Shown one piece after another: positions 1 to 64,000 of a DNA stretch of 64,000 bases. The position numbers and the translations under genes were made by a program. The notes under the pieces were generated by a model. That model ran no database searches. It saw only the letters and a program-made list of their open reading frames with translations, and had not been told where the DNA came from. This DNA is from Sneathiella sp. HT1-7 (GTDB taxonomy: Bacteria; Pseudomonadota; Alphaproteobacteria; Sneathiellales; Sneathiellaceae), in NCBI RefSeq assembly GCF_020731145.1, contig NZ_JAJFZN010000003.1:744001-808000 (forward strand), given 5' to 3'. Within the stretch, counting starts at the first letter, position 1, and each line of letters begins with the position of its first letter.

Positions 1-256
1 CCTCCTCATCAAGCGTCTCGTCCGGGGCGAGGTCAGGGTTGATCTGATAGCTAAAAAACTCATCGAAACAGCGATCGAAGCTTTCCTGCTCCTCGATCGT
101 TTTCGCCATCACCTGCGCGAGCGCGGTCTTTAAAAGTCCGCGATCCTTATAACCGAACAGGCGCACGGTCTCAGCGGCATCGACGCTTTCGCTGATGGAC
201 ACCGGCACATCTGAATAGCGCAGCATCTCAACAAAATCTGCAAGCGCCTTGTCCAT
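1..256 (-). CDS. VWA-domain protein, CoxE-like (N-terminal part)
   Basis: Only the first 85 codons are in the window; the gene runs off the left edge. The visible part begins MDKALADFVEMLRYSDVPVS and continues with an acidic, helical segment, as in the N-terminus of CoxE-type VWA proteins, which work with MoxR AAA+ ATPases as metal-dependent chaperone pairs. The VWA metal site (MIDAS) lies outside the window, so the family call rests on the N-terminus and the partner. The ATG overlaps the stop of the upstream ATPase gene by one base (TAATG at 254-258), which suggests translational coupling and a fixed ratio of the two proteins. Confidence 0.65.
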   Translation of the reverse strand, partial: MDKALADFVEMLRYSDVPVSISESVDAAETVRLFGYKDRGLLKTALAQVMAKTIEEQESFDRCFDEFFSYQINPDLAPDETLDEE

Positions 257-1203
257 TACATTCTTTCACTTTGCGCGGCGGCGATAAATTTCGGCACCTC
301 GCTATGCATGTTGTCGATGTCTTCCTCGAACTTGAGCAGCATATTCAGCGTGTTGCGTACAAGATCCACTTCGAGTGTGTCCGCATGGAGTAGCATCAAG
401 GTGCGCGCCCAGTCGATGGTCTCGCTGACCGCCGGAAGTTTTTTCAAATCCTGCGTGCGAAGCTGTTGTACGAAGGAGACAAGCTGATTGCGCAAGTTTT
501 CTTCCAGTTCCGGCACCCGCGTCTGGATGATCCGCCGTTCCAGAGAGGCATCGGGAAAGGGAATGTAAAGATGCAAACAGCGGCGTTTCAGCGCGTCGCT
601 CATTTCCCGACTGTTGTTACTGGTCAGGAAGACGAGCGGCTTGGTTTTTGCCTTGATCGTGCCGATTTCGGGAACGGATATCTGGTAATCCGAGAGGATT
701 TCCAGCAAATACGCCTCGAACTCATGGTCTGACTTGTCGATCTCGTCAATCAGCAGAACCGTTTTCTCCTCCGATTGCAGCGCCTGCAGGAGAGGGCGGG
801 CCTCCAGGAATTTTTCAGAGTAAAAGCTGTCGCCGAATTGGTGCAGCTTTTCCATGGATTGCTCCAAACCGACGGCATCTTCAAGAAGATCGCCGAGTTT
901 TTCCTTCAGGATCTGGGTATAGAGAAGCTGCTTGCCATATTTCCATTCATAAAGCGCTTTCGATTCATCCAGCCCCTCATAGCATTGCAGCCGGATCAGG
1001 GGTGCCGCCAGAATTTCGGACGCAGCTTTCGCAAGTTCCGTCTTGCCAACACCCGGAGGTCCCTCGACCAGGATTGGTTTATCGAGCTTTTGCGATAGAT
1101 AGATAGAGGTGGCGATATGGCGATCGCAGATATATCCCGCCTTCTCAAATCCGTCTTTGATCAGGTCGATGGCGGTTGCGGGGTCTTTATCAATGAATGT
1201 CAC
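256..1203 (-). CDS. MoxR-family AAA+ ATPase
   Basis: A 315-residue AAA+ ATPase. Walker A is GPPGVGKT at residues 48-55; Walker B is VLLIDEIDK in the middle, followed by a sensor-1-like LTSNN. Length and motif spacing fit the MoxR/CoxD group, cytoplasmic chaperones that help insert cofactors or assemble enzymes together with a VWA protein. The start is a GTG at 1201-1203 with GGAA eight bases upstream; no in-frame ATG is better placed. The CoxE-like gene follows with a TAATG overlap. Such pairs occur beside molybdenum hydroxylase genes, and one of those lies at 14.6-17.3 kb, but it is too distant to claim a link. The client is unknown. Confidence 0.85.
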   Translation of the reverse strand: MTFIDKDPATAIDLIKDGFEKAGYICDRHIATSIYLSQKLDKPILVEGPPGVGKTELAKAASEILAAPLIRLQCYEGLDESKALYEWKYGKQLLYTQILKEKLGDLLEDAVGLEQSMEKLHQFGDSFYSEKFLEARPLLQALQSEEKTVLLIDEIDKSDHEFEAYLLEILSDYQISVPEIGTIKAKTKPLVFLTSNNSREMSDALKRRCLHLYIPFPDASLERRIIQTRVPELEENLRNQLVSFVQQLRTQDLKKLPAVSETIDWARTLMLLHADTLEVDLVRNTLNMLLKFEEDIDNMHSEVPKFIAAAQSERM

Positions 1204-1325
1204 GTATCGGTTCCATGTTATTATTATTGTTCACTGGTTAAAAAAGATTACTTATTCAATAGCAGGCTCCTCCGCGCTTTGCTAGGGCAATCCAACTGGA
1301 CAGCGGATGCAGGGCGGGTTAAAAA

Positions 1326-1360
1326 GCGGCAACAATGCGGCCTATATGCCGCATTTTTCT
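1326..1360 (+). terminator. Terminator-like hairpin in the alaS leader (candidate attenuator)
   Basis: ATGCGGC (1335-1341) and GCCGCAT (1348-1354) form a perfect 7-bp stem with a 6-base loop, followed by a run of T to 1358. It lies about 26 bases before the alaS ATG and points towards alaS. The gene on the left is transcribed away, so there is no upstream plus-strand gene for it to terminate. A second GCGGC at 1326-1330 could compete for the same GCCGC arm. Attenuation of alaS is an inference. Confidence 0.5.
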
Positions 1361-1384
1361 GCTTAGGTGAACGGAAATGGCAAA

Positions 1385-4066
1385 ATGAGTACGACAAAAG
1401 AAATACGCAGCTCCTTTCTCGACTATTTCGCGAAGAATGGTCATGAAAAGGTGGAGAGCTCGCCACTGGTGCCGCGGAACGATCCGACCTTGCTGTTCAC
1501 CAACGCAGGCATGGTGCAGTTCAAGAATGTTTTCACCGGACAGGAGAAACGCCCCTACAACCGTGCGGTAACGACGCAAAAATGCGTCCGGGCGGGCGGC
1601 AAGCATAATGATCTTGAGAATGTCGGCTATACGGCGCGCCATCACACCTTTTTCGAGATGCTGGGAAATTTTTCCTTCGGGGACTATTTCAAGGATCAGG
1701 CGATTGAGCTGGCCTGGAACTTGTTGACCAAGGAATTCGGTCTGCCGGAAGAGAAGCTGCTCGTTACTGTCTATCATGACGATGACGAAGCCGCAGACTA
1801 TTGGAAGAAGATTGCAGGCCTTTCCGACGACAGGATCATCCGCATCGCAACATCCGACAACTTCTGGTCCATGGGTGATACGGGGCCTTGTGGTCCTTGC
1901 TCCGAGATTTTCTTTGATCATGGGGAAGGAATCCCTGGCGGACCGCCCGGCAGCCCGGACGAGGATGGCGACCGCTTTATCGAGATCTGGAACCTCGTTT
2001 TCATGCAGTTCGAGCAGCAGGCCGACGGTGCGCGGGAAAACCTGCCGCGTCCGTCCATTGATACCGGTATGGGATTGGAACGGGTAACCGCTGTCCTGCA
2101 GGGCAAGCATGATAATTACGATATCGACCTGATGCGCCATATTATCGAGGCCTCGGCCGATGTTTCCGGCATTTCGGCGGATGGGGAATTCAAGATGTCC
2201 CACCGGGTGATCGCGGATCATTTGCGCTCTTCCTCCTTCCTTGTCGCCGATGGCGTACTGCCGTCGAACGAGGGGCGGGGATATGTGCTCCGCCGGATTA
2301 TGCGCCGTGCCATGCGCCATGCGCATATGCTGGGCGCGAAGGAACCGATGGTCCATAAACTTGTGCCGACACTGGTCGAGGAAATGGGCGACGCTTTCCC
2401 GGAACTTGCCCGTGCCCAGTCGTTGATTTCTGAAACTTTGAAGCTGGAGGAAACTCGCTTTAAGGAAACGCTGGAACGCGGCCTCAAGCTGCTCGGCGAT
2501 GAAACGGAAAAGCTGGGTGGCAGCGATCCACTTCCCGGTGATGTGGCCTTCAAGCTTTATGATACATTTGGCTTCCCGCTCGATCTTACGAAAGACATTC
2601 TTCGCGGTCAGAAACGGGAACTTGACGAGGCTGGTTTCGATGCCGCCATGAAAAAGCAGAAGGAAGCCGCTCGTGCGGCTTGGTCCGGCTCAGGGGAGGC
2701 CGCAACGGATACGCTCTGGTTTGATCTGCATGACAAAGTCGGTGCGACGGAATTTTTAGGCTATCAGACGGAAACCGCGGAAGGCAAGGTTCAGGCTATC
2801 ATCAAGGATGGTAAGGAAGTGGACCGCGCGGGGCAGGGCGATGAGATTATGGTTGTCCTCAACCAGACATCTTTTTATGGCGAGAGCGGTGGTCAGGAAG
2901 GTGATCACGGCATGCTGAAAACTGTCGATGGCTTTGCAATGGTGGTAAAAGATACCCAAAAGAAGCAGGACCTCTTTATCCATATCGGACAGGTCGCCAA
3001 GGGTGAATTGAAAGTTGATGATGTGGTGGAAACACATGTCGATCAGCATCGCCGTAATCGTCTGCGCGCCCATCATTCGGCAACTCATTTGCTGCATGAA
3101 GCGCTGCGTCAGACGCTCGGTGATCATGTGACGCAGAAAGGCTCTCTCGTGGCAGAAGACCGTCTGCGTTTTGACTTCGCGCATCAGAAGCCAATGACTG
3201 ACGCGGAAATTGCCGAAGTCGAAAAAATGGTCAATGACCGTATTCGCGTGAATGCCGATGTGGATATCCAGTTGTCTACGCCCGAAGAGGCAATCAAGGC
3301 AGGCGCCATGGCGCTATTCGGAGAAAAATATGGCGATGAAGTTCGTGTTGTCTCCATGGGTGGGCGGGATGAGACTAAGGGCGCCGGGCGAGATTATTCA
3401 GCGGAGCTTTGCGGCGGCACTCATGTCGCGCGCACCGGCGATATCGGCTTTCTGAAAATTGTCAGTGAAAGTGGCCTTGCCGCAGGTGTCCGCCGGATTG
3501 AGGCCGTGGCCGGGGAAGCCGCTCTTGACTATGTCAATGAGCGGGAGAGAATCCTCGCCGATGCGGCCGCGACCCTCAAAATCGCGCCGCAGGATCTTGG
3601 GAACCGTATTAAGAGCCTACTTGAGGACCGCAAGAAACTTGAGCGTGAACTCGCCGATACCCGCAAGAAGCTGGTAAGCGGCGGCGGCGGTGCGCCTGAG
3701 GCACCGGAGAAGGTTGGTGACATATCCCTGATGGCGCGTTTGCTTTCCGATGTCCCGCCAAAAGACCTGAAACCTATGGCTGATGAGATCAAGAAACAGC
3801 TTAAAAGTGGCGTGATTGTCCTGATTAGTAATAACGACGGGAAAGCCTCCATCGTGGTCAGCGTCACCGGGGATCTGACTAATGATATCAGTGCTGTCGA
3901 TCTTGTTCGCGCCGGTTCAGAGGCGCTTGGTGGCAAAGGCGGCGGTGGCCGTCCTGATATGGCGCAGGCAGGCGGTCCCGACGGCACGAAGGGAAAAGAG
4001 GCGGTGGCCTCCATCAAAGGCTTGATTGCGAAAATGGCCTCTGGCGAAGCCTTGGCCGGGCAATAA
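1385..4066 (+). CDS. alaS: Alanine--tRNA ligase
   Basis: Charges tRNA-Ala with alanine in the cytoplasm. The class II catalytic core opens with [13 protein letters not shown] and [11 protein letters not shown] and includes [17 protein letters not shown]. The editing domain carries the zinc-type HHSATH at about residues 563-568 and CGGTHV at about 675-680, and the C-terminus is a DHHA1-type glycine-rich domain. About 893 residues is normal for the family. The ATG at 1385 is preferred because it begins [11 protein letters not shown] as in other alphaproteobacteria; a GTG at 1367 would add six residues. The gene is monocistronic, with its own terminator downstream and a terminator-like hairpin in its leader. 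Confidence 0.97.
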
Positions 4067-4075
4067 ACAAACGAA

Positions 4076-4105
4076 AAGCCGGCAGGTCTGCCATCCTGCC
4101 GGCTT
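4076..4105 (+). terminator. Intrinsic terminator after alaS
   Basis: A perfect 11-bp stem, AAGCCGGCAGG (4076-4086) with CCTGCCGGCTT (4095-4105), and an 8-base loop, starting 9 bases after the alaS stop. The T-tract after it is short (TTCTTAC). Confidence 0.8.
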
Positions 4106-4370
4106 CTTACGCTACTGGTTACTCGACTGTGCCGTCCCGGTCCAATCGGGGTAAAATTGGCAGGGACGGCACTTTCTCCCTAGACTTGCCGGTTTCTAGT
4201 AAATTACTAACTAACCGGTAAATTTTCATTTGATGGTTGGTTGTGGCGGAAAAACGGCAATTCCGGGGTAATATTGTGGTTGCCATATTTTGCGCAGCTG
4301 CTTGATATTTTACGCATCTCCAATACATATAATGAGCGCCTTTGAAGGTATGTCTATTGGATACAGGACC
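4106..4370 (+). promoter_or_regulatory. alaS-htpX intergenic region with a weak promoter candidate
   Basis: About 265 bases without a gene; with the terminator the gap is 304 bases. AT content rises towards htpX. TTGATA (4302-4307) and TATAAT (4328-4333) resemble -35 and -10 boxes but are 20 bases apart, longer than ideal. CTTGAT at the same -35 also resembles a heat-shock element, which would suit htpX, but no good matching -10 was found. The short reading frames here look like noise. Confidence 0.3.
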
Positions 4371-5357
4371 ATGAATTACGTCAAAACCGGATTACTGATC
4401 GCCGCCATTACCGCGTTGTTTTTGGCCGTGGGATTTCTCCTCGGCGGGATGACGGGTATGCTGATAGCGCTTGCCGTTGCGGTGGCGATGAACGGCTTTG
4501 CCTACTGGAATTCGGACAAGATGGTGCTAAAGATGTATGGCGCGCGTCAGGTGGGCCGGAGCGAGGCGCCGGGTCTTTATCAGATGGTAGAGGATCTGGC
4601 GGCACGAGCCGAACTTCCCATGCCGAAAGTCTTTATCATGGAAAATCCACAGCCCAATGCCTTCGCGACGGGCCGCAATCCAGAGAATGCGGCCGTTGCT
4701 GTAACCACTGGTCTCATGAGGATTTTGAATGAGCAGGAAACGGCGGGCGTGCTTGCCCATGAGCTTGCGCATATCAAGAACCGCGACACCCTGACCATGA
4801 CGGTCACGGCGACGATTGCCGGGGCGATCAGTATGCTGGCGAATTTCGCGCTATTCTTTGGCGGCGGCCGGGATAACCGGATTGGTATCATTGGTACGAT
4901 TGCCCTCATGATTCTTGCCCCCTTGGGTGCCATGCTGGTCCAGATGGCGATCAGCCGGACGCGTGAATACTCCGCTGACCATACGGGCGCAGAAATTTGC
5001 GGTAATCCGGATTGGTTGGCAAGCGCGCTGCAGAAGCTGGAGAATTCGGCGCGTGGTATCGAAAATATCACTGCCGAGAGAAACCCTGCCTCAGCCAGCC
5101 TGTTTATCGTCAATCCCCTACATGGCAAGCGGGCAGACAGTTTGTTTTCGACCCATCCGTCGACGACCAACCGGGTTGCAAAATTGGCGGAAATGGCAAA
5201 ATCGCTTGTCCCGACTGGCAGGCGGCAAATCCGTACGGGTCGCGAAGACAGATATTCTCACGAAGGAATGTTCAGAAAAAAATCATCACGCGGTTCTACG
5301 CCTTACACCGATGCTCCGCCTGATCGATCCCGGCCCAAGAAAGGGCCATGGGGTTGA
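4371..5357 (+). CDS. htpX: Membrane zinc metalloprotease HtpX
   Basis: An inner-membrane stress protease that degrades damaged membrane proteins together with FtsH. The N-terminus [20 protein letters not shown] is a transmembrane helix followed by a second ([16 protein letters not shown]). The zinc motif HELAH is at residues 130-134, and [10 protein letters not shown] further on supplies the third ligand; two more hydrophobic helices lie between them. The ATG at 4371 gives the usual HtpX N-terminus and has AGGA just upstream; earlier in-frame starts lack a ribosome site. The tail after about residue 280 is basic and proline-rich, of unknown role. The stop touches the end of the convergent tetR gene with no spacer. 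Confidence 0.95.
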
Positions 5358-5990
5358 TTACGCGATAGTTTTCGGTGATTTAACGAGCGCGCGGGTCAGG
5401 AACCGGCTTAAGTGATCGACATACTCTTGACGACTTTGGCCCTTACGATAAGCCATCGGCGCGGAGAATTGTATCAGGCCCATCATGGCATGGCCAATCA
5501 GGTCCGGGTCGATATCTTCATAAAGCTCTCCTGCCACCTTTGCATCTTGGAGCCGTGTAATGAATCCGGATGCAAATCTGGTGCGCACTTCCTTGGACGT
5601 AGAATCCGTTGGATCAAAAACCTTGGTATCCACAAGCGCCGAGCGAAGCAGACCAGGGTTTTGTTCGGCGAATTCCTGAATGGCCACGAGGCTATACCGG
5701 ATATATTCCTCGAAACTATTGACCTTTGGAATGCGAGAATGAACAAAGGAGTGTAAATCCTCCTGTGCACCGCTCGCGAAGGCGAGGAAGATCTCCCGCT
5801 TGTCCGTATAGTGACTGTAGAAGGTGCCATGGGCGACGTCTGCCGCTTTGGCAATATCCTGTGGTCTCGTTTCGTGATAGCCCTTGCTCACAAAGAGCTT
5901 GCGGGCCGCCGCCAATAATCGGTTGCGCTTTTCTTCTTTTCTCTTGCTGGCCCTGTCTGACGCCACCGTGACGGGTGTTGATTGACTCAT
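5358..5990 (-). CDS. TetR-family transcriptional regulator
   Basis: A 210-residue TetR-type repressor. The helix-turn-helix lies at about residues 20-75 (AARKLFVSKGYHETRPQDIAKAADVAHGTFYSHYTDKREI, key parts only), followed by an all-helical ligand and dimer domain. It is divergent from the acyl-CoA ligase, reductase and FadJ-like genes at 6125-11168, so a repressor responding to an acyl-CoA or aromatic acid is likely; the ligand is not known. Two similar 13-base elements in the 134-base divergent region (6039-6051 and 6061-6073) are candidate binding sites. The gene ends directly against the convergent htpX stop. Confidence 0.9.
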   Translation of the reverse strand: MSQSTPVTVASDRASKRKEEKRNRLLAAARKLFVSKGYHETRPQDIAKAADVAHGTFYSHYTDKREIFLAFASGAQEDLHSFVHSRIPKVNSFEEYIRYSLVAIQEFAEQNPGLLRSALVDTKVFDPTDSTSKEVRTRFASGFITRLQDAKVAGELYEDIDPDLIGHAMMGLIQFSAPMAYRKGQSRQEYVDHLSRFLTRALVKSPKTIA

Positions 5991-6038
5991 CCGCCTCCCA
6001 CCTTTTTATTTTTATATTTTTCGCGTCTATTGCTGGCA

Positions 6039-6073
6039 ATTATTACAACAATTTGTCAGTATTCTTACAATAA
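6039..6073. promoter_or_regulatory. Direct repeat, candidate TetR operator
   Basis: ATTATTACAACAA (6039-6051) and ATTCTTACAATAA (6061-6073) match at 11 of 13 positions and start 22 bases apart, two helical turns. They lie between the tetR start (5990) and the ligase start (6125). An operator for the divergent regulator is inferred. Confidence 0.4.
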
Positions 6074-6124
6074 CAGCCCGATGCTTAAAATAGAACAAAA
6101 AAAATAACGGAGTTTGTCCCCAAT

Positions 6125-8032
6125 ATGACTTCATCTATCCCATTTCGGCCATTTAACCGGCCAACTCCAGATATTTCGGTCGCCCAAAATGACGATGGAA
6201 GCTGGATTGTCAAGAGTAATATCGCGCTAGGCGAGTATATGGCGAATATTGGGGCGTATTTCCGCCGCGCGGCAACTGACTACCCGGATCGTCCGTATCT
6301 TGTGCAATGTCGCCCCGGCGGTGACTGGCCAGAACTGACCTATAAACAATTACAGGAAGAGGCGGATCAGATCAGCAGCTATCTTCTTGCAAACGGATAT
6401 GGACCGAAAAAATCCGTTATGATCCTGTCCGGTAACAGCTTTTCACATGCGATCCTGAAAGTTGCGGCATTGCAGGTTGGTGTGCCGATCACTGCCTGTT
6501 CTCCGTCTTATTCCCTGTTGGGGACGGATTTTTCGAGGTTGCAGTATGCGGTTGAACTGACAGAACCAGGATTGATTTTCGCCGAAGATGGAGATGCTTT
6601 TGCGGATGCGTTGAATGCCCTCGATCTATCCGATATTGAACTTGTGACAGTGACCGGAGCACTATATGGCGGGAAGAGATTCTCCGATATGCTGGGCACC
6701 ACAGATAGGCAAGCTGTTAAAGAAGCCTACAATACTGTGAATGGCGATAGTCTTGCCATGATCCTCTTTACGTCTGGTTCGACCGGTATGCCGAAGGCAG
6801 TACCGAATACGCAGGCAATGCTTTGTTCGGCGCAGAAGACTCTTGAGCTTATATCGGAACCTTCTGACCCGGTAAATGATCCAACCCGTGTTCTTGATTG
6901 GCTCCCGTGGCATCATACTTACGGCGGCACAGTAAATTTCTTCGCTATTGCCAGGACATGCGGCACACTTTACATCGACGATGGCAAACCTGTTCCGGCT
7001 CTGTTCGGTCGGACCATCGAGAATCTTAAAATTGTCTCTCCCTCTCGGTTCAGCACAGTCCCGGCGGCGTACAGCTTTCTTGCTGACCAGCTTGAAGAGG
7101 ACGAGGAACTGGGACACGCCTTTTTCAAGAACCTCAAGATCTGCCAGTATGGCGGTGCCGCCCTCTCGCAGGAAATGTTCGAACGGATGCAGCATCTCGC
7201 CATCAAATATACGGGTATGCGCATTCCCTTCGGCACCGGCTGGGGCGCGACGGAAACAACAGGCACAGGAACGGCGGTTCACTGGAATAGCGAACGGGTC
7301 GGGCTGATCGGCCTGCCAACGCCCGGTATTACGGTGAAAATCCTCCCTGTCGGGGAAAAGCTGGAGATTCGGATCAAGGGGCCAAATGTCCATGCAGGCT
7401 ATTACAAGCGGCCTGACCTCACCGCCCAATATTTCGATGAGGAAGGATACTATTGTATTGGCGATGCGGTTAAATGGGTTGATCCCGACAATCCGGCGTC
7501 GGGCATGATCTTTGATGGCCGCGTCGCCGAGGATTTCAAGCTGTCCAACGGGACCTGGGTCAGCACGGGGTCCCTGCGCCTGTCGCTCGTGGATGCGCTT
7601 GACCCGCTTGCCCGCGATGTGGTGATTGCCGGCCACGACCGGGAGGAAATTGGGATCATGATCCTTCTGACCGAGGTCAGGCACAAGCAATACGTGGAAC
7701 AGGCGGACGCGCTGTCAGCGGATGGCGGGCGGATTATCGCTCCGTCGCTGATTGAGGCTGTTCAGGAGAAACTCAGTCGTTATAATCAGGCCAACCCGTC
7801 TCCGAGCCGACGGGTGGGGAGGGCGCTGATCATGGCGCAGCCGCTTTCGGTAGATAAGAATGAAATAACGGACAAACAATATATCAACCAGGGAGCAGTA
7901 CTTTCCAATCGTGCGGATCTCGTCGCCTGTCTGTTTAATGATTCGGTCGGAAGAGATATAATTAATATGAACAAAAACAATGAGATGAAAGGCACTTCAA
8001 ATGTCAGCAATGAACAAGCAGATATTGCTTAA
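6125..8032 (+). CDS. AMP-dependent acyl-CoA synthetase, feruloyl-CoA-synthetase-like
   Basis: A 635-residue ANL-family ligase that activates a carboxylic acid through an acyl-AMP to the CoA thioester. The ATP loop is TSGSTGMPK at residues 216-224. LPWHHTYGG followed by GTLYIDDGKP is characteristic of the feruloyl-CoA synthetase branch (aromatic or phenylpropanoid acids), and GTGWGATETTGT is the adenine-contact motif. The C-terminus has a somewhat unusual hinge (IFDGRVAEDFKLSNGTWVS), also as in that branch. It heads an operon: the MDR reductase gene starts 32 bases before this stop, and a FadJ-like gene follows. Substrate is inferred; a long-chain or other aryl acid cannot be excluded. Confidence 0.8.
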   Translation: MTSSIPFRPFNRPTPDISVAQNDDGSWIVKSNIALGEYMANIGAYFRRAATDYPDRPYLVQCRPGGDWPELTYKQLQEEADQISSYLLANGYGPKKSVMILSGNSFSHAILKVAALQVGVPITACSPSYSLLGTDFSRLQYAVELTEPGLIFAEDGDAFADALNALDLSDIELVTVTGALYGGKRFSDMLGTTDRQAVKEAYNTVNGDSLAMILFTSGSTGMPKAVPNTQAMLCSAQKTLELISEPSDPVNDPTRVLDWLPWHHTYGGTVNFFAIARTCGTLYIDDGKPVPALFGRTIENLKIVSPSRFSTVPAAYSFLADQLEEDEELGHAFFKNLKICQYGGAALSQEMFERMQHLAIKYTGMRIPFGTGWGATETTGTGTAVHWNSERVGLIGLPTPGITVKILPVGEKLEIRIKGPNVHAGYYKRPDLTAQYFDEEGYYCIGDAVKWVDPDNPASGMIFDGRVAEDFKLSNGTWVSTGSLRLSLVDALDPLARDVVIAGHDREEIGIMILLTEVRHKQYVEQADALSADGGRIIAPSLIEAVQEKLSRYNQANPSPSRRVGRALIMAQPLSVDKNEITDKQYINQGAVLSNRADLVACLFNDSVGRDIINMNKNNEMKGTSNVSNEQADIA

Positions 8033-9035
8033 ATCACGGCCCGTCGGAGAGCCGACCGCGGATAATTTCGAATTGGTGGAAACAGCTGTGCCAACACCGG
8101 GACCGGGCCAGTTTCGGGTCAAGGTCATTTATATGTCCCTTGATCCCTATATGCGCGGCCGAATGGGCGCGGAGAAAAGCTATGCAGATAGTGCGAACCT
8201 GGGCGAGGCCATGGTCGGCGGCGGCGTTGGCGTGGTTGAGGAATCGAATAATGATCAGTTCAAGACCGGTGATTATGTCATGTGCGGCACCGGCTGGCAG
8301 AGCTATTGCCTCTCCGATGGGACCGGGGTGATGAAACTCAACCCCGATCAGGCACCAATCTCAACCGGCGTCGGTGTACTGGGTATGCCCGGGCTAACCG
8401 CCTATTATGGCCTGCTTGAAATAGGTAAGCCAAAAGCAGGGGAGACGGTTGTTGTTGCCGCGGCCTCTGGTGCGGTTGGTAGTGTCGTCGGCCAGATTGC
8501 CCGGATCAAGGGTTGCCGTTCGATCGGGATTGCCGGATCTGCGGAAAAATGTGCCTTTGTTGTGGATGAGCTCGGCTTTGATGCCTGTCTGAACTACAAG
8601 GATGCGGATTTCCCTGAGCAACTCGCGAAAGCCTGCCCGGACGGCATTGATGTCTATTTCGAAAATGTCGGTGGTAAAGTGTTTGAGGCGGTTTTGCCGC
8701 TGTTTAATGATGATGCCCGCATGCCGCTTTGTGGACTGATCTCGCAGTATAATATGACGGAACTGCCACAAGGTACAAATATGCTGCCCGCGCTGATGCG
8801 TGCGGTTCTCACTCACCGAATTCTCATTCAGGGGTTCATTATTTCCTTCCATTTCAATCATTTGCCAGCGTTTCTGAAAGATGTAAGTGGATGGATCAAA
8901 AGCGGGGAGCTCAAATATCGCGAAGATATCGTTGAAGGCCTCGAAAATGCGCCAGAAGCCTTTATGGGCCTGTTGAAAGGCAAGAATTTCGGGAAATTGC
9001 TGGTTCGTGTTGCTGACGATCCAACAAGAAACTAA
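8001..9035 (+). CDS. NADP-dependent MDR-family oxidoreductase
   Basis: A 344-residue zinc-free medium-chain reductase of the prostaglandin reductase / CurA type, which reduces alkenals and enones with NADPH. The N-terminal catalytic domain contains YMSLDPYMRGRM; the Rossmann motif AAASGAVGSVVGQIA is at about residues 151-165, and no zinc-binding cysteines are seen. The ATG at 8001 lies inside the end of the upstream ligase gene (32-base overlap) with AAGG nine bases upstream; an ATG at 8010 is possible. The context suggests that it saturates or detoxifies an unsaturated intermediate of the same pathway. Confidence 0.85.
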   Translation: MSAMNKQILLKSRPVGEPTADNFELVETAVPTPGPGQFRVKVIYMSLDPYMRGRMGAEKSYADSANLGEAMVGGGVGVVEESNNDQFKTGDYVMCGTGWQSYCLSDGTGVMKLNPDQAPISTGVGVLGMPGLTAYYGLLEIGKPKAGETVVVAAASGAVGSVVGQIARIKGCRSIGIAGSAEKCAFVVDELGFDACLNYKDADFPEQLAKACPDGIDVYFENVGGKVFEAVLPLFNDDARMPLCGLISQYNMTELPQGTNMLPALMRAVLTHRILIQGFIISFHFNHLPAFLKDVSGWIKSGELKYREDIVEGLENAPEAFMGLLKGKNFGKLLVRVADDPTRN

Positions 9036-9083
9036 AAGAGACAGATACAGTCAATAAGAACCCCAGAAGGAAGGAAAAAGAAA

Positions 9084-11168
9084 ATGACTGCCATCACTGA
9101 TTTTGTCAGTTACGAGGCACAAGGGACCGTTGGTGTCATTACCGTTGACAGCCCGCCCGTGAATGCCCTGAGCCAGGGCGTGCGCGCCGGGATCAAGGGT
9201 GGAATTGAGGCGGCGGTTGCCGATGACTCTGTCAACGCCATTGTGCTGGCTTGCGCCGGGCGAACCTTTATTGCCGGTGCGGATATCACAGAATTCGGCA
9301 AGCCCCCGCAGGAACCTGGGCTAAATGACGTCATCGCTACCATGGAAAGCTCGACTAAGCCTGTTGTCGCGGCCATTCATGGCACAGCGCTCGGCGGCGG
9401 ACTGGAAACAGCACTTGGCTGTCATTACCGTGTAGCGGTTGCCTCAGCCAAGGTTGGCCTGCCGGAAGTGAAACTCGGTATCCTGCCGGGCGCAGGCGGG
9501 ACGCAGCGGTTACCACGTGTGGTCGGTGTGCAAAAGGCGCTTGAATTCATTACCTCCGGTGTGCATGTACCGGCAACCCAGGCTTTTGAAGCCGGGCTTA
9601 TCGATGAATTAATCGACGGTGACCTAACCGAAGGCGCCATCGCATTTGCCAAGAAAGTTGTTGCCGAAGGCCGTCCGCTCGTGAAAATCAGTGAGCAGAA
9701 CGACAAGCTGGAAGAAGCTAAGAAAAATCCGGCCATTTTTGATGAATTCCGCAAAAAGAATGCCCGGAAGTTCCGTGGCTTCGAAGCGCCGGAAAACTGT
9801 ATTAAGGCTATCGAGGGCGCGGTTAATCTGCCGTTCCCGGAGGGTCTGAAACGCGAACGCGAATTGTTCACGGAATTGTTAGCCGGAGAACAGGCAAAAG
9901 CACAGCAGTATTTCTTCTTCTCCGAACGGCTCGCCAACAAGATCCCGGATGTTCCGAAAGACACGCCTCTGATTGATATCAAGACTGCGGGTATTGTCGG
10001 CGCAGGCACCATGGGCGGCGGCATCGCGATGAACTTCCTGCAGGCCGGTATTCCGGTGACGATTGTCGAAACCTCTCAGGAGGCGCTCGACAAGGGACTT
10101 GGCATTATCAAGTCGAACTATGCAGCAACTGTCTCTAAAGGACGGATGTCACAGGCGGCGATGGACAAGAACATGTCCCTGCTGACCGGTTCCACCAATC
10201 TTGAGGACCTCAAAGACGTCGATATCGTCATTGAGGCCATTTTCGAAAATATGGATGTGAAGAAAGAGGTCTTCGGCAAGCTTGATAAAATCTGCAAGCA
10301 GGGCGCAATTCTCGCGACGAATACCTCTACGCTTGATGTCGATGAGATTGGTGAAGCCACGGGCCGGCCTGAATATGTCATTGGCCTGCATTTCTTCTCA
10401 CCGGCCAATGTGATGCGGTTGCTGGAGGAAGTCCGGACCAAAAAAACCAGCCCCACCGTTATGGCGACCTGCATGGCACTTGCCAAGAAAATCGGCAAAG
10501 TTCCGGCCATGGTTGGTGTTTGCGATGGCTTTGTCGGCAATCGGATGCTCGCCAAGCGCGGCGATCAGGCGGCGCAGCTTATCCTTGAAGGCGCGAAACT
10601 GGAAGATGTTGACCGGGTTCTCTATGACTTCGGCTTCCCGATGGGACCGTTCGCGATGTCTGACCTTGCGGGGAATGATGTCGGCTGGCGCATCCGTCAG
10701 GGCAGGGGCGTGACCAGCCCGGTTGCTGATGCGATCTGTGAGCTCGGCCGCTTTGGCCAGAAGACGGGCGATGGCTACTATCATTATGAAAAGGGTAGCC
10801 GCACACCGCAACCAGATCCGATTGTCGAGGAAATTATCGTCAAGGCCGCCCGTGATGCCGGGATCAACCGGCGCGAAGTCTCGGATGAGGAAATTCTCAA
10901 ACGCTGCATTTATCCGATGATCAATGAGGCGGCAAAAATCCTCGAAGAAGGGATTGCGACCCGCGCCAACGATATTGACGTGATCTGGGTCTATGGGTAT
11001 GGCTGGCCGATTTACCGAGGCGGCCCTATGCGCTATGCGGACCATATCGGCCTTGAGAATATCTATAACGATATGCTCAAGTTCAAGGCGGAGCATGGTG
11101 ACGAATGGACACCGGCACCGCTCCTTGAAAGGCTGGTTAAAGAAGGCAAGGGTTTTAAGGATCTCTAA
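9084..11168 (+). CDS. Bifunctional enoyl-CoA hydratase / 3-hydroxyacyl-CoA dehydrogenase (FadJ-like)
   Basis: A 694-residue fusion that carries out hydration and NAD-dependent oxidation in beta-oxidation. The N-terminal crotonase domain has [13 protein letters not shown] and the oxyanion-hole segment [10 protein letters not shown]; the dehydrogenase Rossmann motif [10 protein letters not shown] is at about residue 304, followed by [11 protein letters not shown] and HFFSPA. The single-chain layout fits FadJ and peroxisomal-type enzymes. A strong ribosome site (GAAGGAAGG) precedes the ATG. It is third in the ligase-reductase-FadJ set, so it probably shortens the side chain of the acid activated by the ligase. 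A strong terminator follows. Confidence 0.93.
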
Positions 11169-11190
11169 GCCCGATAAGCTAACGAAGAAG

Positions 11191-11222
11191 AAAGCCCCGC
11201 GATTTTTGCGGGGCTTTTTTTA
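11191..11222. terminator. Bidirectional terminator
   Basis: AAAGCCCCGC (11191-11200) pairs with GCGGGGCTTT (11208-11217) around a 7-base loop, with a T-run to 11221. It serves the FadJ-like gene and, read from the other strand, the MFS gene whose stop overlaps it. Confidence 0.9.
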
Positions 11223-12677
11223 TTCCTTCGCGTGGCGCGCGAGATAGGTGACGGGGATCAGGGCAAAAGCGAAAACAACACCGGACACCATGAAGCAGTC
11301 ATGGAAGGTAAGCGTCATCATCTCGACTGTTTGCTCAACAGTTAGAGCCACACCGCCGTTTGCGGCCATGATCTCGGCCCCGTAATGGGCGGAGCGGGCG
11401 GTGATCAGCACGGCGATGATATTGACCCCGATGGTGCCGCCAAGCATGCGGCAGAAATTCAAAGCGCCGGAGGCTTGCGGCACCTGTTGTGATGAGACGC
11501 TGGAAAGGGACAGCGTGCTGTTGGCCGGAAGGATCAGGCCTATTGCAGCGCGGCCGATAACGACCCAGCCGGCGATCATCCAGAACCCACTCGCCTTATC
11601 CGCAAAAGTGAGGGCGTATATTGAGATAACGAACAGAATAATACCAGTATAGAGCAGGCGATGCCCGGGCAGGCGATCGACCAGCCGCCCGGCAATAGGC
11701 GACACGAACGCAAGCGCGAGCCCACCCGGGAGGAGGAGTAATCCGGCCTCTGTCGCGTCGCTGAGTTGCACCGTCCGGGAAAAGAGCGGAAGCATATAGA
11801 TGGTCGAGAACAAGCCCGCACTGGTAATAGCGCCAACGATGACGGTTGAGGTAAATTTGAGATTACGAAACATGTCGAGGCGCAGAAGTGGCGATTTGCT
11901 CTTTTTCTCCCGCCCGATAAACAGGATGAAACTGATCAGGGCGATGGCAAGAAAAATTATTACCTTAGGATGACTCACAGGATAAAACTGGCTGTTAGAC
12001 ATTCCGGTAAGCAAGGTGCTGACGGTCAGAGCGATAAGCAGGAAGCTGATCAGGTTAAAGCGGCTCGATTGCTGCGCATCATCCCGGTCTGGCAGGAATA
12101 TCCATCCGGCGACAGCAGCTAAGAACGAAAGCGGCAGGGCGGCCGTGAAGGTGTAGTGCCAATTGAATACATCTGTGATCACGCCGCCAATGGTTGGGCC
12201 GACGGCGGGCCCCAACACCACGATCATGCTGAAAGTTCCGATTGCCGCGCCGCGCCTATTTTCCGGAAACAGCATAAAGACGAGCGCCATAGAAAGTGGC
12301 TGGATAATCCCCGCGCCAGCTCCCTGCAGGATACGTGCGAAGATCAGCAGGTTAAACGCCGGGGCAAACTGGCCGATCATGCAGCCAGTGAAGAACAGCG
12401 TCGAGGCGAACAGAAAGGTCTTCCGCGCGCCGAAATTCTGCAACAACCAGGCGGAGGTCAACATGCAGACGGCATTGGCGCAAAGAAATCCGGTCGACAT
12501 CCACTGCGCCGAAGCTTGCGTCACGCTATAGTCGGCCATGATGTTGGTGAGCGCGACATTGATCATGGTGGAGGAGAAAATACTCGCCAGCAGACCAAAA
12601 ATAACAGCTAGAACCGCGAACCATTTAAAGCGTTCGCCGTATTTTTCCTCCAGCAGCTTTAGTCGCGCACTTGGCAT
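11220..12677 (-). CDS. MFS transporter, DHA2 (EmrB/QacA) type
   Basis: An inner-membrane drug/proton antiporter of the 14-helix DHA2 group, about 485 residues, with hydrophobic helices throughout. Family motifs include RILQGAGAGIIQPLSMALVF (motif C region) and GAAIGTFSMIVVLGPAVGP. The ATG at 12675-12677 is preferred: it follows the upstream CaiB stop at once (TGACATG). A TTG at 12722 would extend the frame but overlap CaiB by 44 bases. The substrate is unknown; cotranscription with a CoA-transferase hints at export or import of a carboxylic acid. Confidence 0.85.
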   Translation of the reverse strand: MPSARLKLLEEKYGERFKWFAVLAVIFGLLASIFSSTMINVALTNIMADYSVTQASAQWMSTGFLCANAVCMLTSAWLLQNFGARKTFLFASTLFFTGCMIGQFAPAFNLLIFARILQGAGAGIIQPLSMALVFMLFPENRRGAAIGTFSMIVVLGPAVGPTIGGVITDVFNWHYTFTAALPLSFLAAVAGWIFLPDRDDAQQSSRFNLISFLLIALTVSTLLTGMSNSQFYPVSHPKVIIFLAIALISFILFIGREKKSKSPLLRLDMFRNLKFTSTVIVGAITSAGLFSTIYMLPLFSRTVQLSDATEAGLLLLPGGLALAFVSPIAGRLVDRLPGHRLLYTGIILFVISIYALTFADKASGFWMIAGWVVIGRAAIGLILPANSTLSLSSVSSQQVPQASGALNFCRMLGGTIGVNIIAVLITARSAHYGAEIMAANGGVALTVEQTVEMMTLTFHDCFMVSGVVFAFALIPVTYLARHAKE

Positions 12678-12678
12678 G

Positions 12679-13803
12679 TCAATTTGTAAACTCGTTACGG
12701 ATTTTCTCGTTATGCTCCCCAAGGGCGGGAATTGAATTATATTGCCCTGATTGCCCGGTCAGATGAACGGGAGAGGCGACAAGATTGACGGGCCCCGATC
12801 CGCTTTCGACAGTCGTGCGTTCAAGCTGCGGATGATCTGAGAGATCAGCAACACTGTTCAAGGCGCCAAAGGCGATGCGGCCCTTCTGCAGTCGATCGAT
12901 TACCTCCGTCCGGGGGAGTTGACCGAAAATCCTGTCGATCTCGGCATTGAGTGCGGGCCGGTTGGCGACGCGCTGTTCATTGGTTGCAAAGCGGGGATCA
13001 TCGGCAAGCGCGGGGTTCTGCAACCCATGCTCGCAGAGATTTCGCCATTCCGTTTGGTTCTGGATGGAAATGACGACCGGGCCGCCTTCCTTGGTTTCAT
13101 AGGCTTCATAGGGCGCAATGGACGGGTGGGAGAGACCGCCGCGTCCCGGCGCCTTGCCGCCATATTCCTGATGCAGCAGCGGGACCGTCATCCAGTCGGC
13201 CATCCCGGCAAACAGGGTCGATTTGACGGCGCGCCCCCGGCCGGTTCGGTCGCGTTCGTATAAGGCTTCCAACACGCCGACGAGGCCATGCATCCCGGCC
13301 GCGATATCGCAAACTGACACACCGACACGCCCGGGCCCTTCCGGTGATCCGGTAACCATGGCCAGGCCGGTTTCACTCTGGACCAGCATGTCATAGGCCT
13401 TCATTTTCGAATAGGGTCCATCCTCCCCATAACCGGAGATGTCGACAGTAATGAGACGAGGATTGCGCGCCTGCAGTGTCTCGCAGTCAAGGCCATAGCG
13501 CCCGACAACACCGGGCGCGAGGTTCTGGATAAAGACATCCGCCTTGTCGATCATGTTTTTGAGAAGCGCGAGGCCTTCGTCCTTCTTGATGTCGATCTGG
13601 ACCGATTCCTTGCCCCGGTTGAGCCAGACGAAATAAGCGCTTTCGCCATTCACGACCGTATCATAGTTACGGGCGAAATCGCCTTCAGGACGCTCGACTT
13701 TGATGACTCGTGCGCCGGCATCGGCGAGACGGCAAGAAAGATAGGGGGCGGCAACCGCCTGTTCGAGGGAGATGACGAGAATACCGTCGAGTGGGCCAGA
13801 CAT
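12679..13803 (-). CDS. CaiB/BaiF-family (class III) CoA-transferase
   Basis: A 374-residue CoA-transferase that moves CoA between carboxylic acids. The N-terminus (LDGILVISLEQAVAAPY), LNRGKESVQIDIK and the catalytic Asp138 in AYDML are all in place. Family III enzymes form interlocked dimers and show wide substrate ranges; formyl-CoA, carnitine and citramalate enzymes share this fold, so the substrate cannot be read from the sequence. It is first in a two-gene minus-strand unit with the MFS gene, which begins one base after this stop. Confidence 0.9.
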   Translation of the reverse strand: MSGPLDGILVISLEQAVAAPYLSCRLADAGARVIKVERPEGDFARNYDTVVNGESAYFVWLNRGKESVQIDIKKDEGLALLKNMIDKADVFIQNLAPGVVGRYGLDCETLQARNPRLITVDISGYGEDGPYSKMKAYDMLVQSETGLAMVTGSPEGPGRVGVSVCDIAAGMHGLVGVLEALYERDRTGRGRAVKSTLFAGMADWMTVPLLHQEYGGKAPGRGGLSHPSIAPYEAYETKEGGPVVISIQNQTEWRNLCEHGLQNPALADDPRFATNEQRVANRPALNAEIDRIFGQLPRTEVIDRLQKGRIAFGALNSVADLSDHPQLERTTVESGSGPVNLVASPVHLTGQSGQYNSIPALGEHNEKIRNEFTN

Positions 13804-13880
13804 TTTATTCTTCTTTTGCTTTATTTAAGGGCAAGCCTATCTATGCATCGCAAATAAAATTTAATCAATAGGAGGCCTGG

Positions 13881-14549
13881 TTATCCGGTCCAGATGGCTA
13901 GCGTCCGGCTGATATCAGCATATGGTGCGCCGCTTTCCTTATGCCAGGCATTAAAGGCGGCCTGCACCGCTGCTTGATCCTTTTTCGCGGTGAGCTTGCC
14001 GCTGGCGACGCCGAGCTTGTTCAATGCGGCCACCACATCGTTGGTCAGGATAAAGCCATCCTTGCCCATCATGCGGACGAAATAGGGGCCCGAATTGCCA
14101 CCAAGCTGCTTGAAACGTTTCTTGATATCCGTATACAGCCCGACCAGGTCATTTGTCGGCCAATCTGCGATATAGGCACCGGCAGAGCCAAATTCTTTTT
14201 CCACCTCGACTAAGGCGAGTGCGTTGTGATGGGTCGCTCGTATCTTGCCGAGATGCCGAATAATTGCCGTGTTGTCCATCAGGGCGGCGATATCATCCTC
14301 GGACATAAAGGCGACCTTCGCAGGCTCAAAGCCATGGAAAGCTTCTTCGAATGCGGGCCATTTACCCCGGACCATTGCCTGATTAAGACCAGTGGAGAAA
14401 ATACGAAAGCTCATATTCGAGAAAAATTCGGCGGCGGGGGTGCGGCGAATTTCATTTTCAGTTTTAAGTTCAGGCATCCGTGCGGCAAGCGCGTCCGCGC
14501 CGCCCGCATTTTCTTCTGCTGTTGCACAGATTTCTGCAAATGAGATCAT
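13881..14549 (-). CDS. DNA-3-methyladenine glycosylase I-like protein
   Basis: A 222-residue member of the Tag family of base-excision glycosylases, which remove 3-methyladenine from alkylated DNA. The segment FRIFSTGLNQAMVRGKWPAF and the following IIRHLGKIRATHHNA align in order with the helix-hairpin-helix core of Tag. The Cys and His pairs that bind zinc in E. coli Tag are not evident at the termini, so this is a divergent, probably zinc-free, member. It lies 63 bases after a molybdenum hydroxylase subunit with no functional connection, and may be transcribed with it. Confidence 0.75.
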   Translation of the reverse strand: MISFAEICATAEENAGGADALAARMPELKTENEIRRTPAAEFFSNMSFRIFSTGLNQAMVRGKWPAFEEAFHGFEPAKVAFMSEDDIAALMDNTAIIRHLGKIRATHHNALALVEVEKEFGSAGAYIADWPTNDLVGLYTDIKKRFKQLGGNSGPYFVRMMGKDGFILTNDVVAALNKLGVASGKLTAKKDQAAVQAAFNAWHKESGAPYADISRTLAIWTG

Positions 14550-14612
14550 GGCAATATTCCATCCTGTATAGAACTGGTCGAGGAATAGAATACCGCCAGA
14601 TGATCCAGTCCG

Positions 14613-16880
14613 CTATCCTATAAATCCGGATTTTGTGATGGGAAGCTCCCGAATGCGCTCGCCTGTTGCGGCGAAGATGGCGTTGGTGAGGGCCGGGGCG
14701 ATGGGCGGTGTACCGGGTTCCCCGACGCCACCGAGCATCCGTCCGCTTGGCGCAAGATGTACTTCTATCTGTGGGCAATTGGCAAGGCGGACCATTTCAT
14801 AATCGGGGAAATTGCTGTTGATGACAGCACCGTCCTCAATCTCGATCTCGCCATAAAGCGCGGCGGTAAGACCAAAGATAATGCCGCTTTCCATCTGCGC
14901 CTTAACGGTATCGGGATTAACGACCGCACCGCAATCGATTAAGCAATAGACCCTATCGACGGTTATTTCCTTGTCGTTGGTCACTGTGATTTCGACAACC
15001 TGTCCAACGATTGAAGAAAAAGACTCATGCAGCGCCACGCCGCGCGCCCGACCCGCCCCAAGTGGGACGGTCCAGTTGCTGACCTTCGCGAGTTGTTTCA
15101 ATACATTTGCGAAATCCGGATGGTTTGCCAGATGGGCAAGGCGGAACTCGACCGGGTCTGCCTTTGCGGTATGGGCCATTTCATCCATAAAGGATTCAGT
15201 GAAAAAGCCGTTATAGGAATGGCCAACACTGCGCCAAAACCCTACTTCAATTGGCAGTTTTACCGGCACGTGATCGACAAGGCGGCTGGTGAACTCATAA
15301 GGGATATCTGCCGCGCCTTCACTCGTGGTGTTATCGGGGGAATCCATTGTGGCCCAAGGAAGCAACCGCGCGGTGAAACTGCCCGATACCGACTGGCTGA
15401 CAATCCGGTTGGCCCAGCCAGAAATTTTGCCATCCGGTCCGAGTGCTGCCTCAAATTGACTGACGGCGGCGGGTCGGTACATGTCATGTTGGATATCATT
15501 TTCACGGGTCCAAAGAAGCTTGACCGGGCGGTTTTTCATTTCTTTCGCGATGGTCACCGCCATGACGACCAGATCTATATCCGCCCGTCGTCCGAACCCG
15601 CCGCCAAGCAAGGTGGTATGTACTTTGACATTTTCCGCCGGTACATCGGCAATTTTCTCGGCAAACCATTTAATAAGGGTTGGTGCCTGATTCGGCATCC
15701 AGATTTCAACGCCGGTTTCCGTTACCTTGGCGGTGCAGTTCATCGGCTCCATACAGGCATGGGCGAGGAACGGCGCTTTGTAGATGGCCTTAACCGGAGC
15801 CTGTGATTTTCTGATTGCGCCAAAAGCGTCACCGTCTTCTGCATAGATGCGCGCATCGTCACTTTCTAGATTATCTTCCAGCAGAGTCATAATACCGCCC
15901 GAGGAATATTCTTGCGCAGGGCCGGGCTCGAATACGGCGGGCAGGGCTTCAACGGCAGTTTTTGCGCGCCAGAAACTATCGGCGATCACCGCAACACCGC
16001 TTTCAAAGGGTACCACCTTCAGAACGCCCGGCATGTCTTTCACTGCTGCCGCCTCATGGGAGGTGAGTGTGCCGCCGATTACAGGGGAAAGCTTGACGGC
16101 CGCATGGACCATGCCCTCGAGTTCCACATCAACGCCAAATACCGCGGTGCCATCTACTTTCGATGGGATATCGAGGCGTGGTTGCGCAGTACCGATCAGG
16201 GAGAAATCTCTGCTGTTTTTGAGGACGGGATCAAGCGTCACCGCTTCCGAAGCGGCGAGTTCCACAAAATCGCCAAAGCCACCGGATTGCCCGCTGCCCG
16301 CATGAGTGATAACGCCATTATTAACGGTAATCTCCTCTGGCGACACATCCCAGGTGCGAGCGGCGGCATGGACCAGCATGGCCTTTGCCATCGCGCCCGC
16401 TTGACGCATAGGAATCCAGGCATCGCGGACGGAGGTGCTGCCGCCTGTGACTTGAACACCGAGAAAGCCGGCGAGCTTCGCCATGCCCCATGCGCCGACG
16501 GTGTCTTCGCCCTCATGATGCTTGTCGGAAAAGGGTAGGGCATCCTGCAGCGCAGTTACATTCGCATAGATATCAGCAACGGGTGCCTGCTCTACTATGA
16601 CGTCGTTGAAATCTGCGTCCATTTCCTCGGCGACGAGCATTGCGAGCGCAGTGTAGACGCCCTGACCCATCTCTGAGCGCGGAACGGCCACTGTGATAAG
16701 GCCGTCTTTATTGACCTTCACATAAGCATTGAGGGCAACTTCTCCTTCCTCGGTTGTGGCCGTAAGTGCGCCATTGTCAGGCTCACCCTTACGAAGAAAG
16801 CCATAGCCGACAGCGATGCCGCCGCCGACAAGCGCCCCGGCGACCAGAAACTTGCGTCTGGAGAGAGAGAATTTTCCCAT
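14613..16880 (-). CDS. Molybdopterin-binding large subunit, aldehyde / isoquinoline oxidoreductase type
   Basis: A 755-residue catalytic subunit of a xanthine-oxidase-family molybdenum hydroxylase. The Tat signal has RRKFL at residues 8-12 followed by a hydrophobic helix, so the folded enzyme is exported to the periplasm with its small partner. [13 protein letters not shown] is a pterin-binding segment; the fused domain order fits the IorB group, which hydroxylates N-heterocycles or oxidises aldehydes. The 2Fe-2S subunit gene lies one base upstream, and the two are clearly cotranscribed. No cytochrome subunit is present beside them. The substrate is not determinable. Confidence 0.9.
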
Positions 16881-16881
16881 G

Positions 16882-17340
16882 TTAATTCCCTTCCTGCAAT
16901 GCGGCGGCGCGTTTTATGGCCCGCTTGATCCTCGGATATGTACCGCAGCGGCAGATATTGGTAATGCTGTCCGCGATGTCTTCGTCACTCGGGTCCGGGT
17001 TCTCCGCGAGGAGGGCGGAGACCGCCATGATCATGCCCGATTGGCAATATCCGCATTGCGGCACCTGTTCCAGTATCCAGGCCTGCTGGACCGGATTTAA
17101 ATTTTCGCCGCCAATGCCTTCTATCGTCGTGACTTTAGTGCCCACAGCATCGGATACGGGGTAGCTGCAGGATCGCACGGCCTCCCCATCCACATGGACA
17201 GTACAGGCGCCACAGGCGGCAATGCCACACCCGAATTTTGTGCCCTTAAGCCCGACAGTATCGCGCAAGACCCACAAAAGAGGCGTATCCTCTTCGACAT
17301 CGACTTCATGTATTTTACTGTTGATATCGAGGCGCAGCAT
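16882..17340 (-). CDS. 2Fe-2S small subunit of molybdenum hydroxylase
   Basis: A 152-residue electron-transfer subunit with two [2Fe-2S] clusters. A plant-ferredoxin-type cluster is bound by [15 protein letters not shown] plus a Cys further on, and a second one by CGYCQSGMI and CRCGTYPRI. It has no signal of its own and is probably carried across the membrane bound to the Tat-targeted large subunit encoded immediately downstream. This is the IorA / CoxS-type architecture. The ATG is preceded by GGAGGGGAC on the minus strand, a strong ribosome site. Confidence 0.93.
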
Positions 17341-17473
17341 GTCCCCTCCTGTAATCTTTGTAAATAAGAATGAATTTTGCCTTTAATATAGGTAAATATT
17401 CATGTGGCACGTGATTGCAATTTTAATTGTTGACGCCGACGTAACAAACGGAGGTTGGCCGAGAGATGAAATC

Positions 17474-19279
17474 TCAGGAATAGTTTTCCTCGATCGCTTT
17501 CAGGAAGGCGGGTCCGTATTTTTCCTGCTTGCTGCGTCCGACGCCCTGCAACTCCCCGAAAGCAGTGAGCGAGGTTGGTTTAAGTTGCGCCATCTCAATC
17601 AGGGTTTTGTCGTGAAAGATGACATAGGGCGGAACATTTTGTTCCTTTGCGAGGCTGAGGCGGATAGATTTAAGGTAATTAAACAGCGCTTCTTCCTGCT
17701 CATTACCAAAGCTTCGGTTCGGACCGGAGGCGGATTTTTCTTTACGTGAGCGGATCGGGGCTTTTTTAAGATCAAGCTTGGTCTCGCCTTTAAGAACCGA
17801 CCGACAATTCTCATTCAGGGACAGGCTGCCATAACCCTCAGTGTCGACATTAAGCAGGCCGAGTGCCAAAAGTTGGCGGAAGATTGATTGCCAGTCAGCG
17901 CGTGAGAACCCCTTTCCCACGGCATAGGTGCTGAGGCGATCATGTCCGAATTTTTTGATCTTGTCCGTATCCGCGCCGAGCAGAATGTCTATGATATGGC
18001 CCGCGCCGAACATTTCCTCACTTCTATAAATGCAGGAAAGCGCCATCTGTGTGGCTTCCGTTGCATCGAACATTTCCGGTGGTTCGAGGCAGTTATCGCA
18101 GTTGCCGCAAGTTTCGGGAGGTGTTTCACCGAAATACTCCAGAATGAGTCGACGACGGCATAGGGCGCTTTCACAAAATTGTAGAAGTGATTCCAGTTTG
18201 CCCCGATCAAGTTTTTGCTGCTGTAGCGTCTTGTCCGGGTTCTGCATCAGTGATTTCAGCTTCGCGACATCCTGAAGCCCATAGGCGAGCCATGCATTGG
18301 CGGGTAGACCGTCGCGCCCGGCGCGCCCCGTTTCCTGATAATAACTCTCCATATTTTTCGGGAGATCAAGATGCGCAACGAAACGGACGTCCGGCTTGTC
18401 GATACCCATGCCAAAGGCGATGGTGGCGACAATAATGACGGCATCTTCTTTCAGGAAGCGGGCCTGTGTTTCGCGTCGCAGTTCCGGATCCAGACCGGCA
18501 TGATAAGGAAGCGCGATCCGGCCGGTTGCGGCAATTTTCTCCGCCGTCTGCTCGACCTTGCGGCGAGACATGCAATAGACAATTCCCGCATCGGATTCAT
18601 GTTCTGTCTTAATGAAGTTAAGAAGCTGGGTGACGCCATTTGTCTTCGCGGTCAGGCGATAGCGAATATTCGGTCGATCGAACCCGGCACGGAAAATCTC
18701 TCCATACGTTAGTCCAAGACGCTCGATAATATCTTTTTCCGTCGGCGCATCGGCTGTCGCGGTGAGGGCGAGACGTGGTACGGATGGGAATTTTTCAGCG
18801 AGAATCTCGAGGCGTAGATACTCGGGGCGGAAATCATGACCCCATTGAGAGACGCAATGCGCCTCATCAATTGCGAAAAGAGAAATATCGCCGCGTTGCA
18901 ACAAATCGATAAAGCCGCCAGAGAAAAGTCTCTCCGGTGCGATATAAAGGAGTTTGATCTCTCCGTTGAGAAACGCATTTCGAATGCTCGCCTGTTCTTC
19001 CATGGAGTGGGCGGAGTTAAGCGCCGCAGCTGCAACGCCAAGCTGTTGCAGAGCTTCAACCTGGTTCTGCATAAGTGCGATCAACGGTGAAATGACAATC
19101 GCCGTCCCGTCCATGCAGAGGGCAGGGATTTGATAACAAAGCGATTTACCGCCGCCCGTCGGCATCAGGACAAGCGCATCGCGCCGGGCGAGTATATGAT
19201 CAATAATCTGTGCTTGTTCCCCACGAAAGGCAGGGTATCCGAAGATGGAGGTAAGTATTTGGGACGGGTTACGCGACAT
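17474..19279 (-). CDS. recQ: ATP-dependent DNA helicase RecQ
   Basis: A 601-residue 3'-5' DNA helicase that acts in recombination and in repair of stalled forks. Walker A is TGGGKS at residues 41-46, and DEAH lies within [16 protein letters not shown] (which includes the aromatic-rich loop). The helicase C domain includes [18 protein letters not shown], the zinc domain has CGNCDNC after an upstream Cys, and a winged helix and a C-terminal HRDC domain follow. Full length for the family. It is separated from the flanking genes by about 55-130 bases and appears to be its own unit. It forms the left border of the accessory Reb island. Confidence 0.96.
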
Positions 19280-19335
19280 ACCTCTTTATACAGTCATCCG
19301 TCCATTGATCAACGCCGGAATGAAGTCATATGGCG

Positions 19336-19626
19336 TTAATCGCGATCTTCTGCTTTTGCCCAGCCACGCGACTTGAGTTGTTCCTTCAATGCCTGGATTT
19401 CAAGCGCCGCTTCGGCGAGGAGTGATTTTAGTCTCTGGTTCTCTCCATCAACCTTTTTGAGGCGGTTAATTTCCTCTGCGCCCGTTTGTTCCGCGCGTTT
19501 TTTCCAACGATAAATGGTGGCCTTGGAAATGCCGTATCGCTTTGCGGTATCATCCACCGACTGGCCGTCGATGAGTTCTCGAAGGATCGCTCTGATCTCC
19601 TGCTGAGTATAGTTTTTGCGTTCCAT
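19336..19626 (-). CDS. Orphan IS3-type OrfA / HTH protein
   Basis: About 96 residues: an N-terminal helix-turn-helix (EIRAILRELIDGQSVDDTAK, then YGISKATIYRWKKRAE) and a C-terminal leucine-zipper-like coiled coil (ENQRLKSLLAEAALEIQALK). This is the OrfA layout of IS3-family transposases. No OrfB (DDE) reading frame follows; recQ begins 56 bases away. It is either an insertion-sequence remnant or a captured DNA-binding protein. The ATG at 19626 has GAGGA eleven bases upstream; an in-frame ATG at 19644 has no visible ribosome site. It reads in the same direction as the neighbouring reb genes. Confidence 0.7.
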   Translation of the reverse strand: MERKNYTQQEIRAILRELIDGQSVDDTAKRYGISKATIYRWKKRAEQTGAEEINRLKKVDGENQRLKSLLAEAALEIQALKEQLKSRGWAKAEDRD

Positions 19627-19741
19627 GAGACTGAACGTCCTCATATTAATGTTTCTAAATTGCCATCGGACCTCAGCTTTCTTGGGGTCAGATTTAACCC
19701 TCCGTTTTCCGGCATGGCCGCCGCGTCATATCCCGGGCAGA
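19627..19741 (-). other. Possible left end of an IS3-family remnant
   Basis: Between the last reb gene and OrfA. On the minus strand TGACCCC (19690-19684) lies about 60 bases before the OrfA start, the position and TGA beginning usual for an IS3 left end. No matching right end was found before recQ. It could instead be an ordinary spacer. Confidence 0.3.
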
Positions 19742-20074
19742 TTATTGCTGTTTACCAAGCTCATTGACCACGGCCTGAAGGGCGGCAAGGTTTTCCGGGA
19801 TGGCGCTGCCCGCAATCAAGTCCTGAGAGGCTTTTGCCGCTGCTGCCGGATCGCTGCTTAGCAATTGTTTGGAGGCTGCGATGGTAATGGCGTTATGGAT
19901 GGAGTAGCTGTGCTGCTGCTGGGAAATGACATTCTGAAGCGCCAGCCCGATCGTGTGGGCCATCTGTTGATATAGAATAGCCATGGCCTCCGCGGGGGCA
20001 TCGCCAAGTACGCTCAAATTCGTCTGGGCGATGGATCCTGTGACTTGGCTGTTTACATAGGATTCTGACGTCAT
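19742..20074 (-). CDS. Reb-family R-body protein (paralogue 1)
   Basis: A 110-residue small helical protein with the RebB ('killing trait') signature: VNSQVTGSIAQTN, SVLGDAPAEAMAILYQQMAH and IGLALQNVISQQQHSY. Reb proteins polymerise into R-bodies, cytoplasmic coiled ribbons which in Caedibacter unroll at low pH and burst membranes. The C-terminal half (AAAAKASQDLIAGSAIPENLAALQAV) matches the other copies in plan: an Ala-rich helix ending in a P-x-x-xxAL segment. AGGAG lies upstream of the ATG. It is the last gene of the minus-strand reb series. Its role as ribbon subunit or assembly factor is not known. Confidence 0.85.
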   Translation of the reverse strand: MTSESYVNSQVTGSIAQTNLSVLGDAPAEAMAILYQQMAHTIGLALQNVISQQQHSYSIHNAITIAASKQLLSSDPAAAAKASQDLIAGSAIPENLAALQAVVNELGKQQ

Positions 20075-20123
20075 TACCGCTCTCCTGTTTATTTACTGAA
20101 ATTCCGGACTGGTTGTTCGAGCG

Positions 20124-20528
20124 CTATTTTTTCATAGGCGTTTGCGGCGGGATGTGGGATGCCTGATGCGTGGGGGTATGTGTGGACGCATGTGTGGGCG
20201 CCACATGGGGGGTATGATAATGTGTTGTTGGTGCGTATCCAGAGCGTGAGAGCAAGCCAGCGGTGCTGCGCCCGGCCGTGGCGGACGATAGCGACAGAAG
20301 CGAATTCAGATTCTGCGCTGTTGAGGCGAGGCTGAGACTGTACATATGTTGTTGGTTCGCGACGGCGTTCTGGACAGCCACCCCGACGGCCTGGGCGGTC
20401 GTCTGGTACAATGTGCCCATCGATTGCGCGGGCGCAAGACCGATAATCATGGTGTTGGACTGGGTAATGGCATCCGTAATCTGGCTGTTCACCGATTTGA
20501 CGTGTACTGTATTTCTTTGCGCTGTCAT
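20124..20528 (-). CDS. Reb-family R-body protein with histidine-rich tail (paralogue 2)
   Basis: A 134-residue protein. Residues 12-65 carry the Reb core (VNSQITDAITQSN, GLAPAQSMGTLYQTTAQAVG, VQNAVANQQHMYSL). The usual C-terminal helix is replaced by a Ser-rich linker and a tail of about 35 residues made almost wholly of His, Thr, Pro, Ala and Ser, with seven histidines within about 25 residues. Such a tail changes charge near pH 6 and can bind metal; a pH-sensing or membrane-contact role is my inference, based on the known pH-driven extension of R-bodies. AGGA precedes the ATG. The 120-base upstream gap contains two perfect inverted repeats. Confidence 0.85.
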   Translation of the reverse strand: MTAQRNTVHVKSVNSQITDAITQSNTMIIGLAPAQSMGTLYQTTAQAVGVAVQNAVANQQHMYSLSLASTAQNLNSLLSLSSATAGRSTAGLLSRSGYAPTTHYHTPHVAPTHASTHTPTHQASHIPPQTPMKK

Positions 20529-20560
20529 GGGACTATCCTGTTATCATAGCTGCTGGCGGC

Positions 20561-20609
20561 TCGAATATTGCGCGATTGACCGGCAAAGGCCAAACGGCGC
20601 AATATTCGA
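20561..20609. repeat. 13-bp perfect inverted repeat between reb genes
   Basis: TCGAATATTGCGC (20561-20573) and GCGCAATATTCGA (20597-20609) are perfect complements around a 23-base loop, in the gap between Reb paralogues 3 and 2. There is no T-run, so it is more likely an RNA-stability or processing hairpin, or a protein-binding site, than a terminator. Confidence 0.75.
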
Positions 20610-20618
20610 TATACCAAT

Positions 20619-20636
20619 GAGAAGAGAGGTCTTCTC
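20619..20636. repeat. 7-bp hairpin after Reb paralogue 3
   Basis: GAGAAGA (20619-20625) and TCTTCTC (20630-20636) form a perfect stem with a GAGG loop, 13 bases after the stop of paralogue 3 on the minus strand and just before the larger inverted repeat. Confidence 0.6.
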
Positions 20637-20648
20637 GGGCCGGCGGGG

Positions 20649-21005
20649 TTAGGTGTTAAACTTTGGAGAGTTTGGATTGCTTTCCTTGAAACTAGCCAGC
20701 ACGCCTTTCAGTGACGCCATGGTTTCTGCCACGGGATTTCCGCTTAAGACTTCCTGTGTTGCCTTGCCTTCCGCCGCCACATCGAGGGTGTAGAGCATGC
20801 TCACTGCTCCCGTTACAACAGCAGAATCGATGGAATTCTTATGCTGTTGATTGGCCACCATGTTCTGCATGGACATACCTGTTGACTGGGCCATCATCTG
20901 ATAGAGCATGCCCATGGATTCCGCGGGCGCATCGCCCAGAACTTTGACGTTGGTTTGTGTGACAGCGTCAGTAATCTGGCTGTTCATCCAAGTGTTATCC
21001 GCCAT
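20649..21005 (-). CDS. Reb-family R-body protein (paralogue 3)
   Basis: A 118-residue protein with a textbook RebB core: MNSQITDAVTQTN, VLGDAPAESMGMLYQMMAQS and GMSMQNMVANQQHKNSID. The second half (AAEGKATQEVLSGNPVAETM) shares the G/S-N-x-x-AE element with paralogues 4 and 5, and the tail is polar (SNPNSPKFNT). AAAGGAG precedes the ATG. Methionine content is high in the core, as in paralogue 5. It belongs to the tightly spaced paralogue 5-4-3 group, with gaps of about 40-50 bases, followed by two hairpins that separate it from paralogue 2. Likely a structural ribbon subunit (inference). Confidence 0.88.
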   Translation of the reverse strand: MADNTWMNSQITDAVTQTNVKVLGDAPAESMGMLYQMMAQSTGMSMQNMVANQQHKNSIDSAVVTGAVSMLYTLDVAAEGKATQEVLSGNPVAETMASLKGVLASFKESNPNSPKFNT

Positions 21006-21046
21006 TATTTAACTCCTTTAATGTTCAATTCGTGAGAAAAATCAAA

Positions 21047-21367
21047 TCAGAATGCGCGAGAGGCCGCCTGAAGTGAGGTGAGGGCCTCGGCAACCGGGTT
21101 GCCACCGAGAATCTCAGAGGTTGCTTTCGCATCCGCCGAAGTCGACATGGCGTACAGGACATTCGTACCCTGGGTTGTTACGGCAAGGTCAACCGTGTTG
21201 GCGCCCTGCTGGTTCGAGACGGCATTCTGCATGCTTGCGCCGACGACCTGGGCAAATACCTGATAGGCATTTGCCATGGCGATGGATGGTGCGTCACCTA
21301 ATACGCTTACGTTTGACTGGGTGACTGAATCGGTAATTTGGGCATTGACTGGTGTATCCCCTGGCAT
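21047..21367 (-). CDS. Reb-family R-body protein (paralogue 4)
   Basis: A 106-residue RebB-type protein: VNAQITDSVTQSN, VLGDAPSIAMANAYQVFAQV and GASMQNAVSNQQGANTVD, then an Ala/Ser-rich helix (SADAKATSEILGGNPVAEAL). It is the shortest of the seven and has almost no tail after the second helix. AAAGGAG precedes the ATG. The spacing to paralogues 5 and 3 (48 and 41 bases) implies one transcript. The high identity of the core to paralogues 3 and 5 indicates local tandem duplication followed by divergence. Confidence 0.88.
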   Translation of the reverse strand: MPGDTPVNAQITDSVTQSNVSVLGDAPSIAMANAYQVFAQVVGASMQNAVSNQQGANTVDLAVTTQGTNVLYAMSTSADAKATSEILGGNPVAEALTSLQAASRAF

Positions 21368-21415
21368 GGGTCATTCTCCTTTAATAGTCAGGTAAAAATC
21401 CTGTTTAGTGGGTTG

Positions 21416-21769
21416 TTAAGTTTGTGACTTTTGCTCACTTTGCGCTTTCTTTAATTCAACAATGATAGCCTGAAGCGCGGAGACTATTTCTGCGTTTACA
21501 TTCCCCGAAAGGATCTCTTCGGAGGCTCTCGCCTCGAGAGAGTCATCCATGCTGTACAGCATGGCGATCCCCTGGGTGACGATGGCGTTGTCGATAGTGT
21601 TCATGTTTTGCTGGTTCGACACCGCGTTTTGCATGGACACACCGACGGATTGCGCCATCATCTGGTAGACGGTTCCCATTGACTGGGCCGGGGCGCCACC
21701 GACCACTGTTAGATTGGATTGGGTCACGGCATCGGTAATTTGGCTGTTGACCGGGGTGTCGTTTGCCAT
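21416..21769 (-). CDS. Reb-family R-body protein (paralogue 5)
   Basis: A 117-residue RebB-type protein: VNSQITDAVTQSN, VVGGAPAQSMGTVYQMMAQS and GVSMQNAVSNQQNMNTID, then SLEARASEEILSGNVNAEIV and a Lys/Gln-rich tail (KKAQSEQKSQT). AGAGGA precedes the ATG. It is the first gene of the 5-4-3 group, and the 444-base gap upstream of it should hold the promoter; nested inverted repeats lie at 21867-21902. Of the seven it appears closest to the standard RebB pattern. Confidence 0.9.
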   Translation of the reverse strand: MANDTPVNSQITDAVTQSNLTVVGGAPAQSMGTVYQMMAQSVGVSMQNAVSNQQNMNTIDNAIVTQGIAMLYSMDDSLEARASEEILSGNVNAEIVSALQAIIVELKKAQSEQKSQT

Positions 21770-22213
21770 TGATTAATCCTCTTTTATTCCTGTCATGGTC
21801 AATCGGTGGACTGTTTCCTCATTCATGGGAGGAAGACGTTGGCAATTGAGAAAATGTGACGCAGGCATGAGATTTTCTTCTCAAATGTGAGAAAACTCTC
21901 ATGTGAATTGTGTCAAATTATCTAGATTTGATTGCGTCATCGGAAAGCCGGGTGGCGCGGGCGACAGGTTTTATTTGGTAATCATGGCTCCTATTTCCCG
22001 GTATTCTGAGGTTTTTCCGCTGTTATCACAATGATATAGGGAAGTCCTGTTTGAGCGGGGAGAGGGTCAGGAAAGCCCGACTTTTTAAATATTACGCGGA
22101 TTAGTGCTTCATGACGTTGCGGGATATACCTGCCTAAGCAATTGGTCGCAAAATTCAATAAAAGGAACCTGCAAGGCGGAGGCGTATCCTCCGTCTCGTC
22201 AGGGGCTTTCGGG
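21770..22213 (-). promoter_or_regulatory. Long spacer upstream of reb paralogue 5
   Basis: No credible gene. It contains nested inverted repeats at 21867-21902: TTCTCA/TGAGAA around AATG, flanked by ATGAGA and TCTCAT. On the minus strand a TTGACA lies upstream of these repeats, but no good -10 box follows at 17 bases, as might be expected if an alternative sigma factor is used. A CGGAGG/CCTCCG hairpin at 22177-22193, just after the stop of paralogue 6, may end that transcript; it lacks a T-run. Confidence 0.5.
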
Positions 22214-22669
22214 TCATCCGCCCATTTGTTTCACAATCTGGTCCATAGCAGCGGCAGTTGCTGCCACCGCGTCGGCGGTAATTCCGGCAATTTCCTGGCT
22301 TGTTTGCGCAGCGAGCGCGGTTCCGCCTGCACTAGTTACTGCGTTCAAGCTTGTCACCGCTGCCTGGGTTTGTGCATTTAGTGCCTGAGTAATAGCGGCC
22401 GTTTGCGCGTTATAGGATTCGCCAATCGTCGCCTTCTGCGCGGATATGGAAACAGCTTCCGCATTTTTTAGAGCGGCGAGAGCGGCGGCTCCGGAATTTG
22501 TGACACTGTTCATCAGGTTTGAGTTGGCAGTTGCATTCTCAAGCGCGAGACCGGAGGAATGAGCCGCAAACTGATAAAGCAGACCCATTGCGAACTGAGC
22601 GGAGTCTTCGATTTTTGTGGGTGAGGTTGACGGAGCGCTATCGCTGCCAGAGGAGGGAGGAGAAGCCAT
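22214..22669 (-). CDS. Divergent Reb-family protein with long Ala-rich helix (paralogue 6)
   Basis: A 151-residue protein. The N-terminus is Ser/Pro-rich and lacks the NSQITDAVTQ motif of the others. Residues 22-60 keep the Reb core (SAQFAMGLLYQFAAHSSGLA, LENATANSNLMNSVTNSGAA). The rest is a long Ala/Gln/Thr helix with repeated NAQT/TAA units and almost no charge, a likely amphipathic rod or coiled coil. The ribosome site is weak (TTGGAT). It stands apart from the 5-4-3 group and may be a cap, scaffold or membrane-contact component; no function is established. Confidence 0.75.
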   Translation of the reverse strand: MASPPSSGSDSAPSTSPTKIEDSAQFAMGLLYQFAAHSSGLALENATANSNLMNSVTNSGAAALAALKNAEAVSISAQKATIGESYNAQTAAITQALNAQTQAAVTSLNAVTSAGGTALAAQTSQEIAGITADAVAATAAAMDQIVKQMGG

Positions 22670-22731
22670 AATAAATATCCAATATGCGTAAATAAAATGA
22701 ATTAGAATGTATATTAAAAGTTGTAGAAAAA

Positions 22732-23187
22732 TTATTCGCCTGTTTTAGTGGGTGTTGTTTCTTCCACTGTCGTATCGTCTGAATTCGCAGTTGCATCGGG
22801 CGTCGCTGCTGCGCTGCTGCTATCATTCGATGTGGCGGACTGCGCGGAATTATCACTGGTACCAGCTGTTGGGGCTTCTGCGCCCGGGTTGATGGTGAGG
22901 GACATGAGTTTCTGCAGATAGTCGAGACGCTCTACTGGCGTCATTCTCTCGACTTGGTCCGCCATGCCGGTACGAAGAAGACCACTTGTCCCCGCGGCGA
23001 CAGCGGCAGTTCCCAGAATATTGAGATGCTGCTGATTGGTCACCGCATTTTGAGAGGCTATTCCCGCTGCATGTGCTAAGTTTAAATACATAGTTGCCAT
23101 TGACTTTGATGTTGAGCTGCCTATCAATATTTCGTTAGTAGATATTATAGAATTTTTAATTTGATCGTCAGTTTGTGAGCTTGCCAT
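22732..23187 (-). CDS. Divergent Reb-family protein with acidic Ser/Thr tail (paralogue 7)
   Basis: About 151 residues. The Reb core is present (DDQIKNSIISTNEILIGSS, SMATMYLNLAHAAGIASQNA, VTNQQHLNIL). After residue 95 comes a low-complexity tail rich in Ser, Ala, Thr, Asp and Glu (SNDSSSAAATPDATANSDDT), probably disordered. The start at 23187 (ATGGCAAGC) with GGAAA upstream is preferred; a frame from 23253 would add a hydrophobic AT-rich-coded segment that looks spurious. It is the first reb gene next to the divergent sigma factor and is preceded by very AT-rich DNA. Confidence 0.78.
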   Translation of the reverse strand: MASSQTDDQIKNSIISTNEILIGSSTSKSMATMYLNLAHAAGIASQNAVTNQQHLNILGTAAVAAGTSGLLRTGMADQVERMTPVERLDYLQKLMSLTINPGAEAPTAGTSDNSAQSATSNDSSSAAATPDATANSDDTTVEETTPTKTGE

Positions 23188-23474
23188 TATTATATTTCCA
23201 TAAGTAAATAAAATTATATAATTTAAAAATAGATATTTATTAATATAATTCAATTATGAATAAATTAAAAAATATTTATGTATGATTTTATAGAAATTAA
23301 TACTACATATTTATTGATTTCATACACACGTATAAAATATATTATAAAATAAAATACACTTTAAAAGTGAATTTTTGCCCCTAAATGAAGAGACTGTAAG
23401 CGGGTGGCGCAATCGAAAAGTCATCCTTTAGTCATTTTTGTTTTCCACATATTCAAATCTTCTAGGGGGTCATT
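23188..23474. promoter_or_regulatory. AT-rich divergent region between reb 7 and the sigma factor gene
   Basis: About 287 bases, overwhelmingly A+T from 23190 to 23370, in strong contrast to the rest of the window. It should hold the promoters of both divergent genes. A 13-base palindrome CACTTTAAAAGTG lies at 23357-23369. The composition suggests a curved or silenced promoter region and is compatible with acquisition by transfer. Confidence 0.55.
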
Positions 23475-24194
23475 GTGAATCCGCTCCGGCAAGAACGTAC
23501 ACCTAAACCCGACCATGTCAGCCCGCTATCCATTTCCCAATCCACGATCTCTTATCCCGTCAATCTTTCCATTGCGACCCTGAAAACTGAAATTTCAGAG
23601 TCGGATAACTCAGATCAAGACGCAGCGGTGAATTTATCGGCTCCAGCAGTAAGTAAGAAAGATGTTCCCGATGAGTTTTGGGTGGCATGGCACTCCCATA
23701 AGGAGTATTTAATAAAACTCAGTATGGTCTGGATGAACGTTAGCCCGGCGGATGCAGAAGATGCGTTCAGTGACGCCACAATTCGCGCTTATGAGAAATA
23801 TGCTGCCCATGCAGCGCAGATCAGTAATGAGCGAGCCTGGTTCGCGCGTCTTCTGCATAATATCTGTATCGACAAGCATCGGGCCAATAAGCGCGTACGG
23901 AATCTTCATGAGAAGGTGAAGGAAATCAATGTTATCGATATGTCCGCCCTTGATACCTTTCAGCTGACCCCGGAAGGAAACCTGTTGAATGCCGAACTTA
24001 GCCGTCGACTGCGCGCTGCGATTGAAGCCCTACCTGATCGATTGAAGTCGCCGGTCGTTCTCAGGTTGGTTCAGGGGGAGGAGTATGATGACATTGCCCG
24101 TAAACTCGGTATCTCAAACGATAACGTGCGTAAGCGGGTACAACAGGGGCGTAGTCTACTCCGTGAAAATTTAAAGAGCTTTCGCGGCGAGTAA
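23475..24194 (+). CDS. ECF-type RNA polymerase sigma factor
   Basis: A 239-residue sigma-70-family protein. After an unusual N-terminal extension of about 65 polar residues comes region 2 (KLSMVWMNVSPADAEDAFSD, then ATIRAYEKYA and NERAWFARLLHNICIDKHR), and after a linker comes region 4 (RLRAAIEALPDRLKSPVVLR, EYDDIARKLGISNDNVRKRV). It would direct RNA polymerase to a small set of promoters. The start is GTG at 23475 with AGGGGG nine bases upstream. No anti-sigma gene is adjacent; the N-terminal extension might fulfil that function. It lies divergent from the reb genes, and sigma factor genes are known neighbours of Reb loci in proteobacteria. Confidence 0.88.
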   Translation: MNPLRQERTPKPDHVSPLSISQSTISYPVNLSIATLKTEISESDNSDQDAAVNLSAPAVSKKDVPDEFWVAWHSHKEYLIKLSMVWMNVSPADAEDAFSDATIRAYEKYAAHAAQISNERAWFARLLHNICIDKHRANKRVRNLHEKVKEINVIDMSALDTFQLTPEGNLLNAELSRRLRAAIEALPDRLKSPVVLRLVQGEEYDDIARKLGISNDNVRKRVQQGRSLLRENLKSFRGE

Positions 24195-24317
24195 ACCCGA
24201 CAAAAGAGAATAGGTTATTTTATATTCGCTATCGACAGCCCCCCGCCAAATCGGGTAACGATAAGGTGAGTACTTCCGGCCTTGCGCCGTTCTCAAGTAG
24301 CTGGGGAGCTATTTTAA

Positions 24318-27314
24318 ATGACAGAAGGTATCGTTCTGCGCGATGAGCGCGCGGACACTTCGCCCATTGTCTCGGACGAAGTTAAATACACAACCTGCTA
24401 TATGTGCGCCTGCCGTTGCGGGATAAAAGTGCATCTCAAAGATAATCAGATCCGCTATATTGAGGGGAATCCTGATCATCCGGTGAATAAGGGGGTCCTC
24501 TGCGCTAAAGGGTCCGCCGGGATTATGCAGCAAAATTCCCCGGCAAAACTTCAAAAGCCGCTCCTGCGCGTGGGCGAGCGGGGCGAAGGAAAGTTCAAGG
24601 AAATCGAATGGGAAGAGGCACTTGACCTTGCAACCGAATGGTTGAAGGACGTGCGCGCGGATGATCCGTCAAAACTTGCCTTTTTTACCGGCCGTGATCA
24701 ATCACAAAGCTTCACCGGCTGGTGGGCGAAGCAGTACGGTACCCGGAATTTTGCCGCCCATGGCGGGTTTTGCTCGGTGAATATGGCTGCTGCGGGGCTT
24801 TACTCTATTGGTGGTTCTTTTTGGGAGTTTGGGGAGCCGGACTGGGATCACACCAAATATTTCATGATGTTCGGCGTGGCGGAGGATCATGACTCCAACC
24901 CGATCAAGATGGGGCTTGGTCGGCTCAAAACGCGTGAAGAAGCGAAGTTTGTCTCCATCAATCCGGTTCGCAGCGGTTATTCCGCCATTGCTGATGAGTG
25001 GATCGGAATTACGCCCGGCACCGATGGTCTCTTTGTCATGGCGATTATTCATGAACTGCTCCGTGCGGAAAAAATCGATTGGGACTATTTGAAACGCTAT
25101 ACCAATGCGTCCTGGCTGGTTATTCAGGCAGAAGGTGACGCGGAAGACGGGCTTTTTGCAAGAAACGCGACGGGGACTACCCTGATTGCCACATCAGAAG
25201 GGAAGCTATTGCCGCACAGCGACCGGAAGGCCGATCCTGTACTGGTTGGATCTTATACTCTTCCCTCTGGCAAAAAAGCAGTCCCGGCGTTTCAATTGAT
25301 GGCGGAACGCTATCTCGATGACGCATATGCGCCGGAGGCTGTCGCGGAACGTGTTGGTATAAAAGCCGCCACCATCCGCCGGATTGCAGCAGAGATAGCA
25401 GACGTTGCGTTTGAGCAGGAAATTACTCTCGATATCCCCTGGACGGACTGGGCCGGACGGCCACAAAAATCAATGACAGGTCGGCCGGTTTCGATGCATG
25501 CCATGCGCGGTATTTCGGCCCATTCAAACGGCTTTCATACCTGCCGCGCCATTCATCTATTGCAGATGATAATTGGCACAATCGATGTTCCGGGCGGGTT
25601 CCGTCATAAGCCGCCTTTCCCGAAACCCTGTCCGCCGGGGCCTTTTCCGGCAGGACAGGAAACAGCTGCGAACACTCCCTTGGACGGTATGCCGCTTGGC
25701 TTTCCAAAAGGGCCGGAAGATTTGCTGGTTGATGAGGCGGGTAACCCAAAACGGATTGATAAGGCCTATAGCTGGGAATTTCCGCTATCCGCTCATGGTT
25801 TGATGCATAGCGTCATTCATAATGCCTGGGCCGGGGACCCGCAGGAAATCGATGTCCTGTTCATGTATATGTCGAATATGGGCTGGAACAGCACGATGAA
25901 CGTGCCGGACACCATTCGCTATCTCACAGATAAAAAGCCGGATGGCAGCTACAAAATTCCAAAAATCATTTATTCCGATGCCTATCATTCGGAAACCGTG
26001 GCATTTGCTGATTTGATACTGCCGGACACCACCTATCTTGAACGGTGGGACTGCATTTCTCTGCTCGATCGGCCTATTTCCAGTGCCCATGGCGCGGCGG
26101 ATGCAATTCGCCAACCCATTATTGCGCTCGATCGGGATGTCCGACCGTTTCAGGATGTGATGCTTGATCTTGGGGTTCGGTTGGGGCTTCCTGGCTTTGT
26201 CGCTGAGGATGGGGCCGCGCAATTTCCCGGTGGTTACTCTGATTATATCGTCAATCATGAGCGCACACCCGATGTTGGGCCCCTGGCGGGCTGGCGCGGA
26301 GAAGATGGATCGGGGCAGGGGCGCGGCGCTGCGAACAGCGCACAGCTTGATGCCTATATCGAGAATGGTTGTTTCTGGGAGAAAAAATTTACGCCGGAGC
26401 AGTCCTATTACAAGTTCGCCAATAAATCCTATCTGGAGGAAGCCGTCCATATGGGTTGGCTCGCCATGCCAAGTCCTGTGGTGATGGAGGTTTATTCTGA
26501 AACCATGCAGAAATTCCGTCTCGCAGCGCAGGGCTTCGGCGATCGGCAACCGCCAGATCATTTGCGTGAACGCGTATCGACATTCTTTGATCCTTTGCCG
26601 CTTTGGTATGCGCCTTTTGCTGATGAAGATAAAGGGGAGGGTTTCCCCCTTCACGCGGTGACCCAACGGCCTATGCATATGTATCATAGTTGGGGTAGCC
26701 AGAACGCCTGGCTTCGTCAGATAACGGCACGTAACCCGTTGTTCATACATGCCGATACAGCGGCAGCGAAAGGCATTACCGATGACGACTGGCTCTGGGT
26801 AAGCTCTCCCTTTGGTAAGGTGAAGGCACAGGCGAAGCTGATGCGCGGCGTTAATCCGCATACGGTTTGGACCTGGAACGCTATCGGGAAGCGCAAAGGG
26901 GCATGGAACCTTAAAGAGGATGCCCCGGAGGCCACAAAAGGCTTTTTGCTGAACCATATTATATCCGAATTATTGCCCCCGCGCGAAGACGGCTATCGTT
27001 ATTCAAACTCCGATCCGGTGACAGGACAGGCGGCATGGTACGACTTGCGGGTTAGTATTGAGAAATGCGACGAAGCCGATTTTGGGGAGACAGAACCAAT
27101 GTTCGAGGCGCAAGGCAGTGCCGGACTCCCCGAACCGACGGAGCTTTTACGTTATGGCGCGGACCTCAAAGGGGCAGAGAGTAACCTAGACCCGGTGCCG
27201 ATGAAGGATTGGATTGGAAACCGGACGGAAAACGCCGGACAGGGCAGCGGTATTAAGCCCGGCCACGGCAACCAGATTGACGATGCACCCGCCAAGGCGG
27301 AGGAAACAGAATGA
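24318..27314 (+). CDS. soeA: Molybdopterin subunit of SoeABC-type sulfite dehydrogenase
   Basis: A 998-residue DMSO-reductase-family catalytic subunit. An N-terminal [4Fe-4S] is bound by C27, C30, C34 and C62 (CYMCACRCG, then VLCAKG). The segment AFFTGRDQSQSFTGWWAKQY followed by AAHGGFCSVNMAAAG is typical of SoeA, and Cys152 is a possible molybdenum ligand. There is no Tat signal, which agrees with SoeABC acting on the cytoplasmic face of the membrane, where it oxidises sulfite to sulfate and passes electrons to the quinone pool. The stop overlaps soeB by four bases (ATGA). Reading as a formate or other oxyanion enzyme is less likely. Confidence 0.85.
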   Translation: MTEGIVLRDERADTSPIVSDEVKYTTCYMCACRCGIKVHLKDNQIRYIEGNPDHPVNKGVLCAKGSAGIMQQNSPAKLQKPLLRVGERGEGKFKEIEWEEALDLATEWLKDVRADDPSKLAFFTGRDQSQSFTGWWAKQYGTRNFAAHGGFCSVNMAAAGLYSIGGSFWEFGEPDWDHTKYFMMFGVAEDHDSNPIKMGLGRLKTREEAKFVSINPVRSGYSAIADEWIGITPGTDGLFVMAIIHELLRAEKIDWDYLKRYTNASWLVIQAEGDAEDGLFARNATGTTLIATSEGKLLPHSDRKADPVLVGSYTLPSGKKAVPAFQLMAERYLDDAYAPEAVAERVGIKAATIRRIAAEIADVAFEQEITLDIPWTDWAGRPQKSMTGRPVSMHAMRGISAHSNGFHTCRAIHLLQMIIGTIDVPGGFRHKPPFPKPCPPGPFPAGQETAANTPLDGMPLGFPKGPEDLLVDEAGNPKRIDKAYSWEFPLSAHGLMHSVIHNAWAGDPQEIDVLFMYMSNMGWNSTMNVPDTIRYLTDKKPDGSYKIPKIIYSDAYHSETVAFADLILPDTTYLERWDCISLLDRPISSAHGAADAIRQPIIALDRDVRPFQDVMLDLGVRLGLPGFVAEDGAAQFPGGYSDYIVNHERTPDVGPLAGWRGEDGSGQGRGAANSAQLDAYIENGCFWEKKFTPEQSYYKFANKSYLEEAVHMGWLAMPSPVVMEVYSETMQKFRLAAQGFGDRQPPDHLRERVSTFFDPLPLWYAPFADEDKGEGFPLHAVTQRPMHMYHSWGSQNAWLRQITARNPLFIHADTAAAKGITDDDWLWVSSPFGKVKAQAKLMRGVNPHTVWTWNAIGKRKGAWNLKEDAPEATKGFLLNHIISELLPPREDGYRYSNSDPVTGQAAWYDLRVSIEKCDEADFGETEPMFEAQGSAGLPEPTELLRYGADLKGAESNLDPVPMKDWIGNRTENAGQGSGIKPGHGNQIDDAPAKAEETE

Positions 27315-28054
27315 CATCCCTTCCGACAACACCACCTAAGAAAAAGCTCGGCCTTGTGATCGATCTCGATATTTGCGTTGGTTGTCATGCCTGCGCGGTT
27401 AATTGCAAGGAATGGAATACCGGTGGGCATTCAGCGCCCCTTACAGACATAGATCCTTATGGTGCGGATCCAACAGGCGTTTGGTTCAACCGTATCCACA
27501 GTTTTGAGGTGGAGAATGAGGAAACGGGCGGGCGTACGGTCCATTTCCCAAAAAGCTGCCTGCATTGCGAGGATGCGCCCTGCGTGACCGTCTGTCCGAC
27601 CGGCGCGTCCTATAAGCGGGAGGAAGACGGCATCGTGCTCGTCAATGCGGATCATTGCATTGGCTGCAAGCTCTGTTCCTGGGCCTGCCCCTATGGCGCA
27701 CGGGAGTATGACGAGGATGCGGGGGTGATGAAGAAATGCACACTCTGTGTCGATAAAATTTATAACCCGAACTTGCCCGAAGAATCTCGCGTGCCTGCCT
27801 GTGTCTCTACTTGTCCGGCAGGCGCGCGTTCCTTCGGTGATCTCGGTGATCCCGACTCGGACGTGAGTAAACTCGTCGCGAAGCGTAGCGGTTACGACTT
27901 AATGCCCGAGCAGGAATGCAAGCCCACCAATAAATACTTGCCGCCCAGGCCGAAAAAACTGGGGAACGACGGGCCGCCACCAGAGCTTGCCCCGGTTGCC
28001 GATAGTTCGGCGGGTGTCATCGCCCGTTGGGTCGACAAGTTTCTTTCCGCGTAA
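27311..28054 (+). CDS. soeB: Four-cluster ferredoxin subunit of SoeABC-type enzyme
   Basis: A 247-residue iron-sulfur electron-transfer subunit. Cys groups typical of the DmsB/NrfC/SoeB fold are in order: CVGCHACAVNCKEWN near residue 25, CLHCEDAPCVTVCPT, CIGCKLCSWACPYGAREYD, and CTLCVDK with CVSTCPAGAR. It passes electrons from the molybdenum subunit to the membrane subunit. No signal peptide is present. It overlaps soeA by ATGA, and soeC starts 11 bases after its stop, so the three are made together. The C-terminal tail is proline-rich. Confidence 0.88.
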   Translation: MTSLPTTPPKKKLGLVIDLDICVGCHACAVNCKEWNTGGHSAPLTDIDPYGADPTGVWFNRIHSFEVENEETGGRTVHFPKSCLHCEDAPCVTVCPTGASYKREEDGIVLVNADHCIGCKLCSWACPYGAREYDEDAGVMKKCTLCVDKIYNPNLPEESRVPACVSTCPAGARSFGDLGDPDSDVSKLVAKRSGYDLMPEQECKPTNKYLPPRPKKLGNDGPPPELAPVADSSAGVIARWVDKFLSA

Positions 28055-28065
28055 TAGAGGCCAAA

Positions 28066-29016
28066 ATGCATCCGGCAAAATCGGTAATTTTCTTCACAAC
28101 AGCATCCGGCGCAGGGTATGGGCTGCTCGCGCTCCTGATAGCGGGGAATGTCCTCGGCGTTGTTCCCGCTCATTTCTGGCTGGCTTTTATCGGCTATGCG
28201 GTTAGCTATGTGTTGATCACGGGCGGACTTCTTTCTTCGACCTTTCACCTCGGCCATCCGGAGCGGGCATGGCGCGCATTGACACAGTGGCGTTCTTCCT
28301 GGCTCAGTCGAGAAGGGGTGATGGCAATCCTGACCTTTATTCCGACGGGGCTATATGCGCTTCATCAACTCTTTTTCCCGGACATGATGCAGGGAATTAT
28401 GGGGCTGGTCGGCATTCTCGGTGTGATTTTCTGTATCGTGACGGTTTATTGCACAGCGATGATATATGCCAGCTTGAAACCTATTCACGCCTGGTCGAAC
28501 AACTATGTCCCGGCGGGCTATTTACTGCTCGCCCTGATGAGCGGGCTGCTGCTGTTGAATGTCCTGCTGGCACTCTGGGGGACTACAGAAACGTCTCTGC
28601 AGCTTGCCACCTTGCTGGTCCTCGGGATCGCTTTTGCGTGGAAGATTACCTATTGGCGTTTCCTCGATAGCAGCAAGAGTATATCGACGCCCGAGAGTGC
28701 AACGGGGCTGGGTGAGTTTGGTGCCGTGAAACTGTTCGAGGCGCCGCATACGGAGGCAAACTATCTCATGAAGGAGATGGGCTTTAAAATCGCCCGGAAG
28801 CATTCCGCGAAACTCCGTCTGATCACTTTATTGGCAGGCTTTGTTGCTCCCATTTTATTGATATTAATCAGTCTTTTCTTCGGGACTGTTGGAACGGGAG
28901 TTTTACTGACCCTTGCTATTCTTTCTGCGGCGATTGGCTTGGTAACAGAACGCTGGCTCTTCTTCGCGGAGGCACGGCATACCGTTGGCCTCTATTACGG
29001 CGCATCCCACGCATAA
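28066..29016 (+). CDS. soeC: Membrane anchor subunit of SoeABC-type enzyme (DmsC family)
   Basis: A 317-residue integral membrane protein with about eight hydrophobic helices, starting MHPAKSVIFFTTASGAGYGL. The SSTFHLGHPERAWRAL and SSWLSREG motifs are hallmarks of DmsC/SoeC anchors, which bind the SoeAB dimer and reduce quinone. The ATG at 28066 follows AGAGG by five bases; a frame from 28027 would overlap soeB. A strong terminator ends the operon. Confidence 0.87.
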   Translation: MHPAKSVIFFTTASGAGYGLLALLIAGNVLGVVPAHFWLAFIGYAVSYVLITGGLLSSTFHLGHPERAWRALTQWRSSWLSREGVMAILTFIPTGLYALHQLFFPDMMQGIMGLVGILGVIFCIVTVYCTAMIYASLKPIHAWSNNYVPAGYLLLALMSGLLLLNVLLALWGTTETSLQLATLLVLGIAFAWKITYWRFLDSSKSISTPESATGLGEFGAVKLFEAPHTEANYLMKEMGFKIARKHSAKLRLITLLAGFVAPILLILISLFFGTVGTGVLLTLAILSAAIGLVTERWLFFAEARHTVGLYYGASHA

Positions 29017-29046
29017 AAAAAGGCCGGTAAAAACCGGCCTTTTTCA
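29017..29046. terminator. Bidirectional terminator between soeC and DEAD-box helicase
   Basis: AAAAAGGCCGGT (29017-29028) pairs with ACCGGCCTTTTT (29033-29044) around a 4-base loop; T or A tracts on both sides allow termination from both strands. Confidence 0.92.
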
Positions 29047-29065
29047 ATTTTACTGCCACGGATTA

Positions 29066-30445
29066 TCAGCCAGCGCGCTTAAATTTCTGCTGGCGAGCAT
29101 TTGAACGTTTATGCGGCGCATCTGCAGTCGGGTGTGCGGGTTTGCCAGACTTAAATCCCGGTTTGCCTTTATTCTTGCTGACGGTCTTCTTCGGACGTTT
29201 GCGAAATGGCTTAACATCGCCCGATGGTAATGCGTCACGCTTGGCACCCGAAGGAGGTCCATTTCGCCGCGAACGATGCTTTTTCTGATCGGGTTTGGCC
29301 GTTGGTGCGGGGAAGGGATGATCTTCATCGATACGTACCTTTTGCTTGATGGTTTGTTCTATGTTTCTCAGCAGGTTGCGTTCACGCGGCTCACAGATTG
29401 AAATCGCGATGCCGCTCGCGCCGGCGCGACCCGTCCGTCCGACACGGTGAACATAGTTCTCCGCTTCCATCGGCAGGTCATAGTTGATGACATGGGTAAT
29501 GCCATTGACGTCAATCCCACGCGCGGCAACGTCTGTTGCCACCAGAACTGAAAAACGACCGTTCTTGAAGGAACGAAGCGTGCGTTCGCGTGCGCGCTGC
29601 TGCATATCACCATGAATGGCAGATGCCTTGATGCCTTCAACCTGTTCTTCGATTTCCCGGGCGAGGGTATCGCAGGTCGCCTTGGTGCGAACAAAGACAA
29701 GAACCCGATCTTTATCGCCAACACCAAGGAGATGCATCAGCAGCTCTTTCTTGTCATGGCCGCGCACCATCAGGACCGAATGATCGATGGTTTCGGCAAC
29801 GGCCGTCTTGCGCTGAATTTCAACATACTCCGGATTTGTCAGGAGTTTTTCAGAAAGCCGCTTGATGGCCGCGCTCATGGTGGCGGAAAACATCACGGTC
29901 TGATGCTCTTCCGGCAGTTTGTCGGCGATAAAGGTCACATCCTCGATAAAGCCCATGTCCAGCATGCGGTCGGCTTCGTCCAGAATAAGCGTTTCGACAT
30001 TATCAAGCTGGACAGTGCCGCGCTTCATATGGTCCATCATCCGGCCAGGTGTTGCCACCATGATATCGACACCGCGGGAAAGCTGTTGCAACTGCGGACC
30101 GTAAGGCGCGCCGCCATAGACGACTGTGTGGAACAGCTTCATGCCGCGCGTAAAGACACGGATGCAGAGTCCGATCTGGTTGGCAAGTTCCCGTGTGGGC
30201 GCAAGAATGACGGCTGTCGGACGGTTCGGTTTTGGCTTGCGGCGGTCATGCTGCAACCGCTGCAGGAGCGGGAGCACAAAGGCGGCCGTCTTGCCTCCTC
30301 CTGTTTCGGCAATGCCCATCAGGTCGAGCCCGTCCATTAGCGCCGGAATGGTGCGCTTCTGAATTTGCGTTGGTTCGGTAAACCCCTGTTTGTCAATTGC
30401 ACGCAATAGCGGCCCAACAAGGTTGAGCTCGGTAAACTCGGTCAT
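29066..30445 (-). CDS. DEAD-box RNA helicase, RhlE-like
   Basis: A 459-residue ATP-dependent RNA helicase. Motifs in order: Q motif (GFTEPTQIQ), motif I AETGGGKT at residues 46-53, PTRELANQ, TPGR, DEAD in LILDEADRMLDMGF, SAT, and the C-terminal motifs VATDVAARGID and HRVGRTGRAG. The final 100 residues are a basic, disordered RNA-binding tail, as in RhlE. Motif I usually reads AQTGTGKT; the Glu and third Gly are less common but keep the Lys-Thr that binds phosphate. Its probable roles are ribosome assembly, RNA decay and cold adaptation. A long leader with a hairpin (30516-30539) lies upstream. Confidence 0.93.
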   Translation of the reverse strand: MTEFTELNLVGPLLRAIDKQGFTEPTQIQKRTIPALMDGLDLMGIAETGGGKTAAFVLPLLQRLQHDRRKPKPNRPTAVILAPTRELANQIGLCIRVFTRGMKLFHTVVYGGAPYGPQLQQLSRGVDIMVATPGRMMDHMKRGTVQLDNVETLILDEADRMLDMGFIEDVTFIADKLPEEHQTVMFSATMSAAIKRLSEKLLTNPEYVEIQRKTAVAETIDHSVLMVRGHDKKELLMHLLGVGDKDRVLVFVRTKATCDTLAREIEEQVEGIKASAIHGDMQQRARERTLRSFKNGRFSVLVATDVAARGIDVNGITHVINYDLPMEAENYVHRVGRTGRAGASGIAISICEPRERNLLRNIEQTIKQKVRIDEDHPFPAPTAKPDQKKHRSRRNGPPSGAKRDALPSGDVKPFRKRPKKTVSKNKGKPGFKSGKPAHPTADAPHKRSNARQQKFKRAG

Positions 30446-30853
30446 ATAACTTAAATCCTCAAAAAATAACTATCCATCGTTGCCACTCGGTGCAGGGCAA
30501 CATAACAAGGCCAAAAAAGGTGAGAACCGTTTCTCCTTTGACCTTGGCGTCGATCATCTTGAGGAAGATCTGACTGTCAGCAGCGATCAAACGCTGTGGA
30601 AATACTGTTCATATACCTGATGATTGGATTTAACGGCTTTGGGCCATTAGCACCACGATGCCAAATGCAAAAAAGCATTGTGCACTGCACATATGCGCAG
30701 ACTTGCATTAAATGTCAAGAAATTATGGGCCTTATGGTTAATTGTCCTGAATTAGAGAAAACCCTTGATTTCCGCCTTTCTTTGGCGTTTACAGTCCCGT
30801 ACTATTAAGCACGAATGCTAAAGTAAGCTGCCGTGCAGCAAAAAGGGGTAGTT
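30446..30853. promoter_or_regulatory. 408-base divergent region between DEAD-box helicase and MscS genes
   Basis: It must hold both promoters. On the helicase side, AAAGG (30516-30520) and AGAA (30523-30526) pair with TTCT (30531-30534) and CCTTT (30535-30539) with a 2-base bulge; read on the minus strand this hairpin is followed by a T-run, so it resembles an attenuator in the helicase leader. TGTGCACTGCACA (30679-30691) is a 13-base palindrome of unknown role. A 70-codon frame at 30596-30808 has no recognisable features and is not called. Confidence 0.45.
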
Positions 30854-31669
30854 ATGGATTTACAAGAGATAATGGACGAAGTCGTCCTTATTATCACGCA
30901 ATACGGCCTCGACGTGATTGGCGCGTTGGTCATCTTGCTGATCGGCTATATCGTCTCGCGGCGAGTGCCGGTCATTTTAACAAAGATCATGAACAAGCGC
31001 GGTATTGATCCGACGGTGAGTGGCTTCCTTGGCAGCCTGACACGCTTTGCCATACTGGCGATCACCCTGCTTCTGGTTCTCGCGCAGTTTGGCGTTCAGA
31101 CGGCCAGCCTGATCGCGGTTCTGGGTGCGGCGGGCCTCGCCATTGGCCTCGCGTTGCAGGGCACGCTCAGTAATGTCGCAGGTGGCGTCATGCTGCTTAT
31201 CTTCCGCCCGATGAAGGTGGGACAATATGTCGAGGTTGCGGGCCATGGCGGCACGGTTAAGGCTGTCAGCTTGTTCACGACGGAATTGGCGACGCCGGAT
31301 AATATCCAGGTGATCATTCCTAACGGCTCGGTCTGGGGAAGCGCAATCCGCAACTTCAGCTTCCACCCCACACGGCGGATGGATCTGGTTATGGGCATTG
31401 CCTATGAGGATGATATCGATAAAGCACAGAGTGTCATGCTCAAGCTGATCGAGGCGGATGAACGGTCCCTCAAGGATCCGGCACCGTTGATCGAGATTGT
31501 GGAACTCGCGGATAGCTCAGTGAACTTCACCGTGCGAGTCTGGTGCGATAACGCCAATTACTTTCCGCTTAAATTTGCGCTCACCAAAGCGTTCAAGCAG
31601 GCGTTCGATAAGGAAGGTATTTCTATTCCGTATCCGCAACGCGATGTGCATTTGATCAAGGAAGACTGA
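30854..31669 (+). CDS. Small-conductance mechanosensitive channel (MscS family)
   Basis: A 271-residue inner-membrane channel that opens under membrane tension on osmotic downshift. Helices 1 and 2 are at the N-terminus; the pore helix TM3 is AVLGAAGLAIGLALQGTLSN with the Ala/Gly packing of MscS, followed by the beta domain (RPMKVGQYVEVAGHGGTV, VIIPNGSVWGSAIRNFS) and the C-terminal mixed domain. Normal minimal MscS length. The ATG at 30854 has AGGGG seven bases upstream. Monocistronic, ending in a shared terminator. Confidence 0.94.
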   Translation: MDLQEIMDEVVLIITQYGLDVIGALVILLIGYIVSRRVPVILTKIMNKRGIDPTVSGFLGSLTRFAILAITLLLVLAQFGVQTASLIAVLGAAGLAIGLALQGTLSNVAGGVMLLIFRPMKVGQYVEVAGHGGTVKAVSLFTTELATPDNIQVIIPNGSVWGSAIRNFSFHPTRRMDLVMGIAYEDDIDKAQSVMLKLIEADERSLKDPAPLIEIVELADSSVNFTVRVWCDNANYFPLKFALTKAFKQAFDKEGISIPYPQRDVHLIKED

Positions 31670-31675
31670 TCCTGT

Positions 31676-31707
31676 AAAAACCGTCCCGCCATGCCGGGGC
31701 GGTTTTT
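31676..31707. terminator. Bidirectional terminator
   Basis: AAAAACCG..CCCG (31676-31688) with CGGGGCGGTTTTT (31694-31707), between mscS and the convergent potassium channel gene, whose stop codon lies in it. Confidence 0.88.
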
Positions 31708-32146
31708 ATCCTTGATAATGGTCCATGCCGTATTTCTTCCAGAAGAAGTGGCGGGCATTGACTAGGAAGGCCGTACTCCAGCCGAAGAGGATAATGCCGC
31801 TCACCGCCTGAAGTGAGGAGGTAAGGTTCCATTTATGACTGAGTACAACATCGCCGTAGCCAAGAGTCGTATAGGTCACGGTGGAAAAGTAAATCGCCTC
31901 GCTCAAGCCACTGAGTTCCCCGCTGAAATAATAGAAAAAACCCCAGAGCCAGGCTTCGATGGTGTGTGCCGCGAACAGGCCGAGCACCACGACAATCATA
32001 ATCACGATATGGCCATAGACCGGCAGACGTCGATCCCATTTTGGGCCAATGTTTTTCAGTCGACGGAGTAGTAGTTCGAGACAGATTGCATGATTGACCA
32101 CGCATAAGATAATCAAGGTTGTCCCGACAACGAGTTGGATGAACAT
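31706..32146 (-). CDS. Two-TM potassium channel protein
   Basis: A 146-residue membrane protein with hydrophobic helices near residues 1-20 and 48-68, a re-entrant pore loop with the K+ filter TLGYGD at residues 94-99, and a final helix (SLQAVSGIILFGWSTAFLV). The filter shows it is a K+-selective pore of the Ion_trans_2 family. There is no cytoplasmic RCK/TrkA domain, so gating must differ from Kch or MthK. It lies back to back with mscS; both may contribute to osmotic balance, but they are not cotranscribed. Confidence 0.88.
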   Translation of the reverse strand: MFIQLVVGTTLIILCVVNHAICLELLLRRLKNIGPKWDRRLPVYGHIVIMIVVVLGLFAAHTIEAWLWGFFYYFSGELSGLSEAIYFSTVTYTTLGYGDVVLSHKWNLTSSLQAVSGIILFGWSTAFLVNARHFFWKKYGMDHYQG

Positions 32147-32184
32147 AAGGCTTTCTCCTGTGACGATATCAGCATGGAGGCAGC

Positions 32185-33837
32185 CTATCTCGCTGCCCGG
32201 ATCATATCAGCGGCTTTCTCACCGATCATGATTGTCGGCGCGTTGGTATTGCCACCTATGACAGTTGGCATAATAGACGCATCGGCAATGCGCAAGCCGT
32301 CAACGCCATGAACCTTCAATTCCGGATCAACAACGGCCATGGGATCGGTGCCCATCTTGCAAGTTCCCACAGGATGATAGACTGTATCAGCACGGCTCCG
32401 AACGGCATCCTCAATGGCATCATCAGAGGCCATATCGACGGGATAGAGCGGTCGGCCTCGATAGGGATCGAACGCGGGCGCGTCTAAAATCTTTTGCGTC
32501 ATCTTCACGCCCTTGATCAATGTTTCCACATCCTCCCGTTCAGATAGGAAGTTAGGATCGATCAAAGGCGCTTCGAGCGGATCATCGTTGTTGAGCCCGA
32601 CATGCCCCCGGCTTTTGGGCCGGAGCACGCAGACATGGCAGCTATAGCCATAGCCGAGATGCATTTTTCGTGCGTGATCATCGACAATACCGATCACGAA
32701 GTGAAGCTGAATATCCGGACGGGCTAAGTTGGGGTCGGTTTTAAGGAAGCCGCCACGCTCCGCCAAGGGGGAGGAAATAATGCCCGTCCGTTTTTTTCGC
32801 CATTCAAAAATCCCACGGGTCAGGTTCACTACGGTGCTAAATGATATCCCCAGCGTTTCACGGGAGGAGGATTTATGGGACACGACATAGTCAATATGAT
32901 CTTGAAGATTTCGTCCAACGCCCGGCAATTCATGCACAACCTCGATCCTGTGCTTTTTAATTTCCTCCGCCGGACCAATTCCGGAAAGGAGCAGGAGCTG
33001 AGGCGTGGCGAAGGCGCCGCCCGCGAGGATAATCTCCTTTTCCGCCCTGATTTCAACCGCCTTGCCATCCTTGATATAGGCAATCCCGACGGCTTTTTTT
33101 CCTTCCATCAAAATCTTGCTCGCACGGGCATGGGTAATAATATGTAAGTTGGGGCGATTAAGGTTAGGTGTTAGATAGCCTTTTGCCGCGCTCCATCGCT
33201 CGCCATTTTTCTGGGTGACCTGATAGGCGCCGAGACCTTCTTGTGTCTCACCGTTAAAATCCTGTGTTGTCGGCATCTGGACCTGCATTGCAGCATCCAT
33301 GAAGACATCACCGATCGGCATATTGGACCTTAACTCCGCGACATTCAGCGGGCCACCCGTCCCATGAAAATCATCCGGGCCACGCTCGTTATTCTCCGCC
33401 TTTTTGAAATAGGGAAGCACGTCGTTAAACGCCCAGCCTGAATTACCCATAGCCGCCCAGTCATCATAATCGTTGGGATGTCCGCGCACATAGAGCATGG
33501 CATTGATGGAGCTGGAGCCGCCAAGGGTTTTCCCGCGCGGTTGATATCCCTTGCGTCCCTTAAGGCCCGGTTGTGGCACGGTTTGATATGCCCAATTATT
33601 AAACTTGCGGGGCAGCATTGCGGCAATACCGATCGGGGCATGAATCAGAATGCTTTTATCAGGTCCGCCGGCCTCCAGCAGGCAGACCTGTATTTTCGGA
33701 TCTTCAGTGAGGCGGCTTGCCACCACGGCCCCGCCGGAGCCTCCACCGACGACGATATAATCAAATATTTTTTTCCCTCCCGTTTTATATGTTGCTTGCT
33801 GTGCCTCACTCTTCGGGGAGGTTGCGCAGCTCCGCAA
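32185..33837 (-). CDS. GMC-family FAD oxidoreductase (choline / alcohol dehydrogenase-like), start uncertain
   Basis: About 530-550 residues. The FAD motif FDYIVVGGGSGGAVVASRL, the GMC signature PRGKTLGGSSSINAMLYVRG and the active-site HPVGTCKMGTD and GNTNAPTIMIGEKAAD segments are present. It oxidises an alcohol to aldehyde, with the substrate unknown; the true betA is at 41.7 kb. No ATG, GTG or TTG lies at the expected start just before FDY. A strong GGGAGGG (33776-33782) sits six bases before an ATA codon (33767-33769) exactly there. The only in-frame start is a TTG at 33837 inside the upstream gene. Either ATA is used, or the start was lost. It follows the dehydrogenase gene at 33806. Confidence 0.85.
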   Translation of the reverse strand: MRSCATSPKSEAQQATYKTGGKKIFDYIVVGGGSGGAVVASRLTEDPKIQVCLLEAGGPDKSILIHAPIGIAAMLPRKFNNWAYQTVPQPGLKGRKGYQPRGKTLGGSSSINAMLYVRGHPNDYDDWAAMGNSGWAFNDVLPYFKKAENNERGPDDFHGTGGPLNVAELRSNMPIGDVFMDAAMQVQMPTTQDFNGETQEGLGAYQVTQKNGERWSAAKGYLTPNLNRPNLHIITHARASKILMEGKKAVGIAYIKDGKAVEIRAEKEIILAGGAFATPQLLLLSGIGPAEEIKKHRIEVVHELPGVGRNLQDHIDYVVSHKSSSRETLGISFSTVVNLTRGIFEWRKKRTGIISSPLAERGGFLKTDPNLARPDIQLHFVIGIVDDHARKMHLGYGYSCHVCVLRPKSRGHVGLNNDDPLEAPLIDPNFLSEREDVETLIKGVKMTQKILDAPAFDPYRGRPLYPVDMASDDAIEDAVRSRADTVYHPVGTCKMGTDPMAVVDPELKVHGVDGLRIADASIMPTVIGGNTNAPTIMIGEKAADMIRAAR

Positions 33838-34630
33838 TTACGCTTCTCGCGAATTCATTGATCCTGAGTTCCGGGAAGTCGGCCGTGGTATCGATCAGAG
33901 CGTTGACGTCTTTTTCGAGAATGCCGATGGTGTTGATCATCGAATATCCTTCCTTCGCCCAGGAAATTTTATCCAGGTTATCGCCGAACCAGGTTCCGCC
34001 GGAACTACTGCTCGCCACCTCCAGCAAGCGGTCCCGCGGGAAACCGAGGGCGTCGGCGGCATTGAGTATCTCCCGCACGGCAACGACGGAACTTGCCGCC
34101 AGCATATTGTTCAGTACCTTGCACATCATGCCCTGGCCCAGTGGCCCAAGATAGTTGATTTCGTTCCCCATGGCATTAAAGGCGGGCATTGCTGTTGAGA
34201 TCACATCCGGCTCCCCGCCGAGCATAAAGGTGAGGGTGCCTTCCTCTGCACGGAACGGCGCGCCGGACATTGGCGCATCGATAAGTTGGGTTCCGGCGGG
34301 GACGGCTTTGCGCAAGTTCGTGATCATTTTCGGCGAAAGAGTGGAACTGATGACCAGGGTTTCAGGGTAGGAATCACCGGCGAAAAGGCCATCAGATCCA
34401 AAACAAAGTTCTTCCGTTTGTGGCCAATCACGGACGACAGAGATAACAACCGGGCATTTTGCGGCGAGAGCCCGGGCGGTTTCCAGCATACGGTCGGCAA
34501 AATTGCCAAACTCCTCTGCTGGACGTACGTCATAGCCATAAACGTTAAAACCAGATTGCAGCAGGTTCTTCGCCATTGGCAGACCCATTTCCCCGCAGCC
34601 CGCTACGCCGATTGTCGGTTTAATCGTCAT
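33806..34630 (-). CDS. NAD(P)-dependent beta-hydroxyacid dehydrogenase (3-hydroxyisobutyrate type)
   Basis: A 274-residue oxidoreductase. The Rossmann motif GVAGCGEMGLPMAKNLL is at the N-terminus, the substrate loop DAPMSGAPFRAEEGTL and the catalytic-lysine helix GQGMMCKVLNNML follow. Family members oxidise 3-hydroxyisobutyrate, tartronate semialdehyde or related acids; the exact one is unclear. The ATG at 34630 has GAGGGG seven bases upstream, so it is preferred over the TTG at 34645. It is the first gene of a unit with the GMC oxidoreductase, suggesting a two-step oxidation of an alcohol to an acid (inference). Glycerate 2-kinase lies 3 kb away on the other strand. Confidence 0.85.
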   Translation of the reverse strand: MTIKPTIGVAGCGEMGLPMAKNLLQSGFNVYGYDVRPAEEFGNFADRMLETARALAAKCPVVISVVRDWPQTEELCFGSDGLFAGDSYPETLVISSTLSPKMITNLRKAVPAGTQLIDAPMSGAPFRAEEGTLTFMLGGEPDVISTAMPAFNAMGNEINYLGPLGQGMMCKVLNNMLAASSVVAVREILNAADALGFPRDRLLEVASSSSGGTWFGDNLDKISWAKEGYSMINTIGILEKDVNALIDTTADFPELRINEFARSVIAELRNLPEE

Positions 34631-34824
34631 CGCAATTCCCCTCAATGGTTTTAAAAACTATAGCCGGTTCAGTGAGGAGCGTCATCCTTTCTTATATATA
34701 TGCGCGCGAGGGCAGCTGTATATTGGCTCCCTTTGTTCGGATGAATTGGATCTTTTTAAAAGACCAATTTTGCGTCATGTTAGAATAACTGAAATTTTGC
34801 GATTATTGCGATGAGGATAAAGCC

Positions 34825-36852
34825 ATGTCTCTTGAACTTGCCAGTGTTTGCCCGCTTGATTGTCCCGATACCTGCAGTCTTTCCGTGACAGTGGAAGAGG
34901 GTAAGGTCGCGAAGGTGCGGGGCTCAACCGCTAATCCGCTCACAAATGGTGTCGTCTGCAACAAAGTTGCGCGCTATTACCCGGAATTTGTGCATGGCAA
35001 GAACCGACTGACCTACCCGATGAAGCGTGTCGGTCCAAAAGGCGGGGAGGCGTTCGAGAGAATTTCCTGGGAAGAAGCCCTCGATACGATTTATGAAAAT
35101 TTCTCCAAAATAATTGAAGAACACGGACCGCAGGCGATCATTCCCTATAACTACGCCGGGCCGCATGGCCTGCTGGCGATGGGATCGATGGATTTGCGTT
35201 TTTTCCATCGCTTGGGGGCATCAATCCTTTTCCGGCGCGCCATGTGCGGCGGCGTGAAATCCGAGGCATTCAAAGGAACCTTCGGCGCGGCGACGGCAAT
35301 GCAGCCTGAGCAATGCGCGAAATCGAAGTTGATTGTCGTCTGGGGTAATAACGTCACCTATTGCAATCTGCACCTCGCGCCGATCATCAAAAAGGCAAAG
35401 GCGGAGGGAGCCAAACTTGTCGTGATCGATCCAAAACGGATCAAGATCGCGGAACAGGCGGATATGTACCTGCCCGTGAGGCCGGGCATGGACCTGATCC
35501 TCGCATGGGCCATCGCGGTGGAATTGGAACGCATCGGTGGCTTTGATCAAACCTTTATCGACGAGCATGTCGAAGGGGCCGAAGAGTTCATGGCGGAAGC
35601 GCGTAAATACACAATCGAACAATCGGCGGAACTTTGTGGTGTTTCGGTTGAAGACATAAAGGCCTTTGCGCAGCTCTATAAGGAAACGGCTCCGGCATCG
35701 ATTTCAGTTGGCAACGGGATTGAGCGAAACCGCAACGGGGGTAATGGCATTCGGGCAATTTTCGCGCTGCCTGCACTTGCGGGCAAATTCGGTGTTGCGG
35801 GTGGTGGCCTTGTTGGCGGCTCCGGAAATCTGTTTCCGAAAACCTTGGCCAAGCTGCAACGGCCGGACCTGATCCCGGAAGGAACCCGCACGCTTAATAT
35901 CATCGATATTGGGCGGCATCTGGTGGAGGATGATCTGGATATCCCGTTGAAGGGTATCTTTATCTATAACCACAATCCGGTGGTTGTCTCGCCGGACCAG
36001 AATGTGACGAAGAAGGGTCTCTCGCGGGAGGATATCTTCACCGTTGGGTGCGATGTCGCCATGACCGACAGCATGAAATATTGCGATATCATTCTGCCCG
36101 CCGCTACTCATTTCGAGCATGACGATATTTTTGGCGCCTATGGTCAGCCCTATCTGCAGCGGGCGGAGCCGGTGATTGACCCGGTTGGGGAATCGCTTCC
36201 CAATACGGAAATTTTTCGTCGTCTCGCCGCGCGGTTCGGTTTTAATGAGGATATTTTCAAGGCGACGGACAAAGAACTGATTGATGATGCCATCGACAAT
36301 AATGATCCGCGGCTGAAAGGTTACAAACCCAGTGAAATTCCAGTTGGTACCGCACTCTCCATGGAAAGGAATGGGGAAGACACTATCCTGTTTCAGAATG
36401 CCATGCCGGGCACACCCAGTGGCAAGGTTGAGCTTAAATCGGGGTATTTGAAGGAGGCGTTTGGCGAAGAAATACCGACCTACCATCCGGTTGAGGCTAA
36501 TTTCCCGCTGTCTCTTGTCACGCCATCGTCGAACAAGATGGTTACTTCCACCTTTGGCGGCGTGAAGGCGAACGATGATGTGCCGGAGCTGGAAATGCAT
36601 CCGATAGATGCCAAACAGCGCGGGTTCAGCGATGGTATTCAGGTTAAGGTATATAATGACCTTGGCGAAGTCTTTCTGCCGCTTAAAATAAGTGACAATG
36701 TCCGTCCCGGCGTGCTCTATTCTCCGAAAGGGTCTTGGTTCAAAACAACGACAAATGACCAGACGGTTTCGGCTCTTGCTCCGACATTCAAGGCGGACCT
36801 CTCCGAGGGAGCTTGCTTCAATGATTGCCGGGTAGAGGTTGTCGCCGTTTGA
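34825..36852 (+). CDS. Molybdopterin oxidoreductase, DMSO reductase family
   Basis: A 675-residue single-chain member of the DMSO reductase family. The N-terminal [4Fe-4S] site uses C9, C13, C17 and C45 (VCPLDCPDTC). Central segments GPHGLLAMGSMDLRFFHRLG and MCGGVKSEAFKG form the active-site region, and the C-terminal molybdopterin dinucleotide domain starts at about residue 560. It lacks a Tat signal and a nearby ferredoxin or membrane subunit, so it is probably cytoplasmic with an unknown electron partner. The substrate is not known. GAGGA precedes the ATG. The GFA-family gene follows 17 bases later. Confidence 0.88.
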   Translation: MSLELASVCPLDCPDTCSLSVTVEEGKVAKVRGSTANPLTNGVVCNKVARYYPEFVHGKNRLTYPMKRVGPKGGEAFERISWEEALDTIYENFSKIIEEHGPQAIIPYNYAGPHGLLAMGSMDLRFFHRLGASILFRRAMCGGVKSEAFKGTFGAATAMQPEQCAKSKLIVVWGNNVTYCNLHLAPIIKKAKAEGAKLVVIDPKRIKIAEQADMYLPVRPGMDLILAWAIAVELERIGGFDQTFIDEHVEGAEEFMAEARKYTIEQSAELCGVSVEDIKAFAQLYKETAPASISVGNGIERNRNGGNGIRAIFALPALAGKFGVAGGGLVGGSGNLFPKTLAKLQRPDLIPEGTRTLNIIDIGRHLVEDDLDIPLKGIFIYNHNPVVVSPDQNVTKKGLSREDIFTVGCDVAMTDSMKYCDIILPAATHFEHDDIFGAYGQPYLQRAEPVIDPVGESLPNTEIFRRLAARFGFNEDIFKATDKELIDDAIDNNDPRLKGYKPSEIPVGTALSMERNGEDTILFQNAMPGTPSGKVELKSGYLKEAFGEEIPTYHPVEANFPLSLVTPSSNKMVTSTFGGVKANDDVPELEMHPIDAKQRGFSDGIQVKVYNDLGEVFLPLKISDNVRPGVLYSPKGSWFKTTTNDQTVSALAPTFKADLSEGACFNDCRVEVVAV

Positions 36853-36869
36853 AGATGGGAGGCGGCGGC

Positions 36870-37310
36870 ATGAGTGATAATGATGAAAAGAAACGTCACG
36901 CGACGGGTGGTTGCCTCTGTGGCGGCATCCGTTTCGAAATTTATCAGCCGCTTCGCCCCGTTGTCGTCTGTCATTGCAAGCAATGTCGGCAGACAGCGGG
37001 TTATTTCAACGGCTTTACGGTGACGCTCCCGGAAAATCTTGTCTTCATCAATGACGACACATTGACTTGGTATGAGTCATCGGAAGAAGCCAAACGCGGA
37101 TTTTGCAATAAATGCGGCTCCAGCATTTTCTGGACATACAAGTCCGGTGGCAATATGGGCGTTGCGCCGGGCTCCCTCGATGAACCGACGGGCCTCAGGA
37201 CAGCGATGCATATCTTTACCGAATTCGCCGGTGATTATTACGAAATTACCGATGGATTGCCAGAACGTCCGGGACAGCGTCACCCTGACGATATTCTGGA
37301 GCCCGGCTGA
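36870..37310 (+). CDS. GFA-family (CENP-V/GFA) zinc protein
   Basis: A 146-residue protein of the glutathione-dependent formaldehyde-activating fold. Zinc-binding cysteines: GCLCGGIRFE, CHCKQCRQTAG and FCNKCGSSIFW, in the usual order. The family includes Gfa, which speeds S-hydroxymethylglutathione formation, but most members have unknown roles. The ATG at 36870 with GGGAGG upstream is preferred; the frame continues further upstream into the previous gene. Probably cotranscribed with the molybdopterin oxidoreductase. Confidence 0.87.
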   Translation: MSDNDEKKRHATGGCLCGGIRFEIYQPLRPVVVCHCKQCRQTAGYFNGFTVTLPENLVFINDDTLTWYESSEEAKRGFCNKCGSSIFWTYKSGGNMGVAPGSLDEPTGLRTAMHIFTEFAGDYYEITDGLPERPGQRHPDDILEPG

Positions 37311-37375
37311 AATACCGCTGGCCATCTGCCCCTGATTTCCGTTAGAAATCAGACTATTCAACGGATGGGGAAAAG

Positions 37376-38650
37376 ATGGTTCAGGATGCGCGACTATTTT
37401 TAACGGACCTTTTCGCAGCGGCGACTGCTGCCGCAGATCCGCGCGAGACCCTTTTCCAGCATTTACCTCCGTTGCCGAAGGGCCGCACGGTCGTTATCGG
37501 CGCGGGCAAGGCCGCGGCCTCCATGGCGCAGGCGGTGGAGGAGAACTGGAAGGGCCCGCTTGAAGGTCTCGTCATCACCCGATATGAGCATGGCTTGCCC
37601 TTAAAGAAAATCAAAGTGGTAGAGGCGGGGCATCCGGTCCCTGATAAAGAGGGGGCTGAGGCCGCGAATGATATTCTCCGTTCGCTGGAGGGACTCACTG
37701 AAGATGATCTGGTGCTCTGCCTGATTTCGGGCGGCGGCTCATCTTTGCTCGCGAAACCAGGCGACGGGATCACGCTGGAGGAAAAGAAAGCCGTCACCAA
37801 GGCGCTGCTGGCCTCCGGTGCGAATATTACCGAGATGAATACCCTGCGCAAGCATCTCTCCGCCATCAAGGGCGGGCGGCTCGCTGTTGCGGCCTATCCG
37901 GCCAAGGTCGTCACCCTGATGATTTCCGATGTGCCGGGCGATGATCCGGCAGTGATCGCCTCCGGCCCGACGGTGCCGGATGCGACAACCTCCGCGGATG
38001 CGCGGGCGGTTCTTGAAAAATACAACATCGATATTCCGCCCTCCATCGACGCCTATCTCAACAGCCCGGCCTCCAAAACGCCGGAACCGGATCATCCGGC
38101 CTTCGCAAACGCGCAGTCGATCATGATTGCCACACCGCAGGCGTCCCTGCGGGCTGCCGCTGACCTTGCCGGGTCAAACGGGATCACGCCGATTATTCTC
38201 GGCGACAGTATCGAGGGGGAGGCGCGGGATGTTGCCTCTGTCATGGCTGCCATCGCCCGTCAAGTCAAGTTGTATGACCAGCCTGCGGCAAAGCCCTGTG
38301 TACTGATTTCAGGCGGGGAGACGACGGTAACGGTAAAGGCAAACGACGGCGATACAGGGCGCGGCGGTCGCAACTGTGAGTTCCTGCTCGCCCTCGCACT
38401 TCATCTGAACGGCCTTGGCGGCGTCTATGCGCTTGCCTGTGATACGGACGGGATTGACGGTACGGAAGATAACGCCGGCGCAATCATCACACCCGATACC
38501 TTGAAGCGCGCAAGTGAAGCTGGGCTAAACGCGAAGGAATATCTCGCCCGACATGACAGCTATTGCCTGTTTGATGCCCTTGGCGATCTTATCAAGACCG
38601 GACCGACCAGAACAAACGTCAACGATTTCCGGGCGATCCTTATCCTCTGA
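37376..38650 (+). CDS. Glycerate 2-kinase (GckA/TtuD, MOFRL family)
   Basis: A 424-residue class II glycerate kinase that makes 2-phosphoglycerate from D-glycerate. The N-terminal DUF4147 domain has VVIGAGKAAASMAQAVE and LCLISGGGSSLL; the C-terminal MOFRL domain includes GRGGRNCEFLLALALHL and CDTDGIDGTEDNAGAI. These enzymes are often annotated as hydroxypyruvate reductase by mistake. It ends directly against the convergent XRE-cupin gene with no spacer. The role would be in glycine/serine or tartronate catabolism, compatible with the tdh-kbl genes nearby, which release glycine. Confidence 0.92.
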   Translation: MVQDARLFLTDLFAAATAAADPRETLFQHLPPLPKGRTVVIGAGKAAASMAQAVEENWKGPLEGLVITRYEHGLPLKKIKVVEAGHPVPDKEGAEAANDILRSLEGLTEDDLVLCLISGGGSSLLAKPGDGITLEEKKAVTKALLASGANITEMNTLRKHLSAIKGGRLAVAAYPAKVVTLMISDVPGDDPAVIASGPTVPDATTSADARAVLEKYNIDIPPSIDAYLNSPASKTPEPDHPAFANAQSIMIATPQASLRAAADLAGSNGITPIILGDSIEGEARDVASVMAAIARQVKLYDQPAAKPCVLISGGETTVTVKANDGDTGRGGRNCEFLLALALHLNGLGGVYALACDTDGIDGTEDNAGAIITPDTLKRASEAGLNAKEYLARHDSYCLFDALGDLIKTGPTRTNVNDFRAILIL

Positions 38651-39226
38651 TTATATCTGCTTTCCCATCAACACAACAAGAAGGGCGCGGGCTTCTTCTG
38701 TGCCGCTATTTGCGATTTCGTGAGGTTGATCGGCGGCGTATCGAGCTGTCTCACCCGGGCTAACCTTTTCGACTTCATTTCCTGCTGTCACGGTGAGTTC
38801 CCCGCTAAACACCGTCAAATGCTCCGTTGTTCGCGCGGTATGGGCGCTTGACGTCATCTTGCCGCCGGGCTTGATAACGACGTCATACCATTCCATATCA
38901 TTCACAAGGCTGGCGGGGCCAAGTACTTTCAGACTGTAATGCCCCTTCGCGTCGTTAAGGACGGGGATTGACGCGCCGCGTATAACCGTCAGGCTATGGG
39001 TCGGGTCATCGCCGCGTACAATATCATCGATGGTGACGCCCAACGCTTCGGCTAACCGCCAGACGGTGGCAAGGGTCGGGTTGGTTTCGTTCCGCTCGAT
39101 CTGGGAGACCATGGACTTCGACACACCGCAGACCGCCGCAAGCTGATCGAGGGTGAGTTGCTTCTCTTTGCGCAGGCGATTTACGGTCGCACCAACGGCA
39201 GGAGGATTATTTAGTGTTTCTGACAT
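38651..39226 (-). CDS. XRE-family regulator with cupin domain
   Basis: A 191-residue regulator with an N-terminal helix-turn-helix (residues 12-68, LTLDQLAAVCGVSKSMVSQI and TNPTLATVWRLAEALG) and a C-terminal cupin (about 115-185, IKPGGKMTSSAHTARTTEHL) that probably binds a small effector. This class controls amino-acid and polyamine use. It is divergent from tdh-kbl, and the 88-base gap contains a striking 39-base inverted repeat, so it most likely controls those genes in response to threonine or a product. Confidence 0.92.
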   Translation of the reverse strand: MSETLNNPPAVGATVNRLRKEKQLTLDQLAAVCGVSKSMVSQIERNETNPTLATVWRLAEALGVTIDDIVRGDDPTHSLTVIRGASIPVLNDAKGHYSLKVLGPASLVNDMEWYDVVIKPGGKMTSSAHTARTTEHLTVFSGELTVTAGNEVEKVSPGETARYAADQPHEIANSGTEEARALLVVLMGKQI

Positions 39227-39246
39227 ATTTCCAGTTGACAGGAATT

Positions 39247-39285
39247 AAATCCAATATAGTTTACAAAATACAGTATAACGGATTT
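39247..39285. promoter_or_regulatory. Inverted repeat, probable operator of the XRE-cupin regulator
   Basis: AAATCC-NN-TATA (39247-39258) is mirrored exactly by TATA-NN-GGATTT (39274-39285) around a centre at 39266, with further partial symmetry inside (GTTTAC..). It lies between the divergent start codons of the regulator (39226) and tdh (39315), so one site could serve both. Confidence 0.65.
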
Positions 39286-39314
39286 TTTTCCAATTGCTAG
39301 AAAATAGGTGTTCC

Positions 39315-40373
39315 ATGTTCACAATAGCCAAAACCGAAGCCGCCCGCGGTATCTGGTCCGCGTTTAAAGATCCCTTGAACGAACCGGCGCGCGGTATGGT
39401 CATGGTAGATGTGATCGCGGCCGGAATTTGTGGCACCGACTATCATATCTATAGCTGGGATGCCTGGTCGGCTGGGCGGATCAAGACTCCGATGACAATT
39501 GGCCACGAATTTGTCGGCCGTATCTCTGCGGTTGGCGAGGGCGTCACGGGATATGCAATCGGTGACCGCGTATCCGCTGAATGCCACATCTCTTGCGGGG
39601 AATGCCATTTTTGCCGTACGGGAAATGCCCATATCTGTGAGAAGACGAGCATTATCGGCGTTGACCGCCCCGGAGCCTTCGCCGAGCAGGTTGAGATTCC
39701 GGCGAGCAATCTCTGGCGTGTGCCGGACGCGATCCCGGATAACCACGCCGCCGTCTTTGACCCTGTCGGAAACGCTATGCATATGGTCGCTACCGCGAAA
39801 GTTACGGCAAGGAATGTTCTTATTGTCGGCGGCGGTCCGATCGGCCTGTTCGCAGCAGCCATTGCCAAAGCCCATGGCGCGCGAACGGTGATGTTGCAGG
39901 AGCCGAACCAGGCGCGTGCAGCGATTGCAAAAAGCCTTGATCTTGATCTCGTCGTTAATCCGCGTGATCTCGATTGCGCCGCTCAAATCCTTGATGTTAC
40001 GGAGGGACATGGTCCGGAAGTGGTGCTGGAGGTGAGCGGAAGTGGTTTGGCGTTGAACGCCGCACTCGACATTGCTGCGCCCGGTGCCATTGTTGCGCTT
40101 CTCGGTATTCCGGCGGGGCTGGTCGAACTCGATCTGGGCGCGAAAGTTGTTATGAAAGGTGTCAGCCTGATCGGTGTTACCGGGCGGCGCATGTATGAAA
40201 CCTGGTATCAGGTGGAGGCCTTCATGCTCAAAAATCCGGACCTGATGGAGAAAGTAATTACCCATGTTCTCCCGGCAACGGATTTCAAGCGTGGTTTTGA
40301 ACTGATGGATGAGGGAGCTTGCGGCAAGATCGTCCTTGACTTCCAAAAGATAGAGCAAAGATTACCTATATGA
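39315..40373 (+). CDS. tdh: L-threonine 3-dehydrogenase
   Basis: A 352-residue zinc alcohol dehydrogenase-fold enzyme that oxidises L-threonine to 2-amino-3-ketobutyrate with NAD. Catalytic zinc ligands Cys39 (ICGTDYHIYSWDAW) and His64-Glu65 (GHE), structural zinc cysteines 94, 97, 100 and 108, and the NAD motif VGGGPIGLFAAAIAKAHGA are present. CGTDYHIYSWDAW is diagnostic of Tdh. AGGTG precedes the ATG. The stop overlaps kbl by four bases, and 2-amino-3-ketobutyrate is unstable, so coupled synthesis makes sense. Confidence 0.95.
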   Translation: MFTIAKTEAARGIWSAFKDPLNEPARGMVMVDVIAAGICGTDYHIYSWDAWSAGRIKTPMTIGHEFVGRISAVGEGVTGYAIGDRVSAECHISCGECHFCRTGNAHICEKTSIIGVDRPGAFAEQVEIPASNLWRVPDAIPDNHAAVFDPVGNAMHMVATAKVTARNVLIVGGGPIGLFAAAIAKAHGARTVMLQEPNQARAAIAKSLDLDLVVNPRDLDCAAQILDVTEGHGPEVVLEVSGSGLALNAALDIAAPGAIVALLGIPAGLVELDLGAKVVMKGVSLIGVTGRRMYETWYQVEAFMLKNPDLMEKVITHVLPATDFKRGFELMDEGACGKIVLDFQKIEQRLPI

Positions 40374-41563
40374 CGAATAACCTGATTAATCGACTCACGG
40401 CGGATCTTGCCGCTGCCGACCGAAATGGAACCTACAAGAAGCTGAAAACCATCGAAGGACCGATCGGTGACCGCATCCGGCTGAAAGATATCGGTGAGGT
40501 CACGCTTCTATCTTCAAATGATTACCTTGGCTTCGCAAATCATCCGGTTGTCGTTGAGGCTGCGCGTGATGCCCTGTTGAGATACGGGGCGAGCACGGCG
40601 TCTGTCCGCTTTATTTGCGGGACGCAGGATGTGCATCAAACTCTTGAAACTGATCTCGCGCGGTTTCACGGAACTGAAGAGGCGCTCACCTATTCGTCCT
40701 GTTGGGCTGCCAACACAGGTTTGTTTGCCGCAATCTGTGGGGCTGGCGATGTGATCCTGTCAGACGAGTTGAACCATGCAAGCCTGATCGATGGTATTCG
40801 CGCGACCACGAAGGATGTGGTGCGAGGTGTCTATAAACATAGCGATATGGCGGATCTGGAAGCGAAACTCCAAAAACATATTGATGCGCCGTCGCGACTT
40901 ATTGTGACCGATGGGGTTTTCTCCATGGAAGGGGACATCGCGCCGCTTGACAAAATTGTCGCCCTTGCGGAGAAATATGACGCGCTTGTCGTGCTTGATG
41001 ATAGTCACGGACTTGGTGTTATGGGCGAGACGGGCCATGGCACGGCGGAACATTTTGGCGTTATGGACCAGATTGATATTTTCACCGGTACGCTTGGCAA
41101 GGCGCTTGGTGCCGGTACAGGTGGCTTTGTTGCGGGGCCAATTGCCATTACCGAGACATTGATCCAGAAATCGCGCCCGCATCTCTTTTCAAATGCCTTG
41201 CCCGCGAGTGTCGCCGCGGCGGGCAGCAAATCGATCGAACTGCTCGAAGCGGACCCAAAACGGGTGCAAGCCCTGCAACGCAAGGCCGCAGGCTTCCGCG
41301 CGCGGTTAAAGGCGCTTGGGTTGAATCCGCTTGAGGGCGACAGTGCCGTGGTGCCGGTAATCGTCGGTGAAACGGCGACCGCGATCCAACTTGCGGAAGA
41401 GATGCTGAATAAGGGTATCTTCGTTACCGGTTTCGGTTTCCCCGTTGTGCCAGAAGGGCAAGCCCGGCTTCGGTTCCAGATTTCTGCGTCCCATTCAGCG
41501 GCGGAGTTGGAAGAGGCCGCCTCAGCGCTCTCAAACCTTCTACTCAAATCATCCGCCGCATAA
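40370..41563 (+). CDS. kbl: Glycine C-acetyltransferase (2-amino-3-ketobutyrate CoA ligase)
   Basis: A 397-residue PLP enzyme of the alpha-oxoamine synthase family. It cleaves 2-amino-3-ketobutyrate with CoA to glycine and acetyl-CoA. LLSSNDYLGFANHPVV, VTDGVFSMEGDIAPL and the PLP lysine in FTGTLGKALG are in order. The ATGA overlap with tdh and the exact pathway match favour Kbl over the related BioF or HemA. A terminator follows at 41619. Confidence 0.95.
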   Translation: MTNNLINRLTADLAAADRNGTYKKLKTIEGPIGDRIRLKDIGEVTLLSSNDYLGFANHPVVVEAARDALLRYGASTASVRFICGTQDVHQTLETDLARFHGTEEALTYSSCWAANTGLFAAICGAGDVILSDELNHASLIDGIRATTKDVVRGVYKHSDMADLEAKLQKHIDAPSRLIVTDGVFSMEGDIAPLDKIVALAEKYDALVVLDDSHGLGVMGETGHGTAEHFGVMDQIDIFTGTLGKALGAGTGGFVAGPIAITETLIQKSRPHLFSNALPASVAAAGSKSIELLEADPKRVQALQRKAAGFRARLKALGLNPLEGDSAVVPVIVGETATAIQLAEEMLNKGIFVTGFGFPVVPEGQARLRFQISASHSAAELEEAASALSNLLLKSSAA

Positions 41564-41618
41564 AAAAGAGTGGCGTGGTTGTTTTAGTCAGTGTCGTCCT
41601 TTAAACAGGGAGGGTAGC

Positions 41619-41650
41619 GGGAGCCATCTATACTTGGCTCCCTTATTTTT
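41619..41650 (+). terminator. Intrinsic terminator after kbl
   Basis: GGGAGCCA (41619-41626) and TGGCTCCC (41635-41642) form an 8-bp stem with an 8-base loop, followed by TTATTTTT. It also lies just upstream of betA. Confidence 0.88.
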
Positions 41651-41671
41651 GTGTAAACCAGGACCGGAGCA

Positions 41672-43339
41672 ATGGCGGGACATCAGGCATTTGACTATGT
41701 GATTATCGGGGCAGGCTCCGCTGGTGCCGTGCTTGCGAATCGCCTGAGCGAAAACCCGGAAATCTCTGTCCTGTTGCTGGAAGCGGGCGGGGCCGGGCCC
41801 TGGTGGGACTGGCGCATTCATATGCCTTCGGCTTTAAGCTATCCAATGCATTCCGCGTCGCTTGCCTGGCAGTATTACACCGAACCGCAGGAACAATTGA
41901 ACGGCCGGAAAATATATTGGCCGCGCGGGAAGGTGCTGGGCGGTTCCTCAGCGATTAACGGCATGTGTTATGTGCGCGGCAATGCACTTGACTACGACGG
42001 CTGGGCCCAAGACCCGGGATTAAAGGATTGGTCTTACGCCAATTGCCTGCCGTATTTCAAAAAAGCCGAGACCTATGATCGCGGCGCGGATGCCTACAGG
42101 GGCGGGGAAGGTCCGCTCAATGTATCCGTGGGCCCTTGTGAAAACCCTCTCTATCACGCCTGGATGGAGGCGGGGCAGCAGGCTGGCTATCCCTTCACCG
42201 AGGATATGAACGGCTTTCAGCAGGAAGGCGTCGGCCGCATGGACATGACCGTGCATCAGGGCAAGAGATGGAGCACGGCGCTTGCCTATCTCCAGCCAGC
42301 AATGGACCGGCAAAACCTGACAATCCTGACCGGCGCCAATACCCGCCGCATCCTGTTTGAGAAAACCCGTGCAACCGGCGTTGAATACCATCGCGGCGGT
42401 ATCCTGCATCAGGTGACGGCGGTGCGAGAGGTTATCTCGGCCGCCGGCGCGATCAATTCGCCGCATTTGTTAATGATCTCTGGCATTGGTCCGGCGGCGG
42501 CGCTTCAAAATTTCGATATTCCGGTGATCGCCGATCTGCCCGGTGTCGGGCAAAATTTGCAGGATCATCTGGAACTCTATGTGCAGCAGGAATGTACACA
42601 GCCGATCACGCTTTATAAGGTGATGTCACCGCTCGCCAAAATGAAGGTCGGGCTGGAATGGATGTTGCTCAAAAAAGGTCTGGGGGCGACCAATCATTTT
42701 GAGGCAGGCGGCTTTATCCGGAGCGAGCCGGGCGTCGAATATCCCAATTTGCAATATCACTTCCTTCCTATGGCGGTGCGCTATGATGGGGGCAACCCGA
42801 CGGACCGACATGGTTATCAGGCGCATGTAGGGCCGATGCGGTCGACCAGCCGGGGGCATATGACTCTAAAAAGTGGGAATATCGACGATGCGCCGATCCT
42901 GCAGCCCAACTACTGTGAGACGGAACAGGACCGCCGCGAGTTGCGCGACGGGGTGAAGTTGACGCGGGAAATCTTCGCACAAGCCGGTTTCGATCCCTAT
43001 CGCGGGGCAGAACTGGCACCGGGGCCAGAGGTCAAGACCGATGCCGAGATCGACGCCTTTGTGCGCGAGACGGTAGAAACCGCCTATCATCCGAGTTGTA
43101 CATGCAAAATGGGTAGTGATGACATGGCGGTTGTCGATGGCGCAGGGAAAGTCAATGGTATAGAAAACTTGCGTGTGGTCGACAGCTCCATCATGCCGCA
43201 TATCACCAGCGGAAACCTGAACGCACCCACGATTATGATCGCAGAGAAAATTGCGGATGCCATCAAAGGTATTCCGGCACTTCCGCCAAGTGAAGCCCCG
43301 GTTTATCGGGCGGTCAACTGGGAAACGAGCCAGCGATAA
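41672..43339 (+). CDS. betA: Choline dehydrogenase
   Basis: A 555-residue GMC-family flavoprotein that oxidises choline to betaine aldehyde at the membrane. The FAD motif FDYVIIGAGSAGAVLANRL, WPRGKVLGGSSAINGMCYVR and the catalytic segment YHPSCTCKMGSD are present, together with the BetA-type MHSASLAWQYYTEPQ and DHLELYVQQECTQPI segments. The partner betB follows 31 bases downstream. No betI or choline transporter gene is next to it. Glycine betaine protects against osmotic stress and is also a nitrogen and methyl source. Confidence 0.94.
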   Translation: MAGHQAFDYVIIGAGSAGAVLANRLSENPEISVLLLEAGGAGPWWDWRIHMPSALSYPMHSASLAWQYYTEPQEQLNGRKIYWPRGKVLGGSSAINGMCYVRGNALDYDGWAQDPGLKDWSYANCLPYFKKAETYDRGADAYRGGEGPLNVSVGPCENPLYHAWMEAGQQAGYPFTEDMNGFQQEGVGRMDMTVHQGKRWSTALAYLQPAMDRQNLTILTGANTRRILFEKTRATGVEYHRGGILHQVTAVREVISAAGAINSPHLLMISGIGPAAALQNFDIPVIADLPGVGQNLQDHLELYVQQECTQPITLYKVMSPLAKMKVGLEWMLLKKGLGATNHFEAGGFIRSEPGVEYPNLQYHFLPMAVRYDGGNPTDRHGYQAHVGPMRSTSRGHMTLKSGNIDDAPILQPNYCETEQDRRELRDGVKLTREIFAQAGFDPYRGAELAPGPEVKTDAEIDAFVRETVETAYHPSCTCKMGSDDMAVVDGAGKVNGIENLRVVDSSIMPHITSGNLNAPTIMIAEKIADAIKGIPALPPSEAPVYRAVNWETSQR

Positions 43340-43370
43340 AAATTTAAACACCGATCCTTTTTAAGGAAAG

Positions 43371-44840
43371 ATGATGAGCAGACCGAAAAAATTACAGCTT
43401 TATATCGACGGAAAGCTGCAAAAGGCAATTTCCGGCAAAAGCTTCACGAATTATAACCCGGCAACGGGCGCGAAGCTCTCTGAAGTAGAGCAAGCGGGCC
43501 GTCGTGATGTCGAGAAGACGGTGCTGGCGGCACGGCGGGGATTTCAGGAATGGTCCGCTCTGTCCGGAACGGAGCGCGGACGCGTCCTCAAGAAAGCGGC
43601 CGACATCCTGCGGGAACGGCGGATGGAACTCGCCGAGATCGAGGTGATGGATACCGGAAAGCCGATTGCGGAAGCGCCGGAGGCGGACATCGACAGCGGC
43701 GCCGATGCGTTTGAGTTTTTCGGCGGGCTCGCCGCCGATATCAAGGGGTCGCACCATGATCTGGGGTCGGACGCCTTTGCTTACACCCGCCGCGAACCGC
43801 TCGGCATCTGTGCCGGAATTGGCGCCTGGAACTATCCGCTGCAGATCGCCTGCTGGAAAACGGCACCGGCACTCGCCGCCGGAAATTCGATGATTTTCAA
43901 GCCGTCCGAGCAGACACCGACCAATGCGGTGAAGCTGGCCGAAATCCTCACCGAGGCAGGGTTGCCCAAGGGCGTGTTTAATGTCCTCCACGGGAGCGGG
44001 GAGACGGGGCACTATATCGCCATCCATCCGGAGATCGATAAAATCTCCTTCACCGGCTCGGTGCCGACGGGGCGCAAGGTGCTCGCCGATGCGGCCGGGT
44101 CCGTCAAGCATGTGACCATGGAACTTGGCGGCAAGTCCCCGCTGATCGTATTCGATGACAGTCAGATCAACAACGCCGTTTCGGCGGCGATGAATGCGAA
44201 CTTTTATACGCAAGGCGAAATCTGCTCCAACGGGACGCGGGTCTATGTACATGAGGACATTCACGATGCCTTTGTCTCGATTTTGAAAAGCCGAACCGAG
44301 GCCATGGTTATTGGCGACCCGATGGATCCCGCGACCCATGTCGGCTCACTGATCAACGCGGATCATTTCGAAAAAGTCATGGAATATGTCCGCCTCGGCA
44401 TAGAGGAAGGTGCGCATCTGGTGAGCGGCGGCGAGAAAGTCTCGGTGACCGGTTGCGAGAAGGGGAGTTTTATCTCGCCTGCCATTTTCACCTCTTGTCA
44501 GGATGATATGCGTATCTGCCGGGAGGAGATTTTCGGCCCTGTCATGTCCATTATGTCTTTCCGTGATGAAGAAGAAGTGATTGCCCGCGCCAATGATACG
44601 GAGTTCGGCCTCGCCGCCGGGGTCTTCACGCAGAACCTTGCGCGCGCTCATCGTGTTGTGGCAAAACTCCGCGCGGGCACCTGCTGGATCAACAACTATA
44701 ACCTAACGCCCGTTGGCGTCCCCTTTGGTGGGTATAAGCAATCCGGCATCGGGCGGGAAAACGCGGCGGTCGCGCTGGATCATTTTACGCAACTTAAATC
44801 CGTCTATGTCGAGCTTGGCGATGTGGAGTGCGGCTATTAG
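43371..44840 (+). CDS. betB: Betaine-aldehyde dehydrogenase
   Basis: A 489-residue NAD-dependent aldehyde dehydrogenase that oxidises betaine aldehyde to glycine betaine. GAWNYPLQIACWKTAPALAAGN, FTGSVPTGRKV and the active-site Glu in MELGGKSPLIVF with Cys in QGEICSNGTRV are as in BetB, whose cysteine lies in the same EICSNGTRV setting. AAGGAAAG precedes the ATG; a second ATG follows at 43374. Cotranscribed with betA. Confidence 0.95.
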   Translation: MMSRPKKLQLYIDGKLQKAISGKSFTNYNPATGAKLSEVEQAGRRDVEKTVLAARRGFQEWSALSGTERGRVLKKAADILRERRMELAEIEVMDTGKPIAEAPEADIDSGADAFEFFGGLAADIKGSHHDLGSDAFAYTRREPLGICAGIGAWNYPLQIACWKTAPALAAGNSMIFKPSEQTPTNAVKLAEILTEAGLPKGVFNVLHGSGETGHYIAIHPEIDKISFTGSVPTGRKVLADAAGSVKHVTMELGGKSPLIVFDDSQINNAVSAAMNANFYTQGEICSNGTRVYVHEDIHDAFVSILKSRTEAMVIGDPMDPATHVGSLINADHFEKVMEYVRLGIEEGAHLVSGGEKVSVTGCEKGSFISPAIFTSCQDDMRICREEIFGPVMSIMSFRDEEEVIARANDTEFGLAAGVFTQNLARAHRVVAKLRAGTCWINNYNLTPVGVPFGGYKQSGIGRENAAVALDHFTQLKSVYVELGDVECGY

Positions 44841-44943
44841 TCATTTGATACAGGCATAGCAGCCATTCGCACCCCTGCAATTGACAGGGCAGGACAGACA
44901 GGCGAAATTGAAGGCCCGTTTATTCCCGTCGAGTAGCCTTTCC

Positions 44944-45846
44944 ATGGAAGCCTGGATCCCGATTACTATCTTCGCGGCCTTCTTTCAGAATGTCCGAACT
45001 GCCTTGCAGAAATCCCTGAAAAGTCGCCTCAGCACAGGCGGGGCAACGTATGTGCGATTTCTTTACGGTGCGCCGTTCGCACTTCTTTATATTATCGGTA
45101 TCGATCAGTTTTCTGCGCTTTCTGTGCCATCTCTGAATGGCGAATTTGCGATATTCATCATCTTTGGCGGGCTTGCCCAAATTCTTGCAACGGGATTGTT
45201 GGTCGCCCTTTTCAGCCTTAAGAATTTCGCTGTGGGTACAACCTACTCCAAGACGGAAACAGTGCAGGCGGCCATTTTCGGGATCGTGATCCTCGGAGAG
45301 CATGTGGGCATAGGGGCTGTTTTCGCCATTGCTATCAGTTTTGTCGGTATTTTGCTCATCTCTATGTCCTCAAGCTCCTTTACTTTTCGTGACTTTTTCT
45401 CGGGCTGGACGAGCAAGGCGGCGGGGTTTGGGATACTCTCCGGCGCATTGTTCGGTATTTCTGCGGTTTCCTATCGAGCGGCGGCCCTTTCGCTCGGCGG
45501 GGAGGGCGCGATGATGCAGGCCGCCTTTACATTGGTTTGCGTCTTGTTTTTCCAGACTTTCGTCATGAGCATTTATTTACCGATCCGGGAACCGGGACAA
45601 TTGACTGAAGTAATCAGGAACTGGAAGGTGGCAATTTGGGTCGGGCTGACCGGGATGCTCGGTTCCGTTGGCTGGTTTACTGCCATGACCTTGCAAAACG
45701 CTGCCTATGTCCGGGCGTTGGGTCAGGTCGAGCTGGTCTTCACCTTTATAGCGTCCTATTTCTTCTTCAAAGAAAAGACGAACAAGATAGAAGCGGCAGG
45801 TATCCTCCTGATCGTTTTCGGTATTCTTCTTTTATTGTTGGATTAA
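44944..45846 (+). CDS. EamA/DMT-family transporter
   Basis: A roughly 300-residue inner-membrane protein with about ten hydrophobic helices in two EamA repeats, ending in a hydrophobic IEAAGILLIVFGILLLLLD. The substrate is unknown; DMT carriers export amino acids or metabolites. The ATG at 44944 gives the start MEAWIPITIFAAFFQNVRTA; a TTG at 44881 would add 21 polar residues. The ribosome site is weak in either case. It follows betB by 103 bases and might be on the same transcript. Confidence 0.82.
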   Translation: MEAWIPITIFAAFFQNVRTALQKSLKSRLSTGGATYVRFLYGAPFALLYIIGIDQFSALSVPSLNGEFAIFIIFGGLAQILATGLLVALFSLKNFAVGTTYSKTETVQAAIFGIVILGEHVGIGAVFAIAISFVGILLISMSSSSFTFRDFFSGWTSKAAGFGILSGALFGISAVSYRAAALSLGGEGAMMQAAFTLVCVLFFQTFVMSIYLPIREPGQLTEVIRNWKVAIWVGLTGMLGSVGWFTAMTLQNAAYVRALGQVELVFTFIASYFFFKEKTNKIEAAGILLIVFGILLLLLD

Positions 45847-45959
45847 CATTCATTTAATCGTCACTTTTTTGTCATTTCCCTGTCTTTCCGTCTTTCGCTT
45901 CTGCAAATCATCGGCTAAGCTGCCCATTAAGTTGATATCAAACAATTGAAGGGGTCGCC

Positions 45960-47120
45960 TTGGGGAAGATTTATTCCGGCCGTGAAATGATTGACAAGCT
46001 GATTTCATTTGACACGGTCTCGTGCAATTCCAACCTTGCCCTTATTGATTTCGTCGCCGACTATCTGGCGGGTCACGAAATAGCTTCCAACCGGGTCTTC
46101 AACGAAGATAAAAGCAAGGCAAATCTCTACGCGACAGTCGGACCCGTAATAGAAGGCGGTGTTGTTCTTTCCGGTCATACGGATGTGGTCCCGGTCGAGG
46201 GTCAGCCTTGGGATACAGACCCGTTCACGGTTGTTGAAAAAGATGGCAGGCTTTACGGGCGTGGCACGTCCGATATGAAAAGTTTTTCCGCGATTGCGCT
46301 GTCAAAGGTGCCGGAAATGATCGAGAAGGGGCTTTCTGTCCCGATCCATTTCGCGCTTTCCTATGATGAGGAGGTTGGCTGCATCGGGGCACCCGCCATG
46401 ATCGAGGAAATTGCCGCCAATTTGCCGGCGCCACGTGCCGTAATCGTGGGGGAGCCGACGATGATGGATATCGTCTCGGCCCATAAAGGCATTCTCACGC
46501 TCACGACAAAAGTGATTGGGCGCGAAGCTCATTCCAGCCTTGTTGAAGATGGGGTCAGTGCTGTCATGGTCGGGGCGGAGTTGATCGCCTATATCGGTAA
46601 CATGATGGCGGAAAACAAGGCGCGCAGCCAGGCTGACAGTCCCTTCTTTCCACCCTACACAACCCTGACCTGCGGCGTCGTTAATGGCGGAACTGCAGGT
46701 AATATCCTCGCAAGGGAATGTAATTTCGTCTGGGACATCCGACATATTCCCGAAGATGATCCGATGAGCTTCGTTGAGCGGTTTATTGCGCATTGTAATG
46801 ATGATGTGCTCCCTCGTATGCGGGAAATTGCGCCGGAAGCCAGCATTGTCACTGAACTAAAATCGAATGTCCCGGCTCTTCGGCCTGAAGACAGCGGAGA
46901 GGCGGAAATGTTGGTGCGCGCCATTACTGGCAAGAACACATCAAACGCCGTTTCCTATGCGGCTGAAGCCGGACAATTCCAGCAGGCAGGGTTTTCTACC
47001 GTTATCTGCGGACCCGGATCAATCAGTGTCGCCCATCAACCGAACGAGTATATCGACATTGCCCAGGTAACCGAGGCGGAGAAATTTATCTCCCTCCTCA
47101 TTGACCGGCTGGCAAAATGA
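45960..47120 (+). CDS. Acetylornithine deacetylase (ArgE-type, M20 family)
   Basis: A 386-residue M20 zinc hydrolase. LSGHTDVVPVEGQPWDTDPF, YGRGTSDMKSF, SYDEEVGCIGA (catalytic Glu) and VGEPTMM carry the two-metal site in the order known for ArgE/DapE. Alphaproteobacterial ArgE is the closest type, cleaving N-acetyl from ornithine or other N-acyl amino acids. The start is probably TTG at 45960 with AAGGGG six bases upstream, which reproduces the KIYSGREMIDKLISFDTVS start of relatives; the ATG at 45987 would cut into it. A dipeptide-type ABC importer follows, so catabolic deacylation of an imported compound is as likely as arginine synthesis. Confidence 0.88.
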   Translation: MGKIYSGREMIDKLISFDTVSCNSNLALIDFVADYLAGHEIASNRVFNEDKSKANLYATVGPVIEGGVVLSGHTDVVPVEGQPWDTDPFTVVEKDGRLYGRGTSDMKSFSAIALSKVPEMIEKGLSVPIHFALSYDEEVGCIGAPAMIEEIAANLPAPRAVIVGEPTMMDIVSAHKGILTLTTKVIGREAHSSLVEDGVSAVMVGAELIAYIGNMMAENKARSQADSPFFPPYTTLTCGVVNGGTAGNILARECNFVWDIRHIPEDDPMSFVERFIAHCNDDVLPRMREIAPEASIVTELKSNVPALRPEDSGEAEMLVRAITGKNTSNAVSYAAEAGQFQQAGFSTVICGPGSISVAHQPNEYIDIAQVTEAEKFISLLIDRLAK

Positions 47121-47259
47121 GGCATATCAATTGCATTGGACAGAGATTGGACTATTCGCTAATCTCAATTTCAGAATCCGTGAATAAAACCAATAATAAA
47201 CACGGCAAAAGCGCCCAAAATGGGCAAATAAGTGATCAGATAGCAAAAAGGGAGTTATC

Positions 47260-48855
47260 ATGAAACTAAGGACAGGACTGTTTGCTGCAGTTGCCGCTGT
47301 CGCCCTCGCGGTGACATCGCCGGTGCAGGCAAAAACTTTTAAATTTGCGTTTCAGGGGGATCTGAGTTCTCTCGACCCGCATTCACTGAATGAATCCTTC
47401 CTGCTGGGTACGCTCGGCAACGTCTATGAAGGGCTTGTACTCTATGATCCGAATATGCAGATCGTTCCGGGTCTCGCTGAATCATGGAAGTTGCTGACAC
47501 CGACCACTTGGGAATTCAAGCTGCGTAAGGGCGTTAAATTCCATGGCGGTCAGGATTTCACAGCAGATGACGTAATTTTCTCCTGGGAGCGTGCAGGGCG
47601 TGACGGGTCGGACCAGAAGGTCCGAAACAGCATGATAAAGAGCATCACCAAGGTGGATGATCACACCATTGTTTTAGAAACACCGGCACCGAACCCGATT
47701 TTGGTTCAGGACCTTCCATATCTGTTCATCATGGACAAGGAATGGTCAGAAGAGCACGGAACAACCTCTTCGACGAGTGCCGCGGGTGATAATGCCGGTA
47801 ATTATGCAAACCTGCATGCAAACGGAACGGGCCCCTTCAAGATCAAGAGTCATGAAGCGGACATTAAATCGGTTCTGGTACGTAACGAAGATTACTGGAA
47901 AGATATTCCGACAAACGTCAGCGAAGTTATCTTTACACCAATTAAGGAAGCGCCGACCCGTGTTGCCGCCCTGATATCCGGTGAACTTGATATGGTATAT
48001 CCGGTACCTGTGCAGGACTGGGAACGTTTGGACAATGCGGAAGGCGTAAAAGCTCTGACGGGTCCGGAAGCGCGGACTATCTTTATCGGGTTTGATCAGG
48101 GTCGAGATGAACTTCTCTATTCAAATATTAAGGGAAAGAACCCGTTCAAGGATCAGAAAGTTCGTGCGGCATTTGTTCATGCAATCAATCTAGATGCCAT
48201 CAAAGAAAAGATCATGCGAGGCGCGGCAACGCCGACGGGTCTGTTGGCGGCACCACAAGTCAACGGATTTGCCGAAGCATTGAATACGCCCTATGCGTAT
48301 GATCCTGAAAAATCAAAGGCTTTGCTCGCCGAAGCCGGATATCCAGATGGCTTTGAAGTGACGCTTGATTGCCCGAACAACCGTTATGTCAATGACGAAA
48401 AGATCTGTCAGGCAGTGACATCTATGCTTGCGAAGGTCGGCGTCAAAGTTGATCTTCTGGCGCAGCCGAAATCAAAATATTTCGGTAAAGTTCTGGCAAC
48501 AAGCGGGTACGATACCAGCTTCTATCTCCTCGGCTGGACTCCAGGCTCAATGGATGCGGAAAATGTTCTTTCCTCATTGATCGTTTGCCAGAATGCAGAT
48601 GCCAAGAAAGGCTTGTTCAACCTTGGTAACTACTGTAACCCGAAAGTGGACGAACTGACGGCGGCCATCGGTAGTGAAACAGATCAGGAAAAGCGCAATG
48701 CGATGATTGCCGAAGCCTTTAAGATTGTTAAGGACGATGTTGGCTACATGCCTATTCATCAGCAGCCTCTTTCCTGGGGTGTGAGCGACCGTGTAACGGT
48801 TAATCAGCGTGCTGATAACGCTCTCGACTATCGTTATGTCGTGATTAACGAATAA
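47260..48855 (+). CDS. ABC transporter substrate-binding protein (dipeptide/oligopeptide family)
   Basis: A 531-residue periplasmic binding protein. A Sec signal peptide occupies about residues 1-24 (KLRTGLFAAVAAVALAVTSP, cut near VQA|KTF). The mature part shows the SBP family 5 pattern: QGDLSSLDPHSLNE, WEFKLRKGVKFHGGQDFTADDV and KVRAAFVHAINLDAI. It captures a peptide or similar ligand for the permeases that follow. AAGGGAG precedes the ATG. A strong hairpin after the stop probably makes this gene more abundant than the rest. Confidence 0.93.
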   Translation: MKLRTGLFAAVAAVALAVTSPVQAKTFKFAFQGDLSSLDPHSLNESFLLGTLGNVYEGLVLYDPNMQIVPGLAESWKLLTPTTWEFKLRKGVKFHGGQDFTADDVIFSWERAGRDGSDQKVRNSMIKSITKVDDHTIVLETPAPNPILVQDLPYLFIMDKEWSEEHGTTSSTSAAGDNAGNYANLHANGTGPFKIKSHEADIKSVLVRNEDYWKDIPTNVSEVIFTPIKEAPTRVAALISGELDMVYPVPVQDWERLDNAEGVKALTGPEARTIFIGFDQGRDELLYSNIKGKNPFKDQKVRAAFVHAINLDAIKEKIMRGAATPTGLLAAPQVNGFAEALNTPYAYDPEKSKALLAEAGYPDGFEVTLDCPNNRYVNDEKICQAVTSMLAKVGVKVDLLAQPKSKYFGKVLATSGYDTSFYLLGWTPGSMDAENVLSSLIVCQNADAKKGLFNLGNYCNPKVDELTAAIGSETDQEKRNAMIAEAFKIVKDDVGYMPIHQQPLSWGVSDRVTVNQRADNALDYRYVVINE

Positions 48856-48864
48856 TACAGATTG

Positions 48865-48908
48865 TTGGGGCCGCTCTTTTTAAATAAAGAGGGCCCCAAT
48901 TTCTTTTA
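48865..48908 (+). terminator. Intercistronic hairpin / partial terminator in ABC operon
   Basis: TTGGGGCC plus CTCTTT (48865-48879, one bulged base) pairs with AAAGAG plus GGCCCCAA (48886-48899), 14 bp in all, followed by TTTCTTTT. It lies between the binding-protein gene and the first permease gene of an otherwise continuous operon. Confidence 0.82.
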
Positions 48909-48929
48909 TGGCCTTTACCGTAAAGTAAT

Positions 48930-49904
48930 ATGATCTCATTTATTTTTAAGCGACTTTTGCAATCGGTCGTTGTTATGTTGACCGTTGCTTTGATCGCTTT
49001 TTCCATGTTTAGATTTATCGGGGATCCCATCAATAATATGGTGGGTCAGGATACCAGTCAGGCTGATCGCGCCGCACTAACTGAGCAATTGGGATTGAAT
49101 GATCCCTTTATTGTCCAGTTCGGCCGTTTTGCGCTGAATGCTGCAGAAGGGAATTTCGGTATTTCCTACAAATATCGGCAGCCTGTAAGTAGCCTAATTC
49201 TTGAACGATTATCGGCAACATTGGAACTGTCTTTTGTGGCGGCCGTTCTTACCCTTGTTGTCGGAATTCCCTTGGGTGTTTACACCGCACTAAAGGGAAA
49301 GGGGCTGATATCAAAGGGGATCATGACTTTATCCCTTATCGGGGTTTCCTTGCCGACATTCCTGATCGGTATTTTGCTTATTCTCTTGTTCGGTGTTGTG
49401 CTCAGATGGTTGCCAACCTTTGGGCGCGGCGATGTTATCGCTATTGGATGGTGGACGACGGGCTTTTTGACGGTTTCTGGCATCAAATCACTCATTCTTC
49501 CGTCTATTACGCTGGCGCTTTTTCAGATGACATTGATCATGCGACTGGTAAGGGCAGAGATGCTGGAAGTTTTGCGCACCGATTTTATCAAATTCGCACG
49601 TGCGCGCGGATTGCCTGACAGATCCGTACATTTTAAGCATGCGCTGAAAAATACGCTGGTCCCGGTAATTACGATTACGGGATTGCAGCTTGGTGCGCTG
49701 ATCGCCTTTGCGATTATTACTGAAAGCGTCTTTCAATGGCCGGGCATGGGTTTGTTATTTATTCAGGCAATCTCGGATGTGGACATTCCAATCATGGCGG
49801 CCTACCTCGTTCTAATTGCGTTTTTCTTTGTTGTTATCAATATGGTAGTCGATATTCTTTATTATATGGTTGACCCGCGCCTGCGGGCAGACAGTACGGC
49901 TTAG
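48930..49904 (+). CDS. ABC transporter permease (DppB/OppB type)
   Basis: A 324-residue inner-membrane permease with six helices. The coupling-helix EAA loop is EVLRTDFIKFARARGLPD, and the N-terminus carries FIGDPINNMV and GLNDPFIVQF as in DppB. It forms a heterodimer with the DppC-type permease encoded next. The ribosome site is weak, which fits translation below that of the binding protein. Three bases separate its stop from the next frame. Confidence 0.92.
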   Translation: MISFIFKRLLQSVVVMLTVALIAFSMFRFIGDPINNMVGQDTSQADRAALTEQLGLNDPFIVQFGRFALNAAEGNFGISYKYRQPVSSLILERLSATLELSFVAAVLTLVVGIPLGVYTALKGKGLISKGIMTLSLIGVSLPTFLIGILLILLFGVVLRWLPTFGRGDVIAIGWWTTGFLTVSGIKSLILPSITLALFQMTLIMRLVRAEMLEVLRTDFIKFARARGLPDRSVHFKHALKNTLVPVITITGLQLGALIAFAIITESVFQWPGMGLLFIQAISDVDIPIMAAYLVLIAFFFVVINMVVDILYYMVDPRLRADSTA

Positions 49905-49913
49905 GGGATGGCG

Positions 49914-50849
49914 ATGGAACAAGTGCAACCCGCCACTAAAACCCGCCTGCAACGGATTTTTGGCAGCGATATCTGGTACAGCTTTATGCGAAGCCCGGTC
50001 GCAATCATTTCGGCAGTCGTAACAATTGGCATGATTCTGGCGGCTATTTTTGCGCCCTGGATCGCGCCGAACAATCCATTCGATCTTGCGACTATCAGTA
50101 TTATGGACGGCAACCTTCCGCCTGCCTGGCAGTCTGGCGGAGACACGAAATTCTTGCTAGGTACCGATGATCAAGGCCGGGGGGTATTATCTACCATCCT
50201 GTATGGCGCGCGTATTTCTTTGATGGTTGGGTTCTTCTCGGTGATTTTTTCAATGGTCATCGGTATTGCCCTTGGTTTGATAAGCGGATATGCGGGCGGA
50301 CGTACCGATGCCTTTATTATGCGGATCGCTGATATTCAGCTGTCCTTTCCCGCTATCTTGATTGCTCTTCTTGTGGATGGCGTCGCCCGTGGTATTTTGC
50401 CGTCAGAGCTGCATACTGATATTTCCATCTATGTGCTGATTTTTGCCATTGGTATTTCCGGCTGGGTGCAATATGCCCGTACGGTGCGCGGGTCGACACT
50501 GGTGGAAAAAAATAAGGAATATGTGCAAGCTGCTCGCGTTATCGGCATCCGGCCTCTCACAATCCTGCGCCGCCATATCCTGCCCAACGTCATGGGGCCA
50601 GTGATGGTTATCGCGACAATCCATTTGGCGATCGCCATCATTACCGAGGCAACGCTCTCCTTCCTCGGGGTGGGTGTGCCGCCGACAACGCCATCGCTTG
50701 GCACACTGATCCGTATCGGCAACGAGTATCTCTTTTCTGGCGACTGGTGGATCACAATTTTTCCGGGAGCGACCCTTGTGATTTTGGTTCTCGCCGTCAA
50801 TCTTTTGGGTGATTGGATGCGTGACGCCCTTAATCCGAAGTTGCGCTAG
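49914..50849 (+). CDS. ABC transporter permease (DppC/OppC type)
   Basis: A 311-residue permease. LGTDDQGRGVLSTILYGARISLMVG is the DppC hallmark, and VQAARVIGIRPLTILRRHILPN is the EAA coupling loop. Six helices are predicted by eye. The ATG at 49914 is preferred over 49908 because TAGGGG lies five bases upstream of it and directly abuts the first one. Partner of the DppB-type permease. Confidence 0.92.
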   Translation: MEQVQPATKTRLQRIFGSDIWYSFMRSPVAIISAVVTIGMILAAIFAPWIAPNNPFDLATISIMDGNLPPAWQSGGDTKFLLGTDDQGRGVLSTILYGARISLMVGFFSVIFSMVIGIALGLISGYAGGRTDAFIMRIADIQLSFPAILIALLVDGVARGILPSELHTDISIYVLIFAIGISGWVQYARTVRGSTLVEKNKEYVQAARVIGIRPLTILRRHILPNVMGPVMVIATIHLAIAIITEATLSFLGVGVPPTTPSLGTLIRIGNEYLFSGDWWITIFPGATLVILVLAVNLLGDWMRDALNPKLR

Positions 50850-50858
50850 GACGGTATT

Positions 50859-52586
50859 ATGGACTTACTCAATATTAACAACCTGCGTATCGAGTTCCCG
50901 AGCCGTCATGGCACGGTGGTGGCCGTAGACGATGTCAGCCTGTCGGTGCAGCCGGGTGAGGTTCTGGGCGTTGTCGGGGAATCCGGCGCGGGCAAGTCAA
51001 CCATTGGTAATGCGGTAATTGGCCTGCTGGAGCCGCCGGGAGAAATGACGGCGGGACATGTGCTCCTGAAATCGGAACAGATTGATACCCTGAGTGCAGA
51101 GGCAAAGCGAAAAATTCGTGGCCGTCGTATCGGCATGATTTTCCAGGATCCACTCACCTCGCTTGATCCGTTGCAGACGATTGAACAACAACTTGTTGAG
51201 ACCATTGATCTGCACCTCAAACTTGGGGAGAAGAAATCGCAGGAACGTGCTGTTGATCTCTTGCGTCAGGTTGGTATTCCTGAGCCGGAAACGCGGATCA
51301 AGAACTATCCGCATCAATTCTCCGGTGGTATGCGCCAACGTGTTGTGATCGCGCTCGCCCTTTGCGCGGAACCGGAAGTGATTATTGCCGACGAGCCGAC
51401 GACTGCGCTTGATGTCTCCATTCAGGCGCAAATCCTTGAGCTTATGCGCCGCCTGTGCAAAGACAAACAGGTCGGCATGATCATCATCACCCATGATATG
51501 GGCGTGATTGCGGATATTACGGACCGGGTCGCTGTTATGTATCGTGGCAAGGTGGTGGAAGAGGGAACGACGGCAAAGATTCTCGGTAATCCCGATCACC
51601 CCTACACCCAAAGCTTGATCAGTGCGGTACCGCGTCCGGATATCCGCCTGAAACGCTTTCCAATGGTCAACTATATCGAAGAAGAGGGCGAGCGGACGAA
51701 GGATATCGATCTTTCGACACATTGGCTTGGTCGCCATCGGGATTATGATGCGGTGGACGGACCGCTTCTCAGCCTCAAAAACCTGGTCATGACCTTCGTG
51801 ACTAAACCCGCCCTGTTAAAAAGTAACCGGATTACCTTCAACGCGGTCGATGATGTGTCCTTCGATATCAATGAGGGAGAAGTCTTTGGTCTCGTCGGCG
51901 AGAGTGGCAGTGGCAAATCGACAGTCGCACGCATGGTTTGCAGCCTTTATAAACCGGCATCTGGGATCGTAAATTTCGCCGGTACCGATCTTACGAGCAT
52001 CAAATCAGAGAATGAGCGGGATTTTTATCGCCGTCAGATGCAGATGATCTTTCAGGATCCGTTCTCGTCCCTGAATGGCAGAATGCGGGTGATGGACATC
52101 ATCGCCGAACCGATCCGCTTTCATAAGCTTGCGTCCTCTAATCAGGAAGTCGAGCAGGTCGTCAATGACCTTCTCGATCATGTCGGGCTTGGGGCCCAGG
52201 CCTCTGTAAGGTTTCCGCATGAATTTTCCGGCGGGCAGCGTCAGCGTATTTCAATCGCTCGGGCGCTTGCGACCCGGCCGCGTTTCCTGATCTGTGATGA
52301 GCCGACCTCTGCACTTGATGTCTCTATTCAGGCTCAAATTCTCAATCTTCTCAAAGATTTGCAGGAAGAACTCGGCCTCACCATGCTGTTTATCAGCCAT
52401 GACCTTCCCGTCATTCGCCAGATGTGCGACCGGGTCGGTGTGATGAAGCAGGGCAAGCTGGTCGAAGTCTCCGCGACTGAGGATCTGTTCGAAAACCCGA
52501 CAGCGGCCTACACGCGGGAACTTCTCGACTTGATGCCGCGCCTTGATAAGCTGTCACATGAAGGGCTGGAGGTTGAGGAAGCCTAA
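50859..52586 (+). CDS. Fused dipeptide-type ABC ATPase (DppD-DppF)
   Basis: A 575-residue protein with two complete nucleotide-binding domains. Domain 1 has Walker [10 protein letters not shown], signature FSGGMRQRV and Walker [13 protein letters not shown]; domain 2 has [18 protein letters not shown] and [12 protein letters not shown]. The first domain ends with the oligopeptide-type C-terminal extension. In many bacteria these are separate DppD and DppF proteins; here they are one chain. It powers import through the two permeases upstream. AGGACGG lies eight bases before the ATG. Confidence 0.95.
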
Positions 52587-52605
52587 CGCGTTTTTTTGGC
52601 GAAGA

Positions 52606-53070
52606 TCAAAGATTGATCGTCATAAAGACGCTGTTCGGGTCCAGTATATAATTGGCGAAAGGCGGGCATTCCGTAAATCCATGGTTTAGGTAAAGCTGCC
52701 GCGCCGGTTTGAAGCCGGGCTGAGAGCCGGTCTCCAAAAAGAGCTTTTTATATCCCCGTTCCCGCGCCGTTGCCATTACATGAAGGAGGAGGGCAGCCGC
52801 CACGCCTTTGCCGCGATGGACCGCCGCCGTATGCATGGATTTTATTTCCCCGGCGTTGTCCGCCAACTCTTTCAGCGCGCCGCAGCCCACGAGCTTTCCC
52901 GCTATTTCCGCCCGCCAAAAGGTGATATCGGACCCACGCAAGCCCTCAAGGTCTAGGGCATGGGTACTCTCCGGCGGGGAGAGGGAGCGCATCAAGGTCA
53001 AATGCGCATCAAGAAGTGCGATGATCTCATCGGAGCGGACATAATCGCGCGTAACGACAAGTTCCGCCAT
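52606..53070 (-). CDS. GNAT-family N-acetyltransferase
   Basis: A 154-residue acetyltransferase with the acetyl-CoA motif A segment AAVHRGKGVAAALLLHVMATARERGY and the C-terminal GFKPARQLYLNHGFTECPPF. It belongs to the group that acetylates amino groups of small molecules or proteins; the substrate is unknown. Its ATG overlaps the stop of the peptidase gene upstream (TGATG), so the two are translationally coupled. With the peptide importer and ArgE-like deacetylase converging from the other strand, a role in peptide or amino-acid catabolism is possible. Confidence 0.88.
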   Translation of the reverse strand: MAELVVTRDYVRSDEIIALLDAHLTLMRSLSPPESTHALDLEGLRGSDITFWRAEIAGKLVGCGALKELADNAGEIKSMHTAAVHRGKGVAAALLLHVMATARERGYKKLFLETGSQPGFKPARQLYLNHGFTECPPFANYILDPNSVFMTINL

Positions 53071-54155
53071 CAAGCCTCTTTTCCCAATCCGCTGAGGGCC
53101 ATTTTCACGACGGACGTGCCGCGCTCCCAGATCATGTTTTTCCAGTCGTCCGCATCACAGTAAAACGCATCGCGGACCTGTTTCTTGATCGATTTACCAA
53201 GATCTGACTCAAGATCACCTTTGAGATACAGCCAGTTATCCGCCCTGAGCGCATTCAGCACCTCCAGCACGGGGATGGTGCCATATTCGATGGCAACACA
53301 AGTATGGCTGGCGTTCGGGGCACTTTCGCAGACCCCGGCATCGATCGTTCCCCGGACTATGGCGGAGCTGGATGTGCCCGCCTCAGGAGAGGTGACATCC
53401 TCGCCATACCAGGTGATGGCACGAGGCAGTCCTGCGGGGTTTCCCACGTAAATCAACTCTCCGTGGCCATAGGGGCCCAGGCCGGTATGGAAATCGAGTA
53501 ATGCAAGATGCTTGGCATTACCGGCATGTTTTTTCACCACCGCGCGGAGTGTCTTGTTCGTCCATGACGCTTCAAACCCGCCGAAAAAGAGGCCATCCGC
53601 ATGAATATGTTGTCCTCCCGTAACAGCGGCTTGATAGGTTGGGAGTCCCTTCTTGGCGATATAGTCTTGAATGTTGGCGTCAGCCTCGGCACGGGCCGGT
53701 CCGTCCCAGTCATCGGGGACGAGATAAGGGTGAACTTCTGCGTATTCCGCGTTTTCCGGGAGGCCGTCCTCAAATTTCAAAAAATTGCGGTTGAGATCAA
53801 TATTGTCCTCATTCACCCGACGGATATGGGAAAAGCCATAGGGGTTGATGGCATGAATGAGAAGGACGGCAGTATCATCTGGAAGATCTTTGAACATACC
53901 GGTATCCAGCATGCCGACCTGCACGCCAGAGCCACAAAAACCTTCCCCGCCATGAGTAGCGGAGGAGATGATCAGGACCTTGGATGCATCATCGGGACCG
54001 ATGCGGGCGACATCCATATATAGATCTTCACCTTCCGCGCCTTTTGCCCGGTCGTTCAAATTATTTTCGACCTGCAATCCGCGATCCATACAGCTTTGAA
54101 GAAATTTGGTGCGAGCCTCGGCATAGGTGGCGGAGAAAAAACCCGGTATATTCAT
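53070..54155 (-). CDS. M14-family zinc carboxypeptidase-like protein (DUF2817)
   Basis: A 361-residue cytoplasmic protein. The zinc ligands His and Glu are in SSATHGGEGFCGS, NEDNIDLNRNF matches the NxDxNRN substrate-binding motif, and LDFHTGLGPYGHGELIYVG supplies the third His. This is the DUF2817 branch of M14 peptidases. No signal peptide, so it would act on imported peptides. It is paired with the GNAT gene and lies tail to tail with the peptide importer. Confidence 0.88.
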   Translation of the reverse strand: MNIPGFFSATYAEARTKFLQSCMDRGLQVENNLNDRAKGAEGEDLYMDVARIGPDDASKVLIISSATHGGEGFCGSGVQVGMLDTGMFKDLPDDTAVLLIHAINPYGFSHIRRVNEDNIDLNRNFLKFEDGLPENAEYAEVHPYLVPDDWDGPARAEADANIQDYIAKKGLPTYQAAVTGGQHIHADGLFFGGFEASWTNKTLRAVVKKHAGNAKHLALLDFHTGLGPYGHGELIYVGNPAGLPRAITWYGEDVTSPEAGTSSSAIVRGTIDAGVCESAPNASHTCVAIEYGTIPVLEVLNALRADNWLYLKGDLESDLGKSIKKQVRDAFYCDADDWKNMIWERGTSVVKMALSGLGKEA

Positions 54156-54256
54156 GTCGACATACTTCCCTTTTTATCGTTTCAATTGTTATAACAGAGA
54201 TAATCACTGCTGCGCGACATTTTGAGCGGCGGAATGACCATAAAAAGGAAATAATT

Positions 54257-55264
54257 ATGTCGGATCAGCAGTATGTCATCTTTGGCTCGGAATATTCCCC
54301 TTTTTCCGTCAAGGTCCGCTCATATTTCCGCTACAAGAATATTCCACATGAATGGCGTCCACGCACGCTTGAGACACAGGCGGAGTTCCAGAAATACGCC
54401 AAGCTGCCGCTCATCCCGTTGATCCTCGGGCCCGATGAGACGGTATGGCAGGATTCCACCCCGATTATTGAAACTTTCGAAGAGAAATTCTCCGATCCTG
54501 CGTTGCAGCCGCCGTCTGCCGTGCTCAACTATCTTTCCTGCCTGATTGAGGATTACGGTGATGAATGGGTCAATAAACCGATGTTTCATTACCGATGGTG
54601 GCGTCCTGAGGATCAGGAGACCGTGAGCCGAGGCCTTGCACGCGCCGTCAATCCAAAGGGAGATCGGGAGGCACAGGACAAGCTTGCCGATTCCATTCGC
54701 ACCCGCATGGTGCCGCGGCTTCGTTTTGTGGGGTCAAGTGAGAAGACAAAGGACGTAATCGAGACATCTTTTGATCAGCTGCTATCGCTGCTGGGCAAAC
54801 ATTTAGAAACCCGAAAATATTTGTTCGGTGGCCGCCCCGCACTTGGTGATTTTGGTTTGTTTGCGCAAATTTACTGCTGCCTTCAACAGCCAACAACGGC
54901 AAAAATAATTAAAAATGGCTATCCTGAGATTACTGACTGGATTGCCCGGATGCTCGATCCAAAGGCGGAGCAGGGGTGGGAAGACTGGTCAACCCTCTCC
55001 CCGACATTGGAACCCCTGATCAGGAAGCAGATCGGCGATATCTATCTGCCCTGGAGTCTTGCGAATGAGAAGGCGGTGTTGAGCGGGGAAGAGGAGTTTT
55101 CCCTCACGTTGATGGATCAGGAATTCAGCCAGCAATCAGTCAAATATGCCGCGAAATCCATCCATGTGTTACGGTCGCGCCTTGCCGAAACAGCGGATCG
55201 GATGGAACTCGACAAGATTCTGGATCACTGCGGCTGTCTGCAACCCTTACTTTCACAGTCTTGA
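54257..55264 (+). CDS. Glutathione S-transferase family protein
   Basis: A 335-residue protein. The N-terminal thioredoxin-like domain is recognisable (YVIFGSEYSPFSVKVRSYFR, LPLIPLILGPDETVWQDSTP), followed by an all-helical C-terminal domain with GGRPALGDFGLFAQI, the GST N-capping box. It is about 100 residues longer than a standard GST. The usual catalytic Ser/Tyr may be in SEYSPFS. AAAAGGAA precedes the ATG; the frame is open for 270 bases further upstream but without protein-like sequence. The substrate is unknown. Confidence 0.85.
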   Translation: MSDQQYVIFGSEYSPFSVKVRSYFRYKNIPHEWRPRTLETQAEFQKYAKLPLIPLILGPDETVWQDSTPIIETFEEKFSDPALQPPSAVLNYLSCLIEDYGDEWVNKPMFHYRWWRPEDQETVSRGLARAVNPKGDREAQDKLADSIRTRMVPRLRFVGSSEKTKDVIETSFDQLLSLLGKHLETRKYLFGGRPALGDFGLFAQIYCCLQQPTTAKIIKNGYPEITDWIARMLDPKAEQGWEDWSTLSPTLEPLIRKQIGDIYLPWSLANEKAVLSGEEEFSLTLMDQEFSQQSVKYAAKSIHVLRSRLAETADRMELDKILDHCGCLQPLLSQS

Positions 55265-55562
55265 CATATATTTTCAGTTGATCATATTTCTGCCGAAATT
55301 TACCGGTATTGATTTAGGCCTTAACTGAATTGTTTTATAAGTGAAAATGATAGGGTAGTGGTCGTTGTCATTATCCGGATTTTTCTGCATATACTTATTA
55401 AAAATATAATTAAATTAATATCTTGCAATTCTTTTCTAATTTAATAGATTATGTTCATCATTGAAGCAAATAACTATTGACGGCGAACAAACTAGTATAC
55501 TATGAAATATAGGTATATTATGGTTTTGTTACACGACGAATGAGACGTTACGGGGTATTTTT
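55265..55562 (+). promoter_or_regulatory. AT-rich region with promoter candidate for the CGNR gene
   Basis: About 300 bases without a gene, very AT-rich at 55330-55460. TTGACG (55477-55482) and TATGAA (55501-55506) are 18 bases apart and resemble a sigma-70 promoter. A perfect 10-base palindrome TAGTATACTA (55493-55502) sits in it, a possible operator, perhaps for the CGNR protein itself. Confidence 0.4.
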
Positions 55563-56198
55563 GTGGCACGGATCGACGCGCTTGTAAAATCTGGGGTTGT
55601 GAATAAAGAGGGTTTTTATACTCTTGGTGGACGCCTCGCCATTGATTTTGCCAATAGTTACAAACGGATCGGTCGCGAGAAGGAAGGGATCAGCAGTTTT
55701 GAAGATTTGCTGATTTTCATGAAATCCCACCATTTGTTGCATGAAGACGAAGCTTCAGACCTTCATATGTTCCATTTTCAAAACCCTGGCCGTTGCCAAA
55801 AGGTCGTTGACGGCCTTGTCGAATTGCGCAACGGGTTCCGCAATGTTTTGACGGAAGTCGAGCAGGGTTGGCCGGTCAGTCTTGATTTTTTTGAAGAGAT
55901 AAACAAGCGGCTCGCAAGCTTCAAGAGCTATCACAAGCTCGAACCCACGGAAGAGGGGATGGCGCTGAAATCCGTCATTGATGAAAATGGGCCGGAGAAA
56001 CTGATGTTTCCGATTGTTCGGGACATCGCCGATTATCTTGCGTCGGACCATGTGGAAAAAACACGCGGTTGTGCCAGCGATGATTGCGATCTTTATTTCG
56101 TCAATCAGTCTCGCAATGGTCGCCGTCGCTGGTGCTCCATGTCGACCTGTGGTAATCGCGCCAAGGTTAACGCCTATCTGAAGCGCCAGGAAGCGTAA
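55563..56198 (+). CDS. ABATE / CGNR zinc-finger protein, probable regulator
   Basis: A 211-residue protein. The N-terminal part (GFYTLGGRLAIDFANSYKRI) is the ABATE domain, thought to sense a ligand; the C-terminal CGNR zinc finger has RGCASDDCDLYFVNQSRNGR and RWCSMSTCGNRAKV, with four cysteines for zinc and a basic DNA-binding surface. It is a presumed transcription factor. The start is GTG at 55563 with CGGGG upstream. It is convergent with matB; its targets are not evident. Confidence 0.88.
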   Translation: MARIDALVKSGVVNKEGFYTLGGRLAIDFANSYKRIGREKEGISSFEDLLIFMKSHHLLHEDEASDLHMFHFQNPGRCQKVVDGLVELRNGFRNVLTEVEQGWPVSLDFFEEINKRLASFKSYHKLEPTEEGMALKSVIDENGPEKLMFPIVRDIADYLASDHVEKTRGCASDDCDLYFVNQSRNGRRRWCSMSTCGNRAKVNAYLKRQEA

Positions 56199-56207
56199 TT
56201 TCCGTCT

Positions 56208-57722
56208 TTAGACAGCCGTCTTTGCCCGATCCCGAAGCTGATTTTTCTGCACCTTACCCATGGTGTTACGAGGCAGGTCATCGACGATATAAACTTCTTT
56301 AGGCACTTTGAAATTGGCGAGTTTTTCCTTCACATAGGCAATCACATCCTGATCTGAGAGGGACGCGACGCTGCCATCAGGAACGATAAAGGCGACAACT
56401 GCCTCCCCGAAATCCGGATGCGGGCGACCGACAACGGCGCTTTCATCCACACCGGGCATTTCGTCAATAAAGCTCTCTATTTCCTTCGGATAGACGTTGT
56501 ATCCGCCGGAAATGATCAGGTCCTTCGACCGGCCGACAATGCGGTAATATCCATCTTCGCCTTTTCGTGTCATATCGCCGGTGATAAAGAAACCATCGGC
56601 GCGGAACTCTGCGGCGGTTTTTTCCGGCATCTGCCAATATCCCTTGAAGACATTCGGTCCGCGAATTTCAAGAATGCCGATGTCGCCTTCCTTCACAACA
56701 TTGCCGGCGTCATCGACAATGCGCACCTCGTTATCGAGTGGGAAGCCGACAGTGCCGGCCTTTCGTTCCCCGTCATACGGGTTGGAGGTGATCATGCCCG
56801 CTTCCGTCATGCCGTAACGTTCCAAAATGACATGGCCCGTCCGCTCTTTGAACGCATTGAACGTCTCCGCAAGGAGCGGCGCAGAGCCAGCGGTGAAAAG
56901 GCGCATATTGCGGCATACTTCTTTGGTAAATCCCGCCTCGGTCAGCAGGCGGACATAGAAGGTCGGCACACCCATAAAGACGGTGGCCTTCGGCAGGTTG
57001 TCGATCACAATGGCGGGATCGAATTTTTTAAGGAAAATGACCTTTGCCGCGCTTAAAAAGGCGCAATGCAGGGCGACGAACAGTCCATGCACATGAAAAA
57101 TCGGCAACGCATGAAGCAAGACGTCGTCCGTCTGGAACTGCCAGTATGAATTCAGTGTTTTAGCGTTGGACGCCAGATTATCATGTGTCAGCATCGCGCC
57201 TTTTGAGCGGCCCGTCGTGCCAGATGTATAAAGGATGGCGGCAAGATCGTCTCCGGCGCGCTCAACGGTAGAGAAATCCACAGAAAGTTCGGCAGCACGT
57301 TCGGTCAGGCTACCCGTGCCCATTGTATCGAGGGTAAGTACCTCCTGCACGCTGCAATTATTCGCTATTGTTCTTATTTCCTCAAATGAGGCTGGATCGC
57401 AGACAACCACGGTCGGCGTGGCATCACCGAGAAAATATTCAATTTCCGCAGTTTTATAGGCTGTGTTGAGCGGTAAATACACCAATCCCGCCCGTAGGCA
57501 TGCGAGATAAAGAATAATGGCCTCTACCGACTTTCCAGTTTGAACGGCGACACGATCCCCCGGCACAACACCAAGGGAGACAAGCAGGTTCGCCATTTGC
57601 GCGGATTTATTTATCAAGTCACCAAAGGTATAGCTGGGTACATCTGGTCCTTCAAAAGCGATTTCATTTAAGTTCGCCGGAAACCGGCTGTCAAACAGGC
57701 TGTAGAGGTTTTTATCAGTCAT
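56208..57722 (-). CDS. matB: Malonyl-CoA synthetase
   Basis: A 504-residue ANL-family ligase that makes malonyl-CoA from malonate, CoA and ATP. The ATP loop is ILYTSGTTGRSKGAML; LPIFHVHGLFVALHC, GVPTFYVRLL, LERYGMTEAGMITSNPYDG and GGYNVYPKEIE follow, closely resembling rhizobial MatB. ILYLACLRAGLVYLPLNTAY is likewise typical. The ATG at 57722 is preferred over a GTG at 57728. It follows matR by 18 bases on the same strand, and matA lies divergently, which settles the assignment. Confidence 0.93.
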   Translation of the reverse strand: MTDKNLYSLFDSRFPANLNEIAFEGPDVPSYTFGDLINKSAQMANLLVSLGVVPGDRVAVQTGKSVEAIILYLACLRAGLVYLPLNTAYKTAEIEYFLGDATPTVVVCDPASFEEIRTIANNCSVQEVLTLDTMGTGSLTERAAELSVDFSTVERAGDDLAAILYTSGTTGRSKGAMLTHDNLASNAKTLNSYWQFQTDDVLLHALPIFHVHGLFVALHCAFLSAAKVIFLKKFDPAIVIDNLPKATVFMGVPTFYVRLLTEAGFTKEVCRNMRLFTAGSAPLLAETFNAFKERTGHVILERYGMTEAGMITSNPYDGERKAGTVGFPLDNEVRIVDDAGNVVKEGDIGILEIRGPNVFKGYWQMPEKTAAEFRADGFFITGDMTRKGEDGYYRIVGRSKDLIISGGYNVYPKEIESFIDEMPGVDESAVVGRPHPDFGEAVVAFIVPDGSVASLSDQDVIAYVKEKLANFKVPKEVYIVDDLPRNTMGKVQKNQLRDRAKTAV

Positions 57723-57740
57723 TGTCACTCGTTCTTTGGA

Positions 57741-58409
57741 TCAGGCAGACGCCCTAAGGTAATGGGAGGGAAGGGTGGAAAGAAAATCAGTGAACCGCTC
57801 ACCCTGAATGGCGACGTGATCGCGGGTCAATTTCTCGGCGAGGGCAGCATCGCCCTTGATCACCGCCTCGACAAGCGCGCCATGCTCATTGGAGGAGGCG
57901 AGAATGCGACCGGGAATGCGGACTTGAAGCCGACGGTGAGCAGATAAGCGGTGACGGAGTTCCCGGACCTGTTTTTCAAGGAAGTTATTATGGCTGGCCT
58001 TGTAAAGAAGGTCATGAAGACGCAGGTTGTGGACATAGTATTCATCAAAATCTTCTGTGCCCGACAAGGCATGACATGATTCATGGGCATCAAGAAGGGC
58101 CGTCTTCTCGGCAGGACTAATTCGCCGCGCAGCGAGACGGGCGCAAAGTGCCTCCAGATCGGCCATTACCTCGAACATATTCATCAGGTCCTGCACGGAA
58201 ATGGCCGCGACGATTGCCCCGCGGCGCGGACGTATCTCGACAAGGCCAGAGGCTGAAAGACGGTTCAGCGCCTCCCGTATCGGGGTGCGGGAAACGTTAA
58301 ATTTCTCCGCCAGGATGGTTTCATCCAGCCGCGTTCCGGGCTTTAAACTGCCTGTCACGATTTCCTGTTCGAGCACAGGGAGAATTTCGTTTGCCCGTGA
58401 AGTTGCCAT
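57741..58409 (-). CDS. matR: GntR-family regulator of malonate genes
   Basis: A 222-residue GntR (FadR-subfamily) regulator: winged helix in the first 70 residues (GTRLDETILAEKFNVSRTPIREALNRLSASG, partial) and an all-helical FCD ligand domain with the metal-site histidines (HNLRLHDLLY, HRLSAHRR). It is cotranscribed with matB and divergent from the rest of the mat locus; in Rhizobium MatR of this family represses mat genes until malonate is present. An 18-base perfect palindrome lies 63 bases upstream of its start. Confidence 0.88.
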   Translation of the reverse strand: MATSRANEILPVLEQEIVTGSLKPGTRLDETILAEKFNVSRTPIREALNRLSASGLVEIRPRRGAIVAAISVQDLMNMFEVMADLEALCARLAARRISPAEKTALLDAHESCHALSGTEDFDEYYVHNLRLHDLLYKASHNNFLEKQVRELRHRLSAHRRLQVRIPGRILASSNEHGALVEAVIKGDAALAEKLTRDHVAIQGERFTDFLSTLPSHYLRASA

Positions 58410-58471
58410 GTCGACTGTCCATATTATTGATAGGCCGGGAATGTAACGCGGTACAGTATGTCAGAGAATCA

Positions 58472-58489
58472 TTTCTTGTATACAAGAAA
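58472..58489. promoter_or_regulatory. 18-bp perfect palindrome, probable MatR operator
   Basis: TTTCTTGTATACAAGAAA reads the same on both strands. The core TTGTATACAA is the type of site bound by FadR-subfamily GntR regulators. It lies between matR and the remains of the divergent TRAP permease gene. Confidence 0.75.
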
Positions 58490-58598
58490 ACATATTTCAC
58501 ATACAAAAATTTTAAGCGGAAGGAAGATAGCTACAATTTCTCCCGGAGAAGAGCATAAAAATAAGGGGGAAGAACCCTTTTAAGATGCGAGAAGAATT

Positions 58599-58989
58599 AT
58601 GAAATTCATGTCTGAAAGTATGAGGAATATGTCTCCCGTCGGATTGATTGCGGCGGATGGTGCCTTAGGCGCTTTTATTCTGCCGTCGTCGAATTTTTTT
58701 GCCGCCTGTTGCCGACATTGTCATGACTGCGCCCTTTTTGATCCCTATTATTATCAATATTGGGTTTGATCCCTGTTGGCTTGCGGTTGTCCTGATCCTA
58801 AATATGGAAATAGGATTGATCACACCACCGGTGGGATTAAACCTGTATGTTATAATTGGAATTGCACCGGGCACTTCCCTGTCGACTATTTAGGGGGCTT
58901 TGCGGTTTATGTTTTGCCTGATCGCCGGTACAATTCTTGCTGTGTTTCAACCCGGAAGTTGCCGCATGGCTTCCGGAAAAAATAATGGG
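58599..58989 (+). pseudogene. Degraded TRAP transporter large permease (dctM/matM) remnant
   Basis: Two pieces of a DctM permease survive. The first, from 58599, includes GLIAADGALGAFILPSS, matching the AAGGTLGxLIPPS segment from the middle of DctM. The second, in another frame from about 58702, reads PPVADIVMTAPFLIP through NMEIGLITPPVGLNLYVI, the conserved C-terminal part; about 200 residues between them are missing. It is then cut by a TAG where DctM usually has TGG (near 58890), and a later +1 frameshift separates AVF from NPEVAAWLPEKIMG at the natural end, 58989. In Sinorhizobium a TRAP system with mat genes imports malonate, so this was probably matM. Confidence 0.85.
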
Positions 58990-59002
58990 ATAGACTACTA
59001 AT

Positions 59003-60325
59003 ATGGCGCCGACTTTTGTCACTCAATTTTTTAATTCCATCGCCGATACCGGCCGTGAACTCCTTGATCTGCGTGGAGACAAGAAGCGCGGGCAGGGGAT
59101 AAAGGGATTGAGTCATGATCTCCTGACCCAGAAGGGGGAGGCATCGGGCATGGCTCTTGCGCGCGATGCGGTTGAGGCCTGGATTAAGCTCTCCGATGAG
59201 GAAAAACTCGATTTTCTTAAATTCCTGAACGAGGAAATGGCGCCGGATCAGAAAAAGATTGAGGCGGCGGTTGCGGCCTATCATAAGGAAAGCAATGTAG
59301 AGAATTATAAAACACTGAGTTTGGCGATTGAGGCGCCGCGGCAGGAACTGATGAGGCGACTCAATTTTGCGCCGGGCGGCACGGCGGCAATTGTCGCCAT
59401 GCGCAAGTTTCTGGTTGGGCATTTGCGGAAACATCCAGAACTGAAAGCCGTGGACAGCGATCTGCAGCATCTTCTCAGTTCATGGTTCAATCGTGGTTTT
59501 TTGACGCTGGAGCGCATCGACTGGCGTACACCCGCCGTTGTGCTGGAAAAACTGATTGAATATGAGGCCGTACACGAAATTGACGGCTGGGAAGATTTGC
59601 GCCGTCGCCTTGACAAGGATCGGCGATGCTTCGCCTTTTTCCATCCGGCTCTGCCCGATGAGCCGTTGATCTTTGTGGAAGTCGCGCTTGTGAAAGGTCT
59701 CGCCTCTGCAATCCCGCCGCTTCTGTCGCGGGATACGGAGCGGGGCGACCCAACGAAGGCGGATACGGCCATTTTTTATTCCATCAGCAACTGTCAGGAT
59801 GGATTAAAGGGCATTAGCTTTGGTAATTTCCTGATCAAGCAAGTAGTGGCGGAACTTTCGGCAGAGCTTCCCAATTTAAAGCATTTTGCAACGCTGTCGC
59901 CGATTCCCGGCTTTATGCGATGGCTGGCAGCCCTAAAGGGCGCTGCCGCCGGTATGCATTTCAAGGATATCAATGTTGTCCGCAAAATGATTGCCGAGCC
60001 GGATTGGCAGAATAACCCCGAAACCGTGGAAGCGGTGCGTGAGCCGCTCGAAAAACTCTGCGCCCATTACCTGATTAACGAGAAAAAAGGCACTCGTCCG
60101 CTTGATCCGGTGACGCGGTTTCACTTAGGCAATGGCGCACGGCTTGAGCAGCTCAACTGGATGGGCGACAGCTCTCCCAACGGGCTTGCGCAATCTGCGG
60201 GACTGCTGGTGAACTATTATTATAGCCTCAAGGATATAGAGAAAAACCATGAGGCTTACGCCAATGAGCGTAAAGTCGTGGCCTCCTCCGCCTTGCAATC
60301 CCTCGCCAAAAACGGCAAGAAATAA
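59003..60325 (+). CDS. matA: Malonyl-CoA decarboxylase
   Basis: A 440-residue enzyme that converts malonyl-CoA to acetyl-CoA and CO2. The N-terminal helical bundle is followed by the GNAT-like catalytic domain with FFHPALPDEPLIFVEVALVKG, FYSISNCQDGLKGISFGNFLIKQ, LATLSPIPGF-type (FATLSPIPGFMRWL) and HFHLGNGARLEQLNWMGD (RFHLGNGARLEQLNW); the catalytic Ser and His are in SPIPGF and the RFHL region. With MatB it completes malonate catabolism. It starts 13 bases after the dctM remnant, as expected if it was once downstream in that operon. Confidence 0.93.
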   Translation: MAPTFVTQFFNSIADTGRELLDLRGDKKRGQGIKGLSHDLLTQKGEASGMALARDAVEAWIKLSDEEKLDFLKFLNEEMAPDQKKIEAAVAAYHKESNVENYKTLSLAIEAPRQELMRRLNFAPGGTAAIVAMRKFLVGHLRKHPELKAVDSDLQHLLSSWFNRGFLTLERIDWRTPAVVLEKLIEYEAVHEIDGWEDLRRRLDKDRRCFAFFHPALPDEPLIFVEVALVKGLASAIPPLLSRDTERGDPTKADTAIFYSISNCQDGLKGISFGNFLIKQVVAELSAELPNLKHFATLSPIPGFMRWLAALKGAAAGMHFKDINVVRKMIAEPDWQNNPETVEAVREPLEKLCAHYLINEKKGTRPLDPVTRFHLGNGARLEQLNWMGDSSPNGLAQSAGLLVNYYYSLKDIEKNHEAYANERKVVASSALQSLAKNGKK

Positions 60326-60349
60326 GGACCGCCCAAGCCAATTGTATTT

Positions 60350-60393
60350 CGCCCCCGTGTTCGCGTCATTTTTTTGTCGACGGCGTGGGGGCG
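60350..60393 (+). terminator. Hairpin after matA, weak terminator candidate
   Basis: CGCCCCC (60350-60356) pairs with GGGGGCG (60387-60393), with partial inner pairing (CGCGTCA with GACGGCG). No T-run follows; instead TATAAT at 60399-60404 may be the -10 of the next operon, with TTGTCG 19 bases before it. Confidence 0.4.
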
Positions 60394-60479
60394 ATGCTTA
60401 TAATCGGGCGCAAGAACGAAGGGATTAATCCCGCGGATCGACAACAACAACTAAAAATAAACAACAAAAAGGAAAAGAA

Positions 60480-61400
60480 ATGTCGGATCAAAATATGCTT
60501 GCAGGTAAAGTAGTCGTTGTAACGGGCGCCGGCCGGGGTGTCGGCCGGGGCATCGCCATCATGTGCGCGTCTCAGGGTGCAAAAGTCGTGGTCAATGACT
60601 TGGGCGGCACCGAGCAGGGCGACGGAGCGGACCAGATTCCAGCCATGGAAGTGGTGAAAACTATCACCGATGCCGGCGGAGAAGCCATCGCCAACTTCGG
60701 TAATGTCGCGAGCTCGGATGACGCCGGCCAGATGATTGAGGATGCCCGCAAGGAATTCGGCGGAATCGATTGTGTCGTCAATAACGCCGGTATCCTGCGC
60801 GACGTGATCTTCCATAAGATGAGCGAAGCGGAATGGGATGCGGTTATTGCCGTTCATCTGAAAGGTAGCTTTAACGTTGCCCGTGCTGCGGCCCCATATT
60901 TCCGGGAACAGCAGAGCGGGTCGATGGTGCACATGACCTCGACGTCCGGCCTGATCGGTAACTTTGGGCAGGCAAACTATGCCGCCGCAAAACTCGGTAT
61001 TGTGGGTCTGTCGCGGTCTATCGCGCTTGATATGTCTCGATTTAATGTCCGGTCTAACTGCATCTCTCCTTTTGCGTGGTCCCGCCTGATTGGTACCATT
61101 CCACAAGGCACGGACGCGGAGCGTGAACGTGTTGCCAAGATCCAGCAGATGACACCAGAGAAAATTGCCCCGCTTGCCGTTTATCTTCTCTCCGATCAGG
61201 CTTCTGATGTTACCGGCCAGATTTTTGTCGTCCGCAATAACGAGATTTGCCTGATGAGCCAGCCGCGCCCAATCCGCAATCTGCAGACCTCCGATGGATG
61301 GACACCTGAGACAGTGGCGGCTCGCTTTGGTCCCGCCGTCAAGTCTTCCCTTGTGCCGCTGGAACGCTCCGGTGACGTTTTCTCTTGGGATCCGGTCTAA
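60480..61400 (+). CDS. SDR-family 3-hydroxyacyl-CoA dehydrogenase (MFE-2-like)
   Basis: A 306-residue short-chain dehydrogenase. NAD motif VVTGAGRGVGRGIA, the NNAGIL segment and catalytic YxxxK in NYAAAKLG with Ser upstream (STSG). NDLGGTEQGDGAD resembles the dehydrogenase domain of peroxisomal multifunctional enzyme type 2. The gene for a MaoC-type hydratase, the other half of that enzyme, follows 11 bases later, which supports a separate-chain MFE-2 acting on 3R-hydroxyacyl-CoA. AAGGAAAAG precedes the ATG. Confidence 0.9.
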   Translation: MSDQNMLAGKVVVVTGAGRGVGRGIAIMCASQGAKVVVNDLGGTEQGDGADQIPAMEVVKTITDAGGEAIANFGNVASSDDAGQMIEDARKEFGGIDCVVNNAGILRDVIFHKMSEAEWDAVIAVHLKGSFNVARAAAPYFREQQSGSMVHMTSTSGLIGNFGQANYAAAKLGIVGLSRSIALDMSRFNVRSNCISPFAWSRLIGTIPQGTDAERERVAKIQQMTPEKIAPLAVYLLSDQASDVTGQIFVVRNNEICLMSQPRPIRNLQTSDGWTPETVAARFGPAVKSSLVPLERSGDVFSWDPV

Positions 61401-61411
61401 GGAGCAACGGC

Positions 61412-62269
61412 ATGACAATCGATTATGACAAGCTCATAAACTGGAAGTTCGAGGATATCGAGCAGACTTACACGTCAAAGGACACCATCCTATACGCGCT
61501 CGGTGTCGGACTTTCCATGGACCCACTCGATATGGACCAGCTCCGCTTCACCTATGAAGAGGATCTGCTGGCCCTGCCGACGATGGCCGTGGTACTCGCT
61601 TATCCCGGTTTCTTCCTGAAAGATCCTGAATTCGGTGTTGACTGGGTGAAGGTGCTGCATGGGGAGCAGGGGATCGAGATTCATAAACCTCTGCCCGCCG
61701 AAGGCACGGTCGTTGGCACAACGAAAATCACGGAGATCATTGATAAGGGGGAGGGCAAGGGCGCGCTCATGTACTCCACCCGCGAAGTGCGAGAGAAGGC
61801 GAGCGGTGATCTGCTCGCGACACTCACGTCCACGACTTTCTGTCGGGGTGATGGCGGCTTTGGCGGCCCGAAAGTGGAGGCGCCGAAACCGCATGAACTG
61901 CCCGACCGGGCGCCGGACAGCGTGGTCGAGCTTCCAACCCTTGATCAGGCAGCGCTTATCTATCGCCTGAGCGGGGACTTCAACCCGCTCCATGCCGATC
62001 CGCGCGTCGCGACAAATGCCGGTTTCAAGGCGCCGATCCTGCATGGTCTCGGTACCCTGGGCGTGGCGGGTCATGCGCTCGTTAAACAAGCCTGCGGCTA
62101 TGATCCGGCGAAGCTGAAATCTCTTCGCTTGCGGTTCTCTTCTCCCGTCTACCCGGGGGAGACAATCGTCACCGAGATGTGGCATGACGGGGACGTCACG
62201 TCTTTCCGCTGCCGGGTTAAAGAGCGGGATATTGTTGTCCTGAACAATGGCTACGCAAAGATTGGCTGA
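61412..62269 (+). CDS. MaoC-family (R)-specific enoyl-CoA hydratase (MFE-2 hydratase 2-like)
   Basis: A 285-residue double hotdog protein. The hydratase 2 active-site motif is in RLSGDFNPLHADPRVATNAGF with Asp and His, followed by APILHGLGTLGVAG. The N-terminal half is the non-catalytic hotdog. It hydrates trans-2-enoyl-CoA to the R isomer, the substrate of the SDR encoded upstream. The ATG at 61412 follows AAGGAG by six bases. It is the second gene of the degradative operon. Confidence 0.92.
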   Translation: MTIDYDKLINWKFEDIEQTYTSKDTILYALGVGLSMDPLDMDQLRFTYEEDLLALPTMAVVLAYPGFFLKDPEFGVDWVKVLHGEQGIEIHKPLPAEGTVVGTTKITEIIDKGEGKGALMYSTREVREKASGDLLATLTSTTFCRGDGGFGGPKVEAPKPHELPDRAPDSVVELPTLDQAALIYRLSGDFNPLHADPRVATNAGFKAPILHGLGTLGVAGHALVKQACGYDPAKLKSLRLRFSSPVYPGETIVTEMWHDGDVTSFRCRVKERDIVVLNNGYAKIG

Positions 62270-62370
62270 GCGCTGATCAATGTATGACTGAACGGCAGGA
62301 TTGGTTTGTAAATTCTGCCGTTCCTTATTCTATCAGGCACACAATCATTCTTATAGCTGAGGAATTAAAC

Positions 62371-64000: not shown

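What the first reader, a model, noticed from the sequence alone, without database searches (positions are those of the whole stretch)
19742..24194. R-body (Reb) locus with seven divergent paralogues and a divergent ECF-type sigma factor
Seven consecutive minus-strand genes encode the Reb core (NSQITDAVTQSN, a GDAPAxSMGxLYQ segment and xQNAVxNQQ). Next to them, divergent, is an ECF-type sigma factor with a long N-terminal extension. Reb proteins build R-bodies, pH-driven protein ribbons best known as the killing agent of Caedibacter in Paramecium. Seven clearly different paralogues, three with unusual tails, in a free-living-looking metabolic genome suggest a multi-component ribbon or a changed purpose. 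No phage or plasmid genes surround it.
Basis: partly seen in the sequence, partly recalled or inferred. Interest (0 to 1): 0.85.

Follow-up and report, generated by a model that had tools for sequence, protein, structure and literature searches.

The report
Sneathiella R-body locus with ECF-sigma regulon
This is a cluster of seven related genes for R-bodies, coiled protein ribbons that some bacteria use against other cells; all well-sequenced species of the marine genus Sneathiella checked carry it, and a conserved promoter signature suggests that the regulator next to it also switches on genes elsewhere in the genome, which are new candidates for the ribbon's unknown partners.

Summary
Seven minus-strand reb genes (19742-23187) lie beside a divergent ECF sigma gene (23475-24194). 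Six pass Pfam RebB; the seventh (22214-22669) is sub-threshold, but its ortholog in a sister genus passes clearly. The host is a Sneathiella species. The block is colinear across the genus (all 19 near-complete family genomes have reb genes), each paralogue forms its own orthologous clade, and all seven are under purifying selection. It is not phage-borne.

Multi-paralogue reb loci (1-9 copies) and reb-linked sigma factors are already published, so the core is a new variant of a known kind. New, as far as the held library shows: (1) an ECF-type promoter TCACA-N16-CGTC before reb5 in 22 of 23 family loci, also found before reb genes and the sigma gene in an unrelated genus with the same sigma lineage; (2) the same promoter before unlinked genes, including a 105-aa Sneathiella protein (17/17 genomes); (3) a covarying double hairpin between reb3 and reb2; (4) an IS3-OrfA-like orphan regulator at the operon end; (5) a second methionine aminopeptidase gene inside the locus of a sister clade.

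No expression, ribbon or killing was shown. "Changed purpose" is possible but unsupported.

The parts
19742..20074 (-). reb1, Reb protein 110 aa (last reb gene of the operon)
   Evidence: PF11747 63.9 bits; 84-98% identical in the window's own clade; dN/dS 0.01-0.02
20124..20528 (-). reb2, Reb protein 134 aa with a His/Pro/Thr-rich tail
   Evidence: PF11747 78.8 bits; most variable of the core paralogues, dN/dS 0.11-0.25
20561..20609 (-). Second intergenic hairpin between reb3 and reb2 (TCGAATATTGCGC...GCGCAATATTCGA)
   Evidence: 13-bp stem with compensatory changes; fold z -4.85 for the whole gap; exact arms
20619..20636 (-). First intergenic hairpin directly after reb3 (GAGAAG...CTTCTC)
   Evidence: stem sequence differs between species while pairing is mostly kept
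20649..21005 (-). reb3, Reb protein 118 aa
   Evidence: PF11747 92.9 bits; dN/dS 0.02-0.04
21047..21367 (-). reb4, Reb protein 106 aa
   Evidence: PF11747 80.9 bits; dN/dS 0.02-0.06
21416..21769 (-). reb5, Reb protein 117 aa, first gene behind the ECF-type promoter
   Evidence: PF11747 96.5 bits
21833..21859 (-). ECF-type promoter TCACA-N16-CGTCTT, 90 bp before the reb5 start
   Evidence: strict motif in 22 of 23 family loci with reb5 upstream sequence; also before reb and sigma genes of an unrelated genus with the same sigma lineage; only exact match in the window
21888..21901 (-). Conserved inverted repeat TGAGAGTTTTCTCA (genus form TGNGA-N4-TCGCA), centred 35-37 bp before the -35 element; candidate activator site of Crp/Fnr type
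   Evidence: 19 of 22 loci with the promoter; coordinates. Binding protein unknown; the Crp/Fnr reading rests on architecture only
22214..22669 (-). reb6, divergent Reb 151 aa; lost the QITD region, long helical C-terminus
   Evidence: PF11747 19.7 bits, sub-threshold; ortholog in sister genus 51.7 bits; modelled as one helix 46-150, pLDDT over 90 in the middle
22732..23187 (-). reb7, divergent Reb 151 aa with an acidic Ser/Thr/Asp tail (the listed ORF opens at TTG 23253; ATG 23187 preferred)
   Evidence: PF11747 44.4 bits; alignment
23357..23369 (-). Palindrome CACTTTTAAAGTG in the AT-rich (22% GC) divergent region between sigma gene and reb7
   Evidence: conserved in all 19 aligned Sneathiella loci with a few substitutions; coordinates and GC; binding factor unknown
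23475..24194 (+). ECF-type sigma factor, 239 aa, about 65-aa variable N-terminal extension, no C-terminal extension
   Evidence: Sigma70_r2 and r4_2, TIGR02937 1.5e-20; 50-70% identical orthologs in 19 loci
19336..19644 (-). Orphan IS3-OrfA-like HTH plus coiled-coil protein, 102 aa, codirectional behind reb1; probable domesticated regulator
   Evidence: HTH_Tnp_1 2.4e-13; same place in 22 of 23 loci; dN/dS 0.07-0.16; no OrfB neighbour

Best explanation
This is the R-body locus of a Sneathiella species. Best-supported picture: when its signal comes, the divergently encoded ECF sigma directs RNA polymerase to TCACA-N16-CGTC before reb5 and transcribes reb5-4-3-2-1 and probably the small OrfA-like regulator; reb7-reb6 are read from their own, different promoter. 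A double hairpin between reb3 and reb2 probably sets segment stability, so that the conserved core subunits (reb5, reb4, reb3) and the downstream ones (reb2, reb1) are made in unequal amounts. The products polymerise into a coiled ribbon that extends on a trigger and breaks open the cell or an engulfing compartment, most likely as a defence or weapon against eukaryotic grazers or hosts. The same sigma probably switches on unlinked genes, so the ribbon is one output of a wider programme. Shown here: the genes, their conservation and selection, the promoter motif with its unlinked copies, and the covarying hairpins. Inferred: that this sigma reads that motif, that ribbons form, and the anti-eukaryote use.
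For: PF11747 on six of seven proteins, and on the sister-genus ortholog of the seventh. All 19 near-complete family genomes have reb genes, in a colinear block. By contrast, 10 of about 380 other sampled alphaproteobacteria have them. Each paralogue forms one clade that includes the sister-genus gene where assigned; dN/dS 0.01-0.25. Promoter in 22 of 23 loci. The motif lies before 15 of 88 reb or sigma genes in other reb loci against 0.21 expected by shuffling (7 of 508 control ORFs); 12 of the 15 are in the one genus whose cluster sigma is the closest relative of this one, and in two of its three genomes the sigma gene carries the motif too. Unlinked: gene A (105 aa) has the site about 48-54 bp upstream in 17 of 17 genomes, 14 of them not used to find it. 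Gene D (98 aa) has TCAC-N16-CGTC in 6 of 6. Genes B and C have it in 3 and 2 genomes. Hairpins: 10 pairs with two-sided changes against 2.9 shuffled, fold z -2.7 to -6.0.
Against: No expression data, microscopy or protein data. No paper in the held library links Sneathiella to R-bodies. The motif resembles the ECF41 promoter TGTCACA-n16-CGTC (PMC3426412), so another sigma could read it; the ECF41 content of the genome was not searched. Unlike many ECF genes, the Sneathiella sigma gene has no strict copy of the motif before itself. No group 1 partner genes or group 2 HP2.1/HP2.2-like genes lie in the locus, and some known loci may depend on such partners. The hairpin role is inferred from structure alone.
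Confidence: 0.7

Rival explanations
1. The locus makes a Reb polymer with a changed, non-killing purpose (for example a stress, dormancy or lysis structure), which is why every species keeps it and why a stress-type sigma factor reads it together with unlinked genes.
For: Present in all 19 near-complete family genomes, unlike the patchy presence in other alphaproteobacteria; conserved unlinked sites before genes with no family match; reb6 has lost a defining Reb region.
Against: The core paralogues keep the standard Reb motifs. Known R-body loci in free-living bacteria act in host interaction (PMC8322103, PMC5527310). Genus-wide fixation also fits constant grazing pressure.
Confidence: 0.2
2. 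The reb genes are R-body genes, but the TCACA-N16-CGTC promoter is read by another sigma factor (ECF41-like), and the divergent sigma acts on the AT-rich reb7 promoter or elsewhere.
For: ECF41 recognises TGTCACA-n16-CGTC (PMC3426412); the Sneathiella sigma gene lacks a strict copy of the motif.
Against: The cluster sigma has no ECF41-type C-terminal extension and does not reach any named NCBIfam subfamily cut-off. The motif is densest in the other genus with this sigma lineage, where the sigma gene itself carries it in two of three genomes.
Confidence: 0.15
3. The cluster is a decaying remnant or a selfish or phage-derived element without function.
For: The IS3-OrfA-like gene beside reb1; reb6 erosion; one phage family of unknown function (phrog_32040) matches reb5.
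Against: dN/dS 0.01-0.25 for all seven and for the OrfA-like gene; colinear genus-wide; no relative in 50,697 phage records or by pattern scan of viral contigs; metabolic neighbours.
Confidence: 0.02

Closest known systems
Caedibacter taeniospiralis rebA/B/D (type 51 R-body, plasmid pKAP298)
   Same: RebB-family subunits; reb5 finds it at 42.7% identity over 82% of the protein
   Different: Chromosomal, seven paralogues, ECF sigma, genus-wide; Caedibacter is a plasmid-bearing endosymbiont with rebC, which has no known homologs elsewhere
Pseudomonas aeruginosa PA14 reb cluster with FecI2 and RcgA (PMC8322103)
   Same: Reb paralogues under a cluster-encoded sigma factor; FecI2 regulon data exist (PMC4362757)
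   Different: No linked transcription factor of RcgA type seen in the Sneathiella locus; relation of the sigma factors and of rapA not tested (PA14 sequence not at hand)
Group 2 reb loci: Ruegeria pomeroyi, Labrenzia alexandrii (PMC3583457, PMC3764935)
   Same: ECF-type sigma at the reb locus in an alphaproteobacterium; Ruegeria has similar TCACG-N15-CGTC sites before a reb and another gene
   Different: Ruegeria sigma only 27% identical; hypothetical partner genes and Crp gene of that pattern are not in the Sneathiella locus
Unnamed alphaproteobacterial genus g216 (G289, G726, G729; 7-9 reb genes)
   Same: Closest cluster sigma (about 35-38% over the core) and the same promoter before several reb genes
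   Different: Several reb genes each have their own promoter; sigma N-terminal extension about 230-260 aa; sigma gene on the same strand
ECF41 sigma factors (PMC3426412)
   Same: Nearly the same promoter, TGTCACA-n16-CGTC
   Different: No C-terminal regulatory extension here; first two bases of the -35 not conserved

Membership tests
R-body (Reb) locus | Several adjacent genes with RebB (PF11747) domains | tested here: met
   Six of seven over the cut-off; reb6 through its sister-genus ortholog
R-body (Reb) locus | QITD, NAV and QQ signature motifs | tested here: met
   Clear in reb1-5, degenerate in reb7, mostly missing in reb6
R-body (Reb) locus | Products polymerise into coiled, SDS-resistant ribbons | not testable with these tools
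   Needs microscopy; the Reb5 model was low confidence (pLDDT 52)
Group 1 reb synteny (HP1.1-HP1.4) | HP1.1 and HP1.2 next to the reb genes | tested here: not met
   No unassigned ORF of that kind in the colinear block; Azospirillum and Eleftheria show the pattern. Rest of the genome not searched
Group 2 reb synteny | Sigma factor gene (HP2.3) at the locus | tested here: met
   but only 27% identical to the Ruegeria sigma
Group 2 reb synteny | HP2.1/HP2.2 and Crp-type HP2.4 genes | tested here: inconclusive
   None in the locus; one Ruegeria candidate (207 aa) not found in 10 genomes, without a positive control
ECF sigma factor | Regions 2 and 4 only, of sigma-70 type | tested here: met
   PF04542, PF08281, TIGR02937
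ECF41 sigma factor | Fused C-terminal extension | tested here: not met
   Protein ends right behind region 4 in all orthologs
IS3 insertion element | OrfA plus OrfB transposase | tested here: not met
   Only the OrfA-like gene is present; NCBIfam IS3 model 39 bits against a cut-off of 160

The most novel reading that the evidence does not exclude
The reb-linked ECF sigma runs a conserved programme in which the R-body is only one product, and the unlinked targets (the 105-aa gene A, the membrane protein gene B, genes C and D) include the missing partner: a protein delivered, released or protected by the ribbon, that is, the killing component that R-body research has not identified.
Probability: 0.12. 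Interest if true: 0.85.

Novelty: new variant of a known kind. Interest (0 to 1): 0.55.

Why it matters
How R-body genes are switched on, why loci carry several paralogues, and what partner does the killing are open questions. Here a whole genus keeps a seven-paralogue locus in fixed order, so each paralogue can be tested as a distinct part. A defined promoter with conserved unlinked copies gives a concrete list of candidate partners in marine bacteria. The covarying hairpins give a testable mechanism for subunit stoichiometry.

Tried and rejected
Phage origin: no relative in the phage collection or in a pattern scan of viral contigs. Hidden gene in the 444-bp reb6-reb5 gap of the window: none found; the 950-bp gap of a sister clade holds a methionine aminopeptidase instead. 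Solved structures: no Reb relative in the PDB by sequence. Structure models: Reb5 unusable (pLDDT 52), Reb6 a single long helix, so no fold search was run. Rfam: nothing over threshold. Conserved motif copies before a GntR-type regulator, a nuclease and a helicase were set aside, because there the site is part of another palindrome or lies in conserved coding sequence. Weak matches of the OrfA-like profile in other loci overlap reb genes in another frame and were ignored. Assigning the seven proteins to the published Reb groups needs supplementary seeds that could not be read.
Full report
Observation. Pfam RebB matches all seven, six above its cut-off; reb6 reaches 19.7 of 24 bits. The sister-genus ortholog of reb6 (L045:7560-8018) still has the N-terminal Reb stretch and scores 51.7 bits. 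So reb6 is a Reb that lost its first segment in Sneathiella and kept a long helical tail, modelled as one helix 46-150. The sigma is an ECF-type protein (TIGR02937 1.5e-20). Its N-terminal extension is real but hardly conserved, and it has no C-terminal extension.

Host and conservation. Nearest named relatives are Sneathiella sedimenti, S. litorea and Sneathiella MAGs. In the family 24 of 26 genomes have reb genes, and 19 of 19 that are near complete; the two without are 65-66% complete. In a sample of 385 alphaproteobacteria 15 have them, five of these being Sneathiella. Gene order xdh-recQ-orfA-reb1 to reb7-sigma is kept across the genus. In a tree of 119 Reb proteins the paralogues form separate clades, most with the sister-genus gene inside and full or near-full support, so they predate the genus (few columns, rough supports). 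Pairwise dN/dS within the window's clade is 0.01-0.25 for the reb genes and 0.07-0.16 for the OrfA-like gene. Nothing similar was found in phage records, and a pattern scan of viral contigs confirmed none.

Promoter. Aligned upstream regions of reb5 show TGAGAg-TTTCGCA, then TCACA..tTCTCA and CGTCTT. The strict form TCACA-N16-CGTC is present in 22 of 23 loci of the family with reb5 upstream sequence, the last one having TCACG; the inverted repeat lies 35-37 bp before the -35 in 19 of those 22. In the window the promoter is 21833-21859 and the only exact match. In other reb loci the motif precedes 15 of 88 reb or sigma genes, against 0.21 expected from shuffles and 7 of 508 control ORFs. Twelve of the 15 are in one unnamed genus (g216), whose cluster sigma is the nearest relative found outside the family (about 35-38% over the core), and there the sigma gene carries the motif in two of three genomes. 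This is the main argument that the cluster sigma reads the motif. The ECF41 promoter TGTCACA-n16-CGTC is very similar (PMC3426412), so another reader is not excluded.

Unlinked sites. TCACA-N16-CGTC occurs 32, 26 and 34 times in G000, G009 and G003, against 19, 15 and 9 for the reversed pattern. Comparing genes behind the sites gives conserved cases with diverged spacers. Gene A is a 105-aa protein (G000:C4:558006-558320). Gene B is a membrane protein of at least 326 aa. Gene C is a 184-aa acidic protein. Gene D (98 aa) came from the narrower pattern. Gene A occurs in 17 of 18 Sneathiella genomes searched and in none of nine others; all 17 have the site about 48-54 bp before the start. Fourteen of these were not used for discovery, and shuffling expects 0.04 in the 12 tested that way. 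Gene D occurs in six genomes, not in this one, and all six have TCAC-N16-CGTC 59-66 bp upstream, four of them independent. A, C and D have no Pfam match and B none of weight; PHROGs gives none.

RNA element. Between reb3 and reb2 lie two hairpins. On 12 aligned sequences 90.4% of cells pair, 10 pairs have two-sided changes (shuffled mean 2.9, none of 500 shuffles as high), and sliding the partner by one column drops pairing to 33-42%. In the sister clade the stem has another sequence (CTGAACCTCAC...GTGAGGTTCAG) and still folds. There is no U tract, so segment stabilisation or processing is more likely than termination; this is inference.

Accessory genes. The IS3-OrfA-like gene 19336-19644 is in the same place in 22 of 23 loci, without OrfB: a probable domesticated regulator. 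In a sister clade a second methionine aminopeptidase gene lies antisense between reb6 and reb5 (seen in G002, G003, G006, G010, G019, G022); the window genome has only the housekeeping one of that type.

Comparison. One to nine reb genes per genome, free-living hosts, and reb-linked sigma factors are published (PMC3583457; PMC3764935; PMC8322103), and several different Reb proteins are needed together for R-bodies in Azorhizobium (PMC5527310). The locus is therefore a new variant of a known kind. No held paper mentions Sneathiella with R-bodies or Reb, and no reb-locus paper passage read here reports this promoter.

Limits. No experiment was run. The sigma-promoter link, ribbon formation, stoichiometry control and biological target are inferences.

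Noticed in passing
L046:7819-8595 (G002), and G003, G006, G010, G019, G022 reb loci: A second methionine aminopeptidase (PF00557, 1.4e-41) sits antisense between reb6 and reb5 in one Sneathiella clade; RebB was once suspected to be modified after translation.
   Followed up: partly
window 23188-23474: The sigma-reb7 divergent region has only 22% GC in a 53% GC window and holds a genus-wide palindrome CACTTTTAAAGTG with no known binder.
   Followed up: partly
L079, L083, L084 (genus g216): Cluster sigma factors with N-terminal extensions of about 230-260 aa without Pfam match; several reb genes there each carry their own copy of the promoter.
   Followed up: partly
L073 and L082 (G053): An alphaproteobacterium with eleven reb matches, ten in one cluster and one far away; more than the nine reported in the 2013 survey.
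   Followed up: no
window 24318-29016: A molybdopterin oxidoreductase, ferredoxin and NrfD-type operon follows the sigma gene in the window's clade but was not seen at this place in several other species.
   Followed up: no
window 62284-63778: Two tandem nitroreductase-like genes of similar sequence at the end of the window (judged by eye).
   Followed up: no
window 21416-21769 against PHROGs phrog_32040: A PHROGs family of unknown function matches reb5 at 8.6e-23, so at least one protein in that phage library is a Reb, although the phage records gave no match.
   Followed up: partly
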